Shown: one piece after another, positions 1-64,000 of the stretch
How positions within the stretch are numbered: the stretch's first letter is position 1
Layout: each line of letters opens with the position of its first letter
Assembly (NCBI RefSeq): GCF_002924445.1
Contig: NZ_PIGG01000069.1
Location: 1 to 64,000 of the forward strand
From: Minwuia thermotolerans
GTDB lineage: Bacteria; Pseudomonadota; Alphaproteobacteria; Minwuiales; Minwuiaceae
Direction: 5' to 3'
Length of the DNA stretch: 64,000 nucleotides
Program-made: the position numbers and the translations under genes
Notes under the pieces: generated by a model
The model's input: only the letters and a program-made list of their open reading frames with translations
Database searches by the model: none
What the model was told of the DNA's origin: nothing

Positions 1-992
1 CCGCCGCCATCCGGCGCGCCGCCGTCTTCGCGGTCGTCGTCGCCGCCGTCGTCATCCTGCTGGCCGCGCTGCACATCCGATGTCGGTGGCAGGAAGTCCA
101 GCGCGTTGCCGTACTTCTGATTGACTTCCTCCGGACTGTAGATCCGCGGGGCGCTGAGCGGCTGGAACTGACTGCTGGTCGACGTGCCCTCATAGGCCTG
201 GGTGAGCAGAACCCCGCCCGCCTGGTTGGAGACGAAGACGGAACCCGTCTGGCCGTTGTCGTCGGGCAGATTGACGACTTCCGATTCCTCGCCCTCCTGC
301 GCGCCCTGGCCGGTCACGTAGGTGCCGCGGATACCGATGGTCAGCACCGGGGTCTTGACCTGCAGCGCGTCGTCGCCGCTCTGGGCGACCTGGCCGGAGA
401 CAAACGAGAAGGAACCCTGCAGGACGTTCATCACTGCGCTGCCGGTGCCGGCGCTCGGATCATAGACGAAATCGTCGATGACCATGCGGGCGTCCTGGCC
501 GATCGAGAAGGTGGTGTCGTCATTGAAACGCAGGCCGCAGGCGCCACCCGCGGCAGTCTCGATCACGTCGTCCTGATAGACCGGATCGCCTGCGGACAGC
601 TCGACGCGGCTGCCATCGGTGCGGGTGGCGACGACCACGCCATCGACCGCTTCCACCACGCCGATGGGATTGCCGAGACCGGCGCCGAGCTGCGCCAGAC
701 CGCCCGCCCTGGGCCCGGCGAGCAGCTCGGCCAGGTGGCCGGCGATCTGCGCGCCGTTGAGCGTGTATAGGTCGGGCGGCGTCTCTGTGCCGAAAAAGTC
801 GACGATCAGGATCTTCGTGCCGTCCTTGCCCTGAAGGATCAGGTCGGAACCGGCGCGCACGAAGTCGGCGGTGAGCAGCAGCGCGCCGTGATCGATCACC
901 AGCGCATTCTGGCCCGCCGCGTTGAGCACCTCGGCGAACTGTCCCTGGGGGGCCTCCTCGCCGAAGGTCGTCCTGTGGAATTGTCTCGTCAT
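1..992 (-). CDS. FecR-domain protein, N-terminal part (gene runs off left edge)
   Basis: The first 330 residues are visible and the frame is still open at base 1. Residues 1-105 form the alphaproteobacterial lead-in segment (LLIVDFFGTETPPDL-like region near 60-75). Residues about 110-265 form a FecR-type beta domain with GDPVYQDDVIET, TTFSIGQDARMVIDDF and TPVLTIGIRGTY. An Asp/Gly-rich linker (GDDDREDGG) begins near residue 310. In this family the segment precedes long cadherin, VCBS or RTX-type repeats, so the missing part probably encodes a large exported adhesin or repeat protein; that is inference. There is no N-terminal signal peptide, consistent with C-terminal type I secretion. The ATG at 992 gives the full conserved N-terminus; its ribosome site is weak. 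Confidence 0.8.
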   Translation of the reverse strand, partial: MTRQFHRTTFGEEAPQGQFAEVLNAAGQNALVIDHGALLLTADFVRAGSDLILQGKDGTKILIVDFFGTETPPDLYTLNGAQIAGHLAELLAGPRAGGLAQLGAGLGNPIGVVEAVDGVVVATRTDGSRVELSAGDPVYQDDVIETAAGGACGLRFNDDTTFSIGQDARMVIDDFVYDPSAGTGSAVMNVLQGSFSFVSGQVAQSGDDALQVKTPVLTIGIRGTYVTGQGAQEGEESEVVNLPDDNGQTGSVFVSNQAGGVLLTQAYEGTSTSSQFQPLSAPRIYSPEEVNQKYGNALDFLPPTSDVQRGQQDDDGGDDDREDGGAPDGG

Positions 993-1191
993 GACACCGC
1001 TCCGCCCCTGCGCAACGGATGACCCGGCGGCCGGCCCCTGAGGTCCGCAACCGAGTCCACCCCCCTCATACGCACACCCGAGGATAGATGACACGCCGGC
1101 TCATCCAACGTGCGAGCTTCACTATAACATCGCCCCGACGCAGCAGCACGCATCACATTTTCGCGGGTTTCCGGCGCGATTTCAGCCGGCT

Positions 1192-2031
1192 CTAACGCCC
1201 GGGAAAGTTGGGCGCCCGCTTCTCCACGAAGTGCGCGACGCCTTCCTTGAAGTCCGCCGAATCGAAACTCGCCGGCATCTCGGAATTCGCCGTCAGGATC
1301 GCGCTCTCCAGCGACTGGTGCAGGGCCTGGTAGACCTGCTGCTTCATCACGCGGATGGACCGCGGCGAGACCATGGTCGCCAGTTCCTCGGCGTAGGCGC
1401 GGGTCTCGTCGATGAAACGCTCGTCCTCGATGACCCGGTTCACCAGCCCCATCTGCCGCGCCTCCTCCGACGTCACCTTGCGCGCCGACAGCAGCAGGTC
1501 GAGCGCGTTGGCATGCCCGACAAGCGCCGGCAGCATCCAGGAGATGCCGTGCTCGGCGATCAGGCCGCGGCGGGAAAAGGCGGTGGTGAAGACGGCCGAC
1601 CGGGCGGCGAAGCGCATGTCGCAGTAGAGCGCCATGATCATGCCCAGCCCGGCGCAGGGCCCGTTGACCGCCGCCAGGATCGGCTTCGGCACGGTGGGGA
1701 AATAGGCGTAGCGCATGGAATAGTCGCGCCCGGGGTTCAGGCCGCCGGGAATGGCGTTGTCGACCGCCGAGACGCTCTGCAGCCGCCCCCGCATGGCCGA
1801 ACTCTCGTCCTGGATGTCGCCCAGCAGGTTCATGTCCGCCCCGGCGCAGAAGCCGCGTCCGGCGCCGGTCAGCACGATGGCGCGCACGCCGTCGTCCTTC
1901 GACGCCTCGATCATGGCCTCGCGGACCTCCGCTTCCATCTGCCGGGTCCAGGCGTTCAGCGCATCCGGCCGGTTGAGCGTGACGGTCAGGACCGGGCCGT
2001 CCTTCTGGTATAGAATTTCCGCGAACGCCAT
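1192..2031 (-). CDS. enoyl-CoA hydratase/isomerase (crotonase family)
   Basis: This 279-residue crotonase-fold protein probably hydrates or isomerises an enoyl-CoA thioester in the cytoplasm. The oxyanion-hole segment GRGFCAGADMNLL and the second loop NGPCAGLGMIMAL are both present. RRGLIAEHGISW carries a Glu where crotonases place a catalytic Glu. An upstream in-frame start at 2118 exists, but the ATG at 2031 follows a strong GGAGG seven bases away and gives the usual family N-terminus (MAFAEILYQKDG). The gene points away from the membrane-protein and epoxide-hydrolase genes, and no CoA ligase is adjacent. The substrate cannot be assigned; PaaG-like and generic hydratases look alike at this level. 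Confidence 0.88.
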   Translation of the reverse strand: MAFAEILYQKDGPVLTVTLNRPDALNAWTRQMEAEVREAMIEASKDDGVRAIVLTGAGRGFCAGADMNLLGDIQDESSAMRGRLQSVSAVDNAIPGGLNPGRDYSMRYAYFPTVPKPILAAVNGPCAGLGMIMALYCDMRFAARSAVFTTAFSRRGLIAEHGISWMLPALVGHANALDLLLSARKVTSEEARQMGLVNRVIEDERFIDETRAYAEELATMVSPRSIRVMKQQVYQALHQSLESAILTANSEMPASFDSADFKEGVAHFVEKRAPNFPGR

Positions 2032-2081
2032 ATCATCCTCCCTGTGGTCGTTCGGCCCATGATGGCGGAGAGCCCCGGCGG

Positions 2082-2429
2082 ATGGAAGAAGCACAGAGCA
2101 GTCTGAAATTCGGGGCATTCGACCTCATGCTCCTCGGCGCTTTCTTCATCAGCTACAACGTGCTGGCCCTGATCCAGGTCGCCTTTCTGTACAGCGGCCG
2201 GAGCCTCGCCTTCGCCGCCGTTTCGGTGGCCGCTGTCCTGGCGGCGCCGGGCATGAGGATGCTGGATTTCGCAGAATCCTGCGCAGCGCGGCCAAGCGCG
2301 ATCCTCTGCAGCGACGAAAAGCCGGTCCTGATCGGCCTGGGCACGGTCTGGGCCATTGTCTGTCTGGCGGTGCTCATGATCTACCTGACGCTTCAGGCCA
2401 TCAGACTTCTGCGGACCGGACGCCGATGA
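2082..2429 (+). CDS. small integral membrane protein, unknown function
   Basis: A 115-residue protein that I do not recognise. It has three likely membrane segments: residues about 11-31 (FDLMLLGAFFISYNVLALIQ), 38-56 (Ala/Val-rich) and 82-106 (PVLIGLGTVWAIVCLAVLMIY). A short cysteine-containing loop lies between the second and third, and the basic tail RLLRTGRR suggests a cytoplasmic C-terminus. It fills the space between the divergent crotonase gene and the epoxide hydrolase on the same strand 51 bases downstream, so it may be co-transcribed with the hydrolase. The ribosome site is only fair. Hydrophobic patterning supports a real gene. Confidence 0.55.
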   Translation: MEEAQSSLKFGAFDLMLLGAFFISYNVLALIQVAFLYSGRSLAFAAVSVAAVLAAPGMRMLDFAESCAARPSAILCSDEKPVLIGLGTVWAIVCLAVLMIYLTLQAIRLLRTGRR

Positions 2430-2480
2430 AGGCCGGGGCCCGGACGGCGGACCGGATGATCACGGGCAGGGGAGAGTGAA

Positions 2481-3635
2481 ATGAAAGCGTTCGAAGTCCA
2501 TGTCGGCGATACGGAGATCGCCGACCTGAACGCACGGCTGGACGCGACGCGCTGGCCCAGGGAGGAACCGGCGGACGCGGGCTGGAACTACGGCGCCAGC
2601 ATGGCCTATGTCCGGGAGCTCTGCGCCCACTGGCGCGACGCCTTCGACTGGCGCGCGGTCGAGGCCCGGATCAACGGCTTCGACAACTTCACCGCCGACG
2701 TCGACGGCATCGACATCCATTTCATCCTGGAGAAGGGCTCGGGCGCGCAGCCGACGCCGCTGATCCTGACCCATGGCTGGCCGGGTTCGATCGTCGAGTT
2801 CCTGGAGGTGATCGAGCCGCTGGCCCATCCCGAACGCTTCGGCGGCGATGCGGAGGACGGCTTCGACGTGATCGTCCCCAGCCTGCCGGGTTACGGCTTC
2901 TCGGGCGCGCCGCCGAAGGCGATCGACTGCCGCGAGACGGCGCGGCTCTGGCGCGGGCTGATGGTCGACGTCCTGGGGTATCAGGGCTTCATCGCGCAGG
3001 GCGGCGACTGGGGCTGCCTGGTGACGTCCTGGCTCGGCCTGAACCACGCCGATGTCTGCAAGGCCATCCATCAGAACATGTGGATCCTGCGCCCGGCGCG
3101 GGACGACAGCCGCCCCTATGACGCCGAGGAGAAAGCCTGGACGGGGCGGCGCAGGCAACTGATGGCGACCGAAACTGCCTATCAGGCGATCCAGTCCACG
3201 AAGTCCCAGACCCTGGCCTACGGGCTGACCGACTCACCGGCGGGCCTGGCGGCCTGGATCGCCGAGAAGTTCCACCGCTGGGGCGATACGGGCGGCGATA
3301 TCGAGAGCCGGTTCTCCAAGGACCGGCTGCTGGCGAACATCGCGCTGTACTGGTTCACGGCGACGATCAACACGTCGGCCTGGATGTACCGCTCGATCAT
3401 CGAGAGCGACAATTTCATCGCGCCGCCGGGCCGGAAGATCGAGGTTCCGACCGGGGTCGCGCACTTCCCGGGCGACATCTTCGCCACCCCGCCGCGCCAG
3501 TGGGTCGAGCGGGTCGCCAACGTCGTGCACTGGACCGACATGCCGGCCGGCGGCCATTTCGCCGCCATGGAGGAACCGGCGCTGTTCGTCGACGACATCC
3601 GCGCCTTCCGGCGGCTGGTGGAGGCCGACAGCTAG
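2481..3635 (+). CDS. epoxide hydrolase (alpha/beta hydrolase with EHN domain)
   Basis: This 384-residue protein probably opens epoxides to vicinal diols. Residues 1 to about 105 are the epoxide-hydrolase N-terminal domain (FEVHVGDTEIADLNARLDAT). HGWPG at 99-103 provides the oxyanion hole. The nucleophile is Asp176 in GGDWG, and His359 in GGHFAAMEEP is the catalytic base. The lid region near YWFTATINTSAWMYRS carries Tyr residues of the kind that activate the epoxide. Length and motif order are normal for the bacterial juvenile-hormone-type/EHN group. The ATG follows GGGGAGAGTGAA. It converges on the LLM gene, 14 bases away. Confidence 0.88.
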   Translation: MKAFEVHVGDTEIADLNARLDATRWPREEPADAGWNYGASMAYVRELCAHWRDAFDWRAVEARINGFDNFTADVDGIDIHFILEKGSGAQPTPLILTHGWPGSIVEFLEVIEPLAHPERFGGDAEDGFDVIVPSLPGYGFSGAPPKAIDCRETARLWRGLMVDVLGYQGFIAQGGDWGCLVTSWLGLNHADVCKAIHQNMWILRPARDDSRPYDAEEKAWTGRRRQLMATETAYQAIQSTKSQTLAYGLTDSPAGLAAWIAEKFHRWGDTGGDIESRFSKDRLLANIALYWFTATINTSAWMYRSIIESDNFIAPPGRKIEVPTGVAHFPGDIFATPPRQWVERVANVVHWTDMPAGGHFAAMEEPALFVDDIRAFRRLVEADS

Positions 3636-3649
3636 TCGCCTGCGGAGTG

Positions 3650-4885
3650 TCAGTCCCCCGGGGCGGCCTGCTTTTCCTTCTCCGCCATCATCGCCTTGAG
3701 CTCTTCGGGCGTCAGGCGGACAATGTCCTCGTTCTGGTGGCTGTAGAGGTCGAAATCCTCGGTATCGAGCTCCTCGAGCACCGTCTCGCCGTCGAGGACG
3801 CTCCGCTTCCAGGCCTGATGCGCGGCTTCCTCGCCATGGAACTCCGGCATGACTTCCTCCGCGAACAGGCGGTAGCTCTTGCAGATATCCTCGTGGCTGG
3901 TGCGGCCGGCCTGGGCCACCAGAATGCACTGGTCGACATGGGCGTCGGCGAACATGCGCAGCTTCTTCCGCAGCGTCTCCGGGCTGCCGATCAGCGCCGT
4001 CTCGACAGCCTTCTGCGCCTTTTCGGAATGGCGCCAGTCCTGGTAGGCGGCCCAGAGGTCGCTCTTGCCCGGCGCGTCGACGCCCTTCCTGCCGTAATAG
4101 GACAACGCGAAGATGAAGAACGTCCACCCCGACGCCTTCTCGATCGCCTCCTCGTCCGTCTCGGCGCAGAAGAAGCCGTTGGCGATGGCGATGTTCGGGT
4201 TGAGCGGATAGTCGGTCAGCGGCTGGCGGCGGCGCAGCAGACAATTGTAGTAGCGATGCACCCAGGCCCGCGCGGCCTCCGCCGAGATGAAGCTGAAGCC
4301 CAGCGCCCCCATGCCCCACTCGCCGGCCTTGGCAATGGTCTTGATGTTGGAGCAGGCGACCCAGAGCGGCGGATGCGGTTTCTGCAGCGGCTTCGGCACC
4401 ACGTTGCGGGCGGGGAAATCGAAATGCTCGCCGTGGAATTCCCAGTCCGTCTTCGTGAACATGGGCACGATGGCCTGGACCGCTTCCTCCCAGCGCTCCC
4501 GCTTGGTGCGGACCTTGACGCCGAAGGGGTGCAGTTCCGCGGGGCCTGCGCCCTCGCCAAAGCCCAGCTCGACACGCCCGTTCGACAGCAGGTCCAGCGT
4601 GCCCACCTTCTCGGCCACGCGATGCGGCTGGTTGGTGGTGATCTGGACGATACCGTGGCCCAGGCGGATGTTCTTCGTGCGCTGGCTGGCCGCGCCGAGG
4701 AAGACCTCCGGCGCCGAGGAGTGCGAATACTCCTCCAGGAAGTGATGCTCGACCACCCAGGCGGCGTCGAAGCCCAGCCGGTCGGCCAGTTCGATCTGCT
4801 CCAGCGATTCGTTCAGGATGCGGTGCTCGCTCCGCTCGTCCCAGGGCCGCGGGATCTGGTGCTCGTAGAAGATGCCGAACTTCAT
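3650..4885 (-). CDS. LLM-class flavin-dependent oxidoreductase
   Basis: A 411-residue luciferase-like monooxygenase, expected to use FMNH2 from a separate reductase to oxygenate an unknown substrate. The TIM-barrel signature includes MKFGIFYEHQIPRPW at the start, WVVEHHFLEEYS near residue 45 and LGHGIVQITTNQPHRVAEKVGTLDLLSNGR, all typical of the family. It lies three bases downstream of the SDR gene on the same strand, so the two are almost certainly one transcript and may act on the same compound. No flavin reductase is adjacent. The C-terminal 60 residues are Glu-rich and less conserved. Confidence 0.88.
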   Translation of the reverse strand: MKFGIFYEHQIPRPWDERSEHRILNESLEQIELADRLGFDAAWVVEHHFLEEYSHSSAPEVFLGAASQRTKNIRLGHGIVQITTNQPHRVAEKVGTLDLLSNGRVELGFGEGAGPAELHPFGVKVRTKRERWEEAVQAIVPMFTKTDWEFHGEHFDFPARNVVPKPLQKPHPPLWVACSNIKTIAKAGEWGMGALGFSFISAEAARAWVHRYYNCLLRRRQPLTDYPLNPNIAIANGFFCAETDEEAIEKASGWTFFIFALSYYGRKGVDAPGKSDLWAAYQDWRHSEKAQKAVETALIGSPETLRKKLRMFADAHVDQCILVAQAGRTSHEDICKSYRLFAEEVMPEFHGEEAAHQAWKRSVLDGETVLEELDTEDFDLYSHQNEDIVRLTPEELKAMMAEKEKQAAPGD

Positions 4886-4888
4886 GCC

Positions 4889-5782
4889 TCAGTCCTCCCC
4901 CTGACCATTGCCGCCATAGTCGCCCCAGAACGCGACCGGGCCATTATAGCGATGGAAGCCCTGATAGGGTTTCGCCCTGGTATGGTCGGGTATGTCCCAG
5001 TCCTGGCGGATCGACTGGCTGGCGCCGTGGACGTAGTAGCAGGCGCCGGAGACGTAGGACGCCCCCTCCGACAGCAGGAATGTGATCACCGAGGAGACCT
5101 CGGATTCCGTGCCCATGCGCTTGAAGGGCATCTTCTTCAGCCCTTCGGTGAACTTCGCCTGCATCTCGGGCGTGTAGGCGTTCATCCCCGAGGACGCGAT
5201 ATAGCCCGGCGCGACGGAGTTCACGCGGACGCCGTGATTGGCCCATTCGACCGCCAGGGTCTCGGTCACCGACATCATGCCGGCCCGCGCGCCGGCCGAG
5301 TGCACCATGGCCGGCATGCCGCCGATCGGATCGGCGACGATGTTCACGACGGAACCGCCATTCGCCTTCATCCACTGGGTGAAGCACTCCCGGGCGACCA
5401 CGAATCCCGAGACGAGATTGTTGCGAATCACCGTCTCGAAGCCCTTCTGGCTCATGTTCTCGGCCGGCGACGTGAACTGCCCGCCGGCATTGTTGACCAG
5501 CCCGTCGATCCGACCCAGCCGCTCGATGACGTCGGCCACCATCGCCCGGACCGCTTCCTCGTCGCGCAGATCGCAGGCGTGGCATATCGCCCGGCCGCCG
5601 TCCTCCTCTATCTCCTGAGCCACGGCCTCGAGGCGCTCGAGGCGCCGGCCAACCAACGCCACCGCCGCGCCCAGCGACGCCAGTTCATGGGCGTTGCAGC
5701 GCCCGATACCGGACCCGCCGCCGGTCACGATGACGGCCCGGCCCTCGAACAGGCCAGGCCGATATATCGACCTGTAGGACAT
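4889..5782 (-). CDS. SDR-family oxidoreductase, PECR/dienoyl-CoA-reductase-like
   Basis: This 297-residue short-chain dehydrogenase has the Rossmann motif TGGGSGIG (residues 20-27) and NNAGGQFTSPAE. The usual YxxxK is replaced by HSAGARAGM, a pattern I know from peroxisomal trans-2-enoyl-CoA reductase (PECR) rather than classical SDRs. The lead-in YRPGLFEGR and the segment around GGQFTSPAENMSQKGF also look PECR-like. An NADPH-dependent enoyl- or dienoyl-CoA reductase is therefore more likely than an alcohol dehydrogenase. The ATG at 5782 follows GGGGAGGCATC; the longer frame to 5815 lacks this support. It is the first gene of a pair with the LLM monooxygenase. Confidence 0.82.
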   Translation of the reverse strand: MSYRSIYRPGLFEGRAVIVTGGGSGIGRCNAHELASLGAAVALVGRRLERLEAVAQEIEEDGGRAICHACDLRDEEAVRAMVADVIERLGRIDGLVNNAGGQFTSPAENMSQKGFETVIRNNLVSGFVVARECFTQWMKANGGSVVNIVADPIGGMPAMVHSAGARAGMMSVTETLAVEWANHGVRVNSVAPGYIASSGMNAYTPEMQAKFTEGLKKMPFKRMGTESEVSSVITFLLSEGASYVSGACYYVHGASQSIRQDWDIPDHTRAKPYQGFHRYNGPVAFWGDYGGNGQGED

Positions 5783-5934
5783 GATGATGCCTCCCCGCGT
5801 TCTCCATCCCGCCACAATGCATAAGTCACAATCGCAGCCGCGAACAGGCCGCGATCACACTTTGGCAAGGCTTCTGTTGTAAAGATCGCGAATACGCGGC
5901 AATTTCGATCGGCATTCGGGCAAGGAGTTCTGAG

Positions 5935-6696
5935 ATGGGGATCAGCAGGAACCTGGCCGTCCTGGCCTTGGGCGGGATGATGTTGACGTCGGCTGCAGCA
6001 GCAGCCGATGCGCCCGCCGATCCCTACGAGCAGACCAACCGCGAAATCTTCGACTTCAACATGGGCCTCGACCGCGCCGTGATGCGGCCCGTCGCCCGCG
6101 GCTATCGCACCGTGGCGCCGGAGCCGCTGCGCCTTGGCGTGTCCAACGCACTGGAAAACCTGACGGAACCGCGCACGCTGATCAACAACATCCTCCAGGG
6201 TGACGGCGAAGCGGCGTGGAACACCTTCATGCGTTTCATGATCAACTCCACCGTCGGCATCGGCGGCCTGTTCGACGTCACCACGGCCGGCAATTTCCAC
6301 CGCCGCAAGGAAGACTTCGGCCAGACGCTGGCGGTCTGGGGCTACGAAAGCGGCGCCTACATCATGCTGCCCGTCTTCGGCCCCTCGACGGGCCGCGACA
6401 CGGTGGGATTCGTCGTCGATTCGGTGACCGATCCCTTCAATCTCGTATTCGGTTTCGTGCCGACGGCCGCGCGCACCGGCACCGCCATGGTCGACAAGCG
6501 CTCCGAGGTGATCGAGGAATTCGAGGTGCTGGAGGATACGGCGATCGACCTCTACGCCTCCGTGCGCACGCTCTACTACCAGAACCGCGAGAACGCGATC
6601 CGCAACGGCGCACCGCCGCCGCTGGACGATCTGTACCGGGATCTGGAGCTGGAGAAGAGCGTCGAAGTCAGCTTTCCCCGCGCCCAGAACAACTGA
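5935..6696 (+). CDS. mlaA: MlaA/VacJ family outer-membrane lipid-asymmetry protein
   Basis: A 253-residue MlaA homologue. In the Mla pathway MlaA extracts misplaced phospholipids from the outer leaflet of the outer membrane and hands them to the periplasmic carrier MlaC. Family signatures are DPYEQTNREIFDFN, NLTEPRTLINNILQGD, RFMINSTVGIGGLFD and EDFGQTLAVWG, then LPVFGPSTGRDTVG. A signal peptide (residues 1 to about 22, ending SAAAAA-DAPAD) is present, but there is no lipobox cysteine, so it should be cut by signal peptidase I and not be lipid-anchored. AAGGAG sits eight bases before the ATG. No mlaBCDEF genes are adjacent. It ends at a good intrinsic terminator. Confidence 0.9.
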   Translation: MGISRNLAVLALGGMMLTSAAAAADAPADPYEQTNREIFDFNMGLDRAVMRPVARGYRTVAPEPLRLGVSNALENLTEPRTLINNILQGDGEAAWNTFMRFMINSTVGIGGLFDVTTAGNFHRRKEDFGQTLAVWGYESGAYIMLPVFGPSTGRDTVGFVVDSVTDPFNLVFGFVPTAARTGTAMVDKRSEVIEEFEVLEDTAIDLYASVRTLYYQNRENAIRNGAPPPLDDLYRDLELEKSVEVSFPRAQNN

Positions 6697-6731
6697 TCTC
6701 AACAGCTGTCGGGCCTGGGCCCGATGCGGAA

Positions 6732-6759
6732 GGGCCCGTCCGCAAGGCGGGCCCTTTTT
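6732..6759 (+). terminator. intrinsic terminator of mlaA
   Basis: GGGCCCG (6732-6738) pairs perfectly with CGGGCCC (6748-6754) around a nine-base loop and is followed by TTTTT. It lies 36 bases after the mlaA stop. Confidence 0.85.
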
Positions 6760-6915
6760 CGTTCTGTGCCGGCCGCTTCCGGAAGGAGGAGCGGCCGGCA
6801 TGACGATTCGCGAGAACCTTCACGCCGGCCGCTTGGGAGGACCGCCGCCCCTTGGGGTGTTGGGGATCGCAGGACGACGGTCAGTGCCATGCCAAGGCCT
6901 GATCAACATCGTCTT

Positions 6916-6934
6916 ATTGAGAATGATTGTCAAT
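6916..6934. promoter_or_regulatory. Fur-box-like operator without an obvious target gene
   Basis: ATTGAGAATGATTGTCAAT is a 19-bp dyad with eight of nine arm positions paired. Its core TGAGAAT-G-ATTGTCA differs from the classical 7-1-7 Fur core TGATAAT-G-ATTATCA at two positions. It lies between the mlaA terminator and the 3' end of the MaoC-like gene, which come from opposite sides, so no annotated gene starts next to it. A T-run (TTTTTTT at 6954-6960) follows 20 bases downstream on the plus strand. A small RNA promoter or a remnant of a lost iron gene are possible. Confidence 0.5.
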
Positions 6935-6983
6935 CTCATAATTTCGATGCGGGCTTTTTTTGCCGCCAGGCTCCGGGGGACGC

Positions 6984-7448
6984 TCAGTCCTCCTCGGGCC
7001 GGCCCCGCATCATCCTGAGCGGATTGTAGGTCAGCACCACGTCGCCCTTCTGGTTGACCACCTTGTTGTCGGTGCGAACCAGGGCGCGGTTGCCCTTCTT
7101 CGCCGGGCGGATCTCGGTGACTTCCCCTTCCACGTGCAGCGTGTCGCCGGCGAAGGACGGCCCCTTGACGTCGATCTCGCAGTTCAGGAAGGCGAGGCCG
7201 GTACGCGCGATGGTCGACGGGATCACCAGGCCCTCGGCCAGCGAGAAGACCAGGGCGCCCGGCGCCAGACGGCCGGCGAAGTCGGTATGTTCCTCCAGGT
7301 ACCAGTAGCTTGTGAACAGCTCCTCGGTGAGGCCGGAGACGCCGACGAAGTTCATGATGTCGGTTTCGGTGATGGAACGCGTGAGCGTCCTGAACTTCCA
7401 GCCGACGGACCAGTCCTGATAGTAGAATCCATGTCCCAGGAGTTGCAT
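6984..7448 (-). CDS. MaoC-like hot-dog protein (putative acyl-CoA hydratase)
   Basis: A 154-residue single hot-dog domain resembling MaoC-family hydratases (FAGRLAPGALVFSLAEGLV, LNCEIDVKGPSFAGDTLHVEGEV). In R-specific hydratases the catalytic Asp and His lie in GDxNPxH. Here the equivalent stretch reads VSGLTEELFTSY, so both appear to be missing and hydratase activity is uncertain. The ATG shares its A with the TGA of the upstream CoA-transferase, so the two are translationally coupled. It is the last gene of the six-gene metY operon. A thioesterase-like or binding role is an alternative. Confidence 0.8.
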   Translation of the reverse strand: MQLLGHGFYYQDWSVGWKFRTLTRSITETDIMNFVGVSGLTEELFTSYWYLEEHTDFAGRLAPGALVFSLAEGLVIPSTIARTGLAFLNCEIDVKGPSFAGDTLHVEGEVTEIRPAKKGNRALVRTDNKVVNQKGDVVLTYNPLRMMRGRPEED

Positions 7449-8668
7449 CAGATCGCCTTTTCCTTCTTCTCGATGGCCGCACCGGCGGCCAGCATCGCTT
7501 CCACGGTCGCCTCGTCGTAGCCGAGTTCCCCCAGCACCTCGCGCGTCTGTTCGCCCAGATGAGGGGTGTGACGGCGGACGCTGGCGGGACTCTTCTCGAA
7601 ATTGACCGGGTATTTCATCGTCCGCAGCGGCCCTTCGGTCGGATGGTCGTATGTCTCCCAGAATCCGACATCCGTCAGGTGCCGGTCGGTCAGCAGATCT
7701 TCCGGCGTGTTGACACGGGAGCACGGCACGCCGTGCGGCTCCAGGGCGGCCAGCCATTCATCCGTGGTCAGCGCCTTGCTCAGCTCTGCCAGCGTCGAAT
7801 AGACCGTGTCGACGTTCTTCTGGCGCGCGGCGAACGAGTTGAACATCGGATCCTCGGCCAGGTCCGAACGGCCCGCCGCCTCCAGCACCACCCGCCATTG
7901 CCGGTCGTCATAGGGCAGGATCGCCACCCAGCCGTCCCTGGACGGATAGGGCTTGCGCCACGGCGTGCGCAGTCGGCTGTAGCCCGTCGGACCGGTGGCG
8001 TCGGCGTAGGTGGCCCCGTCCAGATGTTCGATCAGGTTGATGTGCACCATGGTCTCGAACATGGGCACCTCGACGAACTGCGCCTCGCCCGTCCGCTCCC
8101 GGTGCAGCAGCGCCGTCACCACGGCGTTGGCCGCCATCAGACCGGTGGTCTTGTCCGCCTGGACGAAGCCGACATAGCGCGGCTGGTCCAGCAGCCAGCC
8201 CTGGATCGCCGCGCCGCCCGAGGCCGACTGGATGATGTCGTCAAAGGCCGTCTTGTGACCGTAGGGGCCCTTCTCCGAAAAGCCGTAGGCGCCGACATAG
8301 ATCAGGTTCGGATTGACCGCCTTCAGATCCTCGTAGGCGATGCCCAGCTTGCGCACCGCCTGGGGCCGGAGCGCATGCATGAAGACGTCCGCCGTTTCGA
8401 TCAGCCGCATGAAGGCTTCCAGCCCCTCGGGCTTCTTCAGGTCCAGACAGAGCGAACGCTTGTTGCGGTTGCAGTTGAGGAAGCACGAGGCCATGCCGTC
8501 TCGCCGCGTTGTGCCGATGGCGCGCGCCAGGTCGCCGGCCGGCTCCTCCACCTTGATCACGTCCGCGCCGAGGTCGCCCAGCATCTGCCCGGCCAGCGGG
8601 CCCAGCACGATGCGGGTCAGGTCGACGACGCGGTAGCCCGCCAGCGGGCCCTTGTTTTCCGTCTCCAT
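7448..8668 (-). CDS. CaiB/BaiF family (family III) CoA-transferase
   Basis: This 406-residue family III CoA-transferase moves CoA between carboxylic acids, or from a CoA donor to a substrate acid. The N-terminal signature GYRVVDLTRIVLGPLAGQMLGDLGADVIKVE is typical. FDDIIQSASG holds the Asp that family members use to form the acyl anhydride and CoA thioester. LNRNKRS-type residues appear as NCNRNKRSLCLDLK. Length is standard. It begins four bases after the acyl-CoA dehydrogenase stop and overlaps the MaoC-like gene by one base. In this context it would activate the acid that the dehydrogenase then oxidises; the acid itself is unknown. Confidence 0.9.
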   Translation of the reverse strand: METENKGPLAGYRVVDLTRIVLGPLAGQMLGDLGADVIKVEEPAGDLARAIGTTRRDGMASCFLNCNRNKRSLCLDLKKPEGLEAFMRLIETADVFMHALRPQAVRKLGIAYEDLKAVNPNLIYVGAYGFSEKGPYGHKTAFDDIIQSASGGAAIQGWLLDQPRYVGFVQADKTTGLMAANAVVTALLHRERTGEAQFVEVPMFETMVHINLIEHLDGATYADATGPTGYSRLRTPWRKPYPSRDGWVAILPYDDRQWRVVLEAAGRSDLAEDPMFNSFAARQKNVDTVYSTLAELSKALTTDEWLAALEPHGVPCSRVNTPEDLLTDRHLTDVGFWETYDHPTEGPLRTMKYPVNFEKSPASVRRHTPHLGEQTREVLGELGYDEATVEAMLAAGAAIEKKEKAI

Positions 8669-8672
8669 GGCG

Positions 8673-9842
8673 TCAGTAGCTTCTCGGCAGCCCGAGCTTC
8701 CGCTCGGCGATGTAGTTCAGGATCATCTGCATCGAGACGGGCGCGATGCGCGCGATCATGCTTTCTCGCATCAGCCGTTCGACGTGATACTCCTTGGCAT
8801 AGCCCATGCCGCCATGAGTCATCACCGCCTGGGTCGCAGCCTTGAAGCCGGCCTCGGCGCCCAGGTACTTGGCCGCGTTCGCTTCGCCGCCGCAATCCTC
8901 GCCGCGGTCGTAGCGATCGGCGGCCAGCATGCACATCATGTAGGCGGCCTCCAGCTCGGCCCAGTTGACCGCCAGCGGATGCTGGATCGACTGGTTCATG
9001 CCGATCGGCCGGCCGAAGACGACGCGGTCCTTGGCGTATTCGGTGGCCCGCGCCAGCGCGTTCTGGCCGATGCCGACGGCCTCGATGCCGACCAGCACGC
9101 GCTCGGGATTGAGGCCGTGGAGCAGGTAGTAGAAGCCCTTGCCCTCCTCGCCGATCAGGTCTTCCTTGGGCACCGGCAGGCCGTCGATGAAGACGGCGTT
9201 CGAATCCACCGACTTGCGGCCCATCTTCGGGATCACCCGGGCCTCGATGTAGTCGCGGTTGAAGTCGGTGTAGAACAGCGAGATGCCGTCGGTGGACTTC
9301 TTGCTCGCCTCCTTCGGTGTGGTGCGGGCCAGCAGCAGGATCTTGTCGGCTTCCTGCGCCGTCGACGTCCACATCTTGCGGCCGTGGACGACGTAGTTGC
9401 CGTTGCCGTCCTTCTCCGCCCGGGTCTTGATCGAGGTGGTGTCGAGGCCGGCATCCGGCTCGGTGACGCCGAAGCAGGTCTTCTGCTCGCCCTTGATCAG
9501 CGGCGGCAGATGCGCGCGCTTCTGGTCCTCGTTGCCGGCGACGACCAGCGGATGCGGGCCGAAGATGTTGATGTGGATGGCCGACGCCGCGCTCTGCGCG
9601 CCCGACGACTTCGCCACCGTGTGCATCATTATCGCCGCCTCGGTGACACCGAGGCCCGCGCCGCCATATTCCTCGGGCATGGCGATGCCCAGCCAGCCGC
9701 CGTCGGCCATGGCCTTGTGGAAGTCGTGCGGGAACTCGCCGGTCTCGTCGCGGTCCAGCCAGTAGGCGTCGTCGAAGCGTTCGCAGATCTTCGCGACGGC
9801 GTCGCGGATCGCTTCCTGCTCATCGGTCAGTCGAAAATCCAT
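8673..9842 (-). CDS. acyl-CoA dehydrogenase
   Basis: A 389-residue FAD-dependent acyl-CoA dehydrogenase. The N-terminal helical domain starts MDFRLTDEQEAIRDAV. CFGVTEPDAGLDTTSIKT is the central beta-domain signature and RVVFGRPIGMNQSIQHPLA the C-terminal domain signature. The common QxYEGT motif bearing the catalytic Glu is replaced by RIAPVSMQMILNYIAE. The base may instead be a Glu elsewhere, for example in ERVLVGIEAVG, as in some long-chain enzymes; I cannot settle this by eye. It sits 30 bases downstream of the MFS gene and four bases upstream of the CoA-transferase gene, inside the metY operon. Confidence 0.9.
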   Translation of the reverse strand: MDFRLTDEQEAIRDAVAKICERFDDAYWLDRDETGEFPHDFHKAMADGGWLGIAMPEEYGGAGLGVTEAAIMMHTVAKSSGAQSAASAIHINIFGPHPLVVAGNEDQKRAHLPPLIKGEQKTCFGVTEPDAGLDTTSIKTRAEKDGNGNYVVHGRKMWTSTAQEADKILLLARTTPKEASKKSTDGISLFYTDFNRDYIEARVIPKMGRKSVDSNAVFIDGLPVPKEDLIGEEGKGFYYLLHGLNPERVLVGIEAVGIGQNALARATEYAKDRVVFGRPIGMNQSIQHPLAVNWAELEAAYMMCMLAADRYDRGEDCGGEANAAKYLGAEAGFKAATQAVMTHGGMGYAKEYHVERLMRESMIARIAPVSMQMILNYIAERKLGLPRSY

Positions 9843-9872
9843 TCGGTGCCTCCCCAGGTTCGAAGTGTGAGT

Positions 9873-11144
9873 CTAGCGCGCCGCGGCGCGTGAGAGAAAG
9901 ACGAAGGGCGAACCGGCGGCCACGAGGACGACGGCGCCGACATAGAACAGCGCGGCATGACCGCCCGCCGCGTCATGGATGAAGCCGCCCAGCCAGGCGC
10001 CGAGCCCGCCGCCGGCGCCGCCGAAGGCCAGGATCGCGCCGTAGATGCGGCCGAAGGCCGGACCCTGGAAAGTGCGGCTGACGATGGAGGAGACCATGGG
10101 TCCGCGGCTGCCCAGTGTCAGGCCGAGACAGACGGCCGAGCCGTAGAGTACGAACTCGCTGAACATCTCCGGCAGGGCCAGGAAGCCGGCATAGGAAACC
10201 AGGGTGAGGCCGTAGGACAGCGTCGCCGCGCGCAGCATGCCCAGCCGGTCGGCGATGACGCCGAAGGCGACCATGCCGACAGGCGCCAGCGCGCCGGCCA
10301 CGCCATAGATCGACGCGGCCTCCAGCGCCGGCACGCCCAGCACCTGGAAATAGTCGACGAGTTGTGTGATGGCCACATAGATGCCCATGCCGGTGATCCC
10401 GTAGATCCACGACAGCGCCCAGAACGGCCAGCCGCCGAGCGCTTCGCGGAGACTGCGGTAGTTCGGACGCCGCGGCCCCTCGCGCGGGGCCGCCGCGGCC
10501 GCGGCGATCTCCGGGTGGCCCGCCCGGAACCGCCCCCACGGCGCGAACAGCGCGATCGGGACGATGACGGCGAGGCCGATCAGGGTCAGACCCCGATAGG
10601 CGCCCTGCCAGCCGAAGCTGTCGATCAGCAGCTGGGTGATGGGCGAGAACAGCAGCACGCCGATGCCCATGGAGGAATGCACAAGGCCGAGCGCGGTCGA
10701 ACGGCTGCGGTCGAACCAGCGGCTGACCAGCGCCGCCTGGACGACAGTGCCGAGCAGCGCCGTCGCCGTGCCGACGGCGACCCCGTGGCCGAGATAGAAG
10801 CTCCACAGCCCCCAGTCGGTGCTCGCCAGCATCAGGCCGCCGGCGGAACAGGCGATGCCGAGCAGATAGACCGGCCGCGCCCCGGCCCGGTCGAAGATGA
10901 TACCCGCCAGCGGGGCGCCGAGTCCCCAGCAGGTCATGGCGATGGCGTAGATCGCCGTCAGTTCGTCCCGGCTCCACGAATGGGAGAGGTCGAGCGGCCT
11001 CAGCATGACGACGAAGCTGTCGAACAGTCCCCGCCCCGTCATGCCGATGACGAAGCAGAAGAACAGCACCCCGGCGGCGTTCCAGCGGGCGCCACGCGCG
11101 CTCAGGGAACCGGCGCTGCCCTTCGGCAGGGAATCCGCGCTCAC
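9873..11144 (-). CDS. MFS transporter, monocarboxylate-permease type
   Basis: A 423-residue major facilitator with about 12 membrane segments. It resembles the monocarboxylate and oxalate/formate antiporter branch (GMTGRGLFDSFVVML, WGLGAPLAGIIFDRAGARPVYLLG, then GVIADRLGMLRA after the central loop). The start is GTG at 11144, which overlaps the hydrolase TGA as GTGA; this coupling decides the start, since the next ATG lies inside the first membrane segment. Its place upstream of the acyl-CoA genes suggests it imports the acid they process, which is inference. Confidence 0.85.
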   Translation of the reverse strand: MSADSLPKGSAGSLSARGARWNAAGVLFFCFVIGMTGRGLFDSFVVMLRPLDLSHSWSRDELTAIYAIAMTCWGLGAPLAGIIFDRAGARPVYLLGIACSAGGLMLASTDWGLWSFYLGHGVAVGTATALLGTVVQAALVSRWFDRSRSTALGLVHSSMGIGVLLFSPITQLLIDSFGWQGAYRGLTLIGLAVIVPIALFAPWGRFRAGHPEIAAAAAAPREGPRRPNYRSLREALGGWPFWALSWIYGITGMGIYVAITQLVDYFQVLGVPALEAASIYGVAGALAPVGMVAFGVIADRLGMLRAATLSYGLTLVSYAGFLALPEMFSEFVLYGSAVCLGLTLGSRGPMVSSIVSRTFQGPAFGRIYGAILAFGGAGGGLGAWLGGFIHDAAGGHAALFYVGAVVLVAAGSPFVFLSRAAAR

Positions 11145-11935
11145 GCGGCGAGAACGGGCGCGAGCGCCCGCAGCAGCGCCTTCGGCTGTTCGAACATCAT
11201 CATGTGACCGCAGTCGTCCAGTTCGGTGACAGCGGCGCCGCCGATCATCGCCGCCGTCTTGCGGCCGGCCTTGAGCGGCGTCATCAGGTCCTGCCGGCCG
11301 AGGACGACGGTCGCGGGACAGCCCACCGCAGCGGCGGCCTTCTCGCCGCCCTTGTAGGCCGAGCAGATGGCCAGGCACTTGTGCAGGACGCCGGGCCGGG
11401 CCTGTTCGATGACGCGCGTGTCGGCGCCCACCATCCACAGGCCGGGGACCTGGAAGCCGCCGAAATGGGCGCGGGGGCCGTGTGCCCAGTCGTTCATCAG
11501 GCCGATGGCGAGCGGCAAATCGTTCTTCGCCGCGTCGAGAAAGGCCTCGTTGACCGCAAGCGGATAGCAGAAGCCCAGCAAACCCAGCGCCCTGATCCTT
11601 TCCGGTTGCTGGCCGGCGGCCTCCATGGCGATCAGCGCGCCCATGGAATGGCCGATCAGCCTGGCCTTCCCCACGCCGAGTTCATCCAGAAGCCGATGCA
11701 GCCAGCGCCCGCATTCCTCGATGCTGTCGGGCAGTTCGCCCTCGGATCGGCCGCAGCCCGGCAGGTCCACCGCCAGCACCGAATGGCCGTGATGGGCGAG
11801 CCAGCGCGTCTGCAGCGCCCAGGCCAGATGGTTCATGGCCGCGCCGTGGATCAGCACCACGACGTCGCCTTTCGGGTCGAAGGCCCTGCCGCCGGTGTGG
11901 GCGAAGACCTTGTTGCCGTCGATCGTGAATTCCAT
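11141..11935 (-). CDS. alpha/beta hydrolase
   Basis: A 264-residue alpha/beta hydrolase. HGAAMNHLAW forms the oxyanion region, the nucleophile Ser is in GHSMGA, an acid is available in GRQDLMTP, and the His is in DCGHMMMFEQP. There is no signal peptide, so it is cytoplasmic. It starts five bases after the metY stop and overlaps the MFS start by four, so it is the second gene of the operon. An esterase that frees the acid for CoA transfer would fit the context, but a C-C hydrolase or other esterase cannot be excluded. Confidence 0.86.
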   Translation of the reverse strand: MEFTIDGNKVFAHTGGRAFDPKGDVVVLIHGAAMNHLAWALQTRWLAHHGHSVLAVDLPGCGRSEGELPDSIEECGRWLHRLLDELGVGKARLIGHSMGALIAMEAAGQQPERIRALGLLGFCYPLAVNEAFLDAAKNDLPLAIGLMNDWAHGPRAHFGGFQVPGLWMVGADTRVIEQARPGVLHKCLAICSAYKGGEKAAAAVGCPATVVLGRQDLMTPLKAGRKTAAMIGGAAVTELDDCGHMMMFEQPKALLRALAPVLAA

Positions 11936-11940
11936 CGCCC

Positions 11941-13251
11941 CTACTCCGCCGCCGCCTTGAGCACGCGCTGGCTGGCGCGCAGGGCCGATTTCAGATCGTC
12001 GATCAGGTCGTCCGCATCTTCCAGCCCGACCGAGAGACGCACCAGATCCTCGCCGACGCCGGCCGCCTTCAGCGCCTCGGCGTCCATCTGCTGGTGGGTG
12101 GTGGACGCCGGGTGGATCACCAGCGACTTGGCGTCGCCGACATTGGCGAGGTGGGAGAAGACCTTCAGGTTCTCGATGAACGCACGGCCGGCCTCGCGGC
12201 CGCCATTGACGCCGAAGCTGAAGATCGCGCCGGCGCCGTCGGGCAGCAATGCCTTCGCCCGTTCGTGGTCGGGATGGCTCTCCAGGTCCGGATAGGCGAC
12301 CCAGCCGACCGCTTCGTGGCCTTCCAGGAAGGCGGCCAGCCGGCGGGCGTTCTCGACATGGCGCGGCATGCGCACGTGCAGGGTCTCGACACCCTGCAGC
12401 AGGTAGAAGGCGTTCTGCGGCGACATGCAGGCGCCGAAGTCGCGCAGGCCTTCGGCGCGGGCCCGCATGCACAGCGCCGCCGGCCCGTACTCCTCCCAGA
12501 AGTTCAGGCCGTGATAGCCCTCATAGGGTTCGGTGAGCGTCGGAAACTTCCCCGACGCCGCCCAGTCGAAGGTTCCGCCGTCGACCATGGCCCCGCCGAT
12601 GGCGATGCCATGTCCGCCCAGGAACTTCGTCACCGAGTGCATGACGATGTCGGCGCCGTGCTCGACGGGCCGGAACAGATGGGGCGTGGCGAAGGTGTTG
12701 TCGATCATCAGCGGCAGCCCGTGGTCGTGCGCGATGCGCGCCACCGCCGGAATATCCATGATCTCGAGGCCTGGATTGCCCAGCGTCTCGCCGAACACCA
12801 GACGGGTCTCGGGCCGGATGGCCTTCGCGAAGCCTTCGGTGTCGCGGGGGTCCACGAAGGTGGTGGTGATGCCGAAGCGCGGCAGCGTGTGATGGAACAT
12901 GTTGTGGCTGCCGCCGTAGATCGAGGCGGAACTGACGATGTGCCCGCCCTGGCCCATCAGCGTCGAGACCGCCAGGAACAGCGCCGCCTGTCCCGATGCC
13001 GTGCAGACCGCGCCGACGCCGCCTTCCAGCGCCGCCAGTCGCTCCTCGAGGACCGCAACGGTGGGATTGGAAATGCGCGAGTAGATATGGCCGGGCGTTT
13101 CCATGTTGAACAGCGCGGCCGCATGGTCGGCGTCGTCGAAGACGTAGGAAGTGGACTGGTAGATCGGTACGGCGCGGGCGCCGGTGGCCGGGTCCGGGTG
13201 CTGGCCCGCGTGCAGGCCCAGCGTCGCCGGCTTCGGATATTTCGGTTTCAT
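11941..13251 (-). CDS. metY: O-acetylhomoserine sulfhydrylase (MetY type)
   Basis: A 436-residue PLP-dependent Cys/Met metabolism enzyme. MetY enzymes join O-acetylhomoserine with sulfide to give homocysteine, or with methanethiol to give methionine directly. The N-terminus TLGLHAGQHPDPATGARAVP and YQSTSYVFDDADHAAALFN are typical. The PLP lysine is in HSVTKFLGGHG, and RLSVGLEDADDLIDDL is the family C-terminal signature. The ATG at 13251 follows GGGGAGATGCG; a longer open frame to 13305 has no such site. It is the first gene of a six-gene operon and is preceded by a leader with an intrinsic terminator. Confidence 0.93.
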   Translation of the reverse strand: MKPKYPKPATLGLHAGQHPDPATGARAVPIYQSTSYVFDDADHAAALFNMETPGHIYSRISNPTVAVLEERLAALEGGVGAVCTASGQAALFLAVSTLMGQGGHIVSSASIYGGSHNMFHHTLPRFGITTTFVDPRDTEGFAKAIRPETRLVFGETLGNPGLEIMDIPAVARIAHDHGLPLMIDNTFATPHLFRPVEHGADIVMHSVTKFLGGHGIAIGGAMVDGGTFDWAASGKFPTLTEPYEGYHGLNFWEEYGPAALCMRARAEGLRDFGACMSPQNAFYLLQGVETLHVRMPRHVENARRLAAFLEGHEAVGWVAYPDLESHPDHERAKALLPDGAGAIFSFGVNGGREAGRAFIENLKVFSHLANVGDAKSLVIHPASTTHQQMDAEALKAAGVGEDLVRLSVGLEDADDLIDDLKSALRASQRVLKAAAE

Positions 13252-13308
13252 CGCATCTCCCCATGCCGTCGTGGCGGCGGAAAGATCGATACCAGTCTTG
13301 GGCAAGAC

Positions 13309-13344
13309 GAAAAAGAAAAACCGCGCCCGGTGCCCGGGTCGCGG
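13309..13344 (-). terminator. intrinsic terminator inside the metY leader (attenuator)
   Basis: Read on the minus strand, CCGCG/CGCGG and CCGGG/CCCGG arms (13321-13344) form a strong hairpin around a three-base loop. It is followed by TTTTTCTTTTTC. It lies about 60 bases before the metY ATG, and no minus-strand gene is upstream, so it must end either a free small RNA or a regulated metY leader. Confidence 0.75.
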
Positions 13345-13420
13345 CCTTTCACGGAGATCTCCCTCGGGCTTCTATTCCGCCCTTTGTGGTTAGCCGTTCC
13401 CTGTCAAACTCGGCTCCGCG
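13345..13420 (-). ncRNA. candidate structured leader RNA of the metY operon
   Basis: Read on the minus strand, CGGAG (13418-13414) can pair with CTCCG (13356-13352) and encloses two hairpins. These are CCG/CGG (13413-13411 with 13396-13394, 14-base loop) and GGGC/GCCC (13382-13379 with 13369-13366, 9-base loop), giving a three-way junction. An intrinsic terminator follows directly. Leaders of alphaproteobacterial metY, metX and metA genes often carry SAM-II-type riboswitches, but I cannot fit this sequence to the SAM-II or SAM-V pattern. It may be another riboswitch class, a protein-bound leader, or a short stand-alone RNA. Confidence 0.45.
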
Positions 13421-13424
13421 GGTG

Positions 13425-13454
13425 AATTAAGGCGGCTCGAAAATGGACCGTCAA
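13425..13454 (-). promoter_or_regulatory. promoter candidate for the metY leader
   Basis: On the minus strand TTGACG (13454-13449) is followed after 18 bases by TTAATT (13430-13425). The expected start would be near 13418, which is where the foldable leader begins. Confidence 0.45.
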
Positions 13455-13525
13455 GCATACCGCTCGACGTATTTTGACACGCTACAGTACCATCAAGTAC
13501 TTGCCAGTAAGGAGCGAGTCGGATT

Positions 13526-13562
13526 CGGCCGCTCCCTTTGGGGAGGGAGCTGGGAGCGGCCG
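13526..13562. repeat. GC-rich inverted repeat with an overlapping alternative hairpin
   Basis: CGGCCGCTCCC (13526-13536) is perfectly repeated in inverse as GGGAGCGGCCG (13552-13562). The loop contains GGGAGC, which can pair with the GCTCCC of the left arm instead, so two hairpins exclude each other. No T-run follows on either strand. Confidence 0.7.
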
Positions 13563-13783
13563 AGTTCGACAGGGAGGGTGAGGAAGCTGTCTTGTCCTCG
13601 ATACCCATCATGAGGGCGGGAAGTTAACCAAAGCTGAATCACGCTTGCATTTTTCCTCGAAAACGACCGTCAGTTGCACTATTCGGGACGCGTCCGTTGT
13701 CTGAACCGCATGAAACGGGTCAGGATCGGGATCCCGGACGCCGGCGCGACACGAGCCGTCGGCATTGGAGGCGATGCAGGATC

Positions 13784-14284
13784 ATGAACGATCACGCCGA
13801 CCAGCAGACGAATATCACTGTCCGGCTTCCGGCCGGCCCCTTGCGCCGCGTCCATGACTACTGGGCGGCGGGCGTGGCGGACGGCCTGTTGCCCGGCCGG
13901 CAGGACCTCAGGCCCGAAGATCTGACCGACATACTGGGGCACCTGTTCCTGATCGATGCGCCGGAGGCGGGCCGATACCGCTACCGCCTGATCGGCACGC
14001 GGGTGGCGGAATGGTCGGGCGGCGACGCCACGGGCAGGTATCTGGACGATCCGGTCTGCGGGGAAAGCCGCTTCCGGTTCATCGACCTGGTGCACGGCGT
14101 CGTGGAGACGCACCGTCCCATGGCCACGCTCGGCGAACCGGCGATCTTCGGCGGCAGCGCGTTCCTGTTCGACCGTCTGATGCTGCCGCTGGCGGCCGAC
14201 GGCAGGAATGTCGACATGATCCTGGGCGTCGCCGACATGAAGCCGGGGCCGACCGGAGGCGGGCGCCGAAGCCTCAGCGCTTGA
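13784..14284 (+). CDS. PAS-domain protein (PAS_5 family)
   Basis: A 166-residue protein that is essentially one PAS domain of the alphaproteobacterial PAS_5 type. Recognisable segments are LRRVHDYWAAG, DILGHLFLIDAP, YRYRLIGTRVAEWSGGDATG and a C-terminal ILGVADM strand. There is no output domain, so it probably works by binding a partner or a ligand; the role is unknown. The ATG at 13784 follows GGAGGCGATGCAGGATC; the longer frame from 13697 is Arg-rich and unlikely. Its last 11 bases overlap the converging DUF1192 gene. Confidence 0.82.
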   Translation: MNDHADQQTNITVRLPAGPLRRVHDYWAAGVADGLLPGRQDLRPEDLTDILGHLFLIDAPEAGRYRYRLIGTRVAEWSGGDATGRYLDDPVCGESRFRFIDLVHGVVETHRPMATLGEPAIFGGSAFLFDRLMLPLAADGRNVDMILGVADMKPGPTGGGRRSLSA

Positions 14285-14456
14285 ATACCGAGTCGGCGGC
14301 GTTGAGCACCGATTTCTTCCGCTCGACGGCCGCTTCCAGGCGGGCGATCTCGGCATGCAGCGCCGCGATCCGTTCCTGAAGCTCCTCCACCGAGACGTCG
14401 TCGAGGTCCCGCGCGGCAAAGAAAGTGTCCCTGGCGCGTTCTTCATCGTCCGTCAT
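14274..14456 (-). CDS. DUF1192 family small coiled-coil protein
   Basis: A 60-residue protein with the DUF1192 pattern: an acidic N-terminus, then VSVEELQERIAALHAEIARLEAAVERKK, which should form a short coiled coil. Function is unknown. In many Alphaproteobacteria this gene lies divergent from a quinone oxidoreductase gene, as here. The ATG at 14456 is preceded by GAGG; an in-frame TTG lies two codons upstream. Confidence 0.82.
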   Translation of the reverse strand: MTDDEERARDTFFAARDLDDVSVEELQERIAALHAEIARLEAAVERKKSVLNAADSVFKR

Positions 14457-14531
14457 GGTCAATCCTCACTTGCTCCCATGCGGCCACAACAATAGATCGA
14501 AAGAGCTTCGCGACCAAAAAAGGGGAAGGCC

Positions 14532-15530
14532 ATGGCCTCGTTGCCGGACGAAATGAATGCGATCGAGATCACGGGCCCAGGCGGGCCGGACGTGCTGAGG
14601 CAGGTTCGGCGGCCGGTGCCCCGGCCCGCCCATGACGAGGTGCTGATCCGGGTCGCGGCCGCGGGCGTCAACCGCCCCGACTGCATCCAGCGCGCCGGCG
14701 GCTATCCCCCGCCTCCCGGCGCCTCCGACCTGCCCGGCCTGGAGGTCGCGGGCGAAATCGTCGCCAGGGGCGCCGGCGTCAGCCAGTGGAAGGAGGGCGA
14801 CCGGGTCATGGCCCTGGTTGCCGGCGGCGGCTATGCCGAATACTGCGCCGCGCCCGCGCCGCAGTGTCTGCCCGTCCCCGATGGCTATGACATGGTGAAG
14901 GCCGCGGCGGTGCCGGAAACCTTCTTCACCGTCTGGACCAACGTCTTCGACCGCGGACGTCTGCAGGGCGGCGAAAGCTTCCTCGTTCACGGGGGCTCCA
15001 GCGGCATCGGCACCACGGCGATCCAGCTCGCCAAGCGCTTCGGCGCGCGCGTCTTCGCCACCGCCGGCTCGGCGGAGAAGTGCGACGCCTGCGTGAAACT
15101 GGGCGCGGAGCGGGCGATCAACTACCGCGAAGAGGACTTCGTGGAGGTGGTGAAGGAACTGACCGGCGGCGACGGCGTCAACCTGATCCTCGACATGGTC
15201 GGCGGCGACTATTTCCGCCGCAACGTCAAGGCCCTCGCCGTCGAGGGCCGGCTGGTCCAGATCGCCTTCCTCGACACCCCGAAGGTCGAGTTCGACTTCA
15301 CGCCGATGATGCTGAAGCGCCTGACGCTGACCGGGTCGACACTCCGTCCGCGTTCGGTTCAGCAGAAGGCGGAGATCGCCGAGGCGCTGGCCGAGCACGT
15401 GCTGCCGCTGCTGGCCTCCGGCGCGGTCGCGCCGGTGATCGACACCGTCCTGCCGATCGCAGAGGCTGCGAAGGCCCATGAAAAAATGGAGGCGAGCACC
15501 CACATAGGAAAGATCATGCTCGAGGTCTGA
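14532..15530 (+). CDS. NAD(P)H quinone oxidoreductase, zinc-type MDR family
   Basis: A 332-residue medium-chain dehydrogenase/reductase of the quinone oxidoreductase (PIG3-like) group. It has the GroES-like N-domain with GVNRPDCIQRAGGYPPPPG, LPGLEVAGEIVARG, and the nucleotide-binding motif HGGSSGIGTTAIQLAK. Zinc-ligand cysteines of true alcohol dehydrogenases are absent. It probably reduces quinones or alkenals with NADPH in the cytoplasm. GGGGAAGG lies close to the ATG. It is divergent from DUF1192 and is followed by trcR. Confidence 0.9.
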   Translation: MASLPDEMNAIEITGPGGPDVLRQVRRPVPRPAHDEVLIRVAAAGVNRPDCIQRAGGYPPPPGASDLPGLEVAGEIVARGAGVSQWKEGDRVMALVAGGGYAEYCAAPAPQCLPVPDGYDMVKAAAVPETFFTVWTNVFDRGRLQGGESFLVHGGSSGIGTTAIQLAKRFGARVFATAGSAEKCDACVKLGAERAINYREEDFVEVVKELTGGDGVNLILDMVGGDYFRRNVKALAVEGRLVQIAFLDTPKVEFDFTPMMLKRLTLTGSTLRPRSVQQKAEIAEALAEHVLPLLASGAVAPVIDTVLPIAEAAKAHEKMEASTHIGKIMLEV

Positions 15531-15534
15531 CAAC

Positions 15535-15561
15535 TTGCGTGATCGCGCAGAAACGTATAAT
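15535..15561 (+). promoter_or_regulatory. promoter candidate of trcR
   Basis: A perfect -10 TATAAT (15556-15561) lies 41 bases before the trcR start. The best -35, TTGCGT, is only 15 bases away, so the spacing is poor. Confidence 0.4.
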
Positions 15562-15601
15562 GCGCTTGACCAACTCCACTCAGCATCATCAGGAGACGAC
15601 A

Positions 15602-16309
15602 TTGGCATTGCCATTGATGCCGAAGGCCACAGCCGTATGGCTGGTTGACAACACGACCCTGAGCTTCAAGCAGATCGCGGAGTTCTGCGGCATGCATACG
15701 CTCGAGGTGCAGGGCATCGCCGACGGTGAGGTCGCCCAGAACATCGTCGGGCTGGATCCGGTCGCCAACAGCCAGCTCACACGCGCGGAAATCGAGCGTT
15801 GCGAGCAGGACGAGAAAGCAACCCTGCAACTGAAGGAAACGGCGCTGCCGCCGGAACGCAAGACTCGCGGCGCACGCTACACGCCGGTCTCGAAGCGCCA
15901 GGACCGCCCGGCCGCGATCGCCTGGATCCTGCGCCATCATCCTGAACTCACGGACGCCCAGATCCAGCGACTGCTGGGGACCACCAAGGACACCATCAAC
16001 AAGATCCGCGACCGGACTCACTGGAACATCCAGCAGATCAAGCCGACGGATCCCGTGAGCCTGGGCATCTGCACCCAGACCGAACTCGCCAAGGCGGTCG
16101 AGAAGGCCGTCGAGCGCCGCCGCAAGGCGCTGGCCGAGAGTGGCGAACCCGTCGAGGCCGAGGCCATACTCGACCCGCGCAACCGCCTGACGGCCGATGC
16201 GGCCGAAATGGCCGCCGCCTTCGGCCTGAACCGCGGCAAGGGCGACGACGAAGAGAAGGATGACGAAGAGGAGCCGACCGTCGATTCCGTCTTCGGCAGA
16301 AAGACCTGA
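15602..16309 (+). CDS. trcR: cell-cycle transcriptional regulator TrcR (DUF1013)
   Basis: A 235-residue DUF1013 protein. TrcR proteins are conserved in Alphaproteobacteria and are reported to associate with RNA polymerase and influence cell-cycle transcription. The N-terminus LPLMPKATAVWLVDNTTLSFKQ and IAEFCGMHTLEVQGIADGE are diagnostic, and RQDRPAAIAWILRHHPELTD continues the family pattern. The start is a TTG at 15602, eight bases after AGGAGA; it gives the conserved MALPLMPKATAVW beginning that no ATG would. The C-terminal 20 residues are very acidic. Confidence 0.9.
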   Translation: MALPLMPKATAVWLVDNTTLSFKQIAEFCGMHTLEVQGIADGEVAQNIVGLDPVANSQLTRAEIERCEQDEKATLQLKETALPPERKTRGARYTPVSKRQDRPAAIAWILRHHPELTDAQIQRLLGTTKDTINKIRDRTHWNIQQIKPTDPVSLGICTQTELAKAVEKAVERRRKALAESGEPVEAEAILDPRNRLTADAAEMAAAFGLNRGKGDDEEKDDEEEPTVDSVFGRKT

Positions 16310-16313
16310 ACCC

Positions 16314-16625
16314 ATGGCCGACGAAGACGGCGCTCTCGACGCCCGCAACGCGATGGAAGAGAGCGTCGAAGCGGATTTCGCACGCCTGAAATCCGTCCTG
16401 GCCCTGGGCTGGCGCAAGGACCCCCGCTACGTCCAGGCCCTGATCGACCGGCTCACGGTCGAGGGCCTGCTGGACGATGTCTCGCGCCCGAGACGCCGCG
16501 TCTACCGTGTTATTGTGGACTATTTCGAGGATGCGCTGGACGAGCGCGAGGACGCGGACCGGAACCGGGAACGCAAGCGCGCCGGCCGGCGCAGCTATCT
16601 GCGGCGGATGCTGGGCGACGGCTGA
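16314..16625 (+). CDS. small protein of unknown function downstream of trcR
   Basis: A 103-residue protein that I do not recognise. It begins MADEDGALDARNAMEESVEADFARLK. A mid region follows that looks like a small winged or helical domain (WRKDPRYVQALIDRLTVEGLLDDV), and it ends in a highly charged Asp/Glu then Arg/Lys-rich tail. It starts five bases after trcR, so it is co-transcribed and may act with it. Codon use matches its neighbours. The ATG at 16314 is chosen over an upstream one that would overlap trcR by 50 bases. Confidence 0.6.
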   Translation: MADEDGALDARNAMEESVEADFARLKSVLALGWRKDPRYVQALIDRLTVEGLLDDVSRPRRRVYRVIVDYFEDALDEREDADRNRERKRAGRRSYLRRMLGDG

Positions 16626-16641
16626 CCGCCCGCGGGCCGGG

Positions 16642-17247
16642 TCAGGGCTGGTCGAGCGGGCGGAAACGCGGCAGCGACCTGACCCGCTCGATCCAGCGCC
16701 GGATCGCCGGATGACGTCCCAGGTCGAAGCCGCCCTGATCGGCCACATGAGTGTAGGCGAACAGCGCTATGTCGGCGATCGTCGGTTTCTCGCCGACGAA
16801 CCAGTCGCGCCTTTCCAGCTGCCCCTCCATGATATCGAGCGCGCGATAACCCTCGCTTTCCCGAGCGGCCCACTGCTGCTTCCGCTCTTCGGTCAGCGCT
16901 CCGTGGCGAGACCACGAACGCAGCACGGCGATATAGGGTTCGTGGCTGTACTGTTCGAAGAACATCCACTTCAGCACTTCGGCGCGGACGCGCCTGTCGT
17001 CGGGCAGGAAGGCGGTTCCATCGGCGAGGTAGAACAGGATCGCGCCCGATTCCCACAGGCAATCGCCATCTCCCAGATCCAGCACCGGGACCTTGCCGTT
17101 CGGCGACCGGGCGAGGAATTCCGGGCGCCGGCTCTCCCCGGCATAGGTATCCACCTCGACGCGCTCGAACGGAATTTCCAGCCACGAGAGCAGCAGCCGG
17201 ACCTTGTAGCCATTTCCGGAATCCAGGTTGTCGTAAAGCCTCAGCAC
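16642..17247 (-). CDS. glutathione S-transferase family protein
   Basis: A 201-residue protein with the GST fold. The N-terminal thioredoxin-like domain reads LRLYDNLDSGNGYKVRLLLSWLEIPFE, with RSPNGKVPVLDLGDGDCLWESGAILFYLA (cis-Pro and the glutathione Glu-Ser pair). The all-helical C-domain has KPTIADIALFAYTHVADQGGFDL. The likely catalytic residue is in the SGNGYK turn. The start is GTG at 17247, placed by GGAGGGA eight bases upstream. It converges on the unknown small gene and diverges from fliK. Confidence 0.88.
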   Translation of the reverse strand: MLRLYDNLDSGNGYKVRLLLSWLEIPFERVEVDTYAGESRRPEFLARSPNGKVPVLDLGDGDCLWESGAILFYLADGTAFLPDDRRVRAEVLKWMFFEQYSHEPYIAVLRSWSRHGALTEERKQQWAARESEGYRALDIMEGQLERRDWFVGEKPTIADIALFAYTHVADQGGFDLGRHPAIRRWIERVRSLPRFRPLDQP

Positions 17248-17461
17248 GATGTCCCTCCAGGCGCTTGCGGCGCTATCTGATGCCCGCCAGCCAGACACCC
17301 GCAACCGAGAAGTTCTAGGCAACCCGCCAGGTTTCTCTCAACCGTCCCGGCGGCGGAATTGGCCCGGCAGGAATTGCCGCGGGGCCATGACCACCGCATG
17401 GACGAGAAAATTCACCGCCCCCAACATACTGAAAATCCGTGCCATTTCTCATGAGGCGGCG

Positions 17462-17477
17462 TGGCACCGACCTTGCT
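17462..17477 (+). promoter_or_regulatory. sigma-54 promoter of fliK
   Basis: TGGCACCGACCTTGCT matches the -24/-12 consensus TGGCAC-N5-TTGC at every defined position. The transcript would start near 17488, so an ATG at 17483 would lie upstream of it. Flagellar genes are normal sigma-54 targets, and the activator gene flbD is in the same cluster. Confidence 0.8.
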
Positions 17478-17509
17478 GATGGATGTCCGACGATTTTCAT
17501 TTTCGGACG

Positions 17510-18898
17510 ATGAACATGCCAGCCGCTTCGGACATTCTCGCCTTCGACAGAAGCTACGCCGCCGACAGGGCCGCGGTGCGCGACGCTTACAGCAGGACGC
17601 GCGAGCGAGAAGAAACCCGCCCTGCCTTCGCCGACTCGCTCGAGCGCGCCCGGCAGGACGACCGCCGGCCCGCCGAGCGCGCCGGCCGCCCGAACGACAC
17701 AGGCGCACCACCGAAGAGCTCCGACGGGTCCGCCGGGACGCACGAACCGCCTCGCGCCGGGGGCATCACCGACAAGGAGGCGGCCGCCGAGAACCGCGGC
17801 GAGGACGGCCAGGTTCCGGGCGCACAGCCGGCCGAGAACGTCAAACAGACCGTCTCCGCCAGGGATACCGCCATCGCCGCTGCCGCGGCGGCCGCCGGTC
17901 AGGGTACGGCCATCACCTCGGCGGGCGCTGCAGCCACGCCCGCGCAGCCGGGCGGCGGCGGTGGCGGCGGTGCATCCGCTTCCGGCGCCGCAGCCGCGCC
18001 GAACGCCGCTGCGCAGGCGATCGCCGCAGCGGCTCAGAAGACCGTGCAGGGTGAGGCGCCGGCCTCGGCCCTGCCGGAGGGCGAACTGTCCGAGGCCGAA
18101 CCGGACATCCTCGCCATCATCAAACCTCTCAATGGCAAGACGGGCCTGAAGCAGGCGACCTCGATCTCCGCGAACGTTGCGAAGAACGCCCTCGCCAACG
18201 CGGCCGCCGCGGCCTCGGCGTCGCCGAACCTGCAGGCGCTGCAATCGGGCACGGGCGGCGCTGGCGCCGGCGCGGCTTCCCACTCCACCATTATCCAGGC
18301 CATGGACAGTCAGATGCCGCGCGGCTTCGCCTTTGCCGACCCGGCTGCGTTCCAGCAGACGGCGCCGCAGCCGGAACAGCCGATCCAGACGGCGCTGCCC
18401 CAACAGAGCGCGCAGCCGACGGTCCAGAGCAGCCAGACGGCACAGACTTTCCAGGCTCACCTGCAGCCGCAGATGCCGCAGAACGCCGCCCCAGCGGCCC
18501 AGCAGCTCTCTGTCTCCATCGTGCGCGGTGCGCGCGAGGGCGCAGACAAAATCGACATCCAGCTTCACCCGGCCGAGCTCGGCCGGGTCGAGGTCAAGCT
18601 GGAACTGGGGCATGACGGCCGGATCATGGCTGTGGTCAGCGCCGAGCGCGCCGAGACGCTGGAACAGCTCCGCCGCGACGTGAACCAGCTCGAGAAAGCG
18701 CTGGCCGACGCCGGCTTCGACACCGACCGTGACAGCTTCACCTTCCAGGACCGCCGCGACCGTGAGGGCGGCGGGGAGAAGGGCGACGGACCGGCCGGCG
18801 AGAAGCCGGGCGAGCGGATCGTCCCCGACACCATCCTGACTTCCGCCGGCCGCCAGCGCCTGTCGCTCGACGGGCTCGGCATCGACCTTTCAGTCTAG
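17510..18898 (+). CDS. fliK: flagellar hook-length control protein FliK
   Basis: A 462-residue FliK. FliK is a secreted ruler that measures hook length and switches the export gate to filament substrates. The N-terminal two thirds are Ala/Pro/Gln/Gly-rich and of low complexity, as usual. The conserved C-terminal domain spans about residues 325-430, with LSVSIVRGAREGADKIDIQL, HPAELGRVEVKLEL and ERAETLEQLRRDVNQLEKAL. An in-frame ATG at 17483 precedes the predicted transcription start of the sigma-54 promoter, so I prefer the ATG at 17510 (MNMPAASDIL). It is followed nine bases later by flgD. Confidence 0.88.
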   Translation: MNMPAASDILAFDRSYAADRAAVRDAYSRTREREETRPAFADSLERARQDDRRPAERAGRPNDTGAPPKSSDGSAGTHEPPRAGGITDKEAAAENRGEDGQVPGAQPAENVKQTVSARDTAIAAAAAAAGQGTAITSAGAAATPAQPGGGGGGGASASGAAAAPNAAAQAIAAAAQKTVQGEAPASALPEGELSEAEPDILAIIKPLNGKTGLKQATSISANVAKNALANAAAAASASPNLQALQSGTGGAGAGAASHSTIIQAMDSQMPRGFAFADPAAFQQTAPQPEQPIQTALPQQSAQPTVQSSQTAQTFQAHLQPQMPQNAAPAAQQLSVSIVRGAREGADKIDIQLHPAELGRVEVKLELGHDGRIMAVVSAERAETLEQLRRDVNQLEKALADAGFDTDRDSFTFQDRRDREGGGEKGDGPAGEKPGERIVPDTILTSAGRQRLSLDGLGIDLSV

Positions 18899-18907
18899 GA
18901 GCCGCAC

Positions 18908-19579
18908 ATGGATCTTTCCGCACTGGGTCTTCCCACCCTGCAGAACAACGCCAGCGGCGTCGCCGGGCGGAAGCTGTCGGAGGACTTCGACACCTTCCTC
19001 ACCCTGCTGACCAGCCAGCTCAAGAATCAGGATCCGCTGGAACCGCTGAAGTCGGAGCAGTTCACGCAACAGCTCGTCCAGTTCTCCCAGGTCGAGCAGC
19101 AGATCGCCACCAACGACAACCTCGAATCCCTGGTTTCGCTGTCGCTGGCCAACCAGCACGGGGCCCTGGTCGACTATATCGGCAAGTCCGTCGAAGGCGT
19201 CAGCGACCGCGCGCGGCTGACCGATGGCGGCGCCACCTGGCGCTACGAACTGGACGAGGAAGCCGAGAACGTCTCGATCCTGATTTCGAACAGCCAGAAC
19301 CGCCCGATCCGCGCCGTCCAGGCCAGCGGAGAAGCGGGTCTGAACAGCTTCGACTGGGACGGCCGGGACGACCTCGGCAACACCATGCCCGACGGCGTCT
19401 ACCGGATCTCGATCTCGGCCGTCGATGGCGAAGGCACGAAGATCCCCGCCACCATTCGCGCCGGCGGCATTGTCGACGGCGTCGAAGTCGTCGATGGCGT
19501 CGCCCAGCTCACCGTCAACGGCGCCATCCTGCCCCTGTCGGATGTCACCGCTGTCTCCGCGGTGACCAGCGAAGACTAG
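18908..19579 (+). CDS. flgD: flagellar hook assembly protein FlgD
   Basis: A 223-residue FlgD, the hook cap that scaffolds FlgE polymerisation at the growing tip. The N-terminal signature DTFLTLLTSQLKNQDPLEPL is followed by EQFTQQLVQFSQVEQQ. A FlgD Ig-like/Tudor region has GLNSFDWDGRDDLGNTMPDGVYRI. AGGAG lies seven bases before the ATG. It forms a transcription unit with fliK upstream and is followed by flgE after 90 bases. Confidence 0.93.
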   Translation: MDLSALGLPTLQNNASGVAGRKLSEDFDTFLTLLTSQLKNQDPLEPLKSEQFTQQLVQFSQVEQQIATNDNLESLVSLSLANQHGALVDYIGKSVEGVSDRARLTDGGATWRYELDEEAENVSILISNSQNRPIRAVQASGEAGLNSFDWDGRDDLGNTMPDGVYRISISAVDGEGTKIPATIRAGGIVDGVEVVDGVAQLTVNGAILPLSDVTAVSAVTSED

Positions 19580-19617
19580 ACCGAGACGACAACCCATTCG
19601 TCGCCGAAGTAGGTCGG

Positions 19618-19633
19618 CGGCACGTCCAGGGCA
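19618..19633 (+). promoter_or_regulatory. sigma-54-like promoter candidate of flgE
   Basis: CGGCACGTCCAGGGCA keeps the essential GG and GC dinucleotides ten bases apart and the GGCACG block, but the -12 half reads GGGC instead of TTGC. It lies 36 bases before the flgE start. Confidence 0.4.
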
Positions 19634-19669
19634 CAATGCCGGACGCATTCGTGAAATGAGGCCACGCAG

Positions 19670-21001
19670 ATGAGTATCCTTGGAGCCATGTTCTCCGGCG
19701 TCTCCGGGCTCAACGCCCAGAGCCAGGCGATGAGTTCCATCGCCAACAACATCGCCAACGTCAACACCGTGGGCTTCAAGTCCACGCGGGCTGCCTTCAC
19801 CACCCTGGTGGGCCAGGCCGGCACCGCCAGCCGCGGCTTCAACGCCGGCGGCGTGCAGGCCCAGCCGATCAATCTCAACAACTCCCAGGGCCTGTTGCAG
19901 CAGAGCACGTCCGCGACGGACATCGCCATCAGCGGCAACGGCTTCTTCGTCGTCAACACCACGCCCGACGACGCCACCGGCGAGTTTCTGTTCACGCGCG
20001 CCGGGCAGTTCAGTCCCGACCAGAACGGCAATCTGCGCAACTCGGCGGGTCACTACCTGCGCGGCTGGCCGATCGACGCCAACGGCGACATCCCCACCAA
20101 CCGCACCGTGCTGGACGTCACGCAGACCGTGAACGTCAACTCCATCACCGGCAGCGCCACCGCAACCGATGCGATCTCCCTGCAGGCCAACCTGCAGTCG
20201 ACGCAGACGGTGAACGCCGGCATCGGCGCCTATGCCGCCGGCGACATGGCCGCGGGCACCTTCGATCCGGACTTCGAGACCACGCTGCAGCTGTTCGACA
20301 GCCAGGGCGGCACCCGCAGCCTGACCATCGGGTTCCTCAAGTCGGCGACGGCAAACCAGTGGCTGACCGAAATCTATGTCGAGCCCGCCGCACAGGTCGA
20401 CGCGGCAACCCATCCGAACGGCCTGATTTCGTCGGGCACCATGGCCTTCAACACCGACGGCACGCTGGATCTGACCAGCACCAGCGCGGCGCTGCAGAAC
20501 CTGAACATCACCTGGGACGCCAGCCTGGGCGTCGACAACTCCACGGTGGCGGTCGACTTCGGCAGCGACGGCGCCACGGACGGCATGACCCAGTTCAACG
20601 GCATCTCCCAGATCATCTCCAACAGCATCAACGGCGCCGTCTTCGGCTCCCTGACCGGCGTGGAGATCGACGAGAACGGCATCGTCACCGCCTTCTTCGA
20701 CAACGGCACCCGCCAGAAGGCGTTCCAGCTTCCGATCGCCACCTTCACGAACAATTCGGGCCTGAGCTCGGTCAACGGCAACGCCTTCCAGCAGAACAAC
20801 GACTCCGGCAATTTCAGCCTCAACGTGGCCGGCGTCGGCGGCGCGGGCTTCATTGCGCCTTCCTCGCTCGAATCCTCGACCGTCGACCTGGCCGAGGAGT
20901 TCACCAACATGATCCAGACCCAGCGCGCCTTCTCGGCCAACGGCAAGATCATCACCTCCGTCGACGAGATGCTGGAGGAACTGGTCCGGCTGAAGCGCTG
21001 A
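19670..21001 (+). CDS. flgE: flagellar hook protein FlgE
   Basis: A 443-residue hook subunit. The N-terminal rod/hook signature is GAMFSGVSGLNAQSQAMSSI then NNIANVNTVGFKSTRAAF. The C-terminal D0 helix has SSTVDLAEEFTNMIQTQRAFS and ends SVDEMLEELVRLKR. The central region holds the FlgE D1/D2 beta domains (LQLFDSQGGTRSLTIGFLK). No signal peptide is present, as expected for a type III flagellar substrate. The upstream gene flgD encodes its assembly cap. Confidence 0.93.
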   Translation: MSILGAMFSGVSGLNAQSQAMSSIANNIANVNTVGFKSTRAAFTTLVGQAGTASRGFNAGGVQAQPINLNNSQGLLQQSTSATDIAISGNGFFVVNTTPDDATGEFLFTRAGQFSPDQNGNLRNSAGHYLRGWPIDANGDIPTNRTVLDVTQTVNVNSITGSATATDAISLQANLQSTQTVNAGIGAYAAGDMAAGTFDPDFETTLQLFDSQGGTRSLTIGFLKSATANQWLTEIYVEPAAQVDAATHPNGLISSGTMAFNTDGTLDLTSTSAALQNLNITWDASLGVDNSTVAVDFGSDGATDGMTQFNGISQIISNSINGAVFGSLTGVEIDENGIVTAFFDNGTRQKAFQLPIATFTNNSGLSSVNGNAFQQNNDSGNFSLNVAGVGGAGFIAPSSLESSTVDLAEEFTNMIQTQRAFSANGKIITSVDEMLEELVRLKR

Positions 21002-21030
21002 CGGCGACGGACCGGGAACCGCTCGGTCCG

Positions 21031-21058
21031 TTAACCATCTGATTTAGAGGAATGTTAA
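21031..21058. promoter_or_regulatory. CtrA-like TTAA sites upstream of sciP
   Basis: TTAACCATCTGATTTA (21031-21046) and a further TTAA (21055-21058) lie 50-77 bases before sciP. CtrA binds TTAA-N7-TTAA and the half-site TTAACCAT; spacing here is N8, so the match is partial. Confidence 0.45.
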
Positions 21059-21107
21059 AGGCAGCGCGGTAGCTTTCCCTGGTCGGAACAAGAGAGGAAG
21101 CCGAAAA

Positions 21108-21398
21108 ATGCCGGATAGCCCCCGTCCAAAGGCAAGCGTCATTGGTCCGGACGGAACGCCGCTGACGGTCGACGACCTGCCCAGCCCCAATACGCGCCGA
21201 TGGGTGGCGCGCAGAAAGGCCGAGGTCGTCGCCGCAGTTCGCGGCGGCCTGCTGACCCTCGAGGAGGCCTGCCAGCGCTATACGCTGTCGGTGGAGGAGT
21301 TTCTTTCCTGGCAGCGCGCCGTCGAACGCCATGGCGTCCGCGGCCTCAGGACCACACGTCTCCAGGATTACCGCGCCTCCGCGGCTGCGGGCGATTGA
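21108..21398 (+). CDS. sciP: CtrA inhibitor SciP (DUF1153)
   Basis: A 96-residue SciP. In Caulobacter SciP binds CtrA and stops it from recruiting RNA polymerase, shutting off CtrA targets, including flagellar genes, in early G1. The signature KASVIGPDGTPLTVDDLP, PNTRRWVARRKAEVVAAVRG and LTLEEACQRYTLSVEEFLSW (a helix-turn-helix) is essentially complete. GAGAGGAAG lies close to the ATG. Its position between flgE and fliF, with CtrA-like sites on both sides, suggests it takes part in local feedback control. Confidence 0.93.
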   Translation: MPDSPRPKASVIGPDGTPLTVDDLPSPNTRRWVARRKAEVVAAVRGGLLTLEEACQRYTLSVEEFLSWQRAVERHGVRGLRTTRLQDYRASAAAGD

Positions 21399-21501
21399 TA
21401 CTGTCTGATTGATCCATAGATAACCGGCGCGCGCGCAGAACGCCGCCCCCGGACTCCCGACCGGAAAAATATTCCCATCACCCGGCAAAACCTGCCCAGC
21501 G

Positions 21502-21516
21502 TTAACCGCTGATTTA
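21502..21516. promoter_or_regulatory. CtrA-like site upstream of fliF
   Basis: TTAACCGCTGATTTA fits TTAA-N7-TTAA with one mismatch and lies 72 bases before fliF. It shares the TTAACC...CTGATTTA layout with the element upstream of sciP. Confidence 0.5.
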
Positions 21517-21587
21517 CGACGGCTCCCCTATCGTCGGCTGCGTCGCCCCTGGCGAAGACCGCAATTGACCCGAAGACGGAGCCGGCC

Positions 21588-23288
21588 TTGCCCGACATCA
21601 TCAAGAATCTGGGACTGACCCGGCTGGTTCTCATCGCCGGCGTCACCTTGTCCGTCATCGTCTTCTTCGTCTTCCTGGCCAGCCGCGTCGCCAAGCCCGA
21701 CATGGCGCTGCTCTACAAGGAACTGGCGCCGGCGGACGCGGCCAACATCGTCGCCATGCTGGAATCGCGGGAGATCCCCTACGAAATCCGTGGCAATGGC
21801 GGCGAGATCTACGTGCCCCGCGATCAGGTCGCCCGCCAGCGCATGGCCGCCGCCGAGGAGGGCCTGCCGCTCGGCGGCTCCGTTGGCTACGAAATCTTCG
21901 ACAAGACCGACTCGCTGGGCACCACGAACTTCGTGCAGAACGTCAATCTGCTGCGCGCGCTGGAAGGCGAGCTCTCGCGCACGATCGGCTCCCTCGACCG
22001 CGTCGATGCGGCGCGCGTCCATCTGGTGCTGCCCAAGCGCGAGGTCTTCCAGCGCGAGGATCGCCAGCCCAGCGCGTCCATCGTCCTGAAGATGCGCGGC
22101 AATCTCGGCCGCGACCGTGTCTCCGCGATCCAGAACCTCGTCGCCGCCGCGGTGCCCAACCTAGACCCGGGCCGCGTCTCCGTGGTCGACAGCCGCGGCA
22201 ATCTGCTTTCGCGCTCCCTGGACGGTGGCGAAGACCCGCTGAGCGCGCCCAGCGCGCTGCAGGAACTGCGCCTCGGCCATGAGCGCCGCATAAAACACGC
22301 CGTCGAATCCCTGCTGGAGCAAACAATTGGCGCCGGGCGCGTGCGCGCCGAGGTCGCCGTCGAGATTCAGCACGACCGCGTCACCACCCAGAGCGAGACC
22401 TACGATCCCGACGGCCAGGTCGTGCGCTCGACCCAGCTGCGCGAGGAGACATCGAGCACCAATGAAGGCAATGCCCAGGACGCTGTGACCGTAGCAAACA
22501 ACCTGCCCGGACAGGACATCGGCGCCGGCGCGACCGAGCAAACCTCGAACAAGGAATCGGTGACCGAGGAGACGACGAACTTCGAGATTTCCCAGCAGGT
22601 CCGCACCGAAGTGCGGGAAGCCGGCGTGATCGAACGCCTCTCGGTCGCCGTGCTGGTCGACGGGAACTACCGCACCGACGCCGAGGGCAACCGCACCTAT
22701 GAGCCGCGCACGGAGGACGAACTGGAGGAACTCGGCCGGCTGGTCCGCTCCGCCGTCGGCTACAACGAAGAGCGCGGCGACACCGTCGAGATCTCCAACC
22801 TTCGCTTCGCCGATGTCGATGCTGTCTTCGAGGAACCCGTCGCGGAAGAGTTCGAGGTCGCCGGACTCGGCAAGGCGGAGCTGATCCGCATCGGCGAAAC
22901 CGCCGCCCTGGGTCTGATCGCCCTGCTGGTCATGCTGCTGGTCGTCCGCCCCATGCTGAGCCGCATCCTGGCCACCGGCAACATGGACGCTGCCGACGAC
23001 TCGCTCGCGCTGGCCGGCGCCAGCGGCAACATCAACGCGGCGCTGGCCGCCGCCGGCCGCCAGGCGGAAGGCAACCTGTCCCTGCCGCCGCCCAGCGGCC
23101 AGGGCGGCGACGGCGGCATGCCCGCCCTGCCGGCGGCCGAGCAGCGGCCGCCCTCACCGACGATCGATCTCAGCCACGTCGAGGGCCGGGTGAAGGAATC
23201 GTCGCTGAAGAAGATCGCCGAGATCGTCGAAAAGCACCCCGAAGAGGCCGTCGCGATCCTGCGCAACTGGCTCTACCAGGACCGTTGA
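21588..23288 (+). CDS. fliF: flagellar MS-ring protein FliF
   Basis: A 566-residue FliF, the inner-membrane ring on which the motor and export gate assemble. There are two membrane segments: residues about 13-33 and about 436-456. Between them lie the ring-building motifs ([54 protein letters not shown]). The C-terminal FliG-binding tail ends [20 protein letters not shown]. The start is TTG at 21588, with GGAG seven bases upstream and the usual short cytoplasmic N-terminus. fliG follows after ten bases. Confidence 0.93.
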
Positions 23289-23298
23289 GGAGCGTATC

Positions 23299-24312
23299 AT
23301 GCCAAGTCTTGAATACCGGCATCTGAGCGGTTCGCAGAAAGCGGCCATCATGATCCTCTCCCTGGGCGAGGAAGGCACCGCCAAGGTCTGGGAGCTGCTC
23401 GACGACGAAGAGATCAAGGAAGTTTCCCAGACGATGGCGAACCTCGGTTCGATCAACTCGGATCTGGTGGAGCGCCTGTTCGTCGAGTTCGCCAACCAGA
23501 TGAGCTCCGGCGGCTCCCTGGTCGGCTCTTTCGAGAGCACCGAACGCATGTTGGCCAAGACGCTGGGCCGCGAGCGCGTCGAGCTGATCATGGAGGAGAT
23601 CCGGGGCCCGGCCGGCCGCACCATGTGGGACAAGCTGGGCAACGTGAACGAGACGGTGCTCGCCAACTATCTGAAGAACGAATACCCGCAGACCGTCGCG
23701 GTCGTGCTCTCGAAGATCAAGCCCGACCACGCATCCCGCGTCCTGGCCGCCCTGCCCGAGGACTTCGCGATGGAAGTCGTGGCGCGGATGCTGCGTATGG
23801 AATCGGTGCAGAAGGAGGTTCTCGACAAGGTCGAGGAGACGCTGCGCATCGAGTTCATGAACAACCTGGCGCGCACCAACCGCCGCGACAGCCACGAAAT
23901 GATGGCGGAGATCTTCAACAATCTCGACCGCCAGACCGAAAACCGTTTCGTCGCCGCCCTGGAGGAGCGCAACCGCGACTCGGCGGAGCGAATCAAGGCG
24001 CTGATGTTCACCTTCGAAGACCTGGCCAAGCTGGATCCGGCCGGTGTGCAGACCCTGCTGCGCGGCGTCGACAAGGACAAGATGGGTCTGGCGCTGAAGG
24101 GCGCCTCGGATTCCCTGCGCGACCTGTTCTTCTCCAACATGTCGGAGCGTGCGGCCAAGATCCTGCGCGAGGACATGGAGGCCATGGGCCCTGTCCGCCT
24201 GCGGGACGTCGAGGCCGCCCAGATGGAAATGGTGAACACCGCCAAGGACCTGGCCCAGCGCGGCGAGATCATGCTCGCCGACAACAAGGGCGACGACGAG
24301 TTGGTCTATTGA
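23299..24312 (+). CDS. fliG: flagellar motor switch protein FliG
   Basis: A 337-residue FliG, the rotor protein that receives torque from the stator. Motifs in order are [17 protein letters not shown], then [20 protein letters not shown] (middle EHPQT-type motif, here EYPQT), and the torque helix region [20 protein letters not shown] with charged residues intact. The gene starts ten bases after fliF and runs up to fliH. Length is standard. Confidence 0.95.
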
Positions 24313-24326
24313 GCGGGGCGCGGAAC

Positions 24327-24938
24327 ATGGGCGAGAAGTTTCTTTTCGACAAGAACTTCGGCGACGGCGGAGCCCGGCGGCGCAAGAAGGCCGAGACCTT
24401 CACAGAGGAGGATCTCGCGGCCGCCCGCGCGGAGGGCTATGCCGAAGGCCAGCGCGCCGGCCATCAGGAAGCGCGCCAGGAGATCGAAGCCGCGGCCAGC
24501 GCTTCGCTGTCGGTGATATCGGAACAGATCGACGCCGCCAGCGAGCAGCTTCAGACGGCGCTCGGCGATTGCCGCCGCGAAGCCGCCGAGGTGGCGGTGA
24601 CCGTGGGACGCAAGCTGGCGGGCAACCTGATCGAGGCCCATCCCCTGGCGGCCATCGAGGCGCTGATCGTCGACTGCATCGGCGAGCTGCGCGACGAGCC
24701 GCGCCTGGTGATACGGGCGTCCGACGGCGTGACCGAAGCGATCCGGGAGCGCATTTCCGCCATCGCAGCCAGCGCCGGTTTCGACGGCCATCTGGTGATG
24801 CTGCCCGACGAGACGATGACCGACAGCGACTGCCGCGTCGAATGGGCCGACGGCGGCGCGGCGCTCGAACTTTCCCGGACCGAGGCGCTGATCGAGCGTG
24901 CGGTCCGCACCTACCTCACCACCGACAACGTCCAGTAA
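24327..24938 (+). CDS. fliH: flagellar assembly protein FliH
   Basis: A 203-residue FliH, which regulates the export ATPase FliI and links it to the C-ring. It has the typical N-terminal FLFDKNFG segment, the small-residue-rich AAARAEGYAEGQRAGHQEA stretch (GxxxG-like repeats), a coiled region, and a C-terminal vacuolar ATPase subunit E-like domain ending ALIERAVRTYLT. The ATG at 24327 is preceded by CGGGGCGCGGA. It is flanked by fliG and fliN; fliI is not in this cluster. Confidence 0.85.
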   Translation: MGEKFLFDKNFGDGGARRRKKAETFTEEDLAAARAEGYAEGQRAGHQEARQEIEAAASASLSVISEQIDAASEQLQTALGDCRREAAEVAVTVGRKLAGNLIEAHPLAAIEALIVDCIGELRDEPRLVIRASDGVTEAIRERISAIAASAGFDGHLVMLPDETMTDSDCRVEWADGGAALELSRTEALIERAVRTYLTTDNVQ

Positions 24939-24962
24939 CCCGATCCAACGGAGCAGCCGATT

Positions 24963-25325
24963 ATGGCGGACGACAACGAACTCGACCTCGACAACCTCGA
25001 AGAAGGCGCCGCCCAGATGCCCGCGACCGACGTCGCCGGCACCGACCTCGCCGCCGACGACGAGGAAACGAGCAAGACCGCGAACGACCTGGAGGCGGTC
25101 TTCGACATTCCCGTGCAGGTCTCGGCCGTGCTGGGCAAGTCCCGCATGCAGGTCAGCCAGCTGATGAAGATCGAGACCGGCGCAGTGGTCGAACTGGACC
25201 GCAAGGTCGGCGAGGCCATTGACATCTACGTCAACAACCGCCTCGTCGCCCGCGGCGAAGTGGTGGTCGTCGACGAGCGACTGGGCGTGACGATGACGGA
25301 AATCATCAAGGGGAACCGGAGCTGA
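24963..25325 (+). CDS. fliN: flagellar motor switch protein FliN
   Basis: A 120-residue FliN, the C-ring base component. The SpoA domain covers about residues 45-118 (FDIPVQVSAVLGKSRMQVSQL, GAVVELDRKVGEAIDIYVNNRLVARGEVVVVD, LGVTMTEII). The N-terminal 40 residues are acidic and variable, as usual. GGAG is placed before the ATG. The motA-like gene follows after five bases. Confidence 0.93.
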   Translation: MADDNELDLDNLEEGAAQMPATDVAGTDLAADDEETSKTANDLEAVFDIPVQVSAVLGKSRMQVSQLMKIETGAVVELDRKVGEAIDIYVNNRLVARGEVVVVDERLGVTMTEIIKGNRS

Positions 25326-25330
25326 AGGCC

Positions 25331-26113
25331 ATGCTGAGCCGCTTCGACATCGCGACGGCGCTGGGACTGCTGGCCGGGTTCGGCCTGCTGGCGCTGACCG
25401 TGGCCCTGGGCGACGGATGGGCGAACTTCGTCAACCTGCCCTCGGTACTGATCGTGCTGGGCGGCACTGCCGCCGTGACGCTGATCAGTTTCCATGTCGG
25501 CGATGTCCTGCGCGCCGTGCCGATCACCCTGCAGGCGATCTTCCGCCGCCCGCGCGACGCCTCTCAGGCCGCGATGATGGCCGTGCGGCTGGCCGACGAG
25601 GCGCGGCGCAAGGGCCATCTGGGCCTGCCCCGGACGCTGACGGGCGTGCGCGAGGAGCCCTTTCTGCGCAAGGCGCTGGAACTGGTGGCCGACGACACGC
25701 CGACCGCCGAGATCGAACGCATCCTGGAGAACGACATGGTCTCCATCGCCCAGCGCGAGCGCGGCGTCGTCCATATCCTGCGGCGCGCCGCGGAAATCGC
25801 GCCGGCCATGGGCCTGATAGGCACGCTGGTGGGTCTGGTGCAGATGCTGAACCGTCTCGACAACCCCGCCGAGATCGGGCCGGCCATGGCCCTGGCCCTG
25901 CTGACCACCCTCTACGGCGCGGTGCTGGCCAACATGGTGCTGCATCCGCTGGCCACCAAGATCGAACGCAACGCCGCCGACGAGGCGACGCTCAACCGGC
26001 TCTACGCCGCCGCCGCCTGCTCCATCAGCCGCAAGGAAAACCCGCGCCGGCTGGAGACGCTCATCAACTCATTGCTGCCGCCGCTGAAGCGCGTGCGGTA
26101 CTACGCGACCTGA
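25331..26113 (+). CDS. motA: MotA/PomA-like proton-channel protein
   Basis: A 260-residue stator-type membrane protein with four predicted membrane segments. The channel helices are recognisable as APAMGLIGTLVGLVQML (with the conserved Pro) and AMALALLTTLYGAVLANMV. The large cytoplasmic loop reads ADEARRKGHLGLPR where MotA/PomA usually have AR..G.LALE, so the FliG-contacting Glu is replaced by Pro. No motB is adjacent. This copy lies between fliN and flbD, so a flagellar role is expected, but it may be a variant or non-canonical stator subunit. Confidence 0.87.
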   Translation: MLSRFDIATALGLLAGFGLLALTVALGDGWANFVNLPSVLIVLGGTAAVTLISFHVGDVLRAVPITLQAIFRRPRDASQAAMMAVRLADEARRKGHLGLPRTLTGVREEPFLRKALELVADDTPTAEIERILENDMVSIAQRERGVVHILRRAAEIAPAMGLIGTLVGLVQMLNRLDNPAEIGPAMALALLTTLYGAVLANMVLHPLATKIERNAADEATLNRLYAAAACSISRKENPRRLETLINSLLPPLKRVRYYAT

Positions 26114-26132
26114 TACGGAGGAAAGAATCGCC

Positions 26133-27524
26133 ATGCGGCTTCTTATCGTAGGGCCCCTGTCCGGCCAGTTCGGCGCGGCCAGCAAGATCGCCATGCAGAA
26201 CGGCGCCAAGGTCGCCCACGTCGACACCGTCGAGAGCGCGATGCACGCACTGCGGTCCGGCCGCGGCGCCGACCTCGCCATGGTCGACGTCAAGCTCGAC
26301 ATCGCCGCCTTCGTGACCGGGCTGGCCGCCGAGCACATCAGTCTGGACGTCATCGGCTGCGGCATCGGCAACGATACCGAGGCGGCAGTGCGCGCCATCA
26401 AGGGCGGCGCCAAGGAATATGTCCCCCTGCCCCCGGATCCGGAGCTGATTGCCGCCGTCCTGAAGGCGGTCGCCGACGAGGAGACCGACCTGCTCTACCG
26501 CGACCAGCGCATGGAGCAGGTGATCAAGCTGGCCGATCAGGTGGCGCCGTCCAACGCCTGCATCCTGGTCACCGGCGAGAGCGGCACCGGCAAGGAGGTC
26601 ATGGCGCGCCACATTCACCTGAAGAGCCGGCGCGCCGACAAGCCATTCGTCGCCGTCAACTGCGCCGCAATCCCCGACAACCTATTGGAATCGGAGCTGT
26701 TCGGTCACGAGAAGGGCGCCTTCACCGGCGCGGTAGCCCGGCGCATCGGCAAGTTCGAGGAAGCCGATGGCGGCACGCTGCTGCTGGACGAAATCTCGGA
26801 AATGGATATCCGCCTGCAGGCCAAGCTGCTGCGCGCAATCCAGGAACGCGAGATCGACCGGGTCGGCGGCGGCAAGCCGATAAAGGTCGATATCCGGGTC
26901 ATCGCCACCTCCAACCGCGATCTCGTGGCCGAGGTGAAATCGGGCACCTTCCGCGAGGACCTGCTCTACCGCCTGAACGTGGTGAACCTGAAGCTGCCGC
27001 CGCTGCGCGAGCGGCCTGAGGACATCGCGGTTCTGGCCGACCATTTCGTCGCCAAGTATTCCGAGGCCAACGGCGTCGCCTGCAAACCGATCGACCGCGA
27101 CGCCGCCCGGCTGCTGCGCGGGCATCCGTGGCCGGGCAATGTCCGCGAACTGGAGAACACCCTCCACCGCGCCGTGCTGCTGGCGACCGGGAACGAGATC
27201 ACGAGCGAAGCGATCGTGCTGCCCGACGGTTCCCGTCCGGGGGAGAACTCCGCGCCGACCGCGGGCCGGGTCGCCGGACAGATCTCCGGCGGCGGCGTGA
27301 TCTCGGAGGACGACGCGGCGCAGGCCGGCCTGGTCGGCCGCACCGTGGCCGAGGTCGAGCAGCAGCTCATCCTGGAAACCCTGGACCACTGCTTCGGCAA
27401 CCGCACCCACGCGGCCAACATCCTGGGCATCTCGATCCGGACGCTCCGCAACAAGCTGAAGGCCTATACCGAGGAGGGCGTCCCCGTCCCCGGACCGGGC
27501 GAAATGCGGCGCATGGCGTACTGA
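26133..27524 (+). CDS. flbD: sigma-54-dependent flagellar activator FlbD
   Basis: A 463-residue NtrC-family activator. Residues 1 to about 120 are a divergent receiver-like domain: the strand-3 acid is in AMVDVK near residue 51, but the N-terminal acidic pocket is missing (MRLLIVGPLSGQ). The AAA+ domain has Walker A GESGTGKE (about 148-155), the sigma-54 contact loop GAFTGA (about 195-200) and Walker B GGTLLLDEIS. The C-terminal Fis-type helix-turn-helix is NRTHAANILGISIRTLRNKL. In Caulobacter FlbD activates class III flagellar genes; the sigma-54 element before fliK is a likely local target. Confidence 0.92.
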   Translation: MRLLIVGPLSGQFGAASKIAMQNGAKVAHVDTVESAMHALRSGRGADLAMVDVKLDIAAFVTGLAAEHISLDVIGCGIGNDTEAAVRAIKGGAKEYVPLPPDPELIAAVLKAVADEETDLLYRDQRMEQVIKLADQVAPSNACILVTGESGTGKEVMARHIHLKSRRADKPFVAVNCAAIPDNLLESELFGHEKGAFTGAVARRIGKFEEADGGTLLLDEISEMDIRLQAKLLRAIQEREIDRVGGGKPIKVDIRVIATSNRDLVAEVKSGTFREDLLYRLNVVNLKLPPLRERPEDIAVLADHFVAKYSEANGVACKPIDRDAARLLRGHPWPGNVRELENTLHRAVLLATGNEITSEAIVLPDGSRPGENSAPTAGRVAGQISGGGVISEDDAAQAGLVGRTVAEVEQQLILETLDHCFGNRTHAANILGISIRTLRNKLKAYTEEGVPVPGPGEMRRMAY

Positions 27525-27559
27525 GCAATTGGTTCTGACCCCCTTTCCGGCAGGTTGAA

Positions 27560-29716
27560 ATGAGCGAGCAGCTCCCCGCAGAACGCGGCGGCGGCGAAGT
27601 GACGGCGACCGGCGGCGGCTTCGGCAGCAACGGCGCCGACACGCTCGCCGTCCTCAAGAGCCATCTGATGCGCGGCGACATTGCGCTGGCGCTGGGCGTC
27701 GTGGCCATCCTTGTCGTCCTGATGCTGCCCATGCCGGGCTGGCTGCTCGACTTCAGCCTGGCCATCTCGATCACCTTCTCCGTGCTGATCCTGATGACCT
27801 GCCTGTTCATCGGCAAGCCGCTGGAATTCAGCTCCTTCCCGACGGTCCTGCTGATCGCGACCATGCTCCGGCTGTCGCTGAACCTGGCCTCCACACGCCT
27901 GATCCTGTCGGAAGGCCACACCGGCACCGACGCCGCCGGCAACGTCATCGAGGCCTTCGGCAACTTCGTGATGGGCGGCAACTTCGTCATCGGGATCATC
28001 GTCTTCTCGATCCTGGTGATCGTGAACTTCGTGGTCATCACCAAGGGCTCCGGCCGCATCGCCGAGGTCGCGGCGCGCTTCACCCTGGACGCCATGCCCG
28101 GCAAGCAGATGGCGATCGACGCCGACCTCTCGGCCGGCCTGATCGACGAGAAGGACGCCCGCGACCGCCGCAAGGAGCTGGAGGACGAGAGCACCTTCTT
28201 CGGCGCCATGGACGGCGCGGCGAAGTTCGTCCGCGGCGACGCCATCGCCGGTCTGCTGATCACCTTCATCAACGTCATCGGCGGCATCGTCATCGGCGTC
28301 GCGCAGAACGACATGAGCTTCGGCGCCGCGGCGCAGACCTACACCCTGCTGACCGTCGGCGACGGTCTGGTCTCCCAGATTCCGGCGCTGATCGTCTCCA
28401 CCTCCGCGGGCCTGCTGGTGTCCAAGGCCGGCGTCACCGGTTCCGCCGACAAGGCGCTGTTCGGACAGCTCAGCGGCTATCCGCAGGCGCTGGGCCTGTC
28501 CTCGTTCCTGCTTGTCGCGATGTCGCTGCTGCCGGGCATTCCGATGCTGCCTTTCCTGGCGCTGGCCGGGGCGGCCGGCTATGGCGCCTGGTACATGGCC
28601 CGGCGCAAGAAGGACGCGGCGGCCGCGGAAATCAGGCGCGAGGACGACGCCAGGCAGGCCGACGAGGAGACCCCGAGCGAGCAGCCGCTCTCGGAAGTGC
28701 TGGCGATCGACGAGCTGCGCCTGGAGATCGGCTACGGCCTGCTGAAGCTGCTGGAGGGCGACGGCAACGCGCCGAAGCTCACCGACCAGATCAGGGCGCT
28801 CCGCCGCCAGTTCGCCACCGACATGGGCTTCGTCATGCCCAGCGTACGCATCCTCGACAATGTCCAGCTGGGCGCCAACGCCTACAGCATCCGCATCAAG
28901 GAAGTGCAGGCCGGCGCCGGCGATGTCCGCGTCGGCCGGCTGATGGTGATGGACCCTGCCGGCCGGCCCATCGACATGCGCGGCGAGGAAACGATCGAAC
29001 CGGCCTTCGGTCTGCCGGCCAAGTGGATCGACGAATCGCTGCGCGAGGAGGCCAGCTTCCGCGGGCTGACGGTGGTCGACGCCGCAACCGTCGTCACGAC
29101 CCACCTGACCGAGATCATGAAGGACCACATGGCGGAGCTGCTCTCCTACGCGGAAACGCGCAAGCTGCTCGACGATCTGCCGGACGCCCACAAGAAGCTG
29201 GTGGACGACCTGATCCCCAACCAGATCTCGGTTTCGGCGATCCAGCGCGTGCTGCAGAACCTGCTGTCGGAGCGGGTCTCGATACGCGACCTGGCCACCA
29301 TCCTGGAAGGCATCTCGGAGGCGGTCGGCTTCACCAAGAACGTCACCCTGATCACCGAGCACGTACGCACCCGCCTGGCGCGCCAGATCTGCAACGCCAA
29401 TCTCAGCCCCGACGGATACCTGCCCCTGGTATCCCTCTCGCCGGAATGGGAGCAGGCCTTCGCCGACGCCCTGACCGGACACGGCGAGGAGCGTCAACTG
29501 GCGATGGCGCCCAGCAAGCTGCAGGAATTCATCGGCGCCGTGCGCCTGCACTACGACCGTCTGGGCCAGCAGGGCCATGACCCGGTGCTGCTGACCAGCC
29601 CGGCCATCCGCCCCTTCGTCCGCTCCATCGTCGAGCGATTCCGCAACGCCACCGTGGTGATGAGCCAGAACGAGGTTCATCCCAAGGTGCGGCTGCGCAC
29701 GTTGGCGCAGGTCTGA
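27560..29716 (+). CDS. flhA: flagellar export gate protein FlhA
   Basis: A 718-residue FlhA, the core of the flagellar type III export gate. The N-terminal half has about eight membrane segments (LALGVVAILVVLMLPMPGWL and following) with the FHIPEP-region signature SSFPTVLLIATMLRLSLNLASTRLIL and GSGRIAEVAARFTLDAMPGKQMAIDADL split across the cytoplasmic loop. The C-terminal cytosolic ring domain starts near residue 370 (LSEVLAIDELRLEIGYGLLKLL). Length is normal. flhF starts six bases later. Confidence 0.95.
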   Translation: MSEQLPAERGGGEVTATGGGFGSNGADTLAVLKSHLMRGDIALALGVVAILVVLMLPMPGWLLDFSLAISITFSVLILMTCLFIGKPLEFSSFPTVLLIATMLRLSLNLASTRLILSEGHTGTDAAGNVIEAFGNFVMGGNFVIGIIVFSILVIVNFVVITKGSGRIAEVAARFTLDAMPGKQMAIDADLSAGLIDEKDARDRRKELEDESTFFGAMDGAAKFVRGDAIAGLLITFINVIGGIVIGVAQNDMSFGAAAQTYTLLTVGDGLVSQIPALIVSTSAGLLVSKAGVTGSADKALFGQLSGYPQALGLSSFLLVAMSLLPGIPMLPFLALAGAAGYGAWYMARRKKDAAAAEIRREDDARQADEETPSEQPLSEVLAIDELRLEIGYGLLKLLEGDGNAPKLTDQIRALRRQFATDMGFVMPSVRILDNVQLGANAYSIRIKEVQAGAGDVRVGRLMVMDPAGRPIDMRGEETIEPAFGLPAKWIDESLREEASFRGLTVVDAATVVTTHLTEIMKDHMAELLSYAETRKLLDDLPDAHKKLVDDLIPNQISVSAIQRVLQNLLSERVSIRDLATILEGISEAVGFTKNVTLITEHVRTRLARQICNANLSPDGYLPLVSLSPEWEQAFADALTGHGEERQLAMAPSKLQEFIGAVRLHYDRLGQQGHDPVLLTSPAIRPFVRSIVERFRNATVVMSQNEVHPKVRLRTLAQV

Positions 29717-29722
29717 TCGGCG

Positions 29723-30673
29723 ATGCAGGTCCGCACCTTCATCGCCCGCACGGTCTCCGCCGCCCTCGGCGAGGTTCGCCGAGAACTGGGTCCCGAAGCG
29801 GTCATTCTCGGCACCCGGGAGACCCGCGAAGGCGTCGAGGTCACGGCGGCGGTCGAGCGCCCGGCGCCGGCCGGGACGCCGACGCCGGACCGCGAGGACG
29901 CCGGCCTGACCGCGGACGCCGAGTTCCTGATCCGCGCCATCGCCTTTCACGGCGCGCCGACCGCGCTCAACGAACGCATCTGCCGTGTGGCGGCGCAGGT
30001 CGACGACCCGGACCTGACCGTCTCGCTGACTGCGGGCATGGACGACTGCTTCGGTTTCCGGCCCGCGGAGCCGGGCGCCGAACCGGCGCTGGCCCTGGTG
30101 GGTCCGCCCGGCGCCGGCAAGACGGTGGTGGCCGCGAAATTCGCCCTGGAGGCCGCGTTGCGCAAGCAGCCGCTGAAGATCGCCACCACCGACATCGAAC
30201 GCCCCGGCGGCGACAACCGTCTGAAGGCCCTCGGCGCCATCGTGGAGAATCCGCCGGTGCGGCTCAGCCCGGAGCGCCGTCTCGACTGGCGCGGCCCCCG
30301 GCTGATCGACACCGAGGGCGTGAACCCCTTCGACGCCTATGACATGGCCAGGCTGACGGAAACGGTGCGGATCAACGAGGCCGAGCCCATCCTGGTGCTG
30401 CCCGCCGGCGGCGACCCCTACGAATCCGAAGACATGGCCGCGGCCTTCCGCGGCATCGGCGCCCGTCGGATGATCGTCACCCGTCTCGACACCGCCCGTC
30501 GGCTGGGCGGTCTGCTGGCGGCCGCCGGCTCCGGTCTCGCCTTCTGCCTCGCCGGTGCGTCGCCGGTGATCGCCGACGGCCTGCACACCCTGACTCCCGC
30601 CGCGCTCGCGCGGATAATCCTCAGCGACCCCGATCAGGCGACCGACCTGAACAACGACAGGAAACGCGCATGA
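29723..30673 (+). CDS. flhF: FlhF-like flagellar GTPase, short and divergent
   Basis: A 316-residue SRP-type GTPase related to FlhF, which in polar flagellates recruits the first basal-body parts. The N-terminal FlhF segment MQVRTFIARTVSAALGEVRR...LGPEAVIL is clear. The P-loop is VGPPGAGKTVVAAKFA. Other motifs are altered: the second reads TTDIERPGGDNRL, the DTAG motif reads DTEG, and TKLD reads TRLD. It is about 100 residues shorter than well-studied FlhF. GTP hydrolysis may be weak. Its stop overlaps the flhG start as ATGA, as in the usual flhF-flhG pair. Confidence 0.8.
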   Translation: MQVRTFIARTVSAALGEVRRELGPEAVILGTRETREGVEVTAAVERPAPAGTPTPDREDAGLTADAEFLIRAIAFHGAPTALNERICRVAAQVDDPDLTVSLTAGMDDCFGFRPAEPGAEPALALVGPPGAGKTVVAAKFALEAALRKQPLKIATTDIERPGGDNRLKALGAIVENPPVRLSPERRLDWRGPRLIDTEGVNPFDAYDMARLTETVRINEAEPILVLPAGGDPYESEDMAAAFRGIGARRMIVTRLDTARRLGGLLAAAGSGLAFCLAGASPVIADGLHTLTPAALARIILSDPDQATDLNNDRKRA

Positions 30674-31473
30674 ACCAGCACCCGGCCCGCTCGCGCAGCC
30701 AGGATGGCCCCGCGGGGCATCCTTCCGCCCGGCTCGGCGCCAACATGATCTCGGTGGCGTCCGGCAAGGGCGGCGTCGGCAAGACGTGGTTCGCGATCAC
30801 TCTCGCCCACACGATGCGCAGGGCGGGACGCAAGGTACTGCTGTTCGACGGCGACCTGGGACTCGCGAATGTCGACATCCAGCTCGGGCTCTCACCCGCC
30901 CGCGACCTGTCCGAGGCCCTGACCGGTCAAGCCTCCTTCCGGGAAGTGGTCACGCAGGATCCGGCGACGGGCGTGGACGTGGTGGCCGGCCGTTCGGGCA
31001 CGGCACGGCTGGCCGATGCCGGCGCAGCCCAGCTCGACATGCTGCGCCGCGGCCTGACGCTGGTCGGCGACACCTATGACAGCGTGATCCTGGATCTCGG
31101 CGCCGGGGTGGACCGTGCCGTCCGCACCCTGGCGGCGAATGCCGGACCGCTGCTGGTCGTCACCAACGAAGAGCCGACGGCGATCACCGACGCCTACGCC
31201 CTGATCAAGCTGATTCACGGGGCCGACGCAGGCGCCGACATCCGCGTCGTCATCAACCTGGCCAGCAACCAGCGCGATGGCGAGCGCACCTACGAGAAGC
31301 TGCGCACGGCCTGCGAGAACTTTCTCGGCTTCGCCCCCTCCCTGGCCGGCATCGTCCGCCGCGACAGCCGCGTGCCCGACGCCATCCGGCGTCAGACCCC
31401 GCTGTTGAAGCGGCATCCGACCAGCCTCGCCGGCGAGGACGTGGAGCGCATCGCCCGCGGCCTCACCGGTTGA
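30670..31473 (+). CDS. flhG: MinD/ParA-type ATPase FlhG (FleN)
   Basis: A 267-residue MinD-family ATPase that limits flagellar number by acting on FlhF and the C-ring. It has the deviant Walker A KGGVGKTW (within VASGKGGVGKTWFAITLAH), switch I LLFDGDLGLANVDIQLGL, and VILDLGAGVDRAVRTLAAN at the Walker B strand. NEEPTAITDAYALIKL is typical of FlhG/YlxH. A Gln/Arg-rich N-terminal stretch (residues 1-25) precedes the domain and may carry the FlhF-stimulating residues. It ends the flagellar cluster. Confidence 0.9.
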   Translation: MNQHPARSRSQDGPAGHPSARLGANMISVASGKGGVGKTWFAITLAHTMRRAGRKVLLFDGDLGLANVDIQLGLSPARDLSEALTGQASFREVVTQDPATGVDVVAGRSGTARLADAGAAQLDMLRRGLTLVGDTYDSVILDLGAGVDRAVRTLAANAGPLLVVTNEEPTAITDAYALIKLIHGADAGADIRVVINLASNQRDGERTYEKLRTACENFLGFAPSLAGIVRRDSRVPDAIRRQTPLLKRHPTSLAGEDVERIARGLTG

Positions 31474-31494
31474 CGCGACGCCCCCATCGTCATG

Positions 31495-31510
31495 AATGAA
31501 GATTTTCATT
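31495..31510. promoter_or_regulatory. inverted repeat upstream of the PQQ dehydrogenase gene
   Basis: AATGAAGATTTTCATT is a near-perfect 16-bp dyad just after flhG and about 190 bases before the dehydrogenase start. A second dyad, ACCAA-N7-TTGGT, lies about 20 bases further on. Both could be regulator sites of the dehydrogenase promoter. Confidence 0.4.
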
Positions 31511-31698
31511 ACCTGTAAGTAACAACCAACTACTGATTGGTAAGAAAGCGGCCGAACGAACGTTTGAACGCAAGAAGCTGGCGCACGAATTCACAACCGA
31601 CTAGGCTTGCTGATCGGTACGGGGACAGGGGGTCAACCGTAGCGGCCAGCTCGACTCCCCGGATCGCGAAGAACAGAAAAGTTCCAGGGAGGAAAATC

Positions 31699-33798
31699 GT
31701 GCGCAGTACAGCAATCGCGCTGGCCGCGGTCACGCTTGCATTGACCGCTGCTTCGACATGGGCGGAGCCCCTGTCGGAGGCCAAGATCCGCGAAATCACA
31801 GGTGGCGTCGACAAGGACGCCATTATCGAGAACGGCAAGACCAGCGAGAACTGGCTCAACTACGGTCTGGACTATGGCGAGAAACGCTACAGCCGGCTGA
31901 ACCAGATCAGCACCGCCAATGTCGGCGAACTGGGTCTGGCCTGGTACTACGACCTGAATTCGCGGCGCGGCGTCGAGGCGACGCCGATCGTCGTCGACGG
32001 CATCATGTATGTGACGTCGTCCTGGAGCATCGTGCACGCCATCGACGCGCGGCTGGGCGAGGAAATCTGGACCTACGATCCGCAGGTGCCGCGCGACTAC
32101 GCCGAGAAGGGCTGCTGCGACATCGTCAACCGCGGTGTCGCGCTCCACAAGGGCAAGGTCTATGTCGGCACCTATGATGGCCGCATGGTCGCGCTCGACG
32201 CGGCGACCGGTCAGCCGGTGTGGGAAGTCGACACCGTCATCGACCGCGACAAGGCCTACACGATCACGGGTGCGCCCCGTGTCGTGAACGGCAAGGTGAT
32301 CATCGGCAATGGCGGCGCCGAATACGGCGTGCGCGGCTACATCACCGCCTATGACGCCGAAACCGGCGAGCAGGCCTGGCGCTGGTTTGCCGTGCCGGGC
32401 GACCCCTCGAAGCCGTTCGAGGACGAATCCATGGCGCGCGCGGCGCTGACCTGGGATCCGTCGGGCAAGTACTGGGAGGCCGGCGGCGGCGGCACCATGT
32501 GGGACAGCATGGTCTACGACCCGGAGCTCAATCTGCTCTATGTCGGCACCGGCAACGGCAATCCCTGGAACCGCGACATCCGCAGCCCCGGCGGCGGCGA
32601 CAATCTCTACCTCGCCTCCATCGTGGCCCTGAACCCCGACACCGGGGAATATGTCTGGCACTATCAGGAGACGCCGGGCGATCACTGGGACTACACCTCC
32701 ACCCAGCCGCTGATGCTGGCCGACCTGCAGATCGACGGCCGCGAGCGCAAGGTCATCATGCACGCGCCGAAGAACGGCTTCTTCTTCGTGGTCGACCGCA
32801 CCGACGGCGAGTTCATATCGGCGGAGAACTTCGTGGAAGTGAACTGGGCCGAGGGCTACGACGCCAACGGCCGGCCGATCGAGGTGCCGGCGGCGCGCGC
32901 CAAGGACAAGCCCTGGGAGACCATTCCCAGCGCCTATGGCGCTCACAACTGGCATCCGATGGCCTTCAGCGAGCAGACCGGCCTGGTCTACATACCCGCC
33001 CAGGGCGTTCCGCTCACCCAGTTGCCGGAAAAGGATTTCGTCCAGGACGAGCACAAGCCGTTCAAGTTCGCGTCCAATTCGGGCTGGAACCTGGGCTTCG
33101 CGCTGAACGCCGTGGCGCCGGAAGCCAAGCCTTACGGTTCCCTGATCGCCTGGGATCCGGTCAACCAGCGGGAAGTCTGGCGGCAGGAATATCTCTCGCC
33201 GTGGAACGGCGGCACGCTCGCGACCGCCGGCAACCTGGTCTTCCAGGGCACCGCGGACGGCCGCTTCGTGGCCTATGACGCGACCACCGGCGTCACCCTC
33301 TGGCAGACGCCTCTGGGCACCGGGGCGGTGGCCGGCCCCTCCACCTACATGATCGACGGCAAGCAGTATGTCTCGATCGCGGTCGGCTGGGGCGGCGTCT
33401 ACGGGGTCGCCAACAAGGCCACCGAGACCGTCGGCCCGGGCCGGGTCTACACCTTCGCGGTCGGCGCGAGCGGTGAGAAGCCGAAGGACGTGGCGATGCA
33501 GGCCGGCGAACTGGTGCAGGGCGTCGAGTACGATCCCGAACACGTCACCGCCGGCACGGGCCTCTATGTCTCGAGCTGCGCTCAGTGTCATGGCGTGCCC
33601 GGCGTGCAGAACGGCGGCAACGTGCCCAATCTGGGTTTCACGGACGCCAACGTGCTGCGCAACCTGCCCGATCTGGTCCTCAGCGACACCTTCGTGCAGG
33701 GCGGCATGCCGGACTTCACCGGCCGCCTGAGCAAGGATGACGTCGTCAGGATCCAGGCGTTCATCCAGGCCACGGCAGACGCCGTCCGGCCGAAGTAG
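31699..33798 (+). CDS. PQQ-dependent alcohol dehydrogenase with C-terminal cytochrome c
   Basis: A 699-residue periplasmic quinohaemoprotein of the methanol/ethanol dehydrogenase family. A signal peptide (about residues 1-22, ending STWA-EP) is followed by an eight-bladed propeller. It has the vicinal disulfide Cys139-Cys140 (GCCD), the catalytic Asp331 in HWDYTS, and a C-terminal haem c domain with C627AQCH631 and axial Met670 in GGMPDFTG. Residue 333, two after the catalytic Asp, is Thr rather than the Asp of lanthanide enzymes, so calcium is the likely metal. The start is GTG at 31699, set by GGGAGGAAAATC. No pqq or partner cytochrome gene is adjacent. Confidence 0.92.
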   Translation: MRSTAIALAAVTLALTAASTWAEPLSEAKIREITGGVDKDAIIENGKTSENWLNYGLDYGEKRYSRLNQISTANVGELGLAWYYDLNSRRGVEATPIVVDGIMYVTSSWSIVHAIDARLGEEIWTYDPQVPRDYAEKGCCDIVNRGVALHKGKVYVGTYDGRMVALDAATGQPVWEVDTVIDRDKAYTITGAPRVVNGKVIIGNGGAEYGVRGYITAYDAETGEQAWRWFAVPGDPSKPFEDESMARAALTWDPSGKYWEAGGGGTMWDSMVYDPELNLLYVGTGNGNPWNRDIRSPGGGDNLYLASIVALNPDTGEYVWHYQETPGDHWDYTSTQPLMLADLQIDGRERKVIMHAPKNGFFFVVDRTDGEFISAENFVEVNWAEGYDANGRPIEVPAARAKDKPWETIPSAYGAHNWHPMAFSEQTGLVYIPAQGVPLTQLPEKDFVQDEHKPFKFASNSGWNLGFALNAVAPEAKPYGSLIAWDPVNQREVWRQEYLSPWNGGTLATAGNLVFQGTADGRFVAYDATTGVTLWQTPLGTGAVAGPSTYMIDGKQYVSIAVGWGGVYGVANKATETVGPGRVYTFAVGASGEKPKDVAMQAGELVQGVEYDPEHVTAGTGLYVSSCAQCHGVPGVQNGGNVPNLGFTDANVLRNLPDLVLSDTFVQGGMPDFTGRLSKDDVVRIQAFIQATADAVRPK

Positions 33799-33820
33799 GG
33801 ACGGGACCAGCCAGGAACCG

Positions 33821-33857
33821 GGGGAGCGGGCGTCGCCGCCCGCTCCCCCTCGTTCTT
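33821..33857 (+). terminator. terminator after the PQQ dehydrogenase gene
   Basis: GGGGAGCGGGCG (33821-33832) and CGCCCGCTCCCC (33837-33848) form a perfect 12-bp stem with a four-base loop, followed by the T-rich CTCGTTCTTT. Confidence 0.75.
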
Positions 33858-33883
33858 TGCGAGTTCTAGCGCGAGTCCCGCCA

Positions 33884-34549
33884 ATGCCCCTCCCCAACAA
33901 CCGGCGCGCCACACGCCCGAGGCCGACCGTGCGCCTGCTGGCGGTCCTGCTGATCCTGTCCAGCGTCCTGGCCGCAGGCCCGGCACAGGCGCGGGAATGG
34001 CTGGTGCTTGTCGTGGACCGCTCCAACTCGATCGACGACCGCGAGCTTGCCCTGCAGCGGGGCGCCTATGCCCGCGTGCTGCGCGACCCGTTCATGGCCA
34101 GGGCGTTGAAGGACACGATGGTCGCCATCGTCGAGTTCGACACCCGCTCGGAAATCGTGGTCGGCTGGAGCACGCCTGCGGACGCCGCCGACATCTACGA
34201 ACACTGGAGCCCGATCGGTCCGAGGGGCGCCACGGCGATATCCCGGGGCATGTCGGACGCGCTGGAACTGCTGGAGGGCAAGCCGGGCCGGCGGATCATC
34301 GACATCTCCGGCGACGGCCGCGACAACCGCGATTCACTGGGGCTGGAGCGCCTGCGCGAGCAGGCGACCGGCGCAGGGATCGAGATCAACGGGCTGGTCT
34401 TCGGCCATCAGCGCGAGAACCTGGAGGTCTACTACGCCGGCAAGGTCGCCAATGGTTTCGTCATGGGCGTCGACAGCCTGGATCATTTCGAGGACGCCCT
34501 GCGCCGCAAGCTGACCCAGGAAGTGCTGGTCTCCGGTCTCCTGCCCTGA
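33884..34549 (+). CDS. DUF1194 protein with von Willebrand A-like domain
   Basis: A 221-residue exported protein. A signal peptide or anchor (RLLAVLLILSSVLAAGPAQA-R, about residues 17-36) is followed by a VWA-like domain. The metal-site motif DRSNSID (DxSxS) is in LVLVVDRSNSIDD. RGATAISRGMSDALELL supplies the downstream Thr, and RRIIDISGDGRDN the Asp. DUF1194 function is unknown; a periplasmic protein-binding role is likely. The ribosome site is weak, and the ATG at 33884 is the first giving a clean signal peptide. It converges on pip, two bases away. Confidence 0.85.
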   Translation: MPLPNNRRATRPRPTVRLLAVLLILSSVLAAGPAQAREWLVLVVDRSNSIDDRELALQRGAYARVLRDPFMARALKDTMVAIVEFDTRSEIVVGWSTPADAADIYEHWSPIGPRGATAISRGMSDALELLEGKPGRRIIDISGDGRDNRDSLGLERLREQATGAGIEINGLVFGHQRENLEVYYAGKVANGFVMGVDSLDHFEDALRRKLTQEVLVSGLLP

Positions 34550-34551
34550 GG

Positions 34552-35514
34552 TCAGACAGCGAAGCGGTCGGTCGCGCGCACCAGTTCGTCGACGATGCCG
34601 GGTTCGCTGCCCGCGTGTCCCGCATCGGAGACGACACGAAAATCGGCCTCCGGCCAGGCCTTGCGCAGCGCCCAGGCCGTCATCATCGGGGTCACCACGT
34701 CATAGCGGCCCTGCACGATCACGCCGGGAATGCCGCGGATACGGGCGGCGTTGGCAATCAGCCAGTCATCGCTCTCGAAGAAGCCGCCATTGACGAAGTA
34801 GTGGCACTCGATCCGGGCGAAGGCGAGGGCGAAACGCGCATCGGCGAAGTCGGCGACCCGGCCGGGGTCGGCGTACAGCGAAAGCGTCCCGCCTTCCCAG
34901 GTGCTCCAGGCGCGGGCGGCCGAAAGGCGGACGCTCTCGTCCACGGAGGTGAGCCGGCGGTAGTAGGCGGCGATCATGTCGCCGCGCTCTTCCACCGGAA
35001 TCTCGGCGACATAGTTTTCCCAGAGATCGGGGAACAGCGCGTCCGCTCCCTTCTGGTAGAACCAGAGCAGTTCCTCGCGGCGCAGGGTGAAGATGCCGCG
35101 CAGGATCAGCTCGCTGACCCTGTCCGGATGAGTCTCCGCATAGGCCAGGCCCAGCGCGCTGCCCCAGGAGCCGCCGAAGACCTGCCACTTCCCGATGCCG
35201 AGATGGCTTCTCAGCGCCTCCAGATCCTCGACCAGCCGCCAGGTAGTGTTTTCGTTCAGCTCCGCATGGGGCGTGCTCTGCCCGCAGCCGCGCTGGTCGA
35301 ACAGGACAATGCGGTACTTCTGCGGATCGAAATAGCGCCGATCGTCGGGTTTCTTGCCGCCGCCGGGACCGCCATGGATCACCACGGCGGGCTTGCCGTC
35401 GGGGTTGCCGCACTGCTCGTAGTGCAGCGTGTGCAGGTCCGAAACCGAAAGGCGTCCCTGGTCGAATGGCTCGATGCGCGGATAGACGGTCCGCCTGCTG
35501 GACTTGTCGATCAT
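34552..35514 (-). CDS. pip: proline iminopeptidase
   Basis: A 320-residue peptidase family S33 enzyme that removes N-terminal proline from peptides in the cytoplasm. It begins with the characteristic YPRIEPFDQGRLSVSDLHTLHYEQCGNP. HGGPGGG is the oxyanion loop, DQRGCGQSTPHA follows, the nucleophile Ser is in FGGSWGS, and the His is in VSDAGHAGSEPG. Asp of the triad is probably in QGRYDVVTP. The ATG at 35514 gives the usual N-terminus; an upstream ATG at 35592 would add 26 unconserved residues. Confidence 0.93.
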   Translation of the reverse strand: MIDKSSRRTVYPRIEPFDQGRLSVSDLHTLHYEQCGNPDGKPAVVIHGGPGGGKKPDDRRYFDPQKYRIVLFDQRGCGQSTPHAELNENTTWRLVEDLEALRSHLGIGKWQVFGGSWGSALGLAYAETHPDRVSELILRGIFTLRREELLWFYQKGADALFPDLWENYVAEIPVEERGDMIAAYYRRLTSVDESVRLSAARAWSTWEGGTLSLYADPGRVADFADARFALAFARIECHYFVNGGFFESDDWLIANAARIRGIPGVIVQGRYDVVTPMMTAWALRKAWPEADFRVVSDAGHAGSEPGIVDELVRATDRFAV

Positions 35515-35627
35515 GGCGTGGTGAACGAACTCCGGAAATGGAACCGCTGCGGACACTATATTCTGCGGCTTGCCGTGGCCATCCGCTTTCACCGCATGGC
35601 GCGATGGTTGCGAGAGGTGCTCCGATA

Positions 35628-35948
35628 ATGCGTCAACCCTGGGACGGAAGCCCGAACGTGAACAGGATCACATTCACCGCGGTGCGTATTGTGACGGCAG
35701 TCGCATTCTGTGGCCTGCTCGGCGCGGCCGCCTCCAGCATTCCGCTCGCCCCGCCGGAACGCCCTTCCGACGCAATGCTGGCGCTGGAACTGGCCGAACG
35801 GCATTGCGTCGAGGCCCTGACGCGCTCGATCGTCCTCCGCACTGCTGCGGCCGTCCGGCAGGCCGAGGAGCAGGCCGAGGCGCGCTGCGAGCAACTGTTC
35901 GCAGGAAATCCGTCCGCGGCGCCGAGCGCGCCGGCCGCCAAAGCCTGA
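35628..35948 (+). CDS. small secreted or membrane-anchored protein, unknown
   Basis: A 106-residue protein that I do not recognise. Residues about 12-36 form a signal peptide or anchor (ITFTAVRIVTAVAFCGLLGA). The rest is a helical stretch rich in Ala/Glu with three cysteines (HCVEAL, ARCEQL) and an Ala/Pro tail. It is divergent from pip and converges on the response regulator. A start at the GTG 35658 is possible. The hydrophobic N-terminus and codon pattern favour a real gene, but only moderately. Confidence 0.45.
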   Translation: MRQPWDGSPNVNRITFTAVRIVTAVAFCGLLGAAASSIPLAPPERPSDAMLALELAERHCVEALTRSIVLRTAAAVRQAEEQAEARCEQLFAGNPSAAPSAPAAKA

Positions 35949-35958
35949 CCGCGGGCGC

Positions 35959-36318
35959 TCAATCCGACAGGGCTTCCTGCACCTTGAGCACGATTTCGTC
36001 GACGGTGAAGGGCTTGACCACGATATCCTCGATCAGGCTGTCGAGGTTGTAGGCGCGGTCGCGCTGATCGGCATAGCCGGTCATCATCAGGATACGGACG
36101 TCCGGATGTTCCTTGCCGACCTTCAGCGCCAGGGCCACACCGTCCATGATGGGCATGACGATGTCGGTCAGCAGCAGGTCGAAACGCTGCTCGCTCAGCT
36201 TCTGCAGCGCGGCTGCGCCGTCGGCCACGGCCGTCACGTCGTGACCGGCCGCCTTGAGGGCGCGCTGTATCACGTCGCGAATGTCGGGTTCGTCATCTGA
36301 GACCAGTATCCGGGACAT
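35959..36318 (-). CDS. CheY-like single-domain response regulator
   Basis: A 119-residue stand-alone receiver domain. The acidic pair is in VSDDEPDIRD (Asp8/Asp9), the phosphoacceptor is Asp52 in LLLTDIVMPIMDG, the switch Thr is in MMTGYAD and the Lys in VVKPFTVDEI. With no output domain it must act by binding a partner, for example in chemotaxis, a phosphorelay, or DivK-like cell-cycle control. No histidine kinase is adjacent. It lies 69 bases downstream of the zinc-ribbon gene on the same strand. Confidence 0.92.
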   Translation of the reverse strand: MSRILVSDDEPDIRDVIQRALKAAGHDVTAVADGAAALQKLSEQRFDLLLTDIVMPIMDGVALALKVGKEHPDVRILMMTGYADQRDRAYNLDSLIEDIVVKPFTVDEIVLKVQEALSD

Positions 36319-36387
36319 CGGTTCAGGTTCCGGCTCAACTACCTAACAAAAGGTGACCTCGGATCGGAAAACAGACAATCCCGGACG

Positions 36388-37242
36388 TCATTCCGCCGGT
36401 TCCGTATCCGCGCGCACCTTTTGCAGCCCGTCGGGAAGGTCTTCCAGCAGCAGACGCATGGTGCGGCTTTCCTTCGGCGCCAGCGGATCGTCGTCGAGGC
36501 GGATGCGTTCCGTCTTCACCACATCGCCCGCCGCATCCAGCAGATGGATGACGGCGACCGGCAGCGGCTGCGGCTGCGCCGTGCCGTTGATCAGCCGGAT
36601 GCCGAGTTCCATCTGCTCCCCGGTAAGGCGGGAACTCTCGATCACCAGACTCACCGGCTGAAGCGCTTCGGCGCGGCTCACGCGGTCGATCCGGTCGAAA
36701 AGACGCGCCGACGGCGGCCACGCGTTCACGATCGGCCCCCTGAGAAAGGCCAGCGCAAGAGCGGTGAAGACCAGTACCGCAAGGATCAGCGCCCATCCGC
36801 CCCAGACCCAGGCTGGCGTCCGCCGCTTCTCCGTCCTTTCGGCAGGGCGGAAATCGTCGTCCGCCGGCCGCGCGGCGCCGGGGATGGTGTCGAAGACCGG
36901 TTCCCGCCGTCCGGGCGTCGGTTCCGGCTCCGTCTCGGCGCTCCCGGGATCATCCGCCGTCCCGTCATCGCCGGCGTCCTCGCCGTCATCTTCGGCAGCC
37001 GCGTCTTCCGCTGCCGCGTCCGCTTCCGCCGGCGGCAGCGATTCGGCCGCTGCGTCCTCTTCCGGTGCTTCGTCGACGGCGACAGGCGCGGCAGACGCCG
37101 CATCCTCAGCTTCGCTGTCCGGATCGGGCCGGCCCCGCCACTCGTGCCTGCAGCGCGCGCACCGCACCAGCCGCGGGCCCGCGGCGAACATTTCTGGTTT
37201 TACCCGGAACCGGGCCCCGCAGGAGGGACAGGTCAGCATCAT
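36388..37242 (-). CDS. zinc-ribbon (MJ0042-type) and DUF3426 membrane protein
   Basis: A 284-residue protein. The N-terminal zinc ribbon is MLTCPSCGARFRV...RLVRCARCRHEW (two CxxC pairs within the first 35 residues). A long acidic Glu/Asp/Ala region (about 40-130), one membrane segment (about 145-167, GGWALILAVLVFTALALAFL), and a C-terminal DUF3426-type beta domain (LVIESSRLTGEQMELGIRLIN) follow. Its place divergent from ftsE is common in Alphaproteobacteria. Function is unknown; a cytoplasmic metal-binding sensor linked to an envelope domain is plausible. MMLT could start at 37242 or 37239. Confidence 0.87.
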   Translation of the reverse strand: MMLTCPSCGARFRVKPEMFAAGPRLVRCARCRHEWRGRPDPDSEAEDAASAAPVAVDEAPEEDAAAESLPPAEADAAAEDAAAEDDGEDAGDDGTADDPGSAETEPEPTPGRREPVFDTIPGAARPADDDFRPAERTEKRRTPAWVWGGWALILAVLVFTALALAFLRGPIVNAWPPSARLFDRIDRVSRAEALQPVSLVIESSRLTGEQMELGIRLINGTAQPQPLPVAVIHLLDAAGDVVKTERIRLDDDPLAPKESRTMRLLLEDLPDGLQKVRADTEPAE

Positions 37243-37343
37243 TCAGGCATTGATCCGCTGAGTCTTTGTCGATTATCGAACATCGGAAGCCATATAGGCA
37301 GCTTATCAAAAGCCGTTCAAGGCGGCGGCAATGCGGGGCGGAC

Positions 37344-38060
37344 GTGACCAACGGCGATGAAAGATCGGCAGCTTCCCCCCTGGTGACGCTGCGCAATGTC
37401 GGATTGCGCTACGGCAGCGGGCCCGAAGTGCTGCGCGGGCTCGACCTCGACCTCGCGCCGGGCTCCTTCCATTTTCTTACCGGCCGCTCCGGCGCCGGGA
37501 AGTCCTCGTTGCTCAGCCTGCTGCATCTCTCGCAGCGGCCGAGCCGGGGCCTGATGGCCATGTTCGGCAAGGACGTCAACGAGGTGCCGCGCCGCCAGGT
37601 GCCGGCCATGCGCCGGCGCGTCGGCGTGGTGTTCCAGGATTTCCGCCTGCTGGATCACCTGAGCGCGGCCGAGAACGTCGCCCTTCCGCTGCGCCTGGCC
37701 GGCCGGCTGCCGGCCGCCGACATCCGCAACTATGTCGCCGAAATGATGGCCTGGGTCGGCTTGACCGACAAGACGGATGCGCGCCCGCCGACACTCTCTG
37801 GCGGCGAGAAACAACGCGTCGCCATCGCCCGTGCCGTCATCGGCGGGCCCCGCCTGCTGCTGGCAGACGAGCCCACAGGCAATGTCGACCGGGAGATGGG
37901 CGAGCGGCTGATGACGCTGTTCGTCAAGCTGAACGGTCTCGGCACCACGGTGCTCATCGCCACGCACGACCCGGCGCTGCCAACGCGGTTCGCCTATCCG
38001 GTGCTGCGCCTGGAGGACGGAAGGCTTGACGCCGACCAGCCTGCGGCGGCGCCCGCATGA
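37344..38060 (+). CDS. ftsE: cell-division ABC ATPase FtsE
   Basis: A 238-residue ATPase. FtsE and FtsX form a complex that controls peptidoglycan hydrolases at the septum. Walker A is GRSGAGKSS, the Q-loop VVFQDFRLLDHL, the signature LSGGEKQR and Walker B LLLADEPTGNVD (the GNVD/GNLD form is typical of FtsE). The start is GTG at 37344 after GGGGCGG; there is no ATG between it and the conserved TLRNVGLRYG. It overlaps ftsX by four bases (ATGA). Confidence 0.92.
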   Translation: MTNGDERSAASPLVTLRNVGLRYGSGPEVLRGLDLDLAPGSFHFLTGRSGAGKSSLLSLLHLSQRPSRGLMAMFGKDVNEVPRRQVPAMRRRVGVVFQDFRLLDHLSAAENVALPLRLAGRLPAADIRNYVAEMMAWVGLTDKTDARPPTLSGGEKQRVAIARAVIGGPRLLLADEPTGNVDREMGERLMTLFVKLNGLGTTVLIATHDPALPTRFAYPVLRLEDGRLDADQPAAAPA

Positions 38061-38923
38061 GCGGCCGGGAACTCGCCCTCGAGCGCGATCCGTCCAGCCG
38101 TTTCATGCCGTGGATCATCGCGGCGCTGTCCTTCGTGGTCGCCATCGCCATCGGCGCGGCGTTCTCGCTGGCGGCGCTGACGGCCTCCTGGGGCGATCTG
38201 GGCGGCGACCGGCTGACCGTGCGCGTGACCGCCGCGCCGGGCGCCGAGGGCACGGCCAGGGCACTGGTGCGGGAACTGGGCGCCATGTCCGAGGTGCTGG
38301 AAGTCGAAGCCCTGCCCCGCCGTGCGGTCGCGGAACTGCTGGCGCCGTGGATCGGCGACGCGGACCGGGCGGGTACGGACAACGCCCTGCCCTTGCCGCT
38401 GCTGATCGAGGTGCGCCTGACCGCGCCCACGGCGGCGCGCGTCGTGGCGGCCCGCCTGGGGGGCCGCGAAGGCATCGTCGTCGACCGTTCGGAGAGCTGG
38501 CTGAAACCTCTGCAACAGCTCGCCGGCATGGCCGGTCTCGTCGCCGGCGCACTGGCGCTGATCGCCATCGCCGTGATCGTTCTTGTCACCATTTTCGCCA
38601 CCCGCGCCTCGCTTTCGGCGCAGCAGGACACCGTGGAGCTTTTGCGCCTGATCGGCGCCGACGAGACCTACATCGCGCGCCGTTTCCAGCGTCACGCCAT
38701 GTGGCAGGGGCTGGCCGGCGGTCTGGGCGGCGTCATCCCCGGCCTGATCGTCATCGGTTTCGGCGTCGGCGCGGCGCGACTGGAGAGTTCGGAACTGCTT
38801 CAGGGCCTGAGCCCGATGGCGTCCGGCTGGATCGCCATGGCCGTTCTGCCCGTCATCATCGCCCTCGTCGCCACGCTGACGGCGCGCTATACGGTCATGG
38901 GCATGCTGAGGAAACGCTGGTGA
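38057..38923 (+). CDS. ftsX: cell-division permease-like protein FtsX
   Basis: A 288-residue inner-membrane protein with four membrane segments: residues about 17-40, about 160-182, about 215-238 and about 260-280. A periplasmic loop between the first two would contact septal murein-hydrolase activators. FATRASLSAQQDTVELLRLIGADETYIARRFQ is the conserved cytoplasmic turn before the third helix. It is coupled to ftsE by ATGA and to the ydcF-like gene by GTGA. Confidence 0.9.
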   Translation: MSGRELALERDPSSRFMPWIIAALSFVVAIAIGAAFSLAALTASWGDLGGDRLTVRVTAAPGAEGTARALVRELGAMSEVLEVEALPRRAVAELLAPWIGDADRAGTDNALPLPLLIEVRLTAPTAARVVAARLGGREGIVVDRSESWLKPLQQLAGMAGLVAGALALIAIAVIVLVTIFATRASLSAQQDTVELLRLIGADETYIARRFQRHAMWQGLAGGLGGVIPGLIVIGFGVGAARLESSELLQGLSPMASGWIAMAVLPVIIALVATLTARYTVMGMLRKRW

Positions 38924-39522
38924 GCCGTTCGGGTGTCGTGATCCGCCTGCTCCTGTGCCTCGTCGCGCTCTGGCTCGGCGGGCTGCTGGGTTTCGCCTGG
39001 CGGGTCTACAGCATTCCCACCAGTCCCGGACCGGCCGAGGGCATCGTCGTGCTCACCGGTTCGGCCGGACGCATCTCGGGGGGGCTGGAACTGCTGAAGC
39101 GCTATCCGGACGCGCGCATGCTGATCACAGGCGTGGGCGACGGCACGGCGAAATCCGAGATTGCCGCCGCCTTCTCCACCGACGAGGCGCTGTTCGACTG
39201 CTGCATCGAACTCGACCGGCGGGCCAAGGACACGGTCGGCAATGCTGAGGAGACAGCGCGCTGGGTCCGGCGCAACAATATCTCCTCGCTGGTCGTGGTG
39301 ACTGCCGCCTACCACATGCCGCGCAGCCTGGTCGAGATGCGCCGGGTGATGGCTGACGTGCGCCTGGAGCCGCTGCCCACCCGCGCCGGCGAGGACAATC
39401 CGGAGCGCTGGTGGTGGAACTCGCCCACGCGGCGGCGCATCGCTCTGGAATATCACAAGTATCTCTTCAGTCTCGTTCGCGCCCGGCTGACGGCCGACAT
39501 CGGCGACCTGCGCTTCCGATGA
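38920..39522 (+). CDS. YdcF/DUF218 family envelope protein
   Basis: A 200-residue protein with one N-terminal membrane segment (about 7-27) and a DUF218 domain. GIVVLTGSAGRISGGLELL, RMLITGVGDG, AKDTVGNAEETARWVRR and VVTAAYHMPRS are the usual motifs. The family includes ElyC/SanA-type envelope-integrity proteins, but its biochemistry is unclear. The start is GTG at 38920, overlapping the ftsX TGA; the frame has no nearby ATG. It overlaps plsC by four bases, so the four genes from ftsE on form one coupled operon. Confidence 0.88.
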   Translation: MSRSGVVIRLLLCLVALWLGGLLGFAWRVYSIPTSPGPAEGIVVLTGSAGRISGGLELLKRYPDARMLITGVGDGTAKSEIAAAFSTDEALFDCCIELDRRAKDTVGNAEETARWVRRNNISSLVVVTAAYHMPRSLVEMRRVMADVRLEPLPTRAGEDNPERWWWNSPTRRRIALEYHKYLFSLVRARLTADIGDLRFR

Positions 39523-40229
39523 CCGTCGTCCGCGCACTCCTGTTCACCATATGGTTCTGGCTCTGGTCGGCGGTGATGAACGTCGCCTTCCTGCCCGGCC
39601 TGCTGCTGCCGCGTCAGGCGGTGATGCGGGGCCAGCGCATCTGGGCAATGGGACTGAACTGGGGCCTGCGCTGGCTGGTGGGAACGCGCTGGAGCGTGCT
39701 GGGCCGTGAGAACCTGCTGCCCGCGCCAGCGATCCTGGCGGTCAAGCACCAGTCCATGTGGGACACCATCATCTGGCATATCGAGGTCGACGATCCCGCC
39801 ATCGTCATGAAGCGCGAACTGCTGCGGGTGCCCGTCTATGGCTGGTATTGCCGCCACACGCGCCAGATCCCTATCGACCGCGGGGCGGGTGCGGCGGCCC
39901 TGAAGGACATGCTGCGCCACGCCCGCAGGGCCCGCGACGACGGCCGTCACCTGATCATCTTTCCCGAAGGCACGCGCGTCCTCCCCGGCGAGACACGCCG
40001 CTATCTGCCCGGTGTCGCCGCGCTCTATCGCGATCTCGGCCTGCCCGTGATCCCGGTGGCCCTCAACTCAGGCAGTCACTGGGCGCGCAAGGGCTTCATG
40101 AAGTGGCCCGGCGAGATCGTGCTGGAATACATGGAGCCCATCCCGCCGGACCTGGAACGCAAGGATTTCATGCAGCGCCTGGAGGCAGCCATCGAAGGCG
40201 GAACCCGGAAACTCGAAGCCGGGGGCTGA
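39519..40229 (+). CDS. plsC: 1-acyl-glycerol-3-phosphate acyltransferase
   Basis: A 236-residue PlsC-type acyltransferase that converts lysophosphatidic acid to phosphatidic acid at the inner membrane. The catalytic block is KHQSMWDT (HX4D), followed by VMKRELLRVPVYGWY, then the glycerophosphate-binding IIFPEGTRVLPGE and the VIPVALNSG strand. A membrane segment covers about residues 5-30. The ATG overlaps the ydcF-like stop, so the gene belongs to the ftsEX operon and links division with lipid synthesis. Confidence 0.9.
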   Translation: MTVVRALLFTIWFWLWSAVMNVAFLPGLLLPRQAVMRGQRIWAMGLNWGLRWLVGTRWSVLGRENLLPAPAILAVKHQSMWDTIIWHIEVDDPAIVMKRELLRVPVYGWYCRHTRQIPIDRGAGAAALKDMLRHARRARDDGRHLIIFPEGTRVLPGETRRYLPGVAALYRDLGLPVIPVALNSGSHWARKGFMKWPGEIVLEYMEPIPPDLERKDFMQRLEAAIEGGTRKLEAGG

Positions 40230-40335
40230 AATTCGTCCACAGCGGTGGATATATGGGTGGAGAACGGCGTGACCGCCCGCTCTGCCTGTTCACTGATCGG
40301 TGGGCGAATGCCGTAAACATAAAGAGAACGCTTCG

Positions 40336-40364
40336 TTGATTGGCGGCAACGCATGGCCTATGAT
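40336..40364 (+). promoter_or_regulatory. sigma-70-type promoter of nrdJ
   Basis: TTGATT (40336-40341), a 17-base spacer and TATGAT (40359-40364) lie 36 bases before the nrdJ ATG. Further up, TCCAC-AGCG-GTGGA followed by TATATGGGTGGA is an imperfect repeat, and I see no good NrdR box or cobalamin riboswitch. Confidence 0.65.
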
Positions 40365-40399
40365 CCCGTGTCCTCCAATCCCGCCGCGGAAAGCCGAAG

Positions 40400-42739
40400 A
40401 TGAACGCGATCGCTCCCCTTTCCCAGCAGATCTGGGACATGAAATACCGCCTGAAGGGCCCGGACGGGCAGCCGGTCGACCAGACCCTGGAAGACAGCTG
40501 GCGCCGGATCGCGAAGGCGCTCGCCTCGGTGGAGGGCGCAGACGCGGCGCGCTGGGAGGAGACCTTCTACCGCGCGCTCGAGGATTTCCGCTTCCTTCCC
40601 GCAGGCCGGATCATCGCCGGAGCCGGCGCCTCGCGGCGGGTGACGCTGTTCAACTGTTTCGTCATGGGGACGGTCCCCGACGACATGGCCGGCATCTTCG
40701 AACATCTGAAGGAAGCCGCGCTGACCATGCAGGCGGGCGGCGGCATCGGCTACGACTTCTCCACGCTCCGGCCGAAGGGCGCGCCGGTGAAGGGCGTCGG
40801 CGCCGACGCGTCGGGGCCGCTCAGCTTCATGGATGTCTGGGACGCCATGTGCCGGACCATCATGTCCGCCGGCCACCGCCGCGGCGCGATGATGGCCACC
40901 ATGCGCTGCGATCACCCCGACATCGAAGCCTTCATCGCCGCCAAGGAGGATCCGGGCCGGCTGCGCATGTTCAACCTGTCGGTGCTGGTGACCGATGCCT
41001 TCATGGAGGCGGTCAAGGCCGACGATAGCTGGGAACTGACCTTCGGCGGGCGGACCTACCGCTCGCTGCGCGCCCGCGATCTATGGGACCGCATCATGCG
41101 CGCGACCTACGCCTACGCCGAACCGGGCGTGATCTTCATCGACCGCATCAACCAGCGCAACAACCTGCACTACTGCGAGGAAATCTCGGCGACCAATCCC
41201 TGCGGGGAGCAGCCGCTGCCGCCCTACGGCGCGTGCCTGCTGGGTTCGATCAATCTCGCCGCGCTGGTCGTCGATCCCTTCACCGACGACGCCCGGCTGG
41301 ACGAGGACCGGCTGGCGGAACTGGTGCCGGTGGCGGTGCGGATGATGGACAACGTCACCGACGTCTCCAACTTCCCGCTGGAGGAACAGCAGAAGGAGGC
41401 GCAGGCCAAGCGCCGCATCGGCCTGGGCGTCACCGGCCTCGCCGACGCGCTGATCATGTGCCGCGCCCGTTACGGCTCCGCAGAAGCCGTGGCGATGACC
41501 GAACGGTGGATGGCCGCGATCCGCCGACACGCCTATCTCGCGTCCGCCGAACTGGCGCGGGAGAAGGGTCCGTTCCCCCTGTTCGACCGGGACCGCTATC
41601 TGGCGGGAGAGAGCATCGCGGAACTGGACGCCGACGTCCGGGAGGCGATCGCACGCGACGGGGTGCGCAATGCGCTGGTCACTTCGATCGCGCCCACGGG
41701 CACCATCTCGCTGTTCGCCGACAATATCTCCTCTGGTCTCGAGCCCGTGTTCAGCTTCGCCTACAACCGCGCGGTCCTCATGCCCGACGGCTCCAGGCGG
41801 GAGGAGGAGGTGACCGACTACGCCTTCCGGCTATGGCGGCGCATGCACGGCGACCGGCCGCTGCCCGATTACTTCGTGGATGCCCAGTCGCTCAGCCCGG
41901 CCGAGCATGTCGCCATGCAGGCCGCGGTCCAGAAGTACATCGACGCATCGATTTCCAAGACCATCAACTGCCCCGAAGAGATCGGCTTCGAGGATTTCAA
42001 GGACATCTACCTGCTGGCCTACGAGAGCGGCTGCAAGGGCTGCACGACCTACCGCCCGAACGAGGTCACCGGCGCCGTTCTGTCGGTGAAGAAGAAGGAA
42101 GCGGACAAGGCGGCGGACGAGCAGGCCGAATTGCCGCTGGCGCCGCGGGCCGAGGCGGCGAAGCCGCAACCGAAGGCGAAGGATCCCTACGAGTCCGGCG
42201 GCGTTGTCTACATGACGCAGCCGCTGGACCGGCCCGGCGTGCTGCCCGGCCAGACCTACAAGCTGAACTGGCCGGAAAGCGACCACGCCATCTACATCAC
42301 GCTGAACGACATCATCCAGGATGGCCGCCGGCGGCCCTTCGAGATCTTCGTCAATTCCAAGAACGTCGAGCATTTCGCCTGGACGGTGGCGCTGACGCGG
42401 ATGATCTCCGCCGTCTTCCGCCGCGGCGGCGATGTCAGCTTCGTCGTCGAGGAACTCAAGGCGGTCTTCGACCCGCGCGGCGGGGCCTGGATCAAGGGCC
42501 GCTACGTGCCCTCCATGCTGGCCGCCATCGGCGAGGTGATCGAGAAGCACATGATCTCCATCGGCTTCATGGCCGATCCGAAGCGGCCCGAGCTGGAGGC
42601 CCAGGCGAAGACCATTGCCGTGGGCGAGCAGAACACGCCCGCCGCCATGCGCCAGTGCCCGCGCTGCGGCGAGGCCAGTCTGGCGCGCATGGAGGGCTGC
42701 GACACATGCCTTTCCTGCGGCCATTCGAAGTGCGCCTGA
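40400..42739 (+). CDS. nrdJ: adenosylcobalamin-dependent (class II) ribonucleotide reductase
   Basis: A 779-residue class II reductase that makes deoxynucleotides with B12 and without a separate radical subunit, so it works with or without oxygen. Active-site cysteines include Cys86 (FNCF) and the radical Cys in NPCGEQ (266-271), with Glu beside it. SIAPTGTISLFADNISSGLEP is the conserved loop, and YESGCKGCTTYRPN closes the barrel. An extension of about 160 residues ends in a zinc-binding redox tail (CPRCG, CLSCGHSKC). GCGGAAAG precedes the ATG. Confidence 0.93.
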   Translation: MNAIAPLSQQIWDMKYRLKGPDGQPVDQTLEDSWRRIAKALASVEGADAARWEETFYRALEDFRFLPAGRIIAGAGASRRVTLFNCFVMGTVPDDMAGIFEHLKEAALTMQAGGGIGYDFSTLRPKGAPVKGVGADASGPLSFMDVWDAMCRTIMSAGHRRGAMMATMRCDHPDIEAFIAAKEDPGRLRMFNLSVLVTDAFMEAVKADDSWELTFGGRTYRSLRARDLWDRIMRATYAYAEPGVIFIDRINQRNNLHYCEEISATNPCGEQPLPPYGACLLGSINLAALVVDPFTDDARLDEDRLAELVPVAVRMMDNVTDVSNFPLEEQQKEAQAKRRIGLGVTGLADALIMCRARYGSAEAVAMTERWMAAIRRHAYLASAELAREKGPFPLFDRDRYLAGESIAELDADVREAIARDGVRNALVTSIAPTGTISLFADNISSGLEPVFSFAYNRAVLMPDGSRREEEVTDYAFRLWRRMHGDRPLPDYFVDAQSLSPAEHVAMQAAVQKYIDASISKTINCPEEIGFEDFKDIYLLAYESGCKGCTTYRPNEVTGAVLSVKKKEADKAADEQAELPLAPRAEAAKPQPKAKDPYESGGVVYMTQPLDRPGVLPGQTYKLNWPESDHAIYITLNDIIQDGRRRPFEIFVNSKNVEHFAWTVALTRMISAVFRRGGDVSFVVEELKAVFDPRGGAWIKGRYVPSMLAAIGEVIEKHMISIGFMADPKRPELEAQAKTIAVGEQNTPAAMRQCPRCGEASLARMEGCDTCLSCGHSKCA

Positions 42740-42813
42740 GCGGCCGGAATTCACCGGACAGGGGGCGGCTCCGCTCCTGCGGCGACGGCGCGGCGCGGCA
42801 ACGGCGGCGTCTG

Positions 42814-44016
42814 ATGCCATCGCTCGTCATGCTGGCCGCGTCCCTGATTCCGGCTGGCGCGGGCCTCGCCCAGGAAGATCCGCTGAAATGGCTGCCGCCC
42901 GGCTCGACGGTCCAGACCACGCTGAGCGAACGCCCGGCCCGCTGGATCCGGGCCGAAATGCAGGGCGGGACCATGGGCTACATGGCCCGGCTGGGGGAAC
43001 TCGCCTTCCGCAGCCCGCTGACCCTCGGCCGGGAGGCCGCTCGGCGCGGTCTCTCCTGCGACGCCTGCCACCCGAACGGCGCGGCCAATGTGCGTTTCTT
43101 CGTTCCCGGCGCTTCGGACAGACCCGGCAATGTGGACGTCACGCACCGCGAGTTCCATTTCCGCGAGGACGACGGGATCGACAATCCGGTGAATATCCCC
43201 AGCCTTCGCGGCGTGCGGCTGACCGCTCCATACGGCCATGACGGCCGTGTCGCCAGCCTGCGGGACTTCAGCCGCCACGTGATCATGAACGAGTTCGGCG
43301 GTCCGGAGATCGAACCGTGGCTGCTCGACGCCCTGGTCGCCTATCAGCAGCAACTCGCCCTCCCGCCACGCCCGGACACCGGGGATGAGGCCGCGGACGC
43401 CAGGCGTGCGGCCTACCGGGACCACTGCGCGGATTGCCATGGCGATGACGACGCTCTGCCGCCGCCGGCTCGCCACGACATCGGTACGGGCGGCTTTTTC
43501 GAGCCGCCGGCCGTCTTCGGCCTTGCCGAGAGCGCGCCCTATCTGCATGACGGATCGGCGCCCACCCTCCGGGCCGCCGTGGCGGCGCATCGGGATCCGC
43601 CGCCGGCGGAGGCGCTGGAACCGATCCTTGACTGGCTCCAGGCCGCGAGGGCGGTCACGCGGCGGTTCGATCCGGAGACGCCGGCCGGAGATCTGGCGCG
43701 TCTGCTCGGCTTCCTGGAGGTGCTCGAGCAGCCGCTTCTGGACGAGGATTTCGTCCGCGCCGACCTGATCGCGGACATGGTGGCGATGGAGGTCGGCCGG
43801 GTGCACCGCCGCTACCGCCCCGAGGCGACGGATGCGCGGGAAGCGACACGGTCCTGGGCGAAGGATCTGAAGCAGGTCACGGCGTTCGCCCGCGAGGGCC
43901 GGTTTCCCGAGGCGCGCGCTGCCCTGGCTGCACTCGGCGAAGCGATGGAAGCTGCCCTGCCCCAACTGGAGTCCGCACAGGGACTGTCGCTTTATGCCGC
44001 AACGGCTGCGGACTGA
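42814..44016 (+). CDS. exported di-haem cytochrome c (peroxidase-like)
   Basis: A 400-residue periplasmic protein with a signal peptide (about residues 1-21, ending AGLAQ). There are two haem motifs: SCDACHPNG and HCADCHGDD. A cytochrome c peroxidase/MauG-like core surrounds the first (NPVNIPSLRGVRLTAPYGHDGRVASLRDF), and a second copy of the pattern follows the other (ESAPYLHDGSAPTLRAAV). A predicted helical C-terminal domain of about 100 residues has no haem. It is 75 bases after nrdJ, with a weak ribosome site. A role in peroxide removal or electron transfer is likely; the substrate is unknown. Confidence 0.82.
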   Translation: MPSLVMLAASLIPAGAGLAQEDPLKWLPPGSTVQTTLSERPARWIRAEMQGGTMGYMARLGELAFRSPLTLGREAARRGLSCDACHPNGAANVRFFVPGASDRPGNVDVTHREFHFREDDGIDNPVNIPSLRGVRLTAPYGHDGRVASLRDFSRHVIMNEFGGPEIEPWLLDALVAYQQQLALPPRPDTGDEAADARRAAYRDHCADCHGDDDALPPPARHDIGTGGFFEPPAVFGLAESAPYLHDGSAPTLRAAVAAHRDPPPAEALEPILDWLQAARAVTRRFDPETPAGDLARLLGFLEVLEQPLLDEDFVRADLIADMVAMEVGRVHRRYRPEATDAREATRSWAKDLKQVTAFAREGRFPEARAALAALGEAMEAALPQLESAQGLSLYAATAAD

Positions 44017-44045
44017 CCGGCTTAACCCGGCGCGGCGGCGATGAT

Positions 44046-45881
44046 ATGGTCCGCGCCTTTCCCGCAAGAGACGGAACGGACGTGCAGAATCAGAAGGCTT
44101 CGAAGGGCGCGGGACGGCGGACGCCGACGGGCAGGCTCGTGCGCCGGATCTGGTCGGACTACATGTCCCGCTACAAGCGGGACCTGGTCATCGGCCTGAT
44201 CTCCATCGCCGTGGTCGCCGGCACGACCGGCGCCATCGCCCACATGATGGAGCCGATCATCAACGAGATCTTCATCAACCAGAACCGCGAGAAGCTGTTC
44301 GGGATCCCGCTGATGATCATCGGCATCTTCACCGTCATGGCGGTAGCGACTTTCGGCCAGCACTATGTGATGCGGGCGGTCGGCATACGCGTGGCGAACG
44401 ACGTCCAGGGCGATCTCTACGACCGCATGATCCGCTCCGATCTGCGGTTCTTCTACAATCACACGGTCGGACAGTCGATCAGCCGCTTCCTGACCGACGC
44501 GCAGATGATGCAGGAAGCGCTGGCGACGACCTTTGTGGCCCTGGTGCGGGACTCCATGACCGCCATCGCGCTGATCATCGTGATGTTCACCAAGGACTGG
44601 CAGATGGCGCTGGTGGCGATGATCGTGCTCCCGGCGGCCGGCCTGCCCATCGCGCGCATCGGCCGGCTCTCGCGGAAATCGTCGCAGCAGGTGCAGCAGG
44701 CATCGGGCTTTCTCGCCTCCTTTCTCTCCGACACCCTGACGAGCATCCGCCAGGTCAAGGCCTACAATCGGGAGGACTACGAGGCCCGACGCGCCAGGGA
44801 CGCGCTGGCGATCCGGCTCGCAACCCTGTTGAAGAACCTGCGCGTGCGCGCGCTGATCAGCCCGATCATCGAGGTCATCGCCGGCGTCGCGGTGGCCGCC
44901 GCGGTGCTCTATGGCGGCATCAGGGTGATCGAGGGCGCGCTCACGCCCGGCGCCTTCTTCGCCTTTCTCACCGCGTTGCTGCTCGCGGCTTCGCCGATCC
45001 GCCAGCTCGGCAAGGTCAACGCTGCCTTCCAGTCGGGCCTGGCGGCGGCGGAACGGCTGTTCGACGCGCTGGACAGCCTGCCGCAGATCGAGGACCGCTC
45101 CGGCGGGCGGGAACTGAAGGTGCCGCGCGGCCATGTCCGCTTCGACGACGTCCGCTTCGTCTACCCCGACGGTACCGAGGCGCTGCACGGCATCACGCTG
45201 GAATGCCGGCCCGGCGAGACCATCGCGCTGGTCGGCCAGTCCGGCGGCGGCAAATCGACGATCCTCAACCTCGTCGGCCGCTTCTACGACACCAGCGGCG
45301 GCCAGGTGACGATCGACAACCAGGCAGTCGACGCGGTCAGCGTCGAGAGCCTGCGCCGCGCCATCGGCTTCGTCAGCCAGGAAACCGCCCTGTTCGATGA
45401 CACGGTGCGCGCCAATATCGCCTATTCCAAGCCCGACGCGACCGACGACGAGATAGAGGCCGCGGCCGAGGGTGCGAACGCCCACGGCTTCATTTCGGCG
45501 CTGCCGGACGGCTATCAGACCGTTGTGGGGTCGGCCGGATTCCGGCTCTCGGGCGGCCAGCGCCAGCGCATCGCCATTGCGCGCGCCATGCTGCGGGACG
45601 CGCCGATCCTGCTGCTGGACGAAGCGACCTCGGCGCTGGACGCGGATTCCGAGCGCAAGGTCCAGGCTGCGCTCAACCGCCTTCAGAAGGGCCGCTCGAC
45701 CATCACGGTCGCCCACCGGCTTTCCACCGTGATCAACGCCGACCGGATCTATGTCATCGAGGACGGGCGGGTGGCGGAATCCGGCAGCCATGGCGAGTTG
45801 ATGGCCCGCGGCGGGCGCTATGCCGAGCTCTATTCGGGCGACGCGGAGATCACGGCTGCGGCGGCAGTCGGGGCCGAATGA
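44046..45881 (+). CDS. msbA: MsbA-like lipid A export ABC transporter
   Basis: A 611-residue half-transporter with an N-terminal six-helix export domain and a C-terminal ATPase. Walker A is GQSGGGKST, the signature LSGGQRQR, Walker B ILLLDEATSALD and the H-loop TVAHRLST. It is followed by waaA and lpxK in one overlapping run, which supports lipid A-core flipping across the inner membrane. The ATG at 44046 gives a 36-base longer protein than the GTG at 44082, which has a better ribosome site (GGAACGGA); the true start may be the latter. Confidence 0.88.
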   Translation: MVRAFPARDGTDVQNQKASKGAGRRTPTGRLVRRIWSDYMSRYKRDLVIGLISIAVVAGTTGAIAHMMEPIINEIFINQNREKLFGIPLMIIGIFTVMAVATFGQHYVMRAVGIRVANDVQGDLYDRMIRSDLRFFYNHTVGQSISRFLTDAQMMQEALATTFVALVRDSMTAIALIIVMFTKDWQMALVAMIVLPAAGLPIARIGRLSRKSSQQVQQASGFLASFLSDTLTSIRQVKAYNREDYEARRARDALAIRLATLLKNLRVRALISPIIEVIAGVAVAAAVLYGGIRVIEGALTPGAFFAFLTALLLAASPIRQLGKVNAAFQSGLAAAERLFDALDSLPQIEDRSGGRELKVPRGHVRFDDVRFVYPDGTEALHGITLECRPGETIALVGQSGGGKSTILNLVGRFYDTSGGQVTIDNQAVDAVSVESLRRAIGFVSQETALFDDTVRANIAYSKPDATDDEIEAAAEGANAHGFISALPDGYQTVVGSAGFRLSGGQRQRIAIARAMLRDAPILLLDEATSALDADSERKVQAALNRLQKGRSTITVAHRLSTVINADRIYVIEDGRVAESGSHGELMARGGRYAELYSGDAEITAAAAVGAE

Positions 45882-47143
45882 TCCTCTGGCTTTACCGGCG
45901 GGCGGGCCGCGCGGCCGCGCCGCTCGGACAAGCGCTGCTCCGCCGCCGTCTGCGCGCCGGCAAGGAAGACCCGGACCGGATCGGGGAGCGCATGGGCCAC
46001 GCCTCCCTGCCCCGGCCCGAGGGGCCGCTGATCTGGCTGCACGCCGCAAGCGTCGGGGAGGCGCAGTCCGTGCTCCGCCTGATTCACCGGCTGCGCGCCG
46101 AACGCCCCGGAACGGCCATCCTGATCACCACGGGCACGGTGACGTCGGGGCAAATGCTGTCGCGGGACCTGCCCGACGGCGCCCTGCACCAGTACGTGCC
46201 CGTCGACCTGCCGGATGCGACCGGGCGTTTCGTCGCCCACTGGCGGCCCGACATGGCGATCTGGATCGAAAGCGAGCTTTGGCCGAACCTGCTCGCCGCC
46301 ATGGCGGGCACGGGCCGGCCCATGGCGCTGATCAACGGCCGGATGTCGCGCCGTTCCTGGCGGCGGTGGCGGATGGCGCCCGGTGCGGCGCGGGAGCTGC
46401 TCTCGGCCTTCCGCCTGATCCTGGCGCAGACCGACGAGGCGGCAGCCCGTTTCGCCGACCTGGGCGGCGCCAATGTCCGCTGCGAGGGCAACCTGAAATA
46501 CGCCGCCGATCCCCTGCCCGCCGACGAGGAAGAGCTGGCGCGCCTGCGCGGGATCGTGGCCGCGCGGCCATTCTGGATCGCCGCCAGCATCCATCCGGGC
46601 GAGGACGACATCGCGCTGGATGCCCATCTGACCCTGCGCGACAGTTTCCCGGACCTGCTCACCGTTCTGGTACCGCGTCATCCCGCCCGCGCCGCAGACA
46701 TGGCCCGCAAGGCGGAAAAGCGCGGAATCGCGTGGAGCCAGCGCACGGCAGGGCAGACGCCGGGCCCCGACTGCGGCGTCTACATTGCCGACACCATCGG
46801 GGAACTGGGCCTGTTCTACCGTCTGGACGGGCCGGTCTTCGTGGGCGGTTCCCTGGTGCCCCATGGCGGGCAGAACCTGCTGGAGCCCGCGCGCTTCGGG
46901 CGCGGGCTGCTGACCGGTCCGCATACCCACAACTTCGCCGACGTGGTTGCAGACCTGCGCTCCGAAGGCGCCCTGATCGAAGTGCAGGACAGCGAGGAAC
47001 TCGCCGCCTCTCTGGCGCGGCTGATCGCCCACGCGGACGAGCGCAACAGCCTCGGCGCACGGGCGCTCGCCATCGCGGCCCGCCAGTCGGCGGTTCTGGA
47101 CCGGGTCATGGCCCGTCTGGAGCCGCTGCTGCCCGGGTCATGA
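45878..47143 (+). CDS. waaA: 3-deoxy-D-manno-octulosonic acid (Kdo) transferase
   Basis: A 421-residue WaaA (KdtA), which adds Kdo to lipid IV A on the cytoplasmic face of the inner membrane. The signature IWLHAASVGEAQS carries the catalytic Glu. TTGTVTSGQ, WIESELWPN and the nucleotide-sugar site HGGQNLLEPARFG are all present, with VLVPRHPARA between. A short N-terminal membrane anchor is expected. The ATG overlaps the msbA-like stop (ATGA), and the stop overlaps the lpxK start. Confidence 0.93.
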   Translation: MILWLYRRAGRAAAPLGQALLRRRLRAGKEDPDRIGERMGHASLPRPEGPLIWLHAASVGEAQSVLRLIHRLRAERPGTAILITTGTVTSGQMLSRDLPDGALHQYVPVDLPDATGRFVAHWRPDMAIWIESELWPNLLAAMAGTGRPMALINGRMSRRSWRRWRMAPGAARELLSAFRLILAQTDEAAARFADLGGANVRCEGNLKYAADPLPADEEELARLRGIVAARPFWIAASIHPGEDDIALDAHLTLRDSFPDLLTVLVPRHPARAADMARKAEKRGIAWSQRTAGQTPGPDCGVYIADTIGELGLFYRLDGPVFVGGSLVPHGGQNLLEPARFGRGLLTGPHTHNFADVVADLRSEGALIEVQDSEELAASLARLIAHADERNSLGARALAIAARQSAVLDRVMARLEPLLPGS

Positions 47144-48156
47144 AGGCCCCGCATTTCTGGGCGCCCGGCGGGGCCGCCCTGCCGCGGCTGGCGCTGCGGC
47201 CCTTCAGTCTACCCTGGCGGGCGGCCGCTTGGCTGCGGCGGGCAACGGCCAATCCCCATGACCCCGGCGTTCCAGTGGTCTGTGTCGGCAATCTCGTAAT
47301 GGGGGGCGCCGGCAAGACGCCCACTGTCCGGATGCTCGCCGACTGGTTCCGCGCTCATGGGCTACGGCCGGGCGTGCTGAGCCGGGGATATGGCGGCGGA
47401 CTGTCGGGACGGGGCGCAACCCTGGTCGATCCGTCGCGCCACAGCGCGGCTGAGGTCGGCGACGAAGCCCTGCTTCACGCCGCGCACGGCCCGACGGTGG
47501 TCGCCGCCGACCGCCGCCGGGGCGCGGAACTGCTGGCGCGCCACGCCGACATCATCGTGATGGACGACGGGCACCAGAACCCGGCCCTGGTCAAGGCGCT
47601 CTCGATCATCGTCGTCGACACCGCATACGGCTTCGGCAACGGCGCGGTCTTTCCCGCCGGCCCGCTCAGGGAAAGCATCGCCACCGGCCTCGGCCGCGCC
47701 AACGCCGTAATCGCCATTGGCGGCGGAAGCATCGGCGAACGGCTGCAGCGCGGGCCCCTTTCCGTGCTGCGAGGCGATCTCATTCCCGATACGGCCGCGC
47801 AGGCGCTGGCCGGCTGCCGGGTCCACGCCTTCTGCGGCATCGCCCGGCCCGAAAAGTTCCGCGAGACCCTGCGCAGCATCGGCGCGGAGATCACCGGATA
47901 CCGGGATTTCCCCGATCATCATCCCTTCCGCAAGACCGAGATCGAAGCTGTGCTGAAGGCGGCGGCGGCGGAGAACGCCATTCCGGTGACGACCGCGAAG
48001 GACGGGGTCCGCCTGGCGGCGGAACAGCGCGCCAAGGTCACGGTCGTCGAGGTCGCCCTGCGGCTCGACCAGCCGGAAAGCCTCGACGCCCTGCTGTCGC
48101 CGCTGCTCGCCCTCGTGCGGCCGTCAGGCGGCGCGGATGCGGCGCAGGACGGCTGA
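47140..48156 (+). CDS. lpxK: tetraacyldisaccharide 4'-kinase
   Basis: A 338-residue LpxK, which phosphorylates the 4' position of the lipid A disaccharide. It has an N-terminal anchor region with APGGAALPRLALRPFSLPW, the P-loop NLVMGGAGKTPTV, LSRGYGGGLSG, EVGDEALLHA, ADRRRGAELL and the catalytic VMDDGHQNPAL. FPAGPLRES is the next conserved block. It is coupled to waaA by ATGA. The last 33 bases overlap the converging thioesterase gene. Confidence 0.93.
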   Translation: MKAPHFWAPGGAALPRLALRPFSLPWRAAAWLRRATANPHDPGVPVVCVGNLVMGGAGKTPTVRMLADWFRAHGLRPGVLSRGYGGGLSGRGATLVDPSRHSAAEVGDEALLHAAHGPTVVAADRRRGAELLARHADIIVMDDGHQNPALVKALSIIVVDTAYGFGNGAVFPAGPLRESIATGLGRANAVIAIGGGSIGERLQRGPLSVLRGDLIPDTAAQALAGCRVHAFCGIARPEKFRETLRSIGAEITGYRDFPDHHPFRKTEIEAVLKAAAAENAIPVTTAKDGVRLAAEQRAKVTVVEVALRLDQPESLDALLSPLLALVRPSGGADAAQDG

Positions 48157-48561
48157 ACAGGTGAGCACGATCCGGTCGTCGGTGTAGATCTCGCCGCGGA
48201 TGAAGACCGTCTTGGGTGTCCGCCGCACCACTTCGGCGCGAGCCTTGACCAGATCCCCCTCCTCGCCGCTGGCCACGAATTCCGCATTGAAGGCGACCGT
48301 GTAGACGCCGCGGTCGTCCGTGCCCTCGGTGGCGGTGCCGCACATCATCAGATCGGCGAAGGTCATCAGCAGACCGCCATGGACGATACCGCCGGAATTG
48401 CAGTGCTTGCGTTCGGCGCGGAAGGCGAACTGCACCTGCCCTCCCTTCTTGCGCCAGTGGAAGGGGCCGGTGTTGACCTCGTGCGGGTCTTCCGGGTCGA
48501 AATGGCGGTAGTGCTCGTCCGGATTGCGCTTGTTGGCGAAATAATCGGTCTTGTCGTCCAT
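48124..48561 (-). CDS. PaaI-family thioesterase
   Basis: A 145-residue hot-dog thioesterase. The family core is CNSGGIVHGGLLMTFADLMM (HGG motif with the Asp of the following helix), and VAFNAEFVASGEEGDLVKARAEVVRRTPKTVFIRGEIY is the long strand region. It probably hydrolyses acyl- or arylacyl-CoA. The N-terminal 45 residues, rich in charged residues, are longer than in minimal PaaI. It converges on lpxK with a 33-base overlap. Confidence 0.85.
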   Translation of the reverse strand: MDDKTDYFANKRNPDEHYRHFDPEDPHEVNTGPFHWRKKGGQVQFAFRAERKHCNSGGIVHGGLLMTFADLMMCGTATEGTDDRGVYTVAFNAEFVASGEEGDLVKARAEVVRRTPKTVFIRGEIYTDDRIVLTCSAVLRRIRAA

Positions 48562-48629
48562 GAATCCTCCCCCGCGGCGGCCGGATCATCGGCAGGCAAT
48601 TGCTGCCTGTCCAGCCCCGAAGGGGCCGC

Positions 48630-50948
48630 TCAGCGCGCCGCGCGGCGGACCAGCGCCCGGGCCGCGGCATCGGCTATGGCGTCGGCGTCGATGCCCTGAT
48701 CGGCGTAGAGATCGATCGTGTCGCCCGACTGGCCGAAGCGAGTGACGCCCAGCGCCTCGGTCGCGTGCCCCTTCACACCGCCCAGCCAGGCGAGCGTCGC
48801 GGGATGGCCGTCGATCACGGTGACAAGCCCCGCGTCCGGCGCCAGCCGGCCCAGCAGCGCCGCGACATGGCTGCGCTCGCCGTCGCGCTTCCAGTGCCGG
48901 TAGAGCCGGTCGGCCGAGGTCACCGCGAGCAGTCCCGCACCGGGGCAGTCAGCCGCGATCTCCTCGAACGCCTTCAGCGCCTCGGCTGCGATCGCGCCCT
49001 GAAAGGCGACGGCCACCTCGGCGTCGCCGGACGGTTCCACCAGCCAGCGTGCGCCGAGCACCGCCGCATCGCGCTCGCCCGCGGAAAGCTCGCGCTCGGG
49101 CTGCGCCAGCGCCCGGGTCGAAAGCCGGAGATAGATCGCGGCGCCGTCGTCGGCCTGCATGTGGCGAAAGCCGAAAGCCATGATCGCCGCCAGTTCGTCG
49201 GCGAAGGCGGGCTCGTAGCTGAGCAGGCCCGGCTGGCCCAGGCCGATCAGCGGAGTCGAGACCGACTGGTGCGCGCCGCCTTCCGGCGCCAGCGAGACGC
49301 CCGACGGCGTCGCCACCACCATGAACCGCGCGTCCTGGTAGCAGGCGTAGTTCAGCGCATCGAGCCCCCGGGCGATGAAGGGATCGTAGAGCGTGCCCAC
49401 CGGCAGGAGCCGGGCGCCGAACTGGCGGTCGGCGAGCCCCGCCTGCGAGAGGAAGAGGAAGAGATTGTTCTCCGCAATGCCCAGTTCGACATGCTGGCCC
49501 GTCGGCGACTTCTCCCAGCGCTGCGGGGAGGCGACGTGTTCCTCGCGGAAGACGTCCGGCTGCGGGTTGCGGTCGAAGATTCTTCGCCGGTTCACCCAGG
49601 GTCCGAGATTGGTCGAGACCGTGACGTCGGGTGAGGCCGTGATCATGCGCCGGGTGAAGTCGCTGTCTTCCCGGCTCAGATCGTTGAGTATCCGTCCGAA
49701 CGCCTCCTGCGTGGACATGCGCTCGCCGGCCGGCGCGGCGATCTCCGGCACGTCGATCAGCGGCGCCGGCGGCAGCGGCTTGCGGGCGTTGAAGGGCGCG
49801 GCGCGCAGGAAGGCCATCAGGTCGTCGGCATCGGCCTCCAGACCCGCGGTCGGCGACCACTCCTCGCCCTCGGCGACGCCCATGATCTCGCGGAAACCAG
49901 CCATCTGGTCCGGCGTCATCAGGCCGGCGTGATTGTCCTTGTGGCCGGCCAGCGGCAGGCCGAAGCCCTTGACCGTGTAGGCGACGAAGCAGTGCGGCAG
50001 ATCGGAATTGACGCCGCGCAGCCCCTCCAGCACTGCGGCCATGTCGTGACCGGCCAGATTGGTCATCAGGCGCTGCAGCGCCGCGTCGTCGTGGCTGTCG
50101 AGAAACTCGCGACCGCCATCGGCGTCCTTCAGATCGCGGGCAAGGTGCTCCCGCCAGGCCGCGCCGCCCTTGAAGGTCAGCGCCGAATAGAGCTGGTTCG
50201 GACAGTCGTCGATCCAGGCCTTCAGCGCGCCGCCCGCCGGCCCCTCGAAGGCCTGCTGCTGCAGCTTGCCGTATTTCAGCGTCACCACTTCCCAGCCCAC
50301 GGCGCGGAAGAAGCCCGTGATCTTCTCGAACAACCGGTCGTTGACCACGCCATCCAGGCTCTGGCGGTTGTAGTCGATGATCCACCAGAGGTTCCGCACG
50401 TCGTGCTTCCAGCCCTCCATCAGGGCTTCGAAGACATTGCCCTCGTCCAGCTCGGCGTCGCCGAGCACGGCGACCATGCGCGCCGGCGGCTCGCCGTCAT
50501 CTGCGAGACCCTGCAGACGGACATAGTCCTGGATCATCGAGGAGAACATGGTCGCCGCGACGCCGAGCCCGACGGACCCCGTCGAATAGTCCACATCGTC
50601 GGCGTCCTTGGTCCGGGAGGGATAGGACTGGGCCCCGCCCCAGGCCCGGAACCGCTCCAGCCGCTCCCGGCTCTGGCGACCGAACAAATACTGGATGGCG
50701 TGGAAGACCGGCGAAGCGTGGGGTTTCACCGCGACCCGGTCCTCGGGCCTGAGCACCGCGAAATAGAGCGCGGTCATCAATGTCGACACCGAAGCGCAGG
50801 AGGCCTGGTGGCCGCCGACCTTCAGCCCGTCGCGGTTCTCGCGCACATGGTTGGCGTGATGGATCGTCCAGGACGACAGCCACAGTACCTTCCGCTCCAG
50901 TTGCTGAAGCAGGTGCAGGTCGTTCATCGTCGCGCCGGTGTCGGGCAT
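48630..50948 (-). CDS. AceE-like thiamine-diphosphate dehydrogenase/transketolase family protein
   Basis: A 772-residue homodimeric-type enzyme. The N-terminal domain has HxN-type residues in TIHHANHVRENRDG and GGHQASCASVSTLMTAL. The TPP-binding motif is GDAELDEGNVFEALMEG...NLWWIIDYNRQSLDG. The pyrimidine-domain Glu is in GQHVELGIAENNLFLFLSQAG. This order matches pyruvate dehydrogenase E1 of the AceE kind or a long transketolase, but it is shorter than E. coli AceE. No E2 or E3 genes are nearby. The ATG at 50948 follows GGGAGATCCGGAG. The substrate is not certain. Confidence 0.82.
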   Translation of the reverse strand: MPDTGATMNDLHLLQQLERKVLWLSSWTIHHANHVRENRDGLKVGGHQASCASVSTLMTALYFAVLRPEDRVAVKPHASPVFHAIQYLFGRQSRERLERFRAWGGAQSYPSRTKDADDVDYSTGSVGLGVAATMFSSMIQDYVRLQGLADDGEPPARMVAVLGDAELDEGNVFEALMEGWKHDVRNLWWIIDYNRQSLDGVVNDRLFEKITGFFRAVGWEVVTLKYGKLQQQAFEGPAGGALKAWIDDCPNQLYSALTFKGGAAWREHLARDLKDADGGREFLDSHDDAALQRLMTNLAGHDMAAVLEGLRGVNSDLPHCFVAYTVKGFGLPLAGHKDNHAGLMTPDQMAGFREIMGVAEGEEWSPTAGLEADADDLMAFLRAAPFNARKPLPPAPLIDVPEIAAPAGERMSTQEAFGRILNDLSREDSDFTRRMITASPDVTVSTNLGPWVNRRRIFDRNPQPDVFREEHVASPQRWEKSPTGQHVELGIAENNLFLFLSQAGLADRQFGARLLPVGTLYDPFIARGLDALNYACYQDARFMVVATPSGVSLAPEGGAHQSVSTPLIGLGQPGLLSYEPAFADELAAIMAFGFRHMQADDGAAIYLRLSTRALAQPERELSAGERDAAVLGARWLVEPSGDAEVAVAFQGAIAAEALKAFEEIAADCPGAGLLAVTSADRLYRHWKRDGERSHVAALLGRLAPDAGLVTVIDGHPATLAWLGGVKGHATEALGVTRFGQSGDTIDLYADQGIDADAIADAAARALVRRAAR

Positions 50949-51045
50949 CTCCGGATCTCCCGAATTCTGGCAGGCATGGTAGTGCGCGGCCCGGGCGCTG
51001 TCGAACGGCGGCGACGAATCGAACTCGATTGCGCAGGATGGCCGG

Positions 51046-51780
51046 ATGGCACGGATCGGATTGCTCTCGACGGAACACCCGCCTTCACCGCTCGTGCTGG
51101 CGCTCGCGCCCGTGCTGGCGGCGACGGGCTGCAGCGTGGCCGCTGCCATTGACGACTTCCTGCCCTTCGACTGCGACCGGCTGGAGGACGGCGGCCTGAT
51201 GATGCTGCGCGGCGCGGGCGCGCGGGCGTCGGAGCGGATTCCGGCGGAGCGCGTCTTCTGGATCGGCGAGCCGCCCTTCACGCGCCCCATACCGATCGGC
51301 CGCACGCTGGGCAAGGCGCGGTTCCACGAGGTCGCCGGTCTGCTGACCGGCAAGGCCCGCGGCGGCGCACTGGAGAAGGCGGTGATCGAAACCGGCGCCT
51401 ATATCCTGACCGGGCTCAGGGAATTCGACCGCACCAGCGCCTTCTACGCCATGGAGGGCGGGCTGACATCCGGCACGGCGGCCGAACGCTTCGCGCTGAT
51501 CTTCGGCGAGGACGCATTACGCAATCCGGGCGAGGTCGCGCCGCTGGCGGCGAAGCGCCGCGACGTCATGGCCGACCGGCGCGGCGCGATCAGCGCCTGG
51601 AATGGCGGGCCGCTGCGCGCGGCGCTCGAGACCCTGGGGCCCAGAGGCGCCATCGGCCGGATCGCGGAGGCCGGCTTCGTCACCGGCCCGCGCAAGCCCG
51701 TCGCCCGCCTCTATGGCGAGGACGACGCTGCTCTCGACAAGGCCGAAGGCCAGGTCCGCGGGGCGCTGAAACTCGGTTAG
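51046..51780 (+). CDS. unrecognised 244-residue protein divergent from the TPP enzyme
   Basis: I do not recognise this protein. It begins MARIGLLSTEHPPSPLVLALAPVLAATGC, an alpha/beta-type start without a clear signal peptide. It has ERIPAERVFWIGEPPFTRPIPIGR, then a mostly helical part with KARGGALEKAVIETGAYILTG and LTSGTAAERFALIFGEDAL. Codon use and amino-acid composition look coding. It shares an intergenic region of 97 bases with the AceE-like gene, so the two may be co-regulated. The GTGC-GG leader has only a weak ribosome site. Confidence 0.65.
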   Translation: MARIGLLSTEHPPSPLVLALAPVLAATGCSVAAAIDDFLPFDCDRLEDGGLMMLRGAGARASERIPAERVFWIGEPPFTRPIPIGRTLGKARFHEVAGLLTGKARGGALEKAVIETGAYILTGLREFDRTSAFYAMEGGLTSGTAAERFALIFGEDALRNPGEVAPLAAKRRDVMADRRGAISAWNGGPLRAALETLGPRGAIGRIAEAGFVTGPRKPVARLYGEDDAALDKAEGQVRGALKLG

Positions 51781-51841
51781 TCCCCGGCCGGCGTTTTCGG
51801 GCCCGACCCGAGAACCCAGCACAGCATGTGTTTTCCTCTGG

Positions 51842-51864
51842 GCCCTCGGATCGAGTCCGAGGGC
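51842..51864. terminator. hairpin between converging genes (possible bidirectional terminator)
   Basis: GCCCTCGGA (51842-51850) and TCCGAGGGC (51856-51864) form a perfect 9-bp stem with loop TCGAG between the 3' ends of the unknown gene and the methyltransferase. No T-run follows, so termination strength is uncertain. Confidence 0.45.
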
Positions 51865-51883
51865 GCCGTCATCTCGGGCGTCA

Positions 51884-52891
51884 CTACCTCCGCTTGCTGC
51901 CCGTGACCCGCGTCAGCGTCTTCGGAATGAACTCCGTCGCCGTGACATTCTCGAAGCCGGCGGCCTCCAGATAGCCAATGCATTCCGCGATCGAATGGGC
52001 GTGGCCGGTCGAGCCGGGAATCGCCTCGTAGAGCCCCCAGAGCGCCGGGCCGATCGGGCCCATGCGGTCGTCGTCGACCATCTCCCCGATCAGGTGATAC
52101 TCGCCGCCCGGCTCCAGCGCGTCGTGGATGCGCTGCACCAGTGCGCCGATGATCGCGCGGTCATAGATCGGCAGGTTGGATGCCTGGATCGCCACGTCGC
52201 AGCCCCGGGGCAGCGGATCGGCGGTGAAGTCGCAGACCTCGGCGCTGACCCGGTCGCCGACGCCATGCTTCGCGATGTAGTCGCGGGCCACGGGCACCAC
52301 GGGCGGCAGATCGAGCACGACCCCTTCGATCTCCGGATAGGTGTCGGCGGCGACGATGCAGTAGGCGCCGGAACCGCCGCCCAGGTCCATGATGCGCCGC
52401 CGTCCGGACAGGTCGACCTCCCGGTGGAACTTGCGCGCCGCACCGAGACCGATCGAATAGGTCGCCTCGTGATAGGCGCGCGCGCTTTCCTCGGTCAGGT
52501 CGTCATACATGCCGAGCCGGTCGGCCGGCGTGTCCTGCTTCAGGATCTCGGCCATGCGGTTCCAGTCGGGCCAGCTTTCCCTGAGGAAGCACATCCAGGC
52601 GCCGGCATAGCCCGGCTTGCCCTTGACCAGGAAGCGGTCGACGTCCGGCGGGTTCGCGTAGACGCCGCTTGCGTCACGGGTCACCAGGTCCATGCCGGCC
52701 AGGGCGTCGAGCAGCCGCTCCGCATTGAGCGCGCCAATGCCGGCGGCGGCGCCCAGCTTCTCGACCGTATTCTTGCCCGCGTCGATCAGGGTGAAGGCCT
52801 CCAGGTCGATGGCGGCGAAGAACGCGCCCGCTTCCCAGTAGCCCTTGGAGATGCGCTGCAGGCGCACCGTGTCGATCTTCGGTCCGGCCAT
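51884..52891 (-). CDS. SAM-dependent O-methyltransferase (ASMT/hydroxyneurosporene type)
   Basis: A 335-residue methyltransferase of the plant-type O-methyltransferase family. The N-terminal winged-helix dimerisation domain has GAFFAAIDLEAFTLIDAG...NAERLLDALAGMDLV. The SAM-binding motif I is IMDLGGGSGAYCIVAADTYP, motif II VVLDLPPVVPVARDYI, and GEMVDDDRMGP lies near the active site. Targets in this family range from carotenoids to polyketides and aromatic acids; nothing here identifies one. It is divergent from the TPR-glycosyltransferase gene. Confidence 0.88.
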   Translation of the reverse strand: MAGPKIDTVRLQRISKGYWEAGAFFAAIDLEAFTLIDAGKNTVEKLGAAAGIGALNAERLLDALAGMDLVTRDASGVYANPPDVDRFLVKGKPGYAGAWMCFLRESWPDWNRMAEILKQDTPADRLGMYDDLTEESARAYHEATYSIGLGAARKFHREVDLSGRRRIMDLGGGSGAYCIVAADTYPEIEGVVLDLPPVVPVARDYIAKHGVGDRVSAEVCDFTADPLPRGCDVAIQASNLPIYDRAIIGALVQRIHDALEPGGEYHLIGEMVDDDRMGPIGPALWGLYEAIPGSTGHAHSIAECIGYLEAAGFENVTATEFIPKTLTRVTGSKRR

Positions 52892-52962
52892 TGAATCCTC
52901 CCCTCCTCAATGCGGTGCCGGGGAAGGCTAGCACCGCGACGATTCCTTAACCATGCCATCCG

Positions 52963-54582
52963 ATGATGGCCCCCATGATCAGAACATCCAAAGCCGGATC
53001 GAAAGCTGCGGCCCGTGGCTGGGCGGCGCTGTCGCGCGGCCGGCCGGATCAGGCGCTGATCTGTTTCGACCAGGCCGCCGCCGCGAGCCCGCGCGACTTT
53101 CAGGTCCACCAGGGCCGCGCCACCGCGCTGCAGGCGCTGGGCGATGCCGCCGGCGCCGTCGACGCCTTCGAGCGGGCGCTTTCGGTCGCGCCGGGCAATG
53201 CCGAGACGCTGACCGCGCTTGGCCGTCTCGCCCGCGATCTCAAGGCTCCGGAGCAGGCCGCCGGCTTCTTCCGCGAGGCTGCCATGGCGGAGCCGGGCTC
53301 GCCGGCGGCGATCTGCGGCCTGGCTCACGCGCTCCGCGACCTGGAGCGCCAGGAGGACGCCATCGAGCTTCTCCAGTCGGCGATCCAGCTCGACGAGACC
53401 TGCGCGCCGTTGTGGACGACGCTGGGCGCGGTGATGGCGGACCTGGAAGACCACGCGAACGCCAAGACGTTCCTGAAAGAGGCGCTGCGGCTCGATCCGA
53501 AGGACGGCGCCGCGGCCGGCAACCTGGCCGAGGTTCTGTTCGCCGACGGCCGGCCCGGGGAAGCGCGAGAGTTCTACCACACGGCGTTGAAGCTCAGGCC
53601 CGACGATGCGGCGCTTCGCTTCAATCACGCCCTGTTCGCCCTGGCGACGGGCGACATTGAGGCCGGCTGGCGGGACTATGACGCGCGGCTGGAGCCGACC
53701 TACCCGGGCTTCGTCCGCCGCGACCTGAAGCTGAAGCGCTGGAACGGCCGCGTCATGCCCGACGGCCGTCTGCTGGTCGCCGCCGAGCAGGGCGTGGGCG
53801 ACGAACTGCACTTCCTGCACTGCCTTCCCGATGCGCGGGCCGCGTGCGGCGAGCTCTGGTGGGAATGCGACCCCCGGCTGGCGGAACTGCTCTCCCGCAG
53901 CTTCCCGGACGTGCGTTTCGTCCCATGGCAAGGCTCGGAGAAGCCCGGCGTCCACCGGGGCTATGACTGGCTGGCCGAGGCGCCGAGATTCGACGCCTTC
54001 ATCGAGGCCGGCAGCCTGCAGACCATCTTCCGGCGGCGGCTGGAGGATTTCCCTTCCGCCCCGCCGCTGTTGTCGGCCGAGACGCCGACGCACGCAGGCG
54101 ACGGGCTGCGCGTCGGCATCTCATGGACCAGCACAAGGCGCAGCCGGTTGCGCGACCGGGGCTACGTCCCGCTCGAACACTGGGGCCCGATCTTCGCCGT
54201 CCCGGGCGTCACCTGGGTGAACCTGCAATATGGCGACGTCGCCGGCGAGATCGGCGAGGCCGAGGGCCGCTTCGGCATCCGGATCGAACGGACGCCGGGC
54301 CTGGACATGAAGGACGACTTCGACGGAGTCGCGCGGCTCACCGCTGGCCTCGACGTGGTGATCGGACCGACCAACACCTCGCGCCAGCTCGCGGCCAGCC
54401 TCGGCGTGCCGTCGCTCGTGCTCTCCCGCCTGCCCTACGAGTTCGCGCTGGGCCAGCCGGTCAATCCGTTCTTTCCGAACATGACCGATTTCGTCCGCCT
54501 GCCGGAGCGGGACTGGTCCCACGCCGTCGGCGGCGTCGCCGCCCGGCTCGCGGAGCTGGCGCGCCGTCAGGCGGCGGCCTGA
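52963..54582 (+). CDS. TPR protein with C-terminal glycosyltransferase-like domain
   Basis: A 539-residue two-part protein. Residues about 15-235 hold about six tetratricopeptide repeats (AARGWAALSRGRPDQALICF, then ALQALGDAAGAVDAFERALSV and so on). The C-terminal half is a GT-B-type domain (DGRLLVAAEQGVGDELHFLHCLP; GLRVGISWTST; LDVVIGPTNTSRQLAASLGVPS) like those fused to TPRs in protein O-glycosylation enzymes. Flagellin or surface-protein glycosylation is a reasonable guess. The first codon could be 52963 (MMAP) or 52975. Its 3' end overlaps the ChaC-like gene by 16 bases. Confidence 0.82.
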   Translation: MMAPMIRTSKAGSKAAARGWAALSRGRPDQALICFDQAAAASPRDFQVHQGRATALQALGDAAGAVDAFERALSVAPGNAETLTALGRLARDLKAPEQAAGFFREAAMAEPGSPAAICGLAHALRDLERQEDAIELLQSAIQLDETCAPLWTTLGAVMADLEDHANAKTFLKEALRLDPKDGAAAGNLAEVLFADGRPGEAREFYHTALKLRPDDAALRFNHALFALATGDIEAGWRDYDARLEPTYPGFVRRDLKLKRWNGRVMPDGRLLVAAEQGVGDELHFLHCLPDARAACGELWWECDPRLAELLSRSFPDVRFVPWQGSEKPGVHRGYDWLAEAPRFDAFIEAGSLQTIFRRRLEDFPSAPPLLSAETPTHAGDGLRVGISWTSTRRSRLRDRGYVPLEHWGPIFAVPGVTWVNLQYGDVAGEIGEAEGRFGIRIERTPGLDMKDDFDGVARLTAGLDVVIGPTNTSRQLAASLGVPSLVLSRLPYEFALGQPVNPFFPNMTDFVRLPERDWSHAVGGVAARLAELARRQAAA

Positions 54583-55244
54583 ATCTCCCGCACCCGTTCC
54601 GCCAGCCGGAACAGGCCATGATCGACCAGCTTCAGCTCCGCCAGGTGATCGACCGTGTTCAGAAGATAGTCCGAACAGGGCCCCAGCCAGCCTTCGGCCC
54701 TCGCGATCATCTGCGCGCTTTTCTCAAGGTCCAGCTTGCAGCAATAGCGCGGGCTCACGGGGTTGATCACGAAGGTCACGGCGCGGACCGGCCCGTCGGC
54801 GGTATGCACCCGGACCACGCGGGCGAGATAGGCGTCGCTGACCATCTCCCGGCGGAAGACGATGTCGAGTTCGTGCGCGGCAAGCTCCGGCGCGACGCGG
54901 AAGGCGACGCCCTGGCACGATCCGCCCCTGTCGAGGCCCAGTACCAGCCCCGGCGCCTCGGGCGATCCGCGCCCCAGCGGCGTCTCCAGGCAGAAGCTGC
55001 GATGAAAGCCGTGGATGCGGCCCGGACGGCTTTCGACGTAGTGGAAGGCCGGATTCCAGATCAGCGAACCATAGCCGAAGACCCAGACCGTCTCGCCCAT
55101 CTCGGCCAGCACCCGCTCACGCTCGCGAATACGCACCTCTTCCGGCAGACGCTGCAGCAGGCCCTTGCGCTCGGCTTCCTGCAGCCGTTCCTCCACCGCC
55201 CCTTCCAGGATGCCTTCGCGGGTAATCTTGTGTTCGCTGCTCAT
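54567..55244 (-). CDS. ChaC-like gamma-glutamylcyclotransferase
   Basis: A 225-residue protein with the ChaC signature WVFGYGSLIWNPAF (about residues 54-67). RRSFCLE-type residues appear as FHRSFCLETPLGRG, and the catalytic Glu is in DIVFRREMVSDAYL. It likely cleaves glutathione to 5-oxoproline and Cys-Gly. The first 45 residues are a helical extension. It is the last gene of a coupled run (LLM, MFS, ChaC), each overlapping the next by four bases. Confidence 0.88.
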   Translation of the reverse strand: MSSEHKITREGILEGAVEERLQEAERKGLLQRLPEEVRIRERERVLAEMGETVWVFGYGSLIWNPAFHYVESRPGRIHGFHRSFCLETPLGRGSPEAPGLVLGLDRGGSCQGVAFRVAPELAAHELDIVFRREMVSDAYLARVVRVHTADGPVRAVTFVINPVSPRYCCKLDLEKSAQMIARAEGWLGPCSDYLLNTVDHLAELKLVDHGLFRLAERVREIQAAA

Positions 55245-56530
55245 TCACCGACCGGTCTGCAATGGCTTTCGCGCATCAGAAGCGACAGCAGGAAGCCAAT
55301 GCCGGACGCCACCGGGATGATCACCAGCGCCGTGTCGTAGTTGGCCGGCGTATAGACCGGCACCCCGCCGTCGGCGGACACCGTACCATCCCAGACCCAG
55401 TCGAGCACGATACCGATGATCGGCTGCAGCAGCGCGCCGCCGCCGACGAAGGCGCCATTGACGAAACCGGTCACGGCGCCGCCGATGGAGGGCGGCGAAA
55501 GCTCCCGCCCCAGAGCGATGACGAGGATCATGGAGCCGCCGAACAGGCCGACCAGGAACAGAAGCACCTGATAGACCGGCAACGGCAGCGTCGGGGCGTA
55601 CAGCATGGTCGCCCAGAGCACCAGCGAAAGGAGAGAAGCGAATATCAGCGGCAGCTTGCGGCGGCGGAAATAGTCCGAGAGGAAGCCGCCGAGGGGGCCG
55701 CCGATGGCGAAACCGATGGTCATCAGGCTGGCGCTGAATCCGGCTGTGTCGCGCTCGATGCCATAGACCAGCATCATGTGCGGCACCCCCCAGAGCAGGC
55801 CGTAGGCCAGGAAAGGGCCCGAGATGACGAGGCCATAGATCGCAAGCACCCAGTTGTGGCCCAGACTCATGGCCTGCACCAGCGAGCGTCCGAGGCTCTG
55901 GTTGCCCGTCCGCTGCACGGGCCTGCCATCGGGCCGGTCGCGGACAACCAGCCAGATCAGCGCCGCCAGCACGACCCCCCAGACCGCCGTCACCAGCAGG
56001 GGATCGCGCCAGCCATAGGATTCGACCAGCGCGCCGAGCGGGCCCTGCGCCAGGAAGCCGCCGACCATGGCATAACCCATGGTCATGCCGGAAAAGAGTC
56101 CGAAGCGGTGCGGCGGCTGCCAGTGGGCAGCCAGCGTGAGCGCCGAAATGAAGCCCACGGCGGAGCCCGCGCCGATCGCCAGGCGGCCCGCATAGGCGAC
56201 CCAGATATTGTCCGCCAGGGCGAAGGTCGCCACGCCGAGCCCCGCGATCTCCATCCCGGAAGCAAGCAGCTTCTGGGGTCCCCAGCGGTCCAGCAGCAGA
56301 CCCACGGGAAGCTGCAGCAAGGCGTAGATGTAGAGATAGAGCGCGGCCAGGTTGCCCACGACGCCCGCGCCCGCGGCGAAGGCGCCCATCAACTGGTCGA
56401 CCATGACGCTGGGGGCCGCCCGTTCGAAGAAGGCGTAGAAGAAGGCGTTGGCGCCCAGGAACCAGACGATCCAGGCGCGCAGGCCGCCAACGCGCGCCGA
56501 GGCGCTTTCGTCCATCGTGCCTGTCGTCAT
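55241..56530 (-). CDS. MFS transporter
   Basis: A 429-residue 12-helix major facilitator. The signatures are LLLDRWGPQKLLASGMEIAG in the first half (motif A: GLLLDRWG) and GGPLGGFLSDYFRRRKLPLI in the second. GRLAIGAGSAVGFISALTLAAHW is the substrate-pathway helix. It resembles the hexuronate/sugar-phosphate branch (VGNLAALYLYIYALLQLPVG), but no substrate can be named. It overlaps the LLM gene upstream and the ChaC-like gene downstream (ATGA each), so all three are translated together. Confidence 0.87.
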   Translation of the reverse strand: MTTGTMDESASARVGGLRAWIVWFLGANAFFYAFFERAAPSVMVDQLMGAFAAGAGVVGNLAALYLYIYALLQLPVGLLLDRWGPQKLLASGMEIAGLGVATFALADNIWVAYAGRLAIGAGSAVGFISALTLAAHWQPPHRFGLFSGMTMGYAMVGGFLAQGPLGALVESYGWRDPLLVTAVWGVVLAALIWLVVRDRPDGRPVQRTGNQSLGRSLVQAMSLGHNWVLAIYGLVISGPFLAYGLLWGVPHMMLVYGIERDTAGFSASLMTIGFAIGGPLGGFLSDYFRRRKLPLIFASLLSLVLWATMLYAPTLPLPVYQVLLFLVGLFGGSMILVIALGRELSPPSIGGAVTGFVNGAFVGGGALLQPIIGIVLDWVWDGTVSADGGVPVYTPANYDTALVIIPVASGIGFLLSLLMRESHCRPVGE

Positions 56531-57543
56531 GCCGCCGCCCGCGCCGTCAGACCGAACGCCTCGGCCAGCAGTTCATAGGAACGCACGCGGGCGTCGAAGT
56601 CGTGGCTGATGGTGACGATGACAAGCTCATCGGTGCCGTATCGTTCGGCGAACGCCATGAGCTGCGAACGCACCGCCGCGGCGTCGCCGGCGATCGAACG
56701 GCCGCGATTGGCCTCCAGGATCGCCAGATCATGGGGACCATAGTCGTAGGCGTCGGCTTCCTCCGGCGTCGGGAACGGCGCCAGTTCCCCCTTCATCAGG
56801 CGGACCAGCCACAGATTGCGGGACTTGACCAGGTACTGCGCCTGTTCGTCGGTGTCTGCGGCCAGCGCGAAGACGCCGACCGAGGTCATCGGCGCGGGGC
56901 AGTAGTCGGAGGGACGGAAGGCCTGCCGGTAGGCCGCCGTCACCTGATCGCCGCCGCGCGGGGCGATGAAATGGGCGAAAGAAAACGGCAGACCGAAATG
57001 CGCGGCATAGGAGGCGCTGTCCGCCGACGATCCCAGCAGCCAGACCTCCGGCGCGGTCGGCCCCTTCGGCTGCGCCTCGATGCCGTAGAAGGGATGATCG
57101 GGCTCCAGCGCGTCATTGAGGAAGCCGATCGTGTCCAGCACCTGCCGGGGGTAATAGTCGACCGGTGCGGATCCCGGCCCCGCGCGCAGCACCTGCATGG
57201 TTCTCTGATCACTCCCCGGCGCGCGGCCGAGGCCGAGATCGATGCGGCCCGGATGCAGGGTCTCCAGCATTCGGAAGCACTCCGCCACCTTCAGCGCCGA
57301 GTAATGGTTCAGCATCACCCCGCCGGAGCCGACACGGATATGGCGCGTCGCCTGGGCAATGTGGCCGATCAGGATCTCGGGCGCGGCGCCGGCAAGCCCG
57401 GCGGAGGCATGATGCTCGGCCAGCCAGTACCGGTGATAGCCGAGCCGGTCGCAAACCCTTGCGAGTTCGACGCTTTCCCGCACGGCGTCCGCTGGTGTGC
57501 AGCCCGCGCGGATGGGACTCTGATCGAGTACGCTCAGGCGCAA
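56527..57543 (-). CDS. LLM-class flavin oxidoreductase (MsnO8-like)
   Basis: A 338-residue luciferase-like protein of the MsnO8 subgroup, recognisable from LSVLDQSPIRAGCTPADAVRESVELA at the start, HRYWLAEHHASAGLAGAAPEILIG and GRIDLGLGRAPGSDQRT. It should use reduced FMN. It is the first gene of the LLM-MFS-ChaC run. A DUF924 gene is divergent, 77 bases away. The substrate is unknown; glutathione conjugates are a possibility, given the ChaC neighbour. Confidence 0.88.
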   Translation of the reverse strand: MRLSVLDQSPIRAGCTPADAVRESVELARVCDRLGYHRYWLAEHHASAGLAGAAPEILIGHIAQATRHIRVGSGGVMLNHYSALKVAECFRMLETLHPGRIDLGLGRAPGSDQRTMQVLRAGPGSAPVDYYPRQVLDTIGFLNDALEPDHPFYGIEAQPKGPTAPEVWLLGSSADSASYAAHFGLPFSFAHFIAPRGGDQVTAAYRQAFRPSDYCPAPMTSVGVFALAADTDEQAQYLVKSRNLWLVRLMKGELAPFPTPEEADAYDYGPHDLAILEANRGRSIAGDAAAVRSQLMAFAERYGTDELVIVTISHDFDARVRSYELLAEAFGLTARAAA

Positions 57544-57620
57544 GGCTGGTCTCTCCAGGTCGATGATCTACATTCCGGCCCTGTCATTTCACGCTCGCAG
57601 ATAACGCGGAGGGGTTGGGG

Positions 57621-58181
57621 ATGGAAGACCCGGATATTGCAAGGCTGCTCGGCTTCTGGTTCGGGGAACTGGAGCCGAAGGACTACTGGACCCGGAACGA
57701 TGCGCTGGACGAGCGCATCCGGCGCGAGTTCGGCGCGCTGTACGAAAGGGCCTCAGCCGGCGGGCTGGACCACTGGCAGGAGACGCCGGAGGGGGCGCTG
57801 GCGCTCGTGATCGCATTGGACCAGTTGCCCCGCAACATGTTCCGCGGCGAACCGCGCGCCTTCGCTACCGACGAGAAGGCGCTGGACGTGGCGGAAGGGG
57901 CGATCGAACGCGGCTTTGACCGGCGCCTGCCGAACGACCGGTGCATGTTCCTCTACATGCCGTTCGAACATTCCGAGGATCTGTCGGTACAGGAGCGCTC
58001 GCTGGAAATATTCCGCCGCCTCGGCCTGACCGACGAGGTCTACGGCTTCGTCGTCCGCCACCACGAGATCGTCGCACGCTTCGGACGCTTCCCGCACCGG
58101 AACCGCATTCTGGGCCGGGAAACCACGCCGGAGGAAGCCGCCTTCCTGGAGGAGCCGAACAGCTCCTTCGGCGGCTACTAG
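57621..58181 (+). CDS. DUF924 family protein
   Basis: A 186-residue all-helical DUF924 protein. The signature runs RLLGFWFGELEPKDYW, ALALVIALDQLPRNMFRG, FATDEKALDVAEGAIERG and FLYMPFEHSEDLSVQERS, with the terminal HHEIVARFGRFPHRNRILGR. The fold is TPR-like; no biochemical role is established. The ATG at 57621 follows GCGGAGGGGTTGGGG. The last four bases overlap the converging permease gene. Confidence 0.9.
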   Translation: MEDPDIARLLGFWFGELEPKDYWTRNDALDERIRREFGALYERASAGGLDHWQETPEGALALVIALDQLPRNMFRGEPRAFATDEKALDVAEGAIERGFDRRLPNDRCMFLYMPFEHSEDLSVQERSLEIFRRLGLTDEVYGFVVRHHEIVARFGRFPHRNRILGRETTPEEAAFLEEPNSSFGGY

Positions 58182-59851
58182 AGCTGCCGCACGGATGTCG
58201 CGCTGCGGATCATGCGGTTCATCAGGATGACTGGGCCGATGCCGGCGAGCACGATGATCAGCGCAGGCAGCGCCGCCTGTTCCAGCAGTTCGTCCTTGGC
58301 GTACTGGTAGACGAAGGTCGCCAGGGTCTCGAAGTTGAACGGCCGCAGCAGCAGCGTCATCGGCAGTTCCTTCATCACGTCGACAAAGACCAGCAGGCCG
58401 GCCGCCATCACCGAGCTGCGGATGAAGGGCAGCACCACCTGCACGACGCCGCCGGAGAAGCTGCGGCCCAGGACGCGGCTGGCATTCAGCAGGTTGGGCG
58501 GCATGCGGCCGACTCCCGTGACCAGGGCGCCATAGCCCACCGCCTGGAAGCGCACCAGACAGGCGAGCAGCACCAGGGCGATGGTGCCCGTCAGATACCA
58601 GCCGCCAGGCAGGCCCAGACCCTCGACGAAGACGCTCGCGATGACATCGTCCACCGCCCCCGCGAAGGTGAGTACGCCGATGGCGAGAATGGTGCCGGGA
58701 AAGGCGTAGCCGGTCGCCGCCAGCCCGGCCAGGATCCTGAGCGGGCGATTGCCCCGCCAGGTGACGGTGACCGCAAGAATGGCTGAGCACAGCAGCACCA
58801 GCCCTGCGACCGCCGCCGCGACCCAGACCGAGTTCAGGGCCACGGCGAAGACCGTGGCGTAGTCGTCCAGCGAATGGCCGCGCAACACGAAACCGGTCAG
58901 AATCGCAGCGGGAAAGACGAAGCCCAGCGTCACCGGTATCAGACAGGCCACGGCGCAGCCGACGGCCCGCCAGCCGGTCAGCCGCCGGGGCCTCGGCGGA
59001 GTCACCCGCCGCCCCGAATCCGCATAGCGCCGCCGCGAGCGCGCATAGAGTTCCATCACCAGAAGTGTGACGACGAAAAGCACGGCGACGATGGAGATCT
59101 GCGCCGCACCTGGCAGGCTGTTCATGCCCAGCCAGACATTGAAGATGCCGAGCGTGAGCGTCTCCAGCGCGAAATACTCGACCGTGCCGAAGTCGGAGAT
59201 CGTCTCCATCAGCACCAGCGCCAGCCCAGCCGCCATCGCCGGCCGCGCCATGGGCAAGGCGACGGTGAGGAAGACTTTGCGGTCATGCGCACGGGCCACG
59301 TCGTAGAGGGAGTCCGGCGTCATCCGGAAGGCGATCCGCGTCATCATGTAGACGTAAGGATAGAGCGTCGCGCCCATCACCAGGATGGCGCCCCCCATGG
59401 AGCGGATCTCGGGGAACCAGTATTCACGCGACGTCCGCCAGCCGAACAGGTCCCTGAGCACGCCCTGCACCGGCCCGGCGTATTCCAGGAAGTCCGTATA
59501 GGTGTAGGCGACGATGTAGGCGGGCACCGCCGCCGGCAGCAGCAGCGCCCATTCCAGGACACGGCGTCCCGGAAAGCTGTAATGGGTGACGAACCAGGCG
59601 GCCCCCGCGCCGAAGGCCAGCGCCACCGCGCCGACCCCGGTCATCAGGATGATGGTATTGGCGACATAGGTCGGCAGCACCGTCTGGAGCAGGTGCGGCC
59701 AGAGACCTTCGCTGTCCTGCGCGGCAGCGAAGAACACGGCCAGGATCGGACCCAGAAGGACTCCCGCCAGCAGGATCACCAGCAGGGTCGAAGGGCGCAG
59801 CAGCCACCCGCCTGCACGCGGCGGCGCGGCGGCTGCGTCGGCCGCTACCAT
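58178..59851 (-). CDS. ferric iron ABC transporter permease (FbpB type)
   Basis: A 557-residue permease with about 12 membrane segments in two homologous halves, as in FbpB/SfuB. Each half carries the ATPase-contact loop: DVARAHDRKVFLTVALPMARPA in the first and NASRVLGRSFSGGVVQVVLPFIRSS in the second. The start ATG at 59851 overlaps the end of the binding-protein frame by seven bases. The N-terminus is Ala-rich before the first helix. No ATP-binding subunit lies in this operon, so one must be encoded elsewhere. It would carry ferric iron delivered by the binding domain upstream. Confidence 0.9.
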   Translation of the reverse strand: MVAADAAAAPPRAGGWLLRPSTLLVILLAGVLLGPILAVFFAAAQDSEGLWPHLLQTVLPTYVANTIILMTGVGAVALAFGAGAAWFVTHYSFPGRRVLEWALLLPAAVPAYIVAYTYTDFLEYAGPVQGVLRDLFGWRTSREYWFPEIRSMGGAILVMGATLYPYVYMMTRIAFRMTPDSLYDVARAHDRKVFLTVALPMARPAMAAGLALVLMETISDFGTVEYFALETLTLGIFNVWLGMNSLPGAAQISIVAVLFVVTLLVMELYARSRRRYADSGRRVTPPRPRRLTGWRAVGCAVACLIPVTLGFVFPAAILTGFVLRGHSLDDYATVFAVALNSVWVAAAVAGLVLLCSAILAVTVTWRGNRPLRILAGLAATGYAFPGTILAIGVLTFAGAVDDVIASVFVEGLGLPGGWYLTGTIALVLLACLVRFQAVGYGALVTGVGRMPPNLLNASRVLGRSFSGGVVQVVLPFIRSSVMAAGLLVFVDVMKELPMTLLLRPFNFETLATFVYQYAKDELLEQAALPALIIVLAGIGPVILMNRMIRSATSVRQL

Positions 59852-60915
59852 CCGACCCTGTCGATGATCTTCTGGGCTTCCGGCGCCAGCTCCGCGATGC
59901 GGTAGATGGGCAGTTCGTCGGCCTTGAATGCGCCCCACTCCGCCAGCGACGCCGGGGTCTCGACCGCCGGGTTCACCGGATACTCGGTATTGACCTCGGC
60001 ATAGAGCCGCTGCGCCTCGGGGCTGGTCAGGAATTCGAGGAAGCGGACGGCGTCGGCCTTGTTGTCGGCGTGTTTCGCGACACCCCCGCCGGAGATGTTG
60101 ACGTGGCTGCCGCGGTCCTCCTGGTTGGTGAAGACAAGCTGCACCGATTCCGCCCATTCACGATGCTCGGGCGTCTCGGAGGACTTCAGCTTGCCATAGT
60201 AATAGTGGTTGATGATGGCGACGTCGCACTCGCCTTCGTGAATCGCCTTGATCTGGGCGCGGTCGTTCCCCTGCGGACGGCGCGCCAGATTGGCGACCAG
60301 GCCCTCGGCCCATGCCTCGGCCTTGTCGACGCCGTGCGCGGCGATCAATGAGGCCAGCAGGGCGCGGTTGTAGACGTGGCTGCCGGGCCGGGAGCAGATC
60401 CGGCCCTCCCATTTCGGGTCGGCGAGATCCTCGATCCGGGTGATGGCGCCCGGCTCGACCCGCTCCCTGGAAACCGCGACCACCCGCGTGCGGATGGACA
60501 GGCCGAACCAGCGGCCCTCCGGATCGCGCAGATGCGCCGGTATGTTCTCTTCCAGCACGTCGGAATCGACCTTCGCCAGCAGGTCCTTGTCCGCGTAGAC
60601 GCCCAGCCGGCCGATATCGACCGTCAGCACCAGGTCGGCGGGGCTGCGTTCGCCCTCCACCAGAAGACGCTGGGCCAGGCCCTTGGAGGCGTAGACGACG
60701 TTCACTTTCACATCCGTCTGCTCCGTGAACGCGTCGATGAAGGGCTGAATCAGGAAGGGCTGGCGGTGGGAGTAGATGTCCAGTTCCCCTTCCGCTGCCG
60801 AAAGATCGCCGGCGGCCAGCGTGGCGGCGGCGAGAACGCCGGCGCCAAGCGCGAAAGCACGGACGCGCGCGGCCGCGGGCCGGCCGCCATGACGGACAGC
60901 ATTGAACGCTTGCAT
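59845..60915 (-). CDS. ferric iron-binding periplasmic protein, internal start within the fusion
   Basis: Starting at the ATG 60915, preceded by GGGGAGGACATTC, the same frame gives a 356-residue binding protein. It has a complete signal peptide (RAFALGAGVLAAATLAAGDLSAA-EG, cut about residue 41). The mature part is FbpA-like: LDIYSHRQPFLIQPFIDAF, VYASKGLAQRLLVEG, GSHVYNRALLASLI, and the iron-ligand tyrosines in IINHYYYGKLKS. It ends overlapping the permease gene. I expect most free binding protein to come from this start, whether or not the fusion is also made. Confidence 0.85.
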   Translation of the reverse strand: MQAFNAVRHGGRPAAARVRAFALGAGVLAAATLAAGDLSAAEGELDIYSHRQPFLIQPFIDAFTEQTDVKVNVVYASKGLAQRLLVEGERSPADLVLTVDIGRLGVYADKDLLAKVDSDVLEENIPAHLRDPEGRWFGLSIRTRVVAVSRERVEPGAITRIEDLADPKWEGRICSRPGSHVYNRALLASLIAAHGVDKAEAWAEGLVANLARRPQGNDRAQIKAIHEGECDVAIINHYYYGKLKSSETPEHREWAESVQLVFTNQEDRGSHVNISGGGVAKHADNKADAVRFLEFLTSPEAQRLYAEVNTEYPVNPAVETPASLAEWGAFKADELPIYRIAELAPEAQKIIDRVGW

Positions 60916-61902
60916 GAATGTCCTCCCCAGGAATCGGATGGGCGGTACGCGCCGGAAAGCCTGTGCGGCAAGCCGCACCGGTCCGACATAGAGGTTGTAG
61001 AGCGAGTTGGCGTCGTGGCCCGGCGCCGCAGCCACACCGAAGCGCAGTTCCTCGCCGCGCTGCGAGACGACCAGACTGCCGCCGATCCAGTCCCAGACCG
61101 CCAGCGCGGCGCCGAAGTTCCGGTCGTGATGACGCGCGGCAAGGGAATGATGAATCTGGTGCTGCGCCGGCGAGATCAGGAAGCGTTCCAGCCGCCGGCC
61201 ATAGCGGATCGGCACATGCGAATGGCGCAGGTTCGAACCGGCGACATTGAAGGCGAAGACCAGCGCATTGGCGCCAAGCACGGTGACCAGATCGACGCGG
61301 CTATCGACGAAGAAGACGAAACCAGCGATCACCAGGCCCTGCACGGCGGCGCTGCGCAGGGCGAAGAGGACGCCCTCGACCGGATGCGTGCGGTAGACGG
61401 TCAGCGGCGTCAGCACTTCGGCGGTGTGGTGGACCGCGTGGAACGGCCAGAGCAGCGGCGAACGGTGCATCATCCGGTGTACGGCATAGCGCGAGAAGTC
61501 GTCGGCGAGGAACAGCACGACGGAGAACAGCGCCGCCACCGCCCAGGCCGGCATCTCCGGCGAGGGCGACGCCGGCATCCCTGCCCAGCCGTGCAGCCAG
61601 AGATAGAGCGCCGAGGCGACGGTCATGTGCGTGATCAGCCGCGGCGCGATCAGCATCATCGCCGCGCGATTGATGAAGACGATCAGATAGTCCGCGCGCG
61701 CCGAGCGCGAGAACCAGATGCGTCGGTCGAAGGCGCGGACCAGCCCTGCGCGCAGGCCCTGACGCCAGCCGCCGGCGGCCAGAACGGACGCGGCCAGCGC
61801 GATGACGAGCGCGCTGGCCAGGTAGCCGAGGAAGACCCGCTTCTGCGGATTGACGAACGCATCCGCAATGGAGCCCAGATAGTCGATCAGGATCGCCAGC
61901 AT
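59845..61902 (-). CDS. in-frame fusion: fatty acid hydroxylase/sterol desaturase + ferric-binding protein
   Basis: One open frame of 685 codons. Residues 1 to about 310 are a membrane di-iron hydroxylase of the sterol desaturase family. They have several membrane helices and the His clusters H142RMMH146, H155AVHH159, H227SH229 and H248QIHH252. Residues 330-685 are an FbpA/FutA-type periplasmic iron-binding protein (see the entry for 59845-60915). There is no stop between them; the linker is LAAQAFRRVPPIRFLGRTF. The ATG at 61902 follows GAGGGGG. The first half should be in the inner membrane with its di-iron site in the cytoplasm, and the second would be exported through its own signal sequence. 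A lost stop codon or a genuine polyprotein are both possible. Confidence 0.75.
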   Translation of the reverse strand: MLAILIDYLGSIADAFVNPQKRVFLGYLASALVIALAASVLAAGGWRQGLRAGLVRAFDRRIWFSRSARADYLIVFINRAAMMLIAPRLITHMTVASALYLWLHGWAGMPASPSPEMPAWAVAALFSVVLFLADDFSRYAVHRMMHRSPLLWPFHAVHHTAEVLTPLTVYRTHPVEGVLFALRSAAVQGLVIAGFVFFVDSRVDLVTVLGANALVFAFNVAGSNLRHSHVPIRYGRRLERFLISPAQHQIHHSLAARHHDRNFGAALAVWDWIGGSLVVSQRGEELRFGVAAAPGHDANSLYNLYVGPVRLAAQAFRRVPPIRFLGRTFMQAFNAVRHGGRPAAARVRAFALGAGVLAAATLAAGDLSAAEGELDIYSHRQPFLIQPFIDAFTEQTDVKVNVVYASKGLAQRLLVEGERSPADLVLTVDIGRLGVYADKDLLAKVDSDVLEENIPAHLRDPEGRWFGLSIRTRVVAVSRERVEPGAITRIEDLADPKWEGRICSRPGSHVYNRALLASLIAAHGVDKAEAWAEGLVANLARRPQGNDRAQIKAIHEGECDVAIINHYYYGKLKSSETPEHREWAESVQLVFTNQEDRGSHVNISGGGVAKHADNKADAVRFLEFLTSPEAQRLYAEVNTEYPVNPAVETPASLAEWGAFKADELPIYRIAELAPEAQKIIDRVGW

Positions 61903-61971
61903 GGCCCCCTCGTCGAGCGCCGGTGCCGCGGGGCGCGGGCGGGCCGGACCGCCGCGTCCCGCGTTCCGCGT

Positions 61972-63360
61972 TCAGTCGTTCTCGGCGCTGGCGCCATTGC
62001 CGAGCTGGCCGGCCAGCGACTTGATGTCCGCCATCATGTCGTTGCTGCGCGCCTCGACGCCGAACTCGTCGACCATCAGCTTCTGGATCTTCAGCATGTG
62101 CAGCATGTACTCGCCCATCTCCGGCGCCTGGCCCTTGAGGTAGTTGCCGTCGCTGTCGACGTCGACGACCTGGCTCGAGTTCAGCAGCCACGGGCCGAAA
62201 CCGATCAGGCGGTTCATCCGTACGGCGGTTTCGCCCAGGTTCTCGCGGCCGGTCTGCAGCGCCAGCGAGAAACCCTTCAGTTCGCCCCAGTGCTTGACGT
62301 AGTTGCCGAAGGCCTCGTCGGTCTCGCCCTTGGCGTCCATGATGATCTTCAGCTTGCCCAGATCCTTGTAGACCGAGCCGGCATATTTGAAGACGGCCTC
62401 GGCCAGCACCTTCGACCACAGGTCATCGATGGTCGCGGCATGGGCCTTCAACTCGGTGCGCTGGGCGTCGGTCAGCTTCTCGCCGCCAGCGGCGGTGATC
62501 AGCTTCCGTCCCTCCAGGAACGCACCGACGATGCCGTGCAGGTACTCGGTCTTGCCGCCCTTGTCGAAACCGGCGGCGTAATAGGCCGGCCCGAAGGTCA
62601 TTTCGGTGCGGAGGTCGACCTTGCCGTCGCCATTGTGGTCGGCGGCGGCCAGCGCCTCCGGATTCTGCTTGGCGATGTCGTAGACCTGCGCCGGCGTCAG
62701 GTTCATGGCGTGGGCGGGCGCGCCGAAATAGCCGAAGGCCTCGTCCCAGCTGTGTTCCTTGCCGGTATAGGCCGCGCCATCGCTGTAGGGCTTGTCGTTC
62801 GGCTTCTTGTCCGCCTCCAGGTTCTCGTCGAGATAGCCGTCGACGGCCTGGTTGTAGTTCATCGCGCCCATGATGAACTTGGAGATCAGCTGCGCGTAGT
62901 CGTAGCCGTTGGTCAGATCCACGCCGTTGCCGCCGGCGGCCTTGCCGATCCAGAAGCTGACGACCTCCGGACCGGTCAGCGCATTGGGCCAGCCCAGGAT
63001 GGCGCCCTTGTAGGTCTTGCCGGCGATGTTCTTGTCGCCGCTGATTTCGTCGACGGTCGACTGCAGGATCGGGAAACCGTCCTTCGAGGCCGGCGCGATG
63101 ATCGCGCGGCCCGGCCCCTTGCCTTCGTAGTAGCTCAGCATCTCCTCGGCGCTGGCGCCTTTGCCGGCCAGCTTCTTCAGCGAGTCGTGCAGCACGTTGC
63201 GCGCCGCCTGCCCGGTGTAGGCCACCGAATGCGTCTTGTCGCCCGAGTACCCCTTCACCGTTACCGGGAAGCCGGCATAGACGCCCTCCTCGGCCTGCGA
63301 CGCCGTCGTCAGCGCGGCAATGGCAATAGCAGCGGCGGCGATTTTCGAAGCGTGCTTCAT
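61972..63360 (-). CDS. DUF4856 exported protein of an iron operon
   Basis: A 462-residue secreted or periplasmic protein with a signal peptide (about residues 1-23, ending TTASQA-EEG). DUF4856 hallmarks are SVAYTGQAARNVLHDSLKKL, GYDYAQLISKFIMGAMNYNQ and AAYTGKEHSWDEAFGYFG. An EF-hand-like loop ADHNGDGKVDL suggests calcium binding. The function of DUF4856 is not established; homologues resemble imelysin-type iron-regulated proteins. GGGGAAGGATCC precedes the ATG. A Fur-like box lies 75 bases upstream, and the iron-uptake genes follow 69 bases downstream on the same strand. Confidence 0.85.
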   Translation of the reverse strand: MKHASKIAAAAIAIAALTTASQAEEGVYAGFPVTVKGYSGDKTHSVAYTGQAARNVLHDSLKKLAGKGASAEEMLSYYEGKGPGRAIIAPASKDGFPILQSTVDEISGDKNIAGKTYKGAILGWPNALTGPEVVSFWIGKAAGGNGVDLTNGYDYAQLISKFIMGAMNYNQAVDGYLDENLEADKKPNDKPYSDGAAYTGKEHSWDEAFGYFGAPAHAMNLTPAQVYDIAKQNPEALAAADHNGDGKVDLRTEMTFGPAYYAAGFDKGGKTEYLHGIVGAFLEGRKLITAAGGEKLTDAQRTELKAHAATIDDLWSKVLAEAVFKYAGSVYKDLGKLKIIMDAKGETDEAFGNYVKHWGELKGFSLALQTGRENLGETAVRMNRLIGFGPWLLNSSQVVDVDSDGNYLKGQAPEMGEYMLHMLKIQKLMVDEFGVEARSNDMMADIKSLAGQLGNGASAEND

Positions 63361-63434
63361 TGGATCCTTCCCCTGAACATCCGATAGCGTGCGATTGCCT
63401 CTCAATAGCGCCAATGCCGTCCGAGAGCAATACG

Positions 63435-63453
63435 AATGAAAATCACTTTCATT
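63435..63453. promoter_or_regulatory. Fur-like operator of the iron operon
   Basis: AATGAAAATCACTTTCATT is a 19-bp dyad with eight of nine arm positions paired. Its core TGAAAAT-C-ACTTTCA fits the 7-1-7 Fur pattern. It lies 75 bases before the DUF4856 gene and also about 100 bases before the divergent EamA gene. Confidence 0.65.
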
Positions 63454-63553
63454 GTCAGAATGCCGCATCGCGAATCAGCCATGCGGCCGGTTCATGGGGG
63501 CGGCCGGACATTCCGGCTTGGCGAGCAGCCCGTTGCCGCTACAGTCCCCGCCC

Positions 63554-64000
63554 ATGTCCGTTACCGCCCTCACGGAAGAACGCGGCCGCGCCTTCAGCCT
63601 GTTCATGTTCGTCATGCTGGTTCTGGTCTGGGGCCTGCTCTGGCCGGCGATGAAGGTCGCCGTCGCCGAGATCCCGGTGCTCAGTTTCCGCGCCATCAGC
63701 TCGGTGCTGGCGGTGATCTCGATGGTGATCGTGACCAGGGCCGCCGGCTACAGCCTCAAGGTGCCCAGGGGCTCCTGGCGGCCCCTGATGATCGCCGGCA
63801 TCTTCAATGTCGGCGCCTGGCTGCTGCTGTCGGCCATCGGCGTCACGCTGATCGGCGCCGGACGGGCGGCGCTGATCGCCTACACCATGCCGGTCTGGGC
63901 CTTCCTGTTGGGCATACCGATGCTGGGCGAACGGGTCACCCGCTGGCGGCTGGCGGGACTGGCGCTCGCCATGATCGGCCTGCTGGTCCTGATCGGCGAC
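63554..64000 (+). CDS. EamA/DMT family transporter, N-terminal part (runs off right edge)
   Basis: The first 149 residues are visible and the frame is open at the window end. It contains the first EamA repeat with about five membrane helices. The first is LFMFVMLVLVWGLLWPAMKV, with the usual WG..WP signature, and LIGAGRAALIAYTMPVWAFLLG is the family motif. RLAGLALAMIGLLVLIGD closes the repeat. A metabolite exporter is likely, with no substrate indicated. The ribosome site before ATG 63554 is weak. It is divergent from the iron operon. Confidence 0.87.
   Translation, partial: MSVTALTEERGRAFSLFMFVMLVLVWGLLWPAMKVAVAEIPVLSFRAISSVLAVISMVIVTRAAGYSLKVPRGSWRPLMIAGIFNVGAWLLLSAIGVTLIGAGRAALIAYTMPVWAFLLGIPMLGERVTRWRLAGLALAMIGLLVLIGD

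Follow-up and report, generated by a model that had tools for sequence, protein, structure and literature searches.

A putative sponge RNA for anti-Shine-Dalgarno small RNAs encoded before metY in Minwuia thermotolerans

Introduction

In Alphaproteobacteria, transport and carbon use are set by anti-Shine-Dalgarno (anti-SD) small RNAs (sRNAs), AbcR and SisA/MmgR among them. To our knowledge, little has been described of how these sRNAs are switched off. CrfA of Caulobacter crescentus is reported to mask the core, UUUCCUCCCU, in SisA-D, to reduce SisA and to release its mRNAs, together with Hfq (PMC12559287). In rhizobia, AbcR1 and AbcR2 are reported beside lsrB and carry two anti-SD motifs, and the text available suggests sponges for them without giving names (PMC8844928). 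UpsM of Rhodobacter is a 5'-UTR-derived sRNA of about 206 nt located before mraZ (PMC5089854). Additionally, another family, BjrC80, has been named for Magnetospirillum in a transcriptome paper. Acetylhomoserine and BjrC1505 are not mentioned in the Azospirillum and Magnetospirillum transcriptome papers, and metY is absent from the Azospirillum paper.

Here, a locus before metY is described within a 64-kb stretch of Minwuia thermotolerans DNA, referred to as the window. Its minus strand carries el1, a candidate anti-SD sRNA, and el2, a predicted short RNA whose 5' antiseed is complementary to el1 and to a second sRNA candidate beside a LysR gene. El2 resembles CrfA in its complementarity to the anti-SD core, UUUCCUCCCU, in a group of sibling sRNAs, with one sponge for several siblings (PMC12559287). 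The pairing site of CrfA lies in its second stem-loop, which is G/A-rich, whereas el2 has its antiseed at the 5' end, and in the sections covered, tandem coding with a target is not described for CrfA whereas el2 adjoins one target; moreover, el2 is in most clades little more than antiseed and terminator, unlike the described anatomy of CrfA (PMC12559287). Compared by description, el2 is best read as CrfA-like in its putative function and different in anatomy. The second partner resembles AbcR1/2, as the available text presents them, in lying near a LysR gene and in bearing two anti-SD motifs (PMC8844928), but Rfam does not identify it as AbcR. Like UpsM, el2 would be a transcript that terminates immediately ahead of a gene and may act in trans; UpsM is more structured and its gene link is conserved in Rhodobacteraceae, whereas the neighbours of el2 change (PMC5089854). 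Furthermore, el1 of relatives matches the Rfam family BjrC1505 (RF02356), above the cut-off in several loci that hold the pair, but el2 lies outside that family, the window el1 is unmatched, and many BjrC1505 sites have no el2. No report of an el1-el2 pair was found in the literature searched, outside which lie most subscription papers and preprints.

Organization of the locus

The local order is DUF1192 gene, PAS_5 ORF, el1, el2 promoter, el2, terminator, and metY, and the features are collected in Table 1. The original prediction had placed a promoter, an RNA and a terminator in that order before metY on the minus strand, and this arrangement is borne out by the window sequence. A strict promoter scan scored nothing at 13454-13426, though the site recurs in relatives: of 37 distinct el2 loci, 30 have the pattern TTGA[CT]-N16-19-[TC][AT]NNNT ahead of the antiseed, versus 190 of 7400 control windows. 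As originally claimed, the terminator also has no minus-strand gene directly upstream that would use it, the adjacent ORF being PAS_5 on the plus strand. The terminator stem is invariant across seven same-genus leaders, and other genera have a GC stem with compensatory pairs at the equivalent place. The T-run is followed by 57 nt before metY begins, with no promoter evident by eye, so that read-through from the el2 promoter is conceivable. A DUF1192-like ORF lies nearer el1, and the PAS_5 gene is absent, in the upstream stretches inspected of G004, G005, G006, and G008. No similar DNA turned up in plasmids.

Table 1. Features of the metY locus and its two RNA elements in the window
Feature	Positions	Strand	Details
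Putative el2 promoter	13454-13426	minus	-35 TTGACG 13454-13449, 17-nt spacer, -10 CTTAAT 13431-13426
el2, predicted short RNA	13418-13309	minus	predicted start near 13418, end within T-run
el2 antiseed GCCGAGTTTGACAGGGA	13414-13398	minus	complementary to el1 and LysR-adjacent sRNA
el2 middle hairpin	13383-13365	minus	window's genus only; RNAalifold, 7 genus leaders
el2 intrinsic terminator	13346-13309	minus	GC stem 13346-13321, T-run 13320-13309
metY (Cys/Met metabolism PLP enzyme)	13251-11944	minus	PF01053 (Cys_Met_Meta_PP), 455.2 bits
el1, candidate anti-SD sRNA	13612-13521	minus	predicted ends; ~110 nt upstream of el2
el1 core CCTCCCTGTCGAACTCGG	13577-13560	minus	one of exactly two YCTCCCTGTN{1,3}ACTCGG matches in genome G000
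el1 hairpin GGCCGCTCCC...GGGAGCGGCC	13561-13527	minus	predicted fold; aligns with other el1 terminator stems by eye
PAS_5 ORF	13697-14284	plus	adjacent upstream ORF; domain match
DUF1192 gene	14447-14274	minus	domain match

The size of el2 is about 100 nt in the window and mostly 70-85 nt elsewhere. In other genera, el2 is usually made up of antiseed, an A-rich linker and terminator, which leaves hardly any candidate for an aptamer in between. The three-way junction of the original prediction found no support: the whole single-sequence leader fold is unremarkable (z -1.25; 22 of 200 shuffles fold equally well), and RNAalifold gives the seven same-genus leaders successive hairpins with no closing stem. 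In these seven leaders, the middle hairpin has three pairs with compensatory changes, and three further pairs are disrupted in the window and in G003. In the predicted el2 folds, the antiseed is partly unpaired (median 0.53). The original prediction had also been unable to match the SAM-II or SAM-V pattern, and Rfam agrees: no riboswitch class, these two included, reached its gathering score in the window, and the minus strand of 13200-13700 gave no match up to E 10, three weak plus-strand matches being the only ones. Likewise, no Rfam match named el2 in 12 loci of relatives.

Pairing of el2 with el1 and with a second sRNA

The original prediction had overlooked el1 upstream and its near-perfect complementarity to the 5' end of the leader. 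Among 42,652 24-mers from both strands of the window, the top match of the antiseed is its own complementary strand, and el1 comes next as the best non-self match (-38.0 kcal/mol). None of 2000 dinucleotide shuffles of el2 paired as well with el1. In the antiseed-only control, 15 of the 42,652 window 24-mers reached -34 kcal/mol or below, the complementary strand of the antiseed included. The control with whole el2 is weak, as large parts of the window can pair with the GC-rich el2 stem: of 4000 random 24-mers, 39 were at or below -34.

In several of the relatives' pair loci, Rfam names el1 as BjrC1505 (67.8 bits in L141 and 51.5 bits in L142; cut-off 50). The cut-off is also passed by el1 of G009, G156, G236, and G316, and el1 of L130 stays under it with 29.6 bits. 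The window's own el1 had no Rfam match in the minus-strand search described above, and the el1 model R1 gave it an E of 1.7; it lacks the T-run found in el1 of other genera, and no clear terminator is seen. Judged by its sequence, the window el1 is a degenerate copy. Other identities of el1 were rejected. For mmgR/alphaR8 (RF00519), the scoring sites reached 21.6-34.9 bits with a cut-off of 41, and no el1 lay beside FGase in 30 FGase loci, taken from 66 matches listed across 19 genomes; two CCTCCCTG strings occur there without the el1 layout. For CcnA and EcpR1, both motifs and places differ.

The two matches of the partner pattern in the window's genome are el1 and a site beside a LysR gene, which we take to be VtlR/LsrB, on contig C31. 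Two CCTCCCTG motifs are found in this second candidate, along with a stem and T-run, and the same-genus copies inspected likewise carry two such motifs. The window el2 pairs with it at -37.5, and none of 2000 el2 shuffles did as well. A LysR homologue was present at 11 of the 13 second-partner loci examined (absent in L202 and L206). The AbcR family model is unmatched by the second partner, and the nearest families, SorX and mmgR, stay below their cut-offs. The fit of the antiseed to this second sRNA favours a sponge with several sibling targets over an antisense RNA directed at a single neighbour.

Partner preference was assessed over 37 distinct pairs, identical pairs having been dropped first, in a test that ignores relatedness. 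The mean for own partners was -29.1 versus -25.6 on re-pairing, and none of 20,000 re-pairings was as good; with 27 representatives, the values were -29.0 versus -25.1 (0 of 20,000). The own partner ranked from 1 to 35 of 37. In the same-genus genomes G004-G008, own pairing is poor and el1 has lost part of the match; for instance, el2 of G004 reaches -30.6 with the LysR-adjacent sRNA versus -19.1 with its own el1. In six other genomes, pairing of el2 with its own el1 and with the second copy differs by at most about 5 kcal/mol.

Distribution in relatives

Inspection of 14 metY loci by eye placed both elements before metY in the window's genus (G000, G003, G004, G005, G006, and G008) and in G009 and G036. 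Only el1 stands there in G015 and G001, and the remaining loci have neither. In G007, the metY contig ends too soon, and the el1-el2 pair sits on another contig (L004).

The el2 model, R2, was trained on 24 el2 sequences from other genera, leaving out the window's genus. Within the window, its best match is 13306-13418 on the minus strand (20.8 bits, E 2.7e-4, filters off); under the stricter whole-genome filters, it had no match in G000. Of 387 genomes of the class, 112 were matched at E 0.01, although many weak matches may be chance. The 30 strongest class matches (E <= 5.5e-7) come from 30 genomes in 13 families, 11 of these genomes having supplied training sequences. At 22 of these 30 loci, the 450 nt upstream include a complementary CCTCCCTG element. 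No el1 was found upstream at seven, two of which were misread, and the el2 of L228 stands at a contig end; the place read was wrong in L228, L230, and L236.

Only 12 of the 30 strongest loci have metY within about 1.5 kb downstream. Among the listed el2 loci without metY, a HIBADH-like, DUF1465, Hsp20/rpmE-like or acyl-CoA-synthetase-like gene comes next in some, and the flank is often similar (DUF1013-, quinone-oxidoreductase- and DUF1192-like ORFs) with a different gene downstream. Gene names around el2 loci were partly read by eye, since the automatic ORF calls there at times took a frame on the wrong strand: DUF1465, DUF1192, PAS_5 and Cys_Met_Meta_PP rest on domain matches, and acyl-CoA synthetase, HIBADH, Hsp20, rpmE, DUF1013 and quinone oxidoreductase are labels that we assumed or gave by eye.

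A scan of named genomes, from which the best 80 metY loci were taken, covered Kiloniellales, Rhodovibrionaceae, Ferruginivarius, Azospirillum and other Alphaproteobacteria. R2 matched upstream of metY at E < 1e-5 in 16 of these 80 loci, 13 of the 16 having been used in building R2; R1 did so at E < 1e-4 in 16 of 80, of which 15 had been used in building R1. In Azospirillum (L061, L071, L097, and L100), el2 is directly before metY and no el1 was detected there; the partner may lie elsewhere in the genome. Moreover, 90 el1-like sites were checked for a downstream partner, and 25 had a duplex with z <= -2.9. TTGAC stands at the promoter place in 21 of the 25, and the other four (L158, L149, L278, and L312) resemble GC-rich chance. 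In L155 and L314, el2 is visible by eye with a weaker z, and the rest of the 90 show none. A tandem partner thus accompanies just a part of these anti-SD sRNAs.

Discussion

The stretch 13454-13309 on the minus strand probably encodes a short non-coding RNA with the role of a sponge, or decoy, of BjrC1505- and AbcR-like sRNAs. A sponge is proposed owing to the complementarity, the apparent promoter of its own and the little that el2 has beyond antiseed, linker and terminator. It would be transcribed from its own promoter and end at its own terminator, and its 5' antiseed would pair over about 16-20 bp with the anti-SD core of el1 and, likewise, with the second, AbcR-like anti-SD sRNA beside the LysR gene. 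The duplex would mask the core that otherwise covers ribosome binding sites, and the pairing would probably cost one or both RNAs, thereby freeing mRNAs. We infer the involvement of Hfq, RNA turnover, pairing in the cell, and which RNA controls which. Promoter, terminator, conservation, complementarity and co-variation support the sponge at the sequence level. Against it count the poor pairing of el1 in G004-G008, the strongest loci without el1 (7 of 30), the partly paired antiseed and the unclear terminator of the window el1. In the proposed scheme, metY most likely just happens to lie next to el2, although transcription from the el2 promoter may run on into it.

The main rival is a dual role in which el2 is also the leader of metY or of another downstream gene: most transcripts would end at the terminator and serve as the sponge, while read-through would change on pairing with either el1 or the sRNA beside the LysR gene. 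The 57-nt, seemingly promoterless distance to metY and the Azospirillum loci, with el2 directly before metY and el1 not found, favour such a leader. It is nevertheless considered unlikely, given that the downstream genes vary by clade, that inspection by eye showed no convincing antiterminator, and that most el2 are antiseed, linker and terminator only. Complementarity has no direction, and both RNAs have promoters and terminators in most clades; the roles might accordingly be reversed, el2 regulating other targets through its antiseed while el1 soaks it up or is degraded with it. This reading appears quite improbable, since el1 belongs to a wider family of sRNAs with an anti-SD core, mostly found without el2, whereas el2 usually comes with el1 (22 of 30).

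Still less credit is given to the new riboswitch or attenuator class of metY raised in the original prediction. A metabolite riboswitch would suit the succession of promoter, structured leader, terminator and methionine gene, as well as the compensatory changes in the middle hairpin within the genus, but it is very hard to reconcile with the lack of an Rfam match, with metY being downstream in only 12 of the 30 strongest loci, with other genera conserving the antiseed but nothing like an aptamer, and with a conserved part that is antisense to an sRNA core. The other option then offered, a short stand-alone RNA, does fit. Chance complementarity, or an inverted repeat working at the DNA level, can draw on GC-rich 24-mers of the window with comparable energies, 15 of the 42,652 lying at -34 kcal/mol or lower. 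It is already disfavoured because the element, with its promoters and its co-variation, comes back in 13 other families, and it is scarcely credible.

On the sponge reading, a broader scheme can be put forward tentatively, with the odds somewhat against it: a widespread alphaproteobacterial two-RNA module in which a BjrC1505 anti-SD sRNA, frequently preceded by a CtrA-like box, is accompanied by a co-evolving tandem sponge that would also titrate an AbcR-like sRNA, one locus thereby setting several global anti-SD sRNAs. If the sponge reading is true, a conserved RNA carrying the complement of the anti-SD core would be a concrete and easily testable off-switch in many genera. Furthermore, a co-varying sRNA-sponge pair would make partner specificity readable from sequence.

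Additional observations on el1 sites

Tandem el1-like copies about 200 nt apart, without el2, occur in L138 (G331) and L143 (G192). With or without el2, el1 is often near a DUF1465 gene (L192, L194, L195, L196, L338, L339, L138, L143, and L146); PF07323 was confirmed for one of these genes, and some stand beside an rpmE-like ORF. DUF1465 is presumably RcdA-like, and RcdA is a factor in CtrA turnover. The window el1 has a half site, TTAAC, at about 13627-13623, and the strict CtrA-like pattern is absent there. Among the 37 pairs, 20 have that pattern (TTAA-N7-TTA[AG], in either order), which we take to be the CtrA consensus, in the stretch from 160 to 60 nt before the el1 core, versus 219 of 11100 control windows; examples are L130, L080, and L128. 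The enrichment of CtrA-like boxes suggests that el1 may be under cell-cycle control.

Follow-up and report, generated by a model that had tools for sequence, protein, structure and literature searches.

FbcH, the precursor of cytochrome b and cytochrome c1 in Bradyrhizobium, is a polyprotein which is cleaved by signal peptidase. In enzymes of the FA_hydroxylase superfamily the di-iron site and the C-terminus are cytoplasmic, and ferric-binding proteins of the FutA/FbpA group are normally encoded by free-standing genes. Cas11b is the product of an internal in-frame start in one open reading frame (PMC11899642). Pelagibacter ubique possesses SfuABC, a ferric ABC transporter of a marine alphaproteobacterium, whose binding protein SfuC is increased 27-fold under iron limitation (PMC2864753).

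The locus described here lies in the window (the whole 64,000-nucleotide stretch of Minwuia thermotolerans DNA that was analysed) and encodes a hydroxylase and a ferric substrate-binding protein (SBP) in one frame. As in FbcH, a polytopic membrane protein is followed in the same frame by a protein that faces the periplasm, and the two are predicted to be parted at the signal sequence of the latter; FbcH, however, joins two subunits of one complex, whereas the present frame joins an enzyme to an ABC binding protein and is set apart from FbcH by a conserved internal start with a ribosome-binding site. The likeness to Cas11b-type genes (PMC11899642) is that a second product would arise from an in-frame internal start, although in the present case that product would be an entire exported protein that carries a signal peptide of its own. 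SfuABC is likewise a ferric ABC transporter, but the list of induced genes in that study contains neither a hydroxylase nor DUF4856 beside sfuABC (PMC2864753). A literature search found no description of the fusion or of the “DUF4856 – hydroxylase – ferric ABC” operon to which it belongs, and no paper on DUF4856. The reading that we consider probable, on the basis of sequence comparison and structural modelling, is that a nested pair of genes shares one frame here, within a conserved ferric-iron ABC operon, and would yield a cleaved polyprotein together with free SBP made from the internal start. Its features are as follows.

59845..61902, minus strand: fused open reading frame of 685 codons plus TAG, with its start ATG at 61902 and no internal stop
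61905..61911, minus strand: likely Shine-Dalgarno of the hydroxylase start, GAGGGGG (from the sequence; kept in G006, a second species of the genus)
60916..61902, minus strand: hydroxylase part, residues 1-329, FA_hydroxylase / sterol desaturase superfamily (Pfam, invariant His, hydrophobic stretches)
60921..60928, minus strand: internal Shine-Dalgarno for the binding protein, GGGGAGGA (from the sequence and from duplex energy compared with recoding)
60913..60915, minus strand: internal ATG, codon 330 (an equivalent ATG is kept across fused lineages)
60793..60915, minus strand: SBP signal peptide (residues 330-370), with cleavage predicted close to LSA/SAA
59848..60792, minus strand: mature ferric-binding protein (SBP) of the FutA/FbpA type (match to 1q35; fold)
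58178..59851, minus strand: ABC permease of the same operon (BPD_transp_1; start ATG overlapping the 3' end of the SBP gene; conserved order)
61972..63360, minus strand: first gene in the conserved operon, encoding a DUF4856 protein that has a signal peptide (Pfam; kept in nearly all relatives); the longest open reading frame begins at 63468, and the likely ATG is at 63360

A preliminary description of this DNA had reported an uninterrupted frame of 685 codons that holds a hydroxylase with four His clusters (residues 142-252) and an FbpA-like protein with its own Shine-Dalgarno (GGGGAGG), its own ATG at 60915 and a full signal peptide. Each of these elements was found again: both domains are matched by Pfam, ten histidines in the clusters are invariant in relatives, and FA_hydroxylase is followed in the frame by a complete SBP with its own ribosome-binding site, ATG and signal peptide. 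The AlphaFold model of the fused protein consists of two folded domains, a low-confidence linker (322-344) and a helix (341-363).

The first half matches FA_hydroxylase (PF04116) at residues 128-275 with 80.9 bits against a Pfam cut-off of 31, which places it in the superfamily, and the invariant histidines are H142, H146, H155, H158, H159, H173, H227, H248, H251 and H252. A di-iron site and a hydroxylase function are predicted for it from the Pfam match and these invariant ligands. It resembles other members of PF04116 in its His motifs and membrane helices, and differs in being placed in a ferric ABC operon. The nearest NCBIfam model is that of OlsE, the ornithine lipid hydroxylase (NF052566), and identity with OlsE was rejected because the score of 45.3 bits is far under the equivalog cut-off of 475.

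In the second half, SBP_bac_6/8 matches lie within residues 389-661 (Pfam), and the match to 1q35 (E 4e-90, residues 43-354 of 356) extends over the whole FutA/FbpA domain. The modelled SBP superimposes on FbpA/FutA structures with TM scores of 0.92-0.96, up to 0.96 for FutA1, and in structure alignments it is 43-47% identical to 1q35, 6g7n and 2pt1, with which it shares the fold and a conserved Tyr pair. The candidate iron ligands Y511, Y567 and Y568 are invariant in fused copies and align with Tyr in 1q35. By sequence and model the protein belongs to the FutA/FbpA group, and Fe(III) binding is predicted. Its signal peptide shows an n-region rich in Arg, followed by a hydrophobic core (residues 349-367) and LSA/SAA as the cleavage motif; plausible options for a signal-peptidase cut, with small residues at -3/-1, are kept in every fused copy.

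The preliminary description had not mentioned the surrounding operon, in which DUF4856 lies upstream of the fused gene and the ABC permease downstream; the order DUF4856 – hydroxylase – ferric SBP – permease is conserved. An ABC ATPase adjoins the operon in several relatives, but in the window no ATPase was seen next to the operon, so a shared one may be encoded at another place in the genome. Downstream of the permease (56527-58181) are a DUF924-like gene on the opposite strand and a luciferase-like monooxygenase gene. Two SAR11-type loci (L104, L140) carry the DUF4856 – hydroxylase – SBP – permease operon with a convergent ABC ATPase, apparently distinct from the described sfuABC locus, and in two further genomes (G399, locus L237; G430, locus L238) the SBP and permease of the operon type occur without hydroxylase or DUF4856 upstream, the SBP there seeming to have its own start. 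The DUF4856 model is confident (pLDDT 87, pTM 0.85) and had no fold match in the PDB (best E 0.15, TM <0.2), so assignment to a known fold was rejected; judged from the model, it is possibly a fold without a solved member. The protein contains an EF-hand-like stretch with invariant D277, D281, G282 and E289.

The fusion is not peculiar to the window. Among 60 relatives searched, G006, whose genome is a single contig, carries the whole fusion at 96% identity, and codons 313-342 around the junction are identical to those of the window but for one. A related binding protein is present in five further species of the genus, all of which lack a hydroxylase of this kind. According to the preliminary description, two genes with a stop before the ATG in close relatives would have told against its reading; this is not what was observed, since the one hydroxylase-bearing congener is fused and unfused gene pairs are confined to lineages further away. 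When the class was searched with the hydroxylase half, close homologues turned up in other families, three of them with open frames of 681-704 codons, and the same fusion occurs at 42-61% identity in many other lineages. Scanning the contigs of named genomes with the fused protein as query gave no match, whereas a scan with the hydroxylase alignment gave 80 more loci. The 91 homologous loci comprise 24 that are fused, 31 with a separate SBP in frame +1 (most of them with an overlap of 11 or 20 nt), 7 with the SBP in frame +2, and 5 with the SBP in the same frame behind a stop; the rest are without such a neighbour.

Order-level searches in two orders added further fused copies, for a total of 35 complete fused open reading frames, and fused copies include those of Nisaea denitrificans, Defluviicoccus and Rhodospirillaceae. 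Two gammaproteobacterial MAGs carry a fusion with a more distant binding protein. The genes are separate in the named copies from SAR11 and SAR116, and in many cases they overlap out of frame, by 11 or 20 nt. Of 398 genomes sampled across the phylum, only the genome of the window and the Nisaea-like G114 showed the long frame, so the fusion is recurrent rather than common; a scan of viral contigs gave one distant hydroxylase only. One genome (G460) carries both states, fused (L214) and separate (L243), and in one draft genome a copy of the fused gene that contains two in-frame TGA codons (L241, contig C51 of G442) is perhaps decayed or misassembled. Two fused copies bear Bacteroidota titles (L178, Mesoflavibacter sp. 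ih5; L181, Flavobacteriales TMED123). These titles or bins are probably wrong; both genes group with alphaproteobacterial copies, and the tail of L178 is that of G428, a genome of the window's class.

The feature of the junction that is most strictly conserved is the nested start. In the window, TGGGGAGGAC (60929-60920) precedes the internal ATG (60915-60913), with six bases between GGGGAGG and ATG, and the duplex energy of the internal Shine-Dalgarno is -11.3 (p=0.005 against synonymous recoding). The fused copies that are <75% identical to each other, drawn from the 35 complete frames, represent 20 lineages. In 20/20 of these an ATG is found 29-47 codons upstream of the mature SBP, compared with 6.4 expected from Met frequencies (product of chances 2e-11). 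The mean Shine-Dalgarno energy at the internal start is -4.9, compared with -1.8 at other in-frame Met codons of the hydroxylase gene (p=1e-5), and over the fused copies the internal signal is stronger than in synonymous recodings (combined p=0.0016), although a few lineages (L106, L122, L166, L186) show it only weakly. The Met column is 80% conserved and the surrounding linker is not; in most lineages this Met is exactly 19 codons past an invariant Pro (+22 in the window). Such a pattern is to be expected under selection for an internal start. The locus thus has the conserved internal start codon and ribosome-binding site of an in-frame nested gene, initiation at which is predicted from these signals, and since the nested start is the strictest-conserved feature of the linker, two starts on one frame are the likely design.

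The pairs compared show no indels in the linker itself, whose dN/dS is 0.35 (0.14 and 0.12 for the two domains); the linker is therefore translated and under mild constraint. This does not extend to a claim of selection against a stop in the linker, because in relatives without the fusion the hydroxylase tails usually run at least as long (median 28-32 codons past the same Pro, beyond position 19), so that a stop ahead of the ATG would in any case leave a shorter tail. The absence of a stop may therefore just reflect tails that run past this point, and the fusion product need not be selected. Nor is the fixed +19 spacing taken as proof of a working fusion, because unfused SAR11 loci likewise keep a constant spacing among themselves.

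These observations bear on the strongest alternative, in which the overlap is merely inherited: an SBP start inside the hydroxylase tail would have come by chance to coincide in frame with the enzyme, read-through would be tolerated, nearly all functional SBP would come from the internal start, and the fusion would have no role. In unfused relatives the SBP does start inside the hydroxylase gene in another frame, with the overlaps of 11 or 20 nt noted above, and the tails of SBP-less hydroxylases extend at least as far as the internal ATG would lie. The sister loci L179 and L186 hold both states with the same ATGAAAATGAA start, which is in frame +1 at one locus and in frame 0 at the other; this is consistent with a net one-base shift, and about six changes between fused and separate states are needed on the hydroxylase tree (a quick tree with some long branches, so that exact counts are soft). 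Against this, one large region of the tree contains 17 fused loci, 6 without SBP and none separate, and so shows no reversion to separate genes. Furthermore, because there is no stop before the SBP, every hydroxylase in fused lineages would be made with an SBP attached; no route to an unattached enzyme is apparent there, yet the enzyme keeps its metal ligands invariant, as well as its place in the iron-uptake operon. We regard inheritance without a role as possible but on the whole unlikely.

A stronger claim than the nested pair is that the fused frame is itself selected, with an obligatory polyprotein that pairs each hydroxylase with one exported SBP, an internal start that tops up the SBP, and a new iron-uptake module in which the hydroxylase modifies a lipid or chelator for iron uptake. 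This is a tentative proposal, to which we give somewhat less credence than to inheritance.

For the nested pair with a cleaved polyprotein, we infer translation from both starts, followed by cleavage and export. Ribosomes starting at 61902 would find no stop before the SBP and would produce a hydroxylase-SBP chain, in which the SBP signal peptide would form one extra membrane segment that crosses in the normal direction. Signal peptidase would cut behind the signal peptide and release the SBP to the periplasm, a likely outcome by analogy with FbcH, with which the locus shares an uninterrupted frame containing an internal signal peptide and cut site. Ribosomes starting at the internal ATG (60915) would make additional free SBP, so that the SBP could exceed the enzyme; the 27-fold rise of SfuC (PMC2864753) fits a need for such an excess.

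The preliminary description had suggested that one locus could supply both a tethered polyprotein and a free periplasmic protein. The two starts are likely, given the ATG and Shine-Dalgarno evidence above, but a lasting membrane tether, in which the signal peptide stays uncut and the anchored SBP passes iron to the enzyme, is very unlikely. The conserved continuous frame would suit it, but plausible cut motifs are kept in every fused copy and both domains occur apart in other lineages. Topology also argues against it: about six hydrophobic stretches occur in the hydroxylase, each His group following an even-numbered stretch, and hydropathy, the model and knowledge of the superfamily predict a cytoplasmic di-iron site and a periplasmic SBP. 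The predicted placement on opposite sides of the membrane makes a permanent iron-handing tether unlikely, and the proposal of a di-iron enzyme physically linked to its iron supplier accordingly finds no support. The simplest alternative, an assembly or sequencing error or a recently lost stop codon, can be dismissed as having a negligible chance, because the same frame occurs in an independent single-contig genome of a second species and in 20 divergent lineages.

The locus is thus a real, conserved, nested in-frame fusion. It would represent a widely conserved bacterial case in which two proteins destined for two cell compartments are encoded in one frame with two starts, a gene that annotation would log as one enzyme or as a chimera, and it draws attention to an operon of DUF4856, hydroxylase and ferric ABC genes in SAR11, SAR116 and their relatives.
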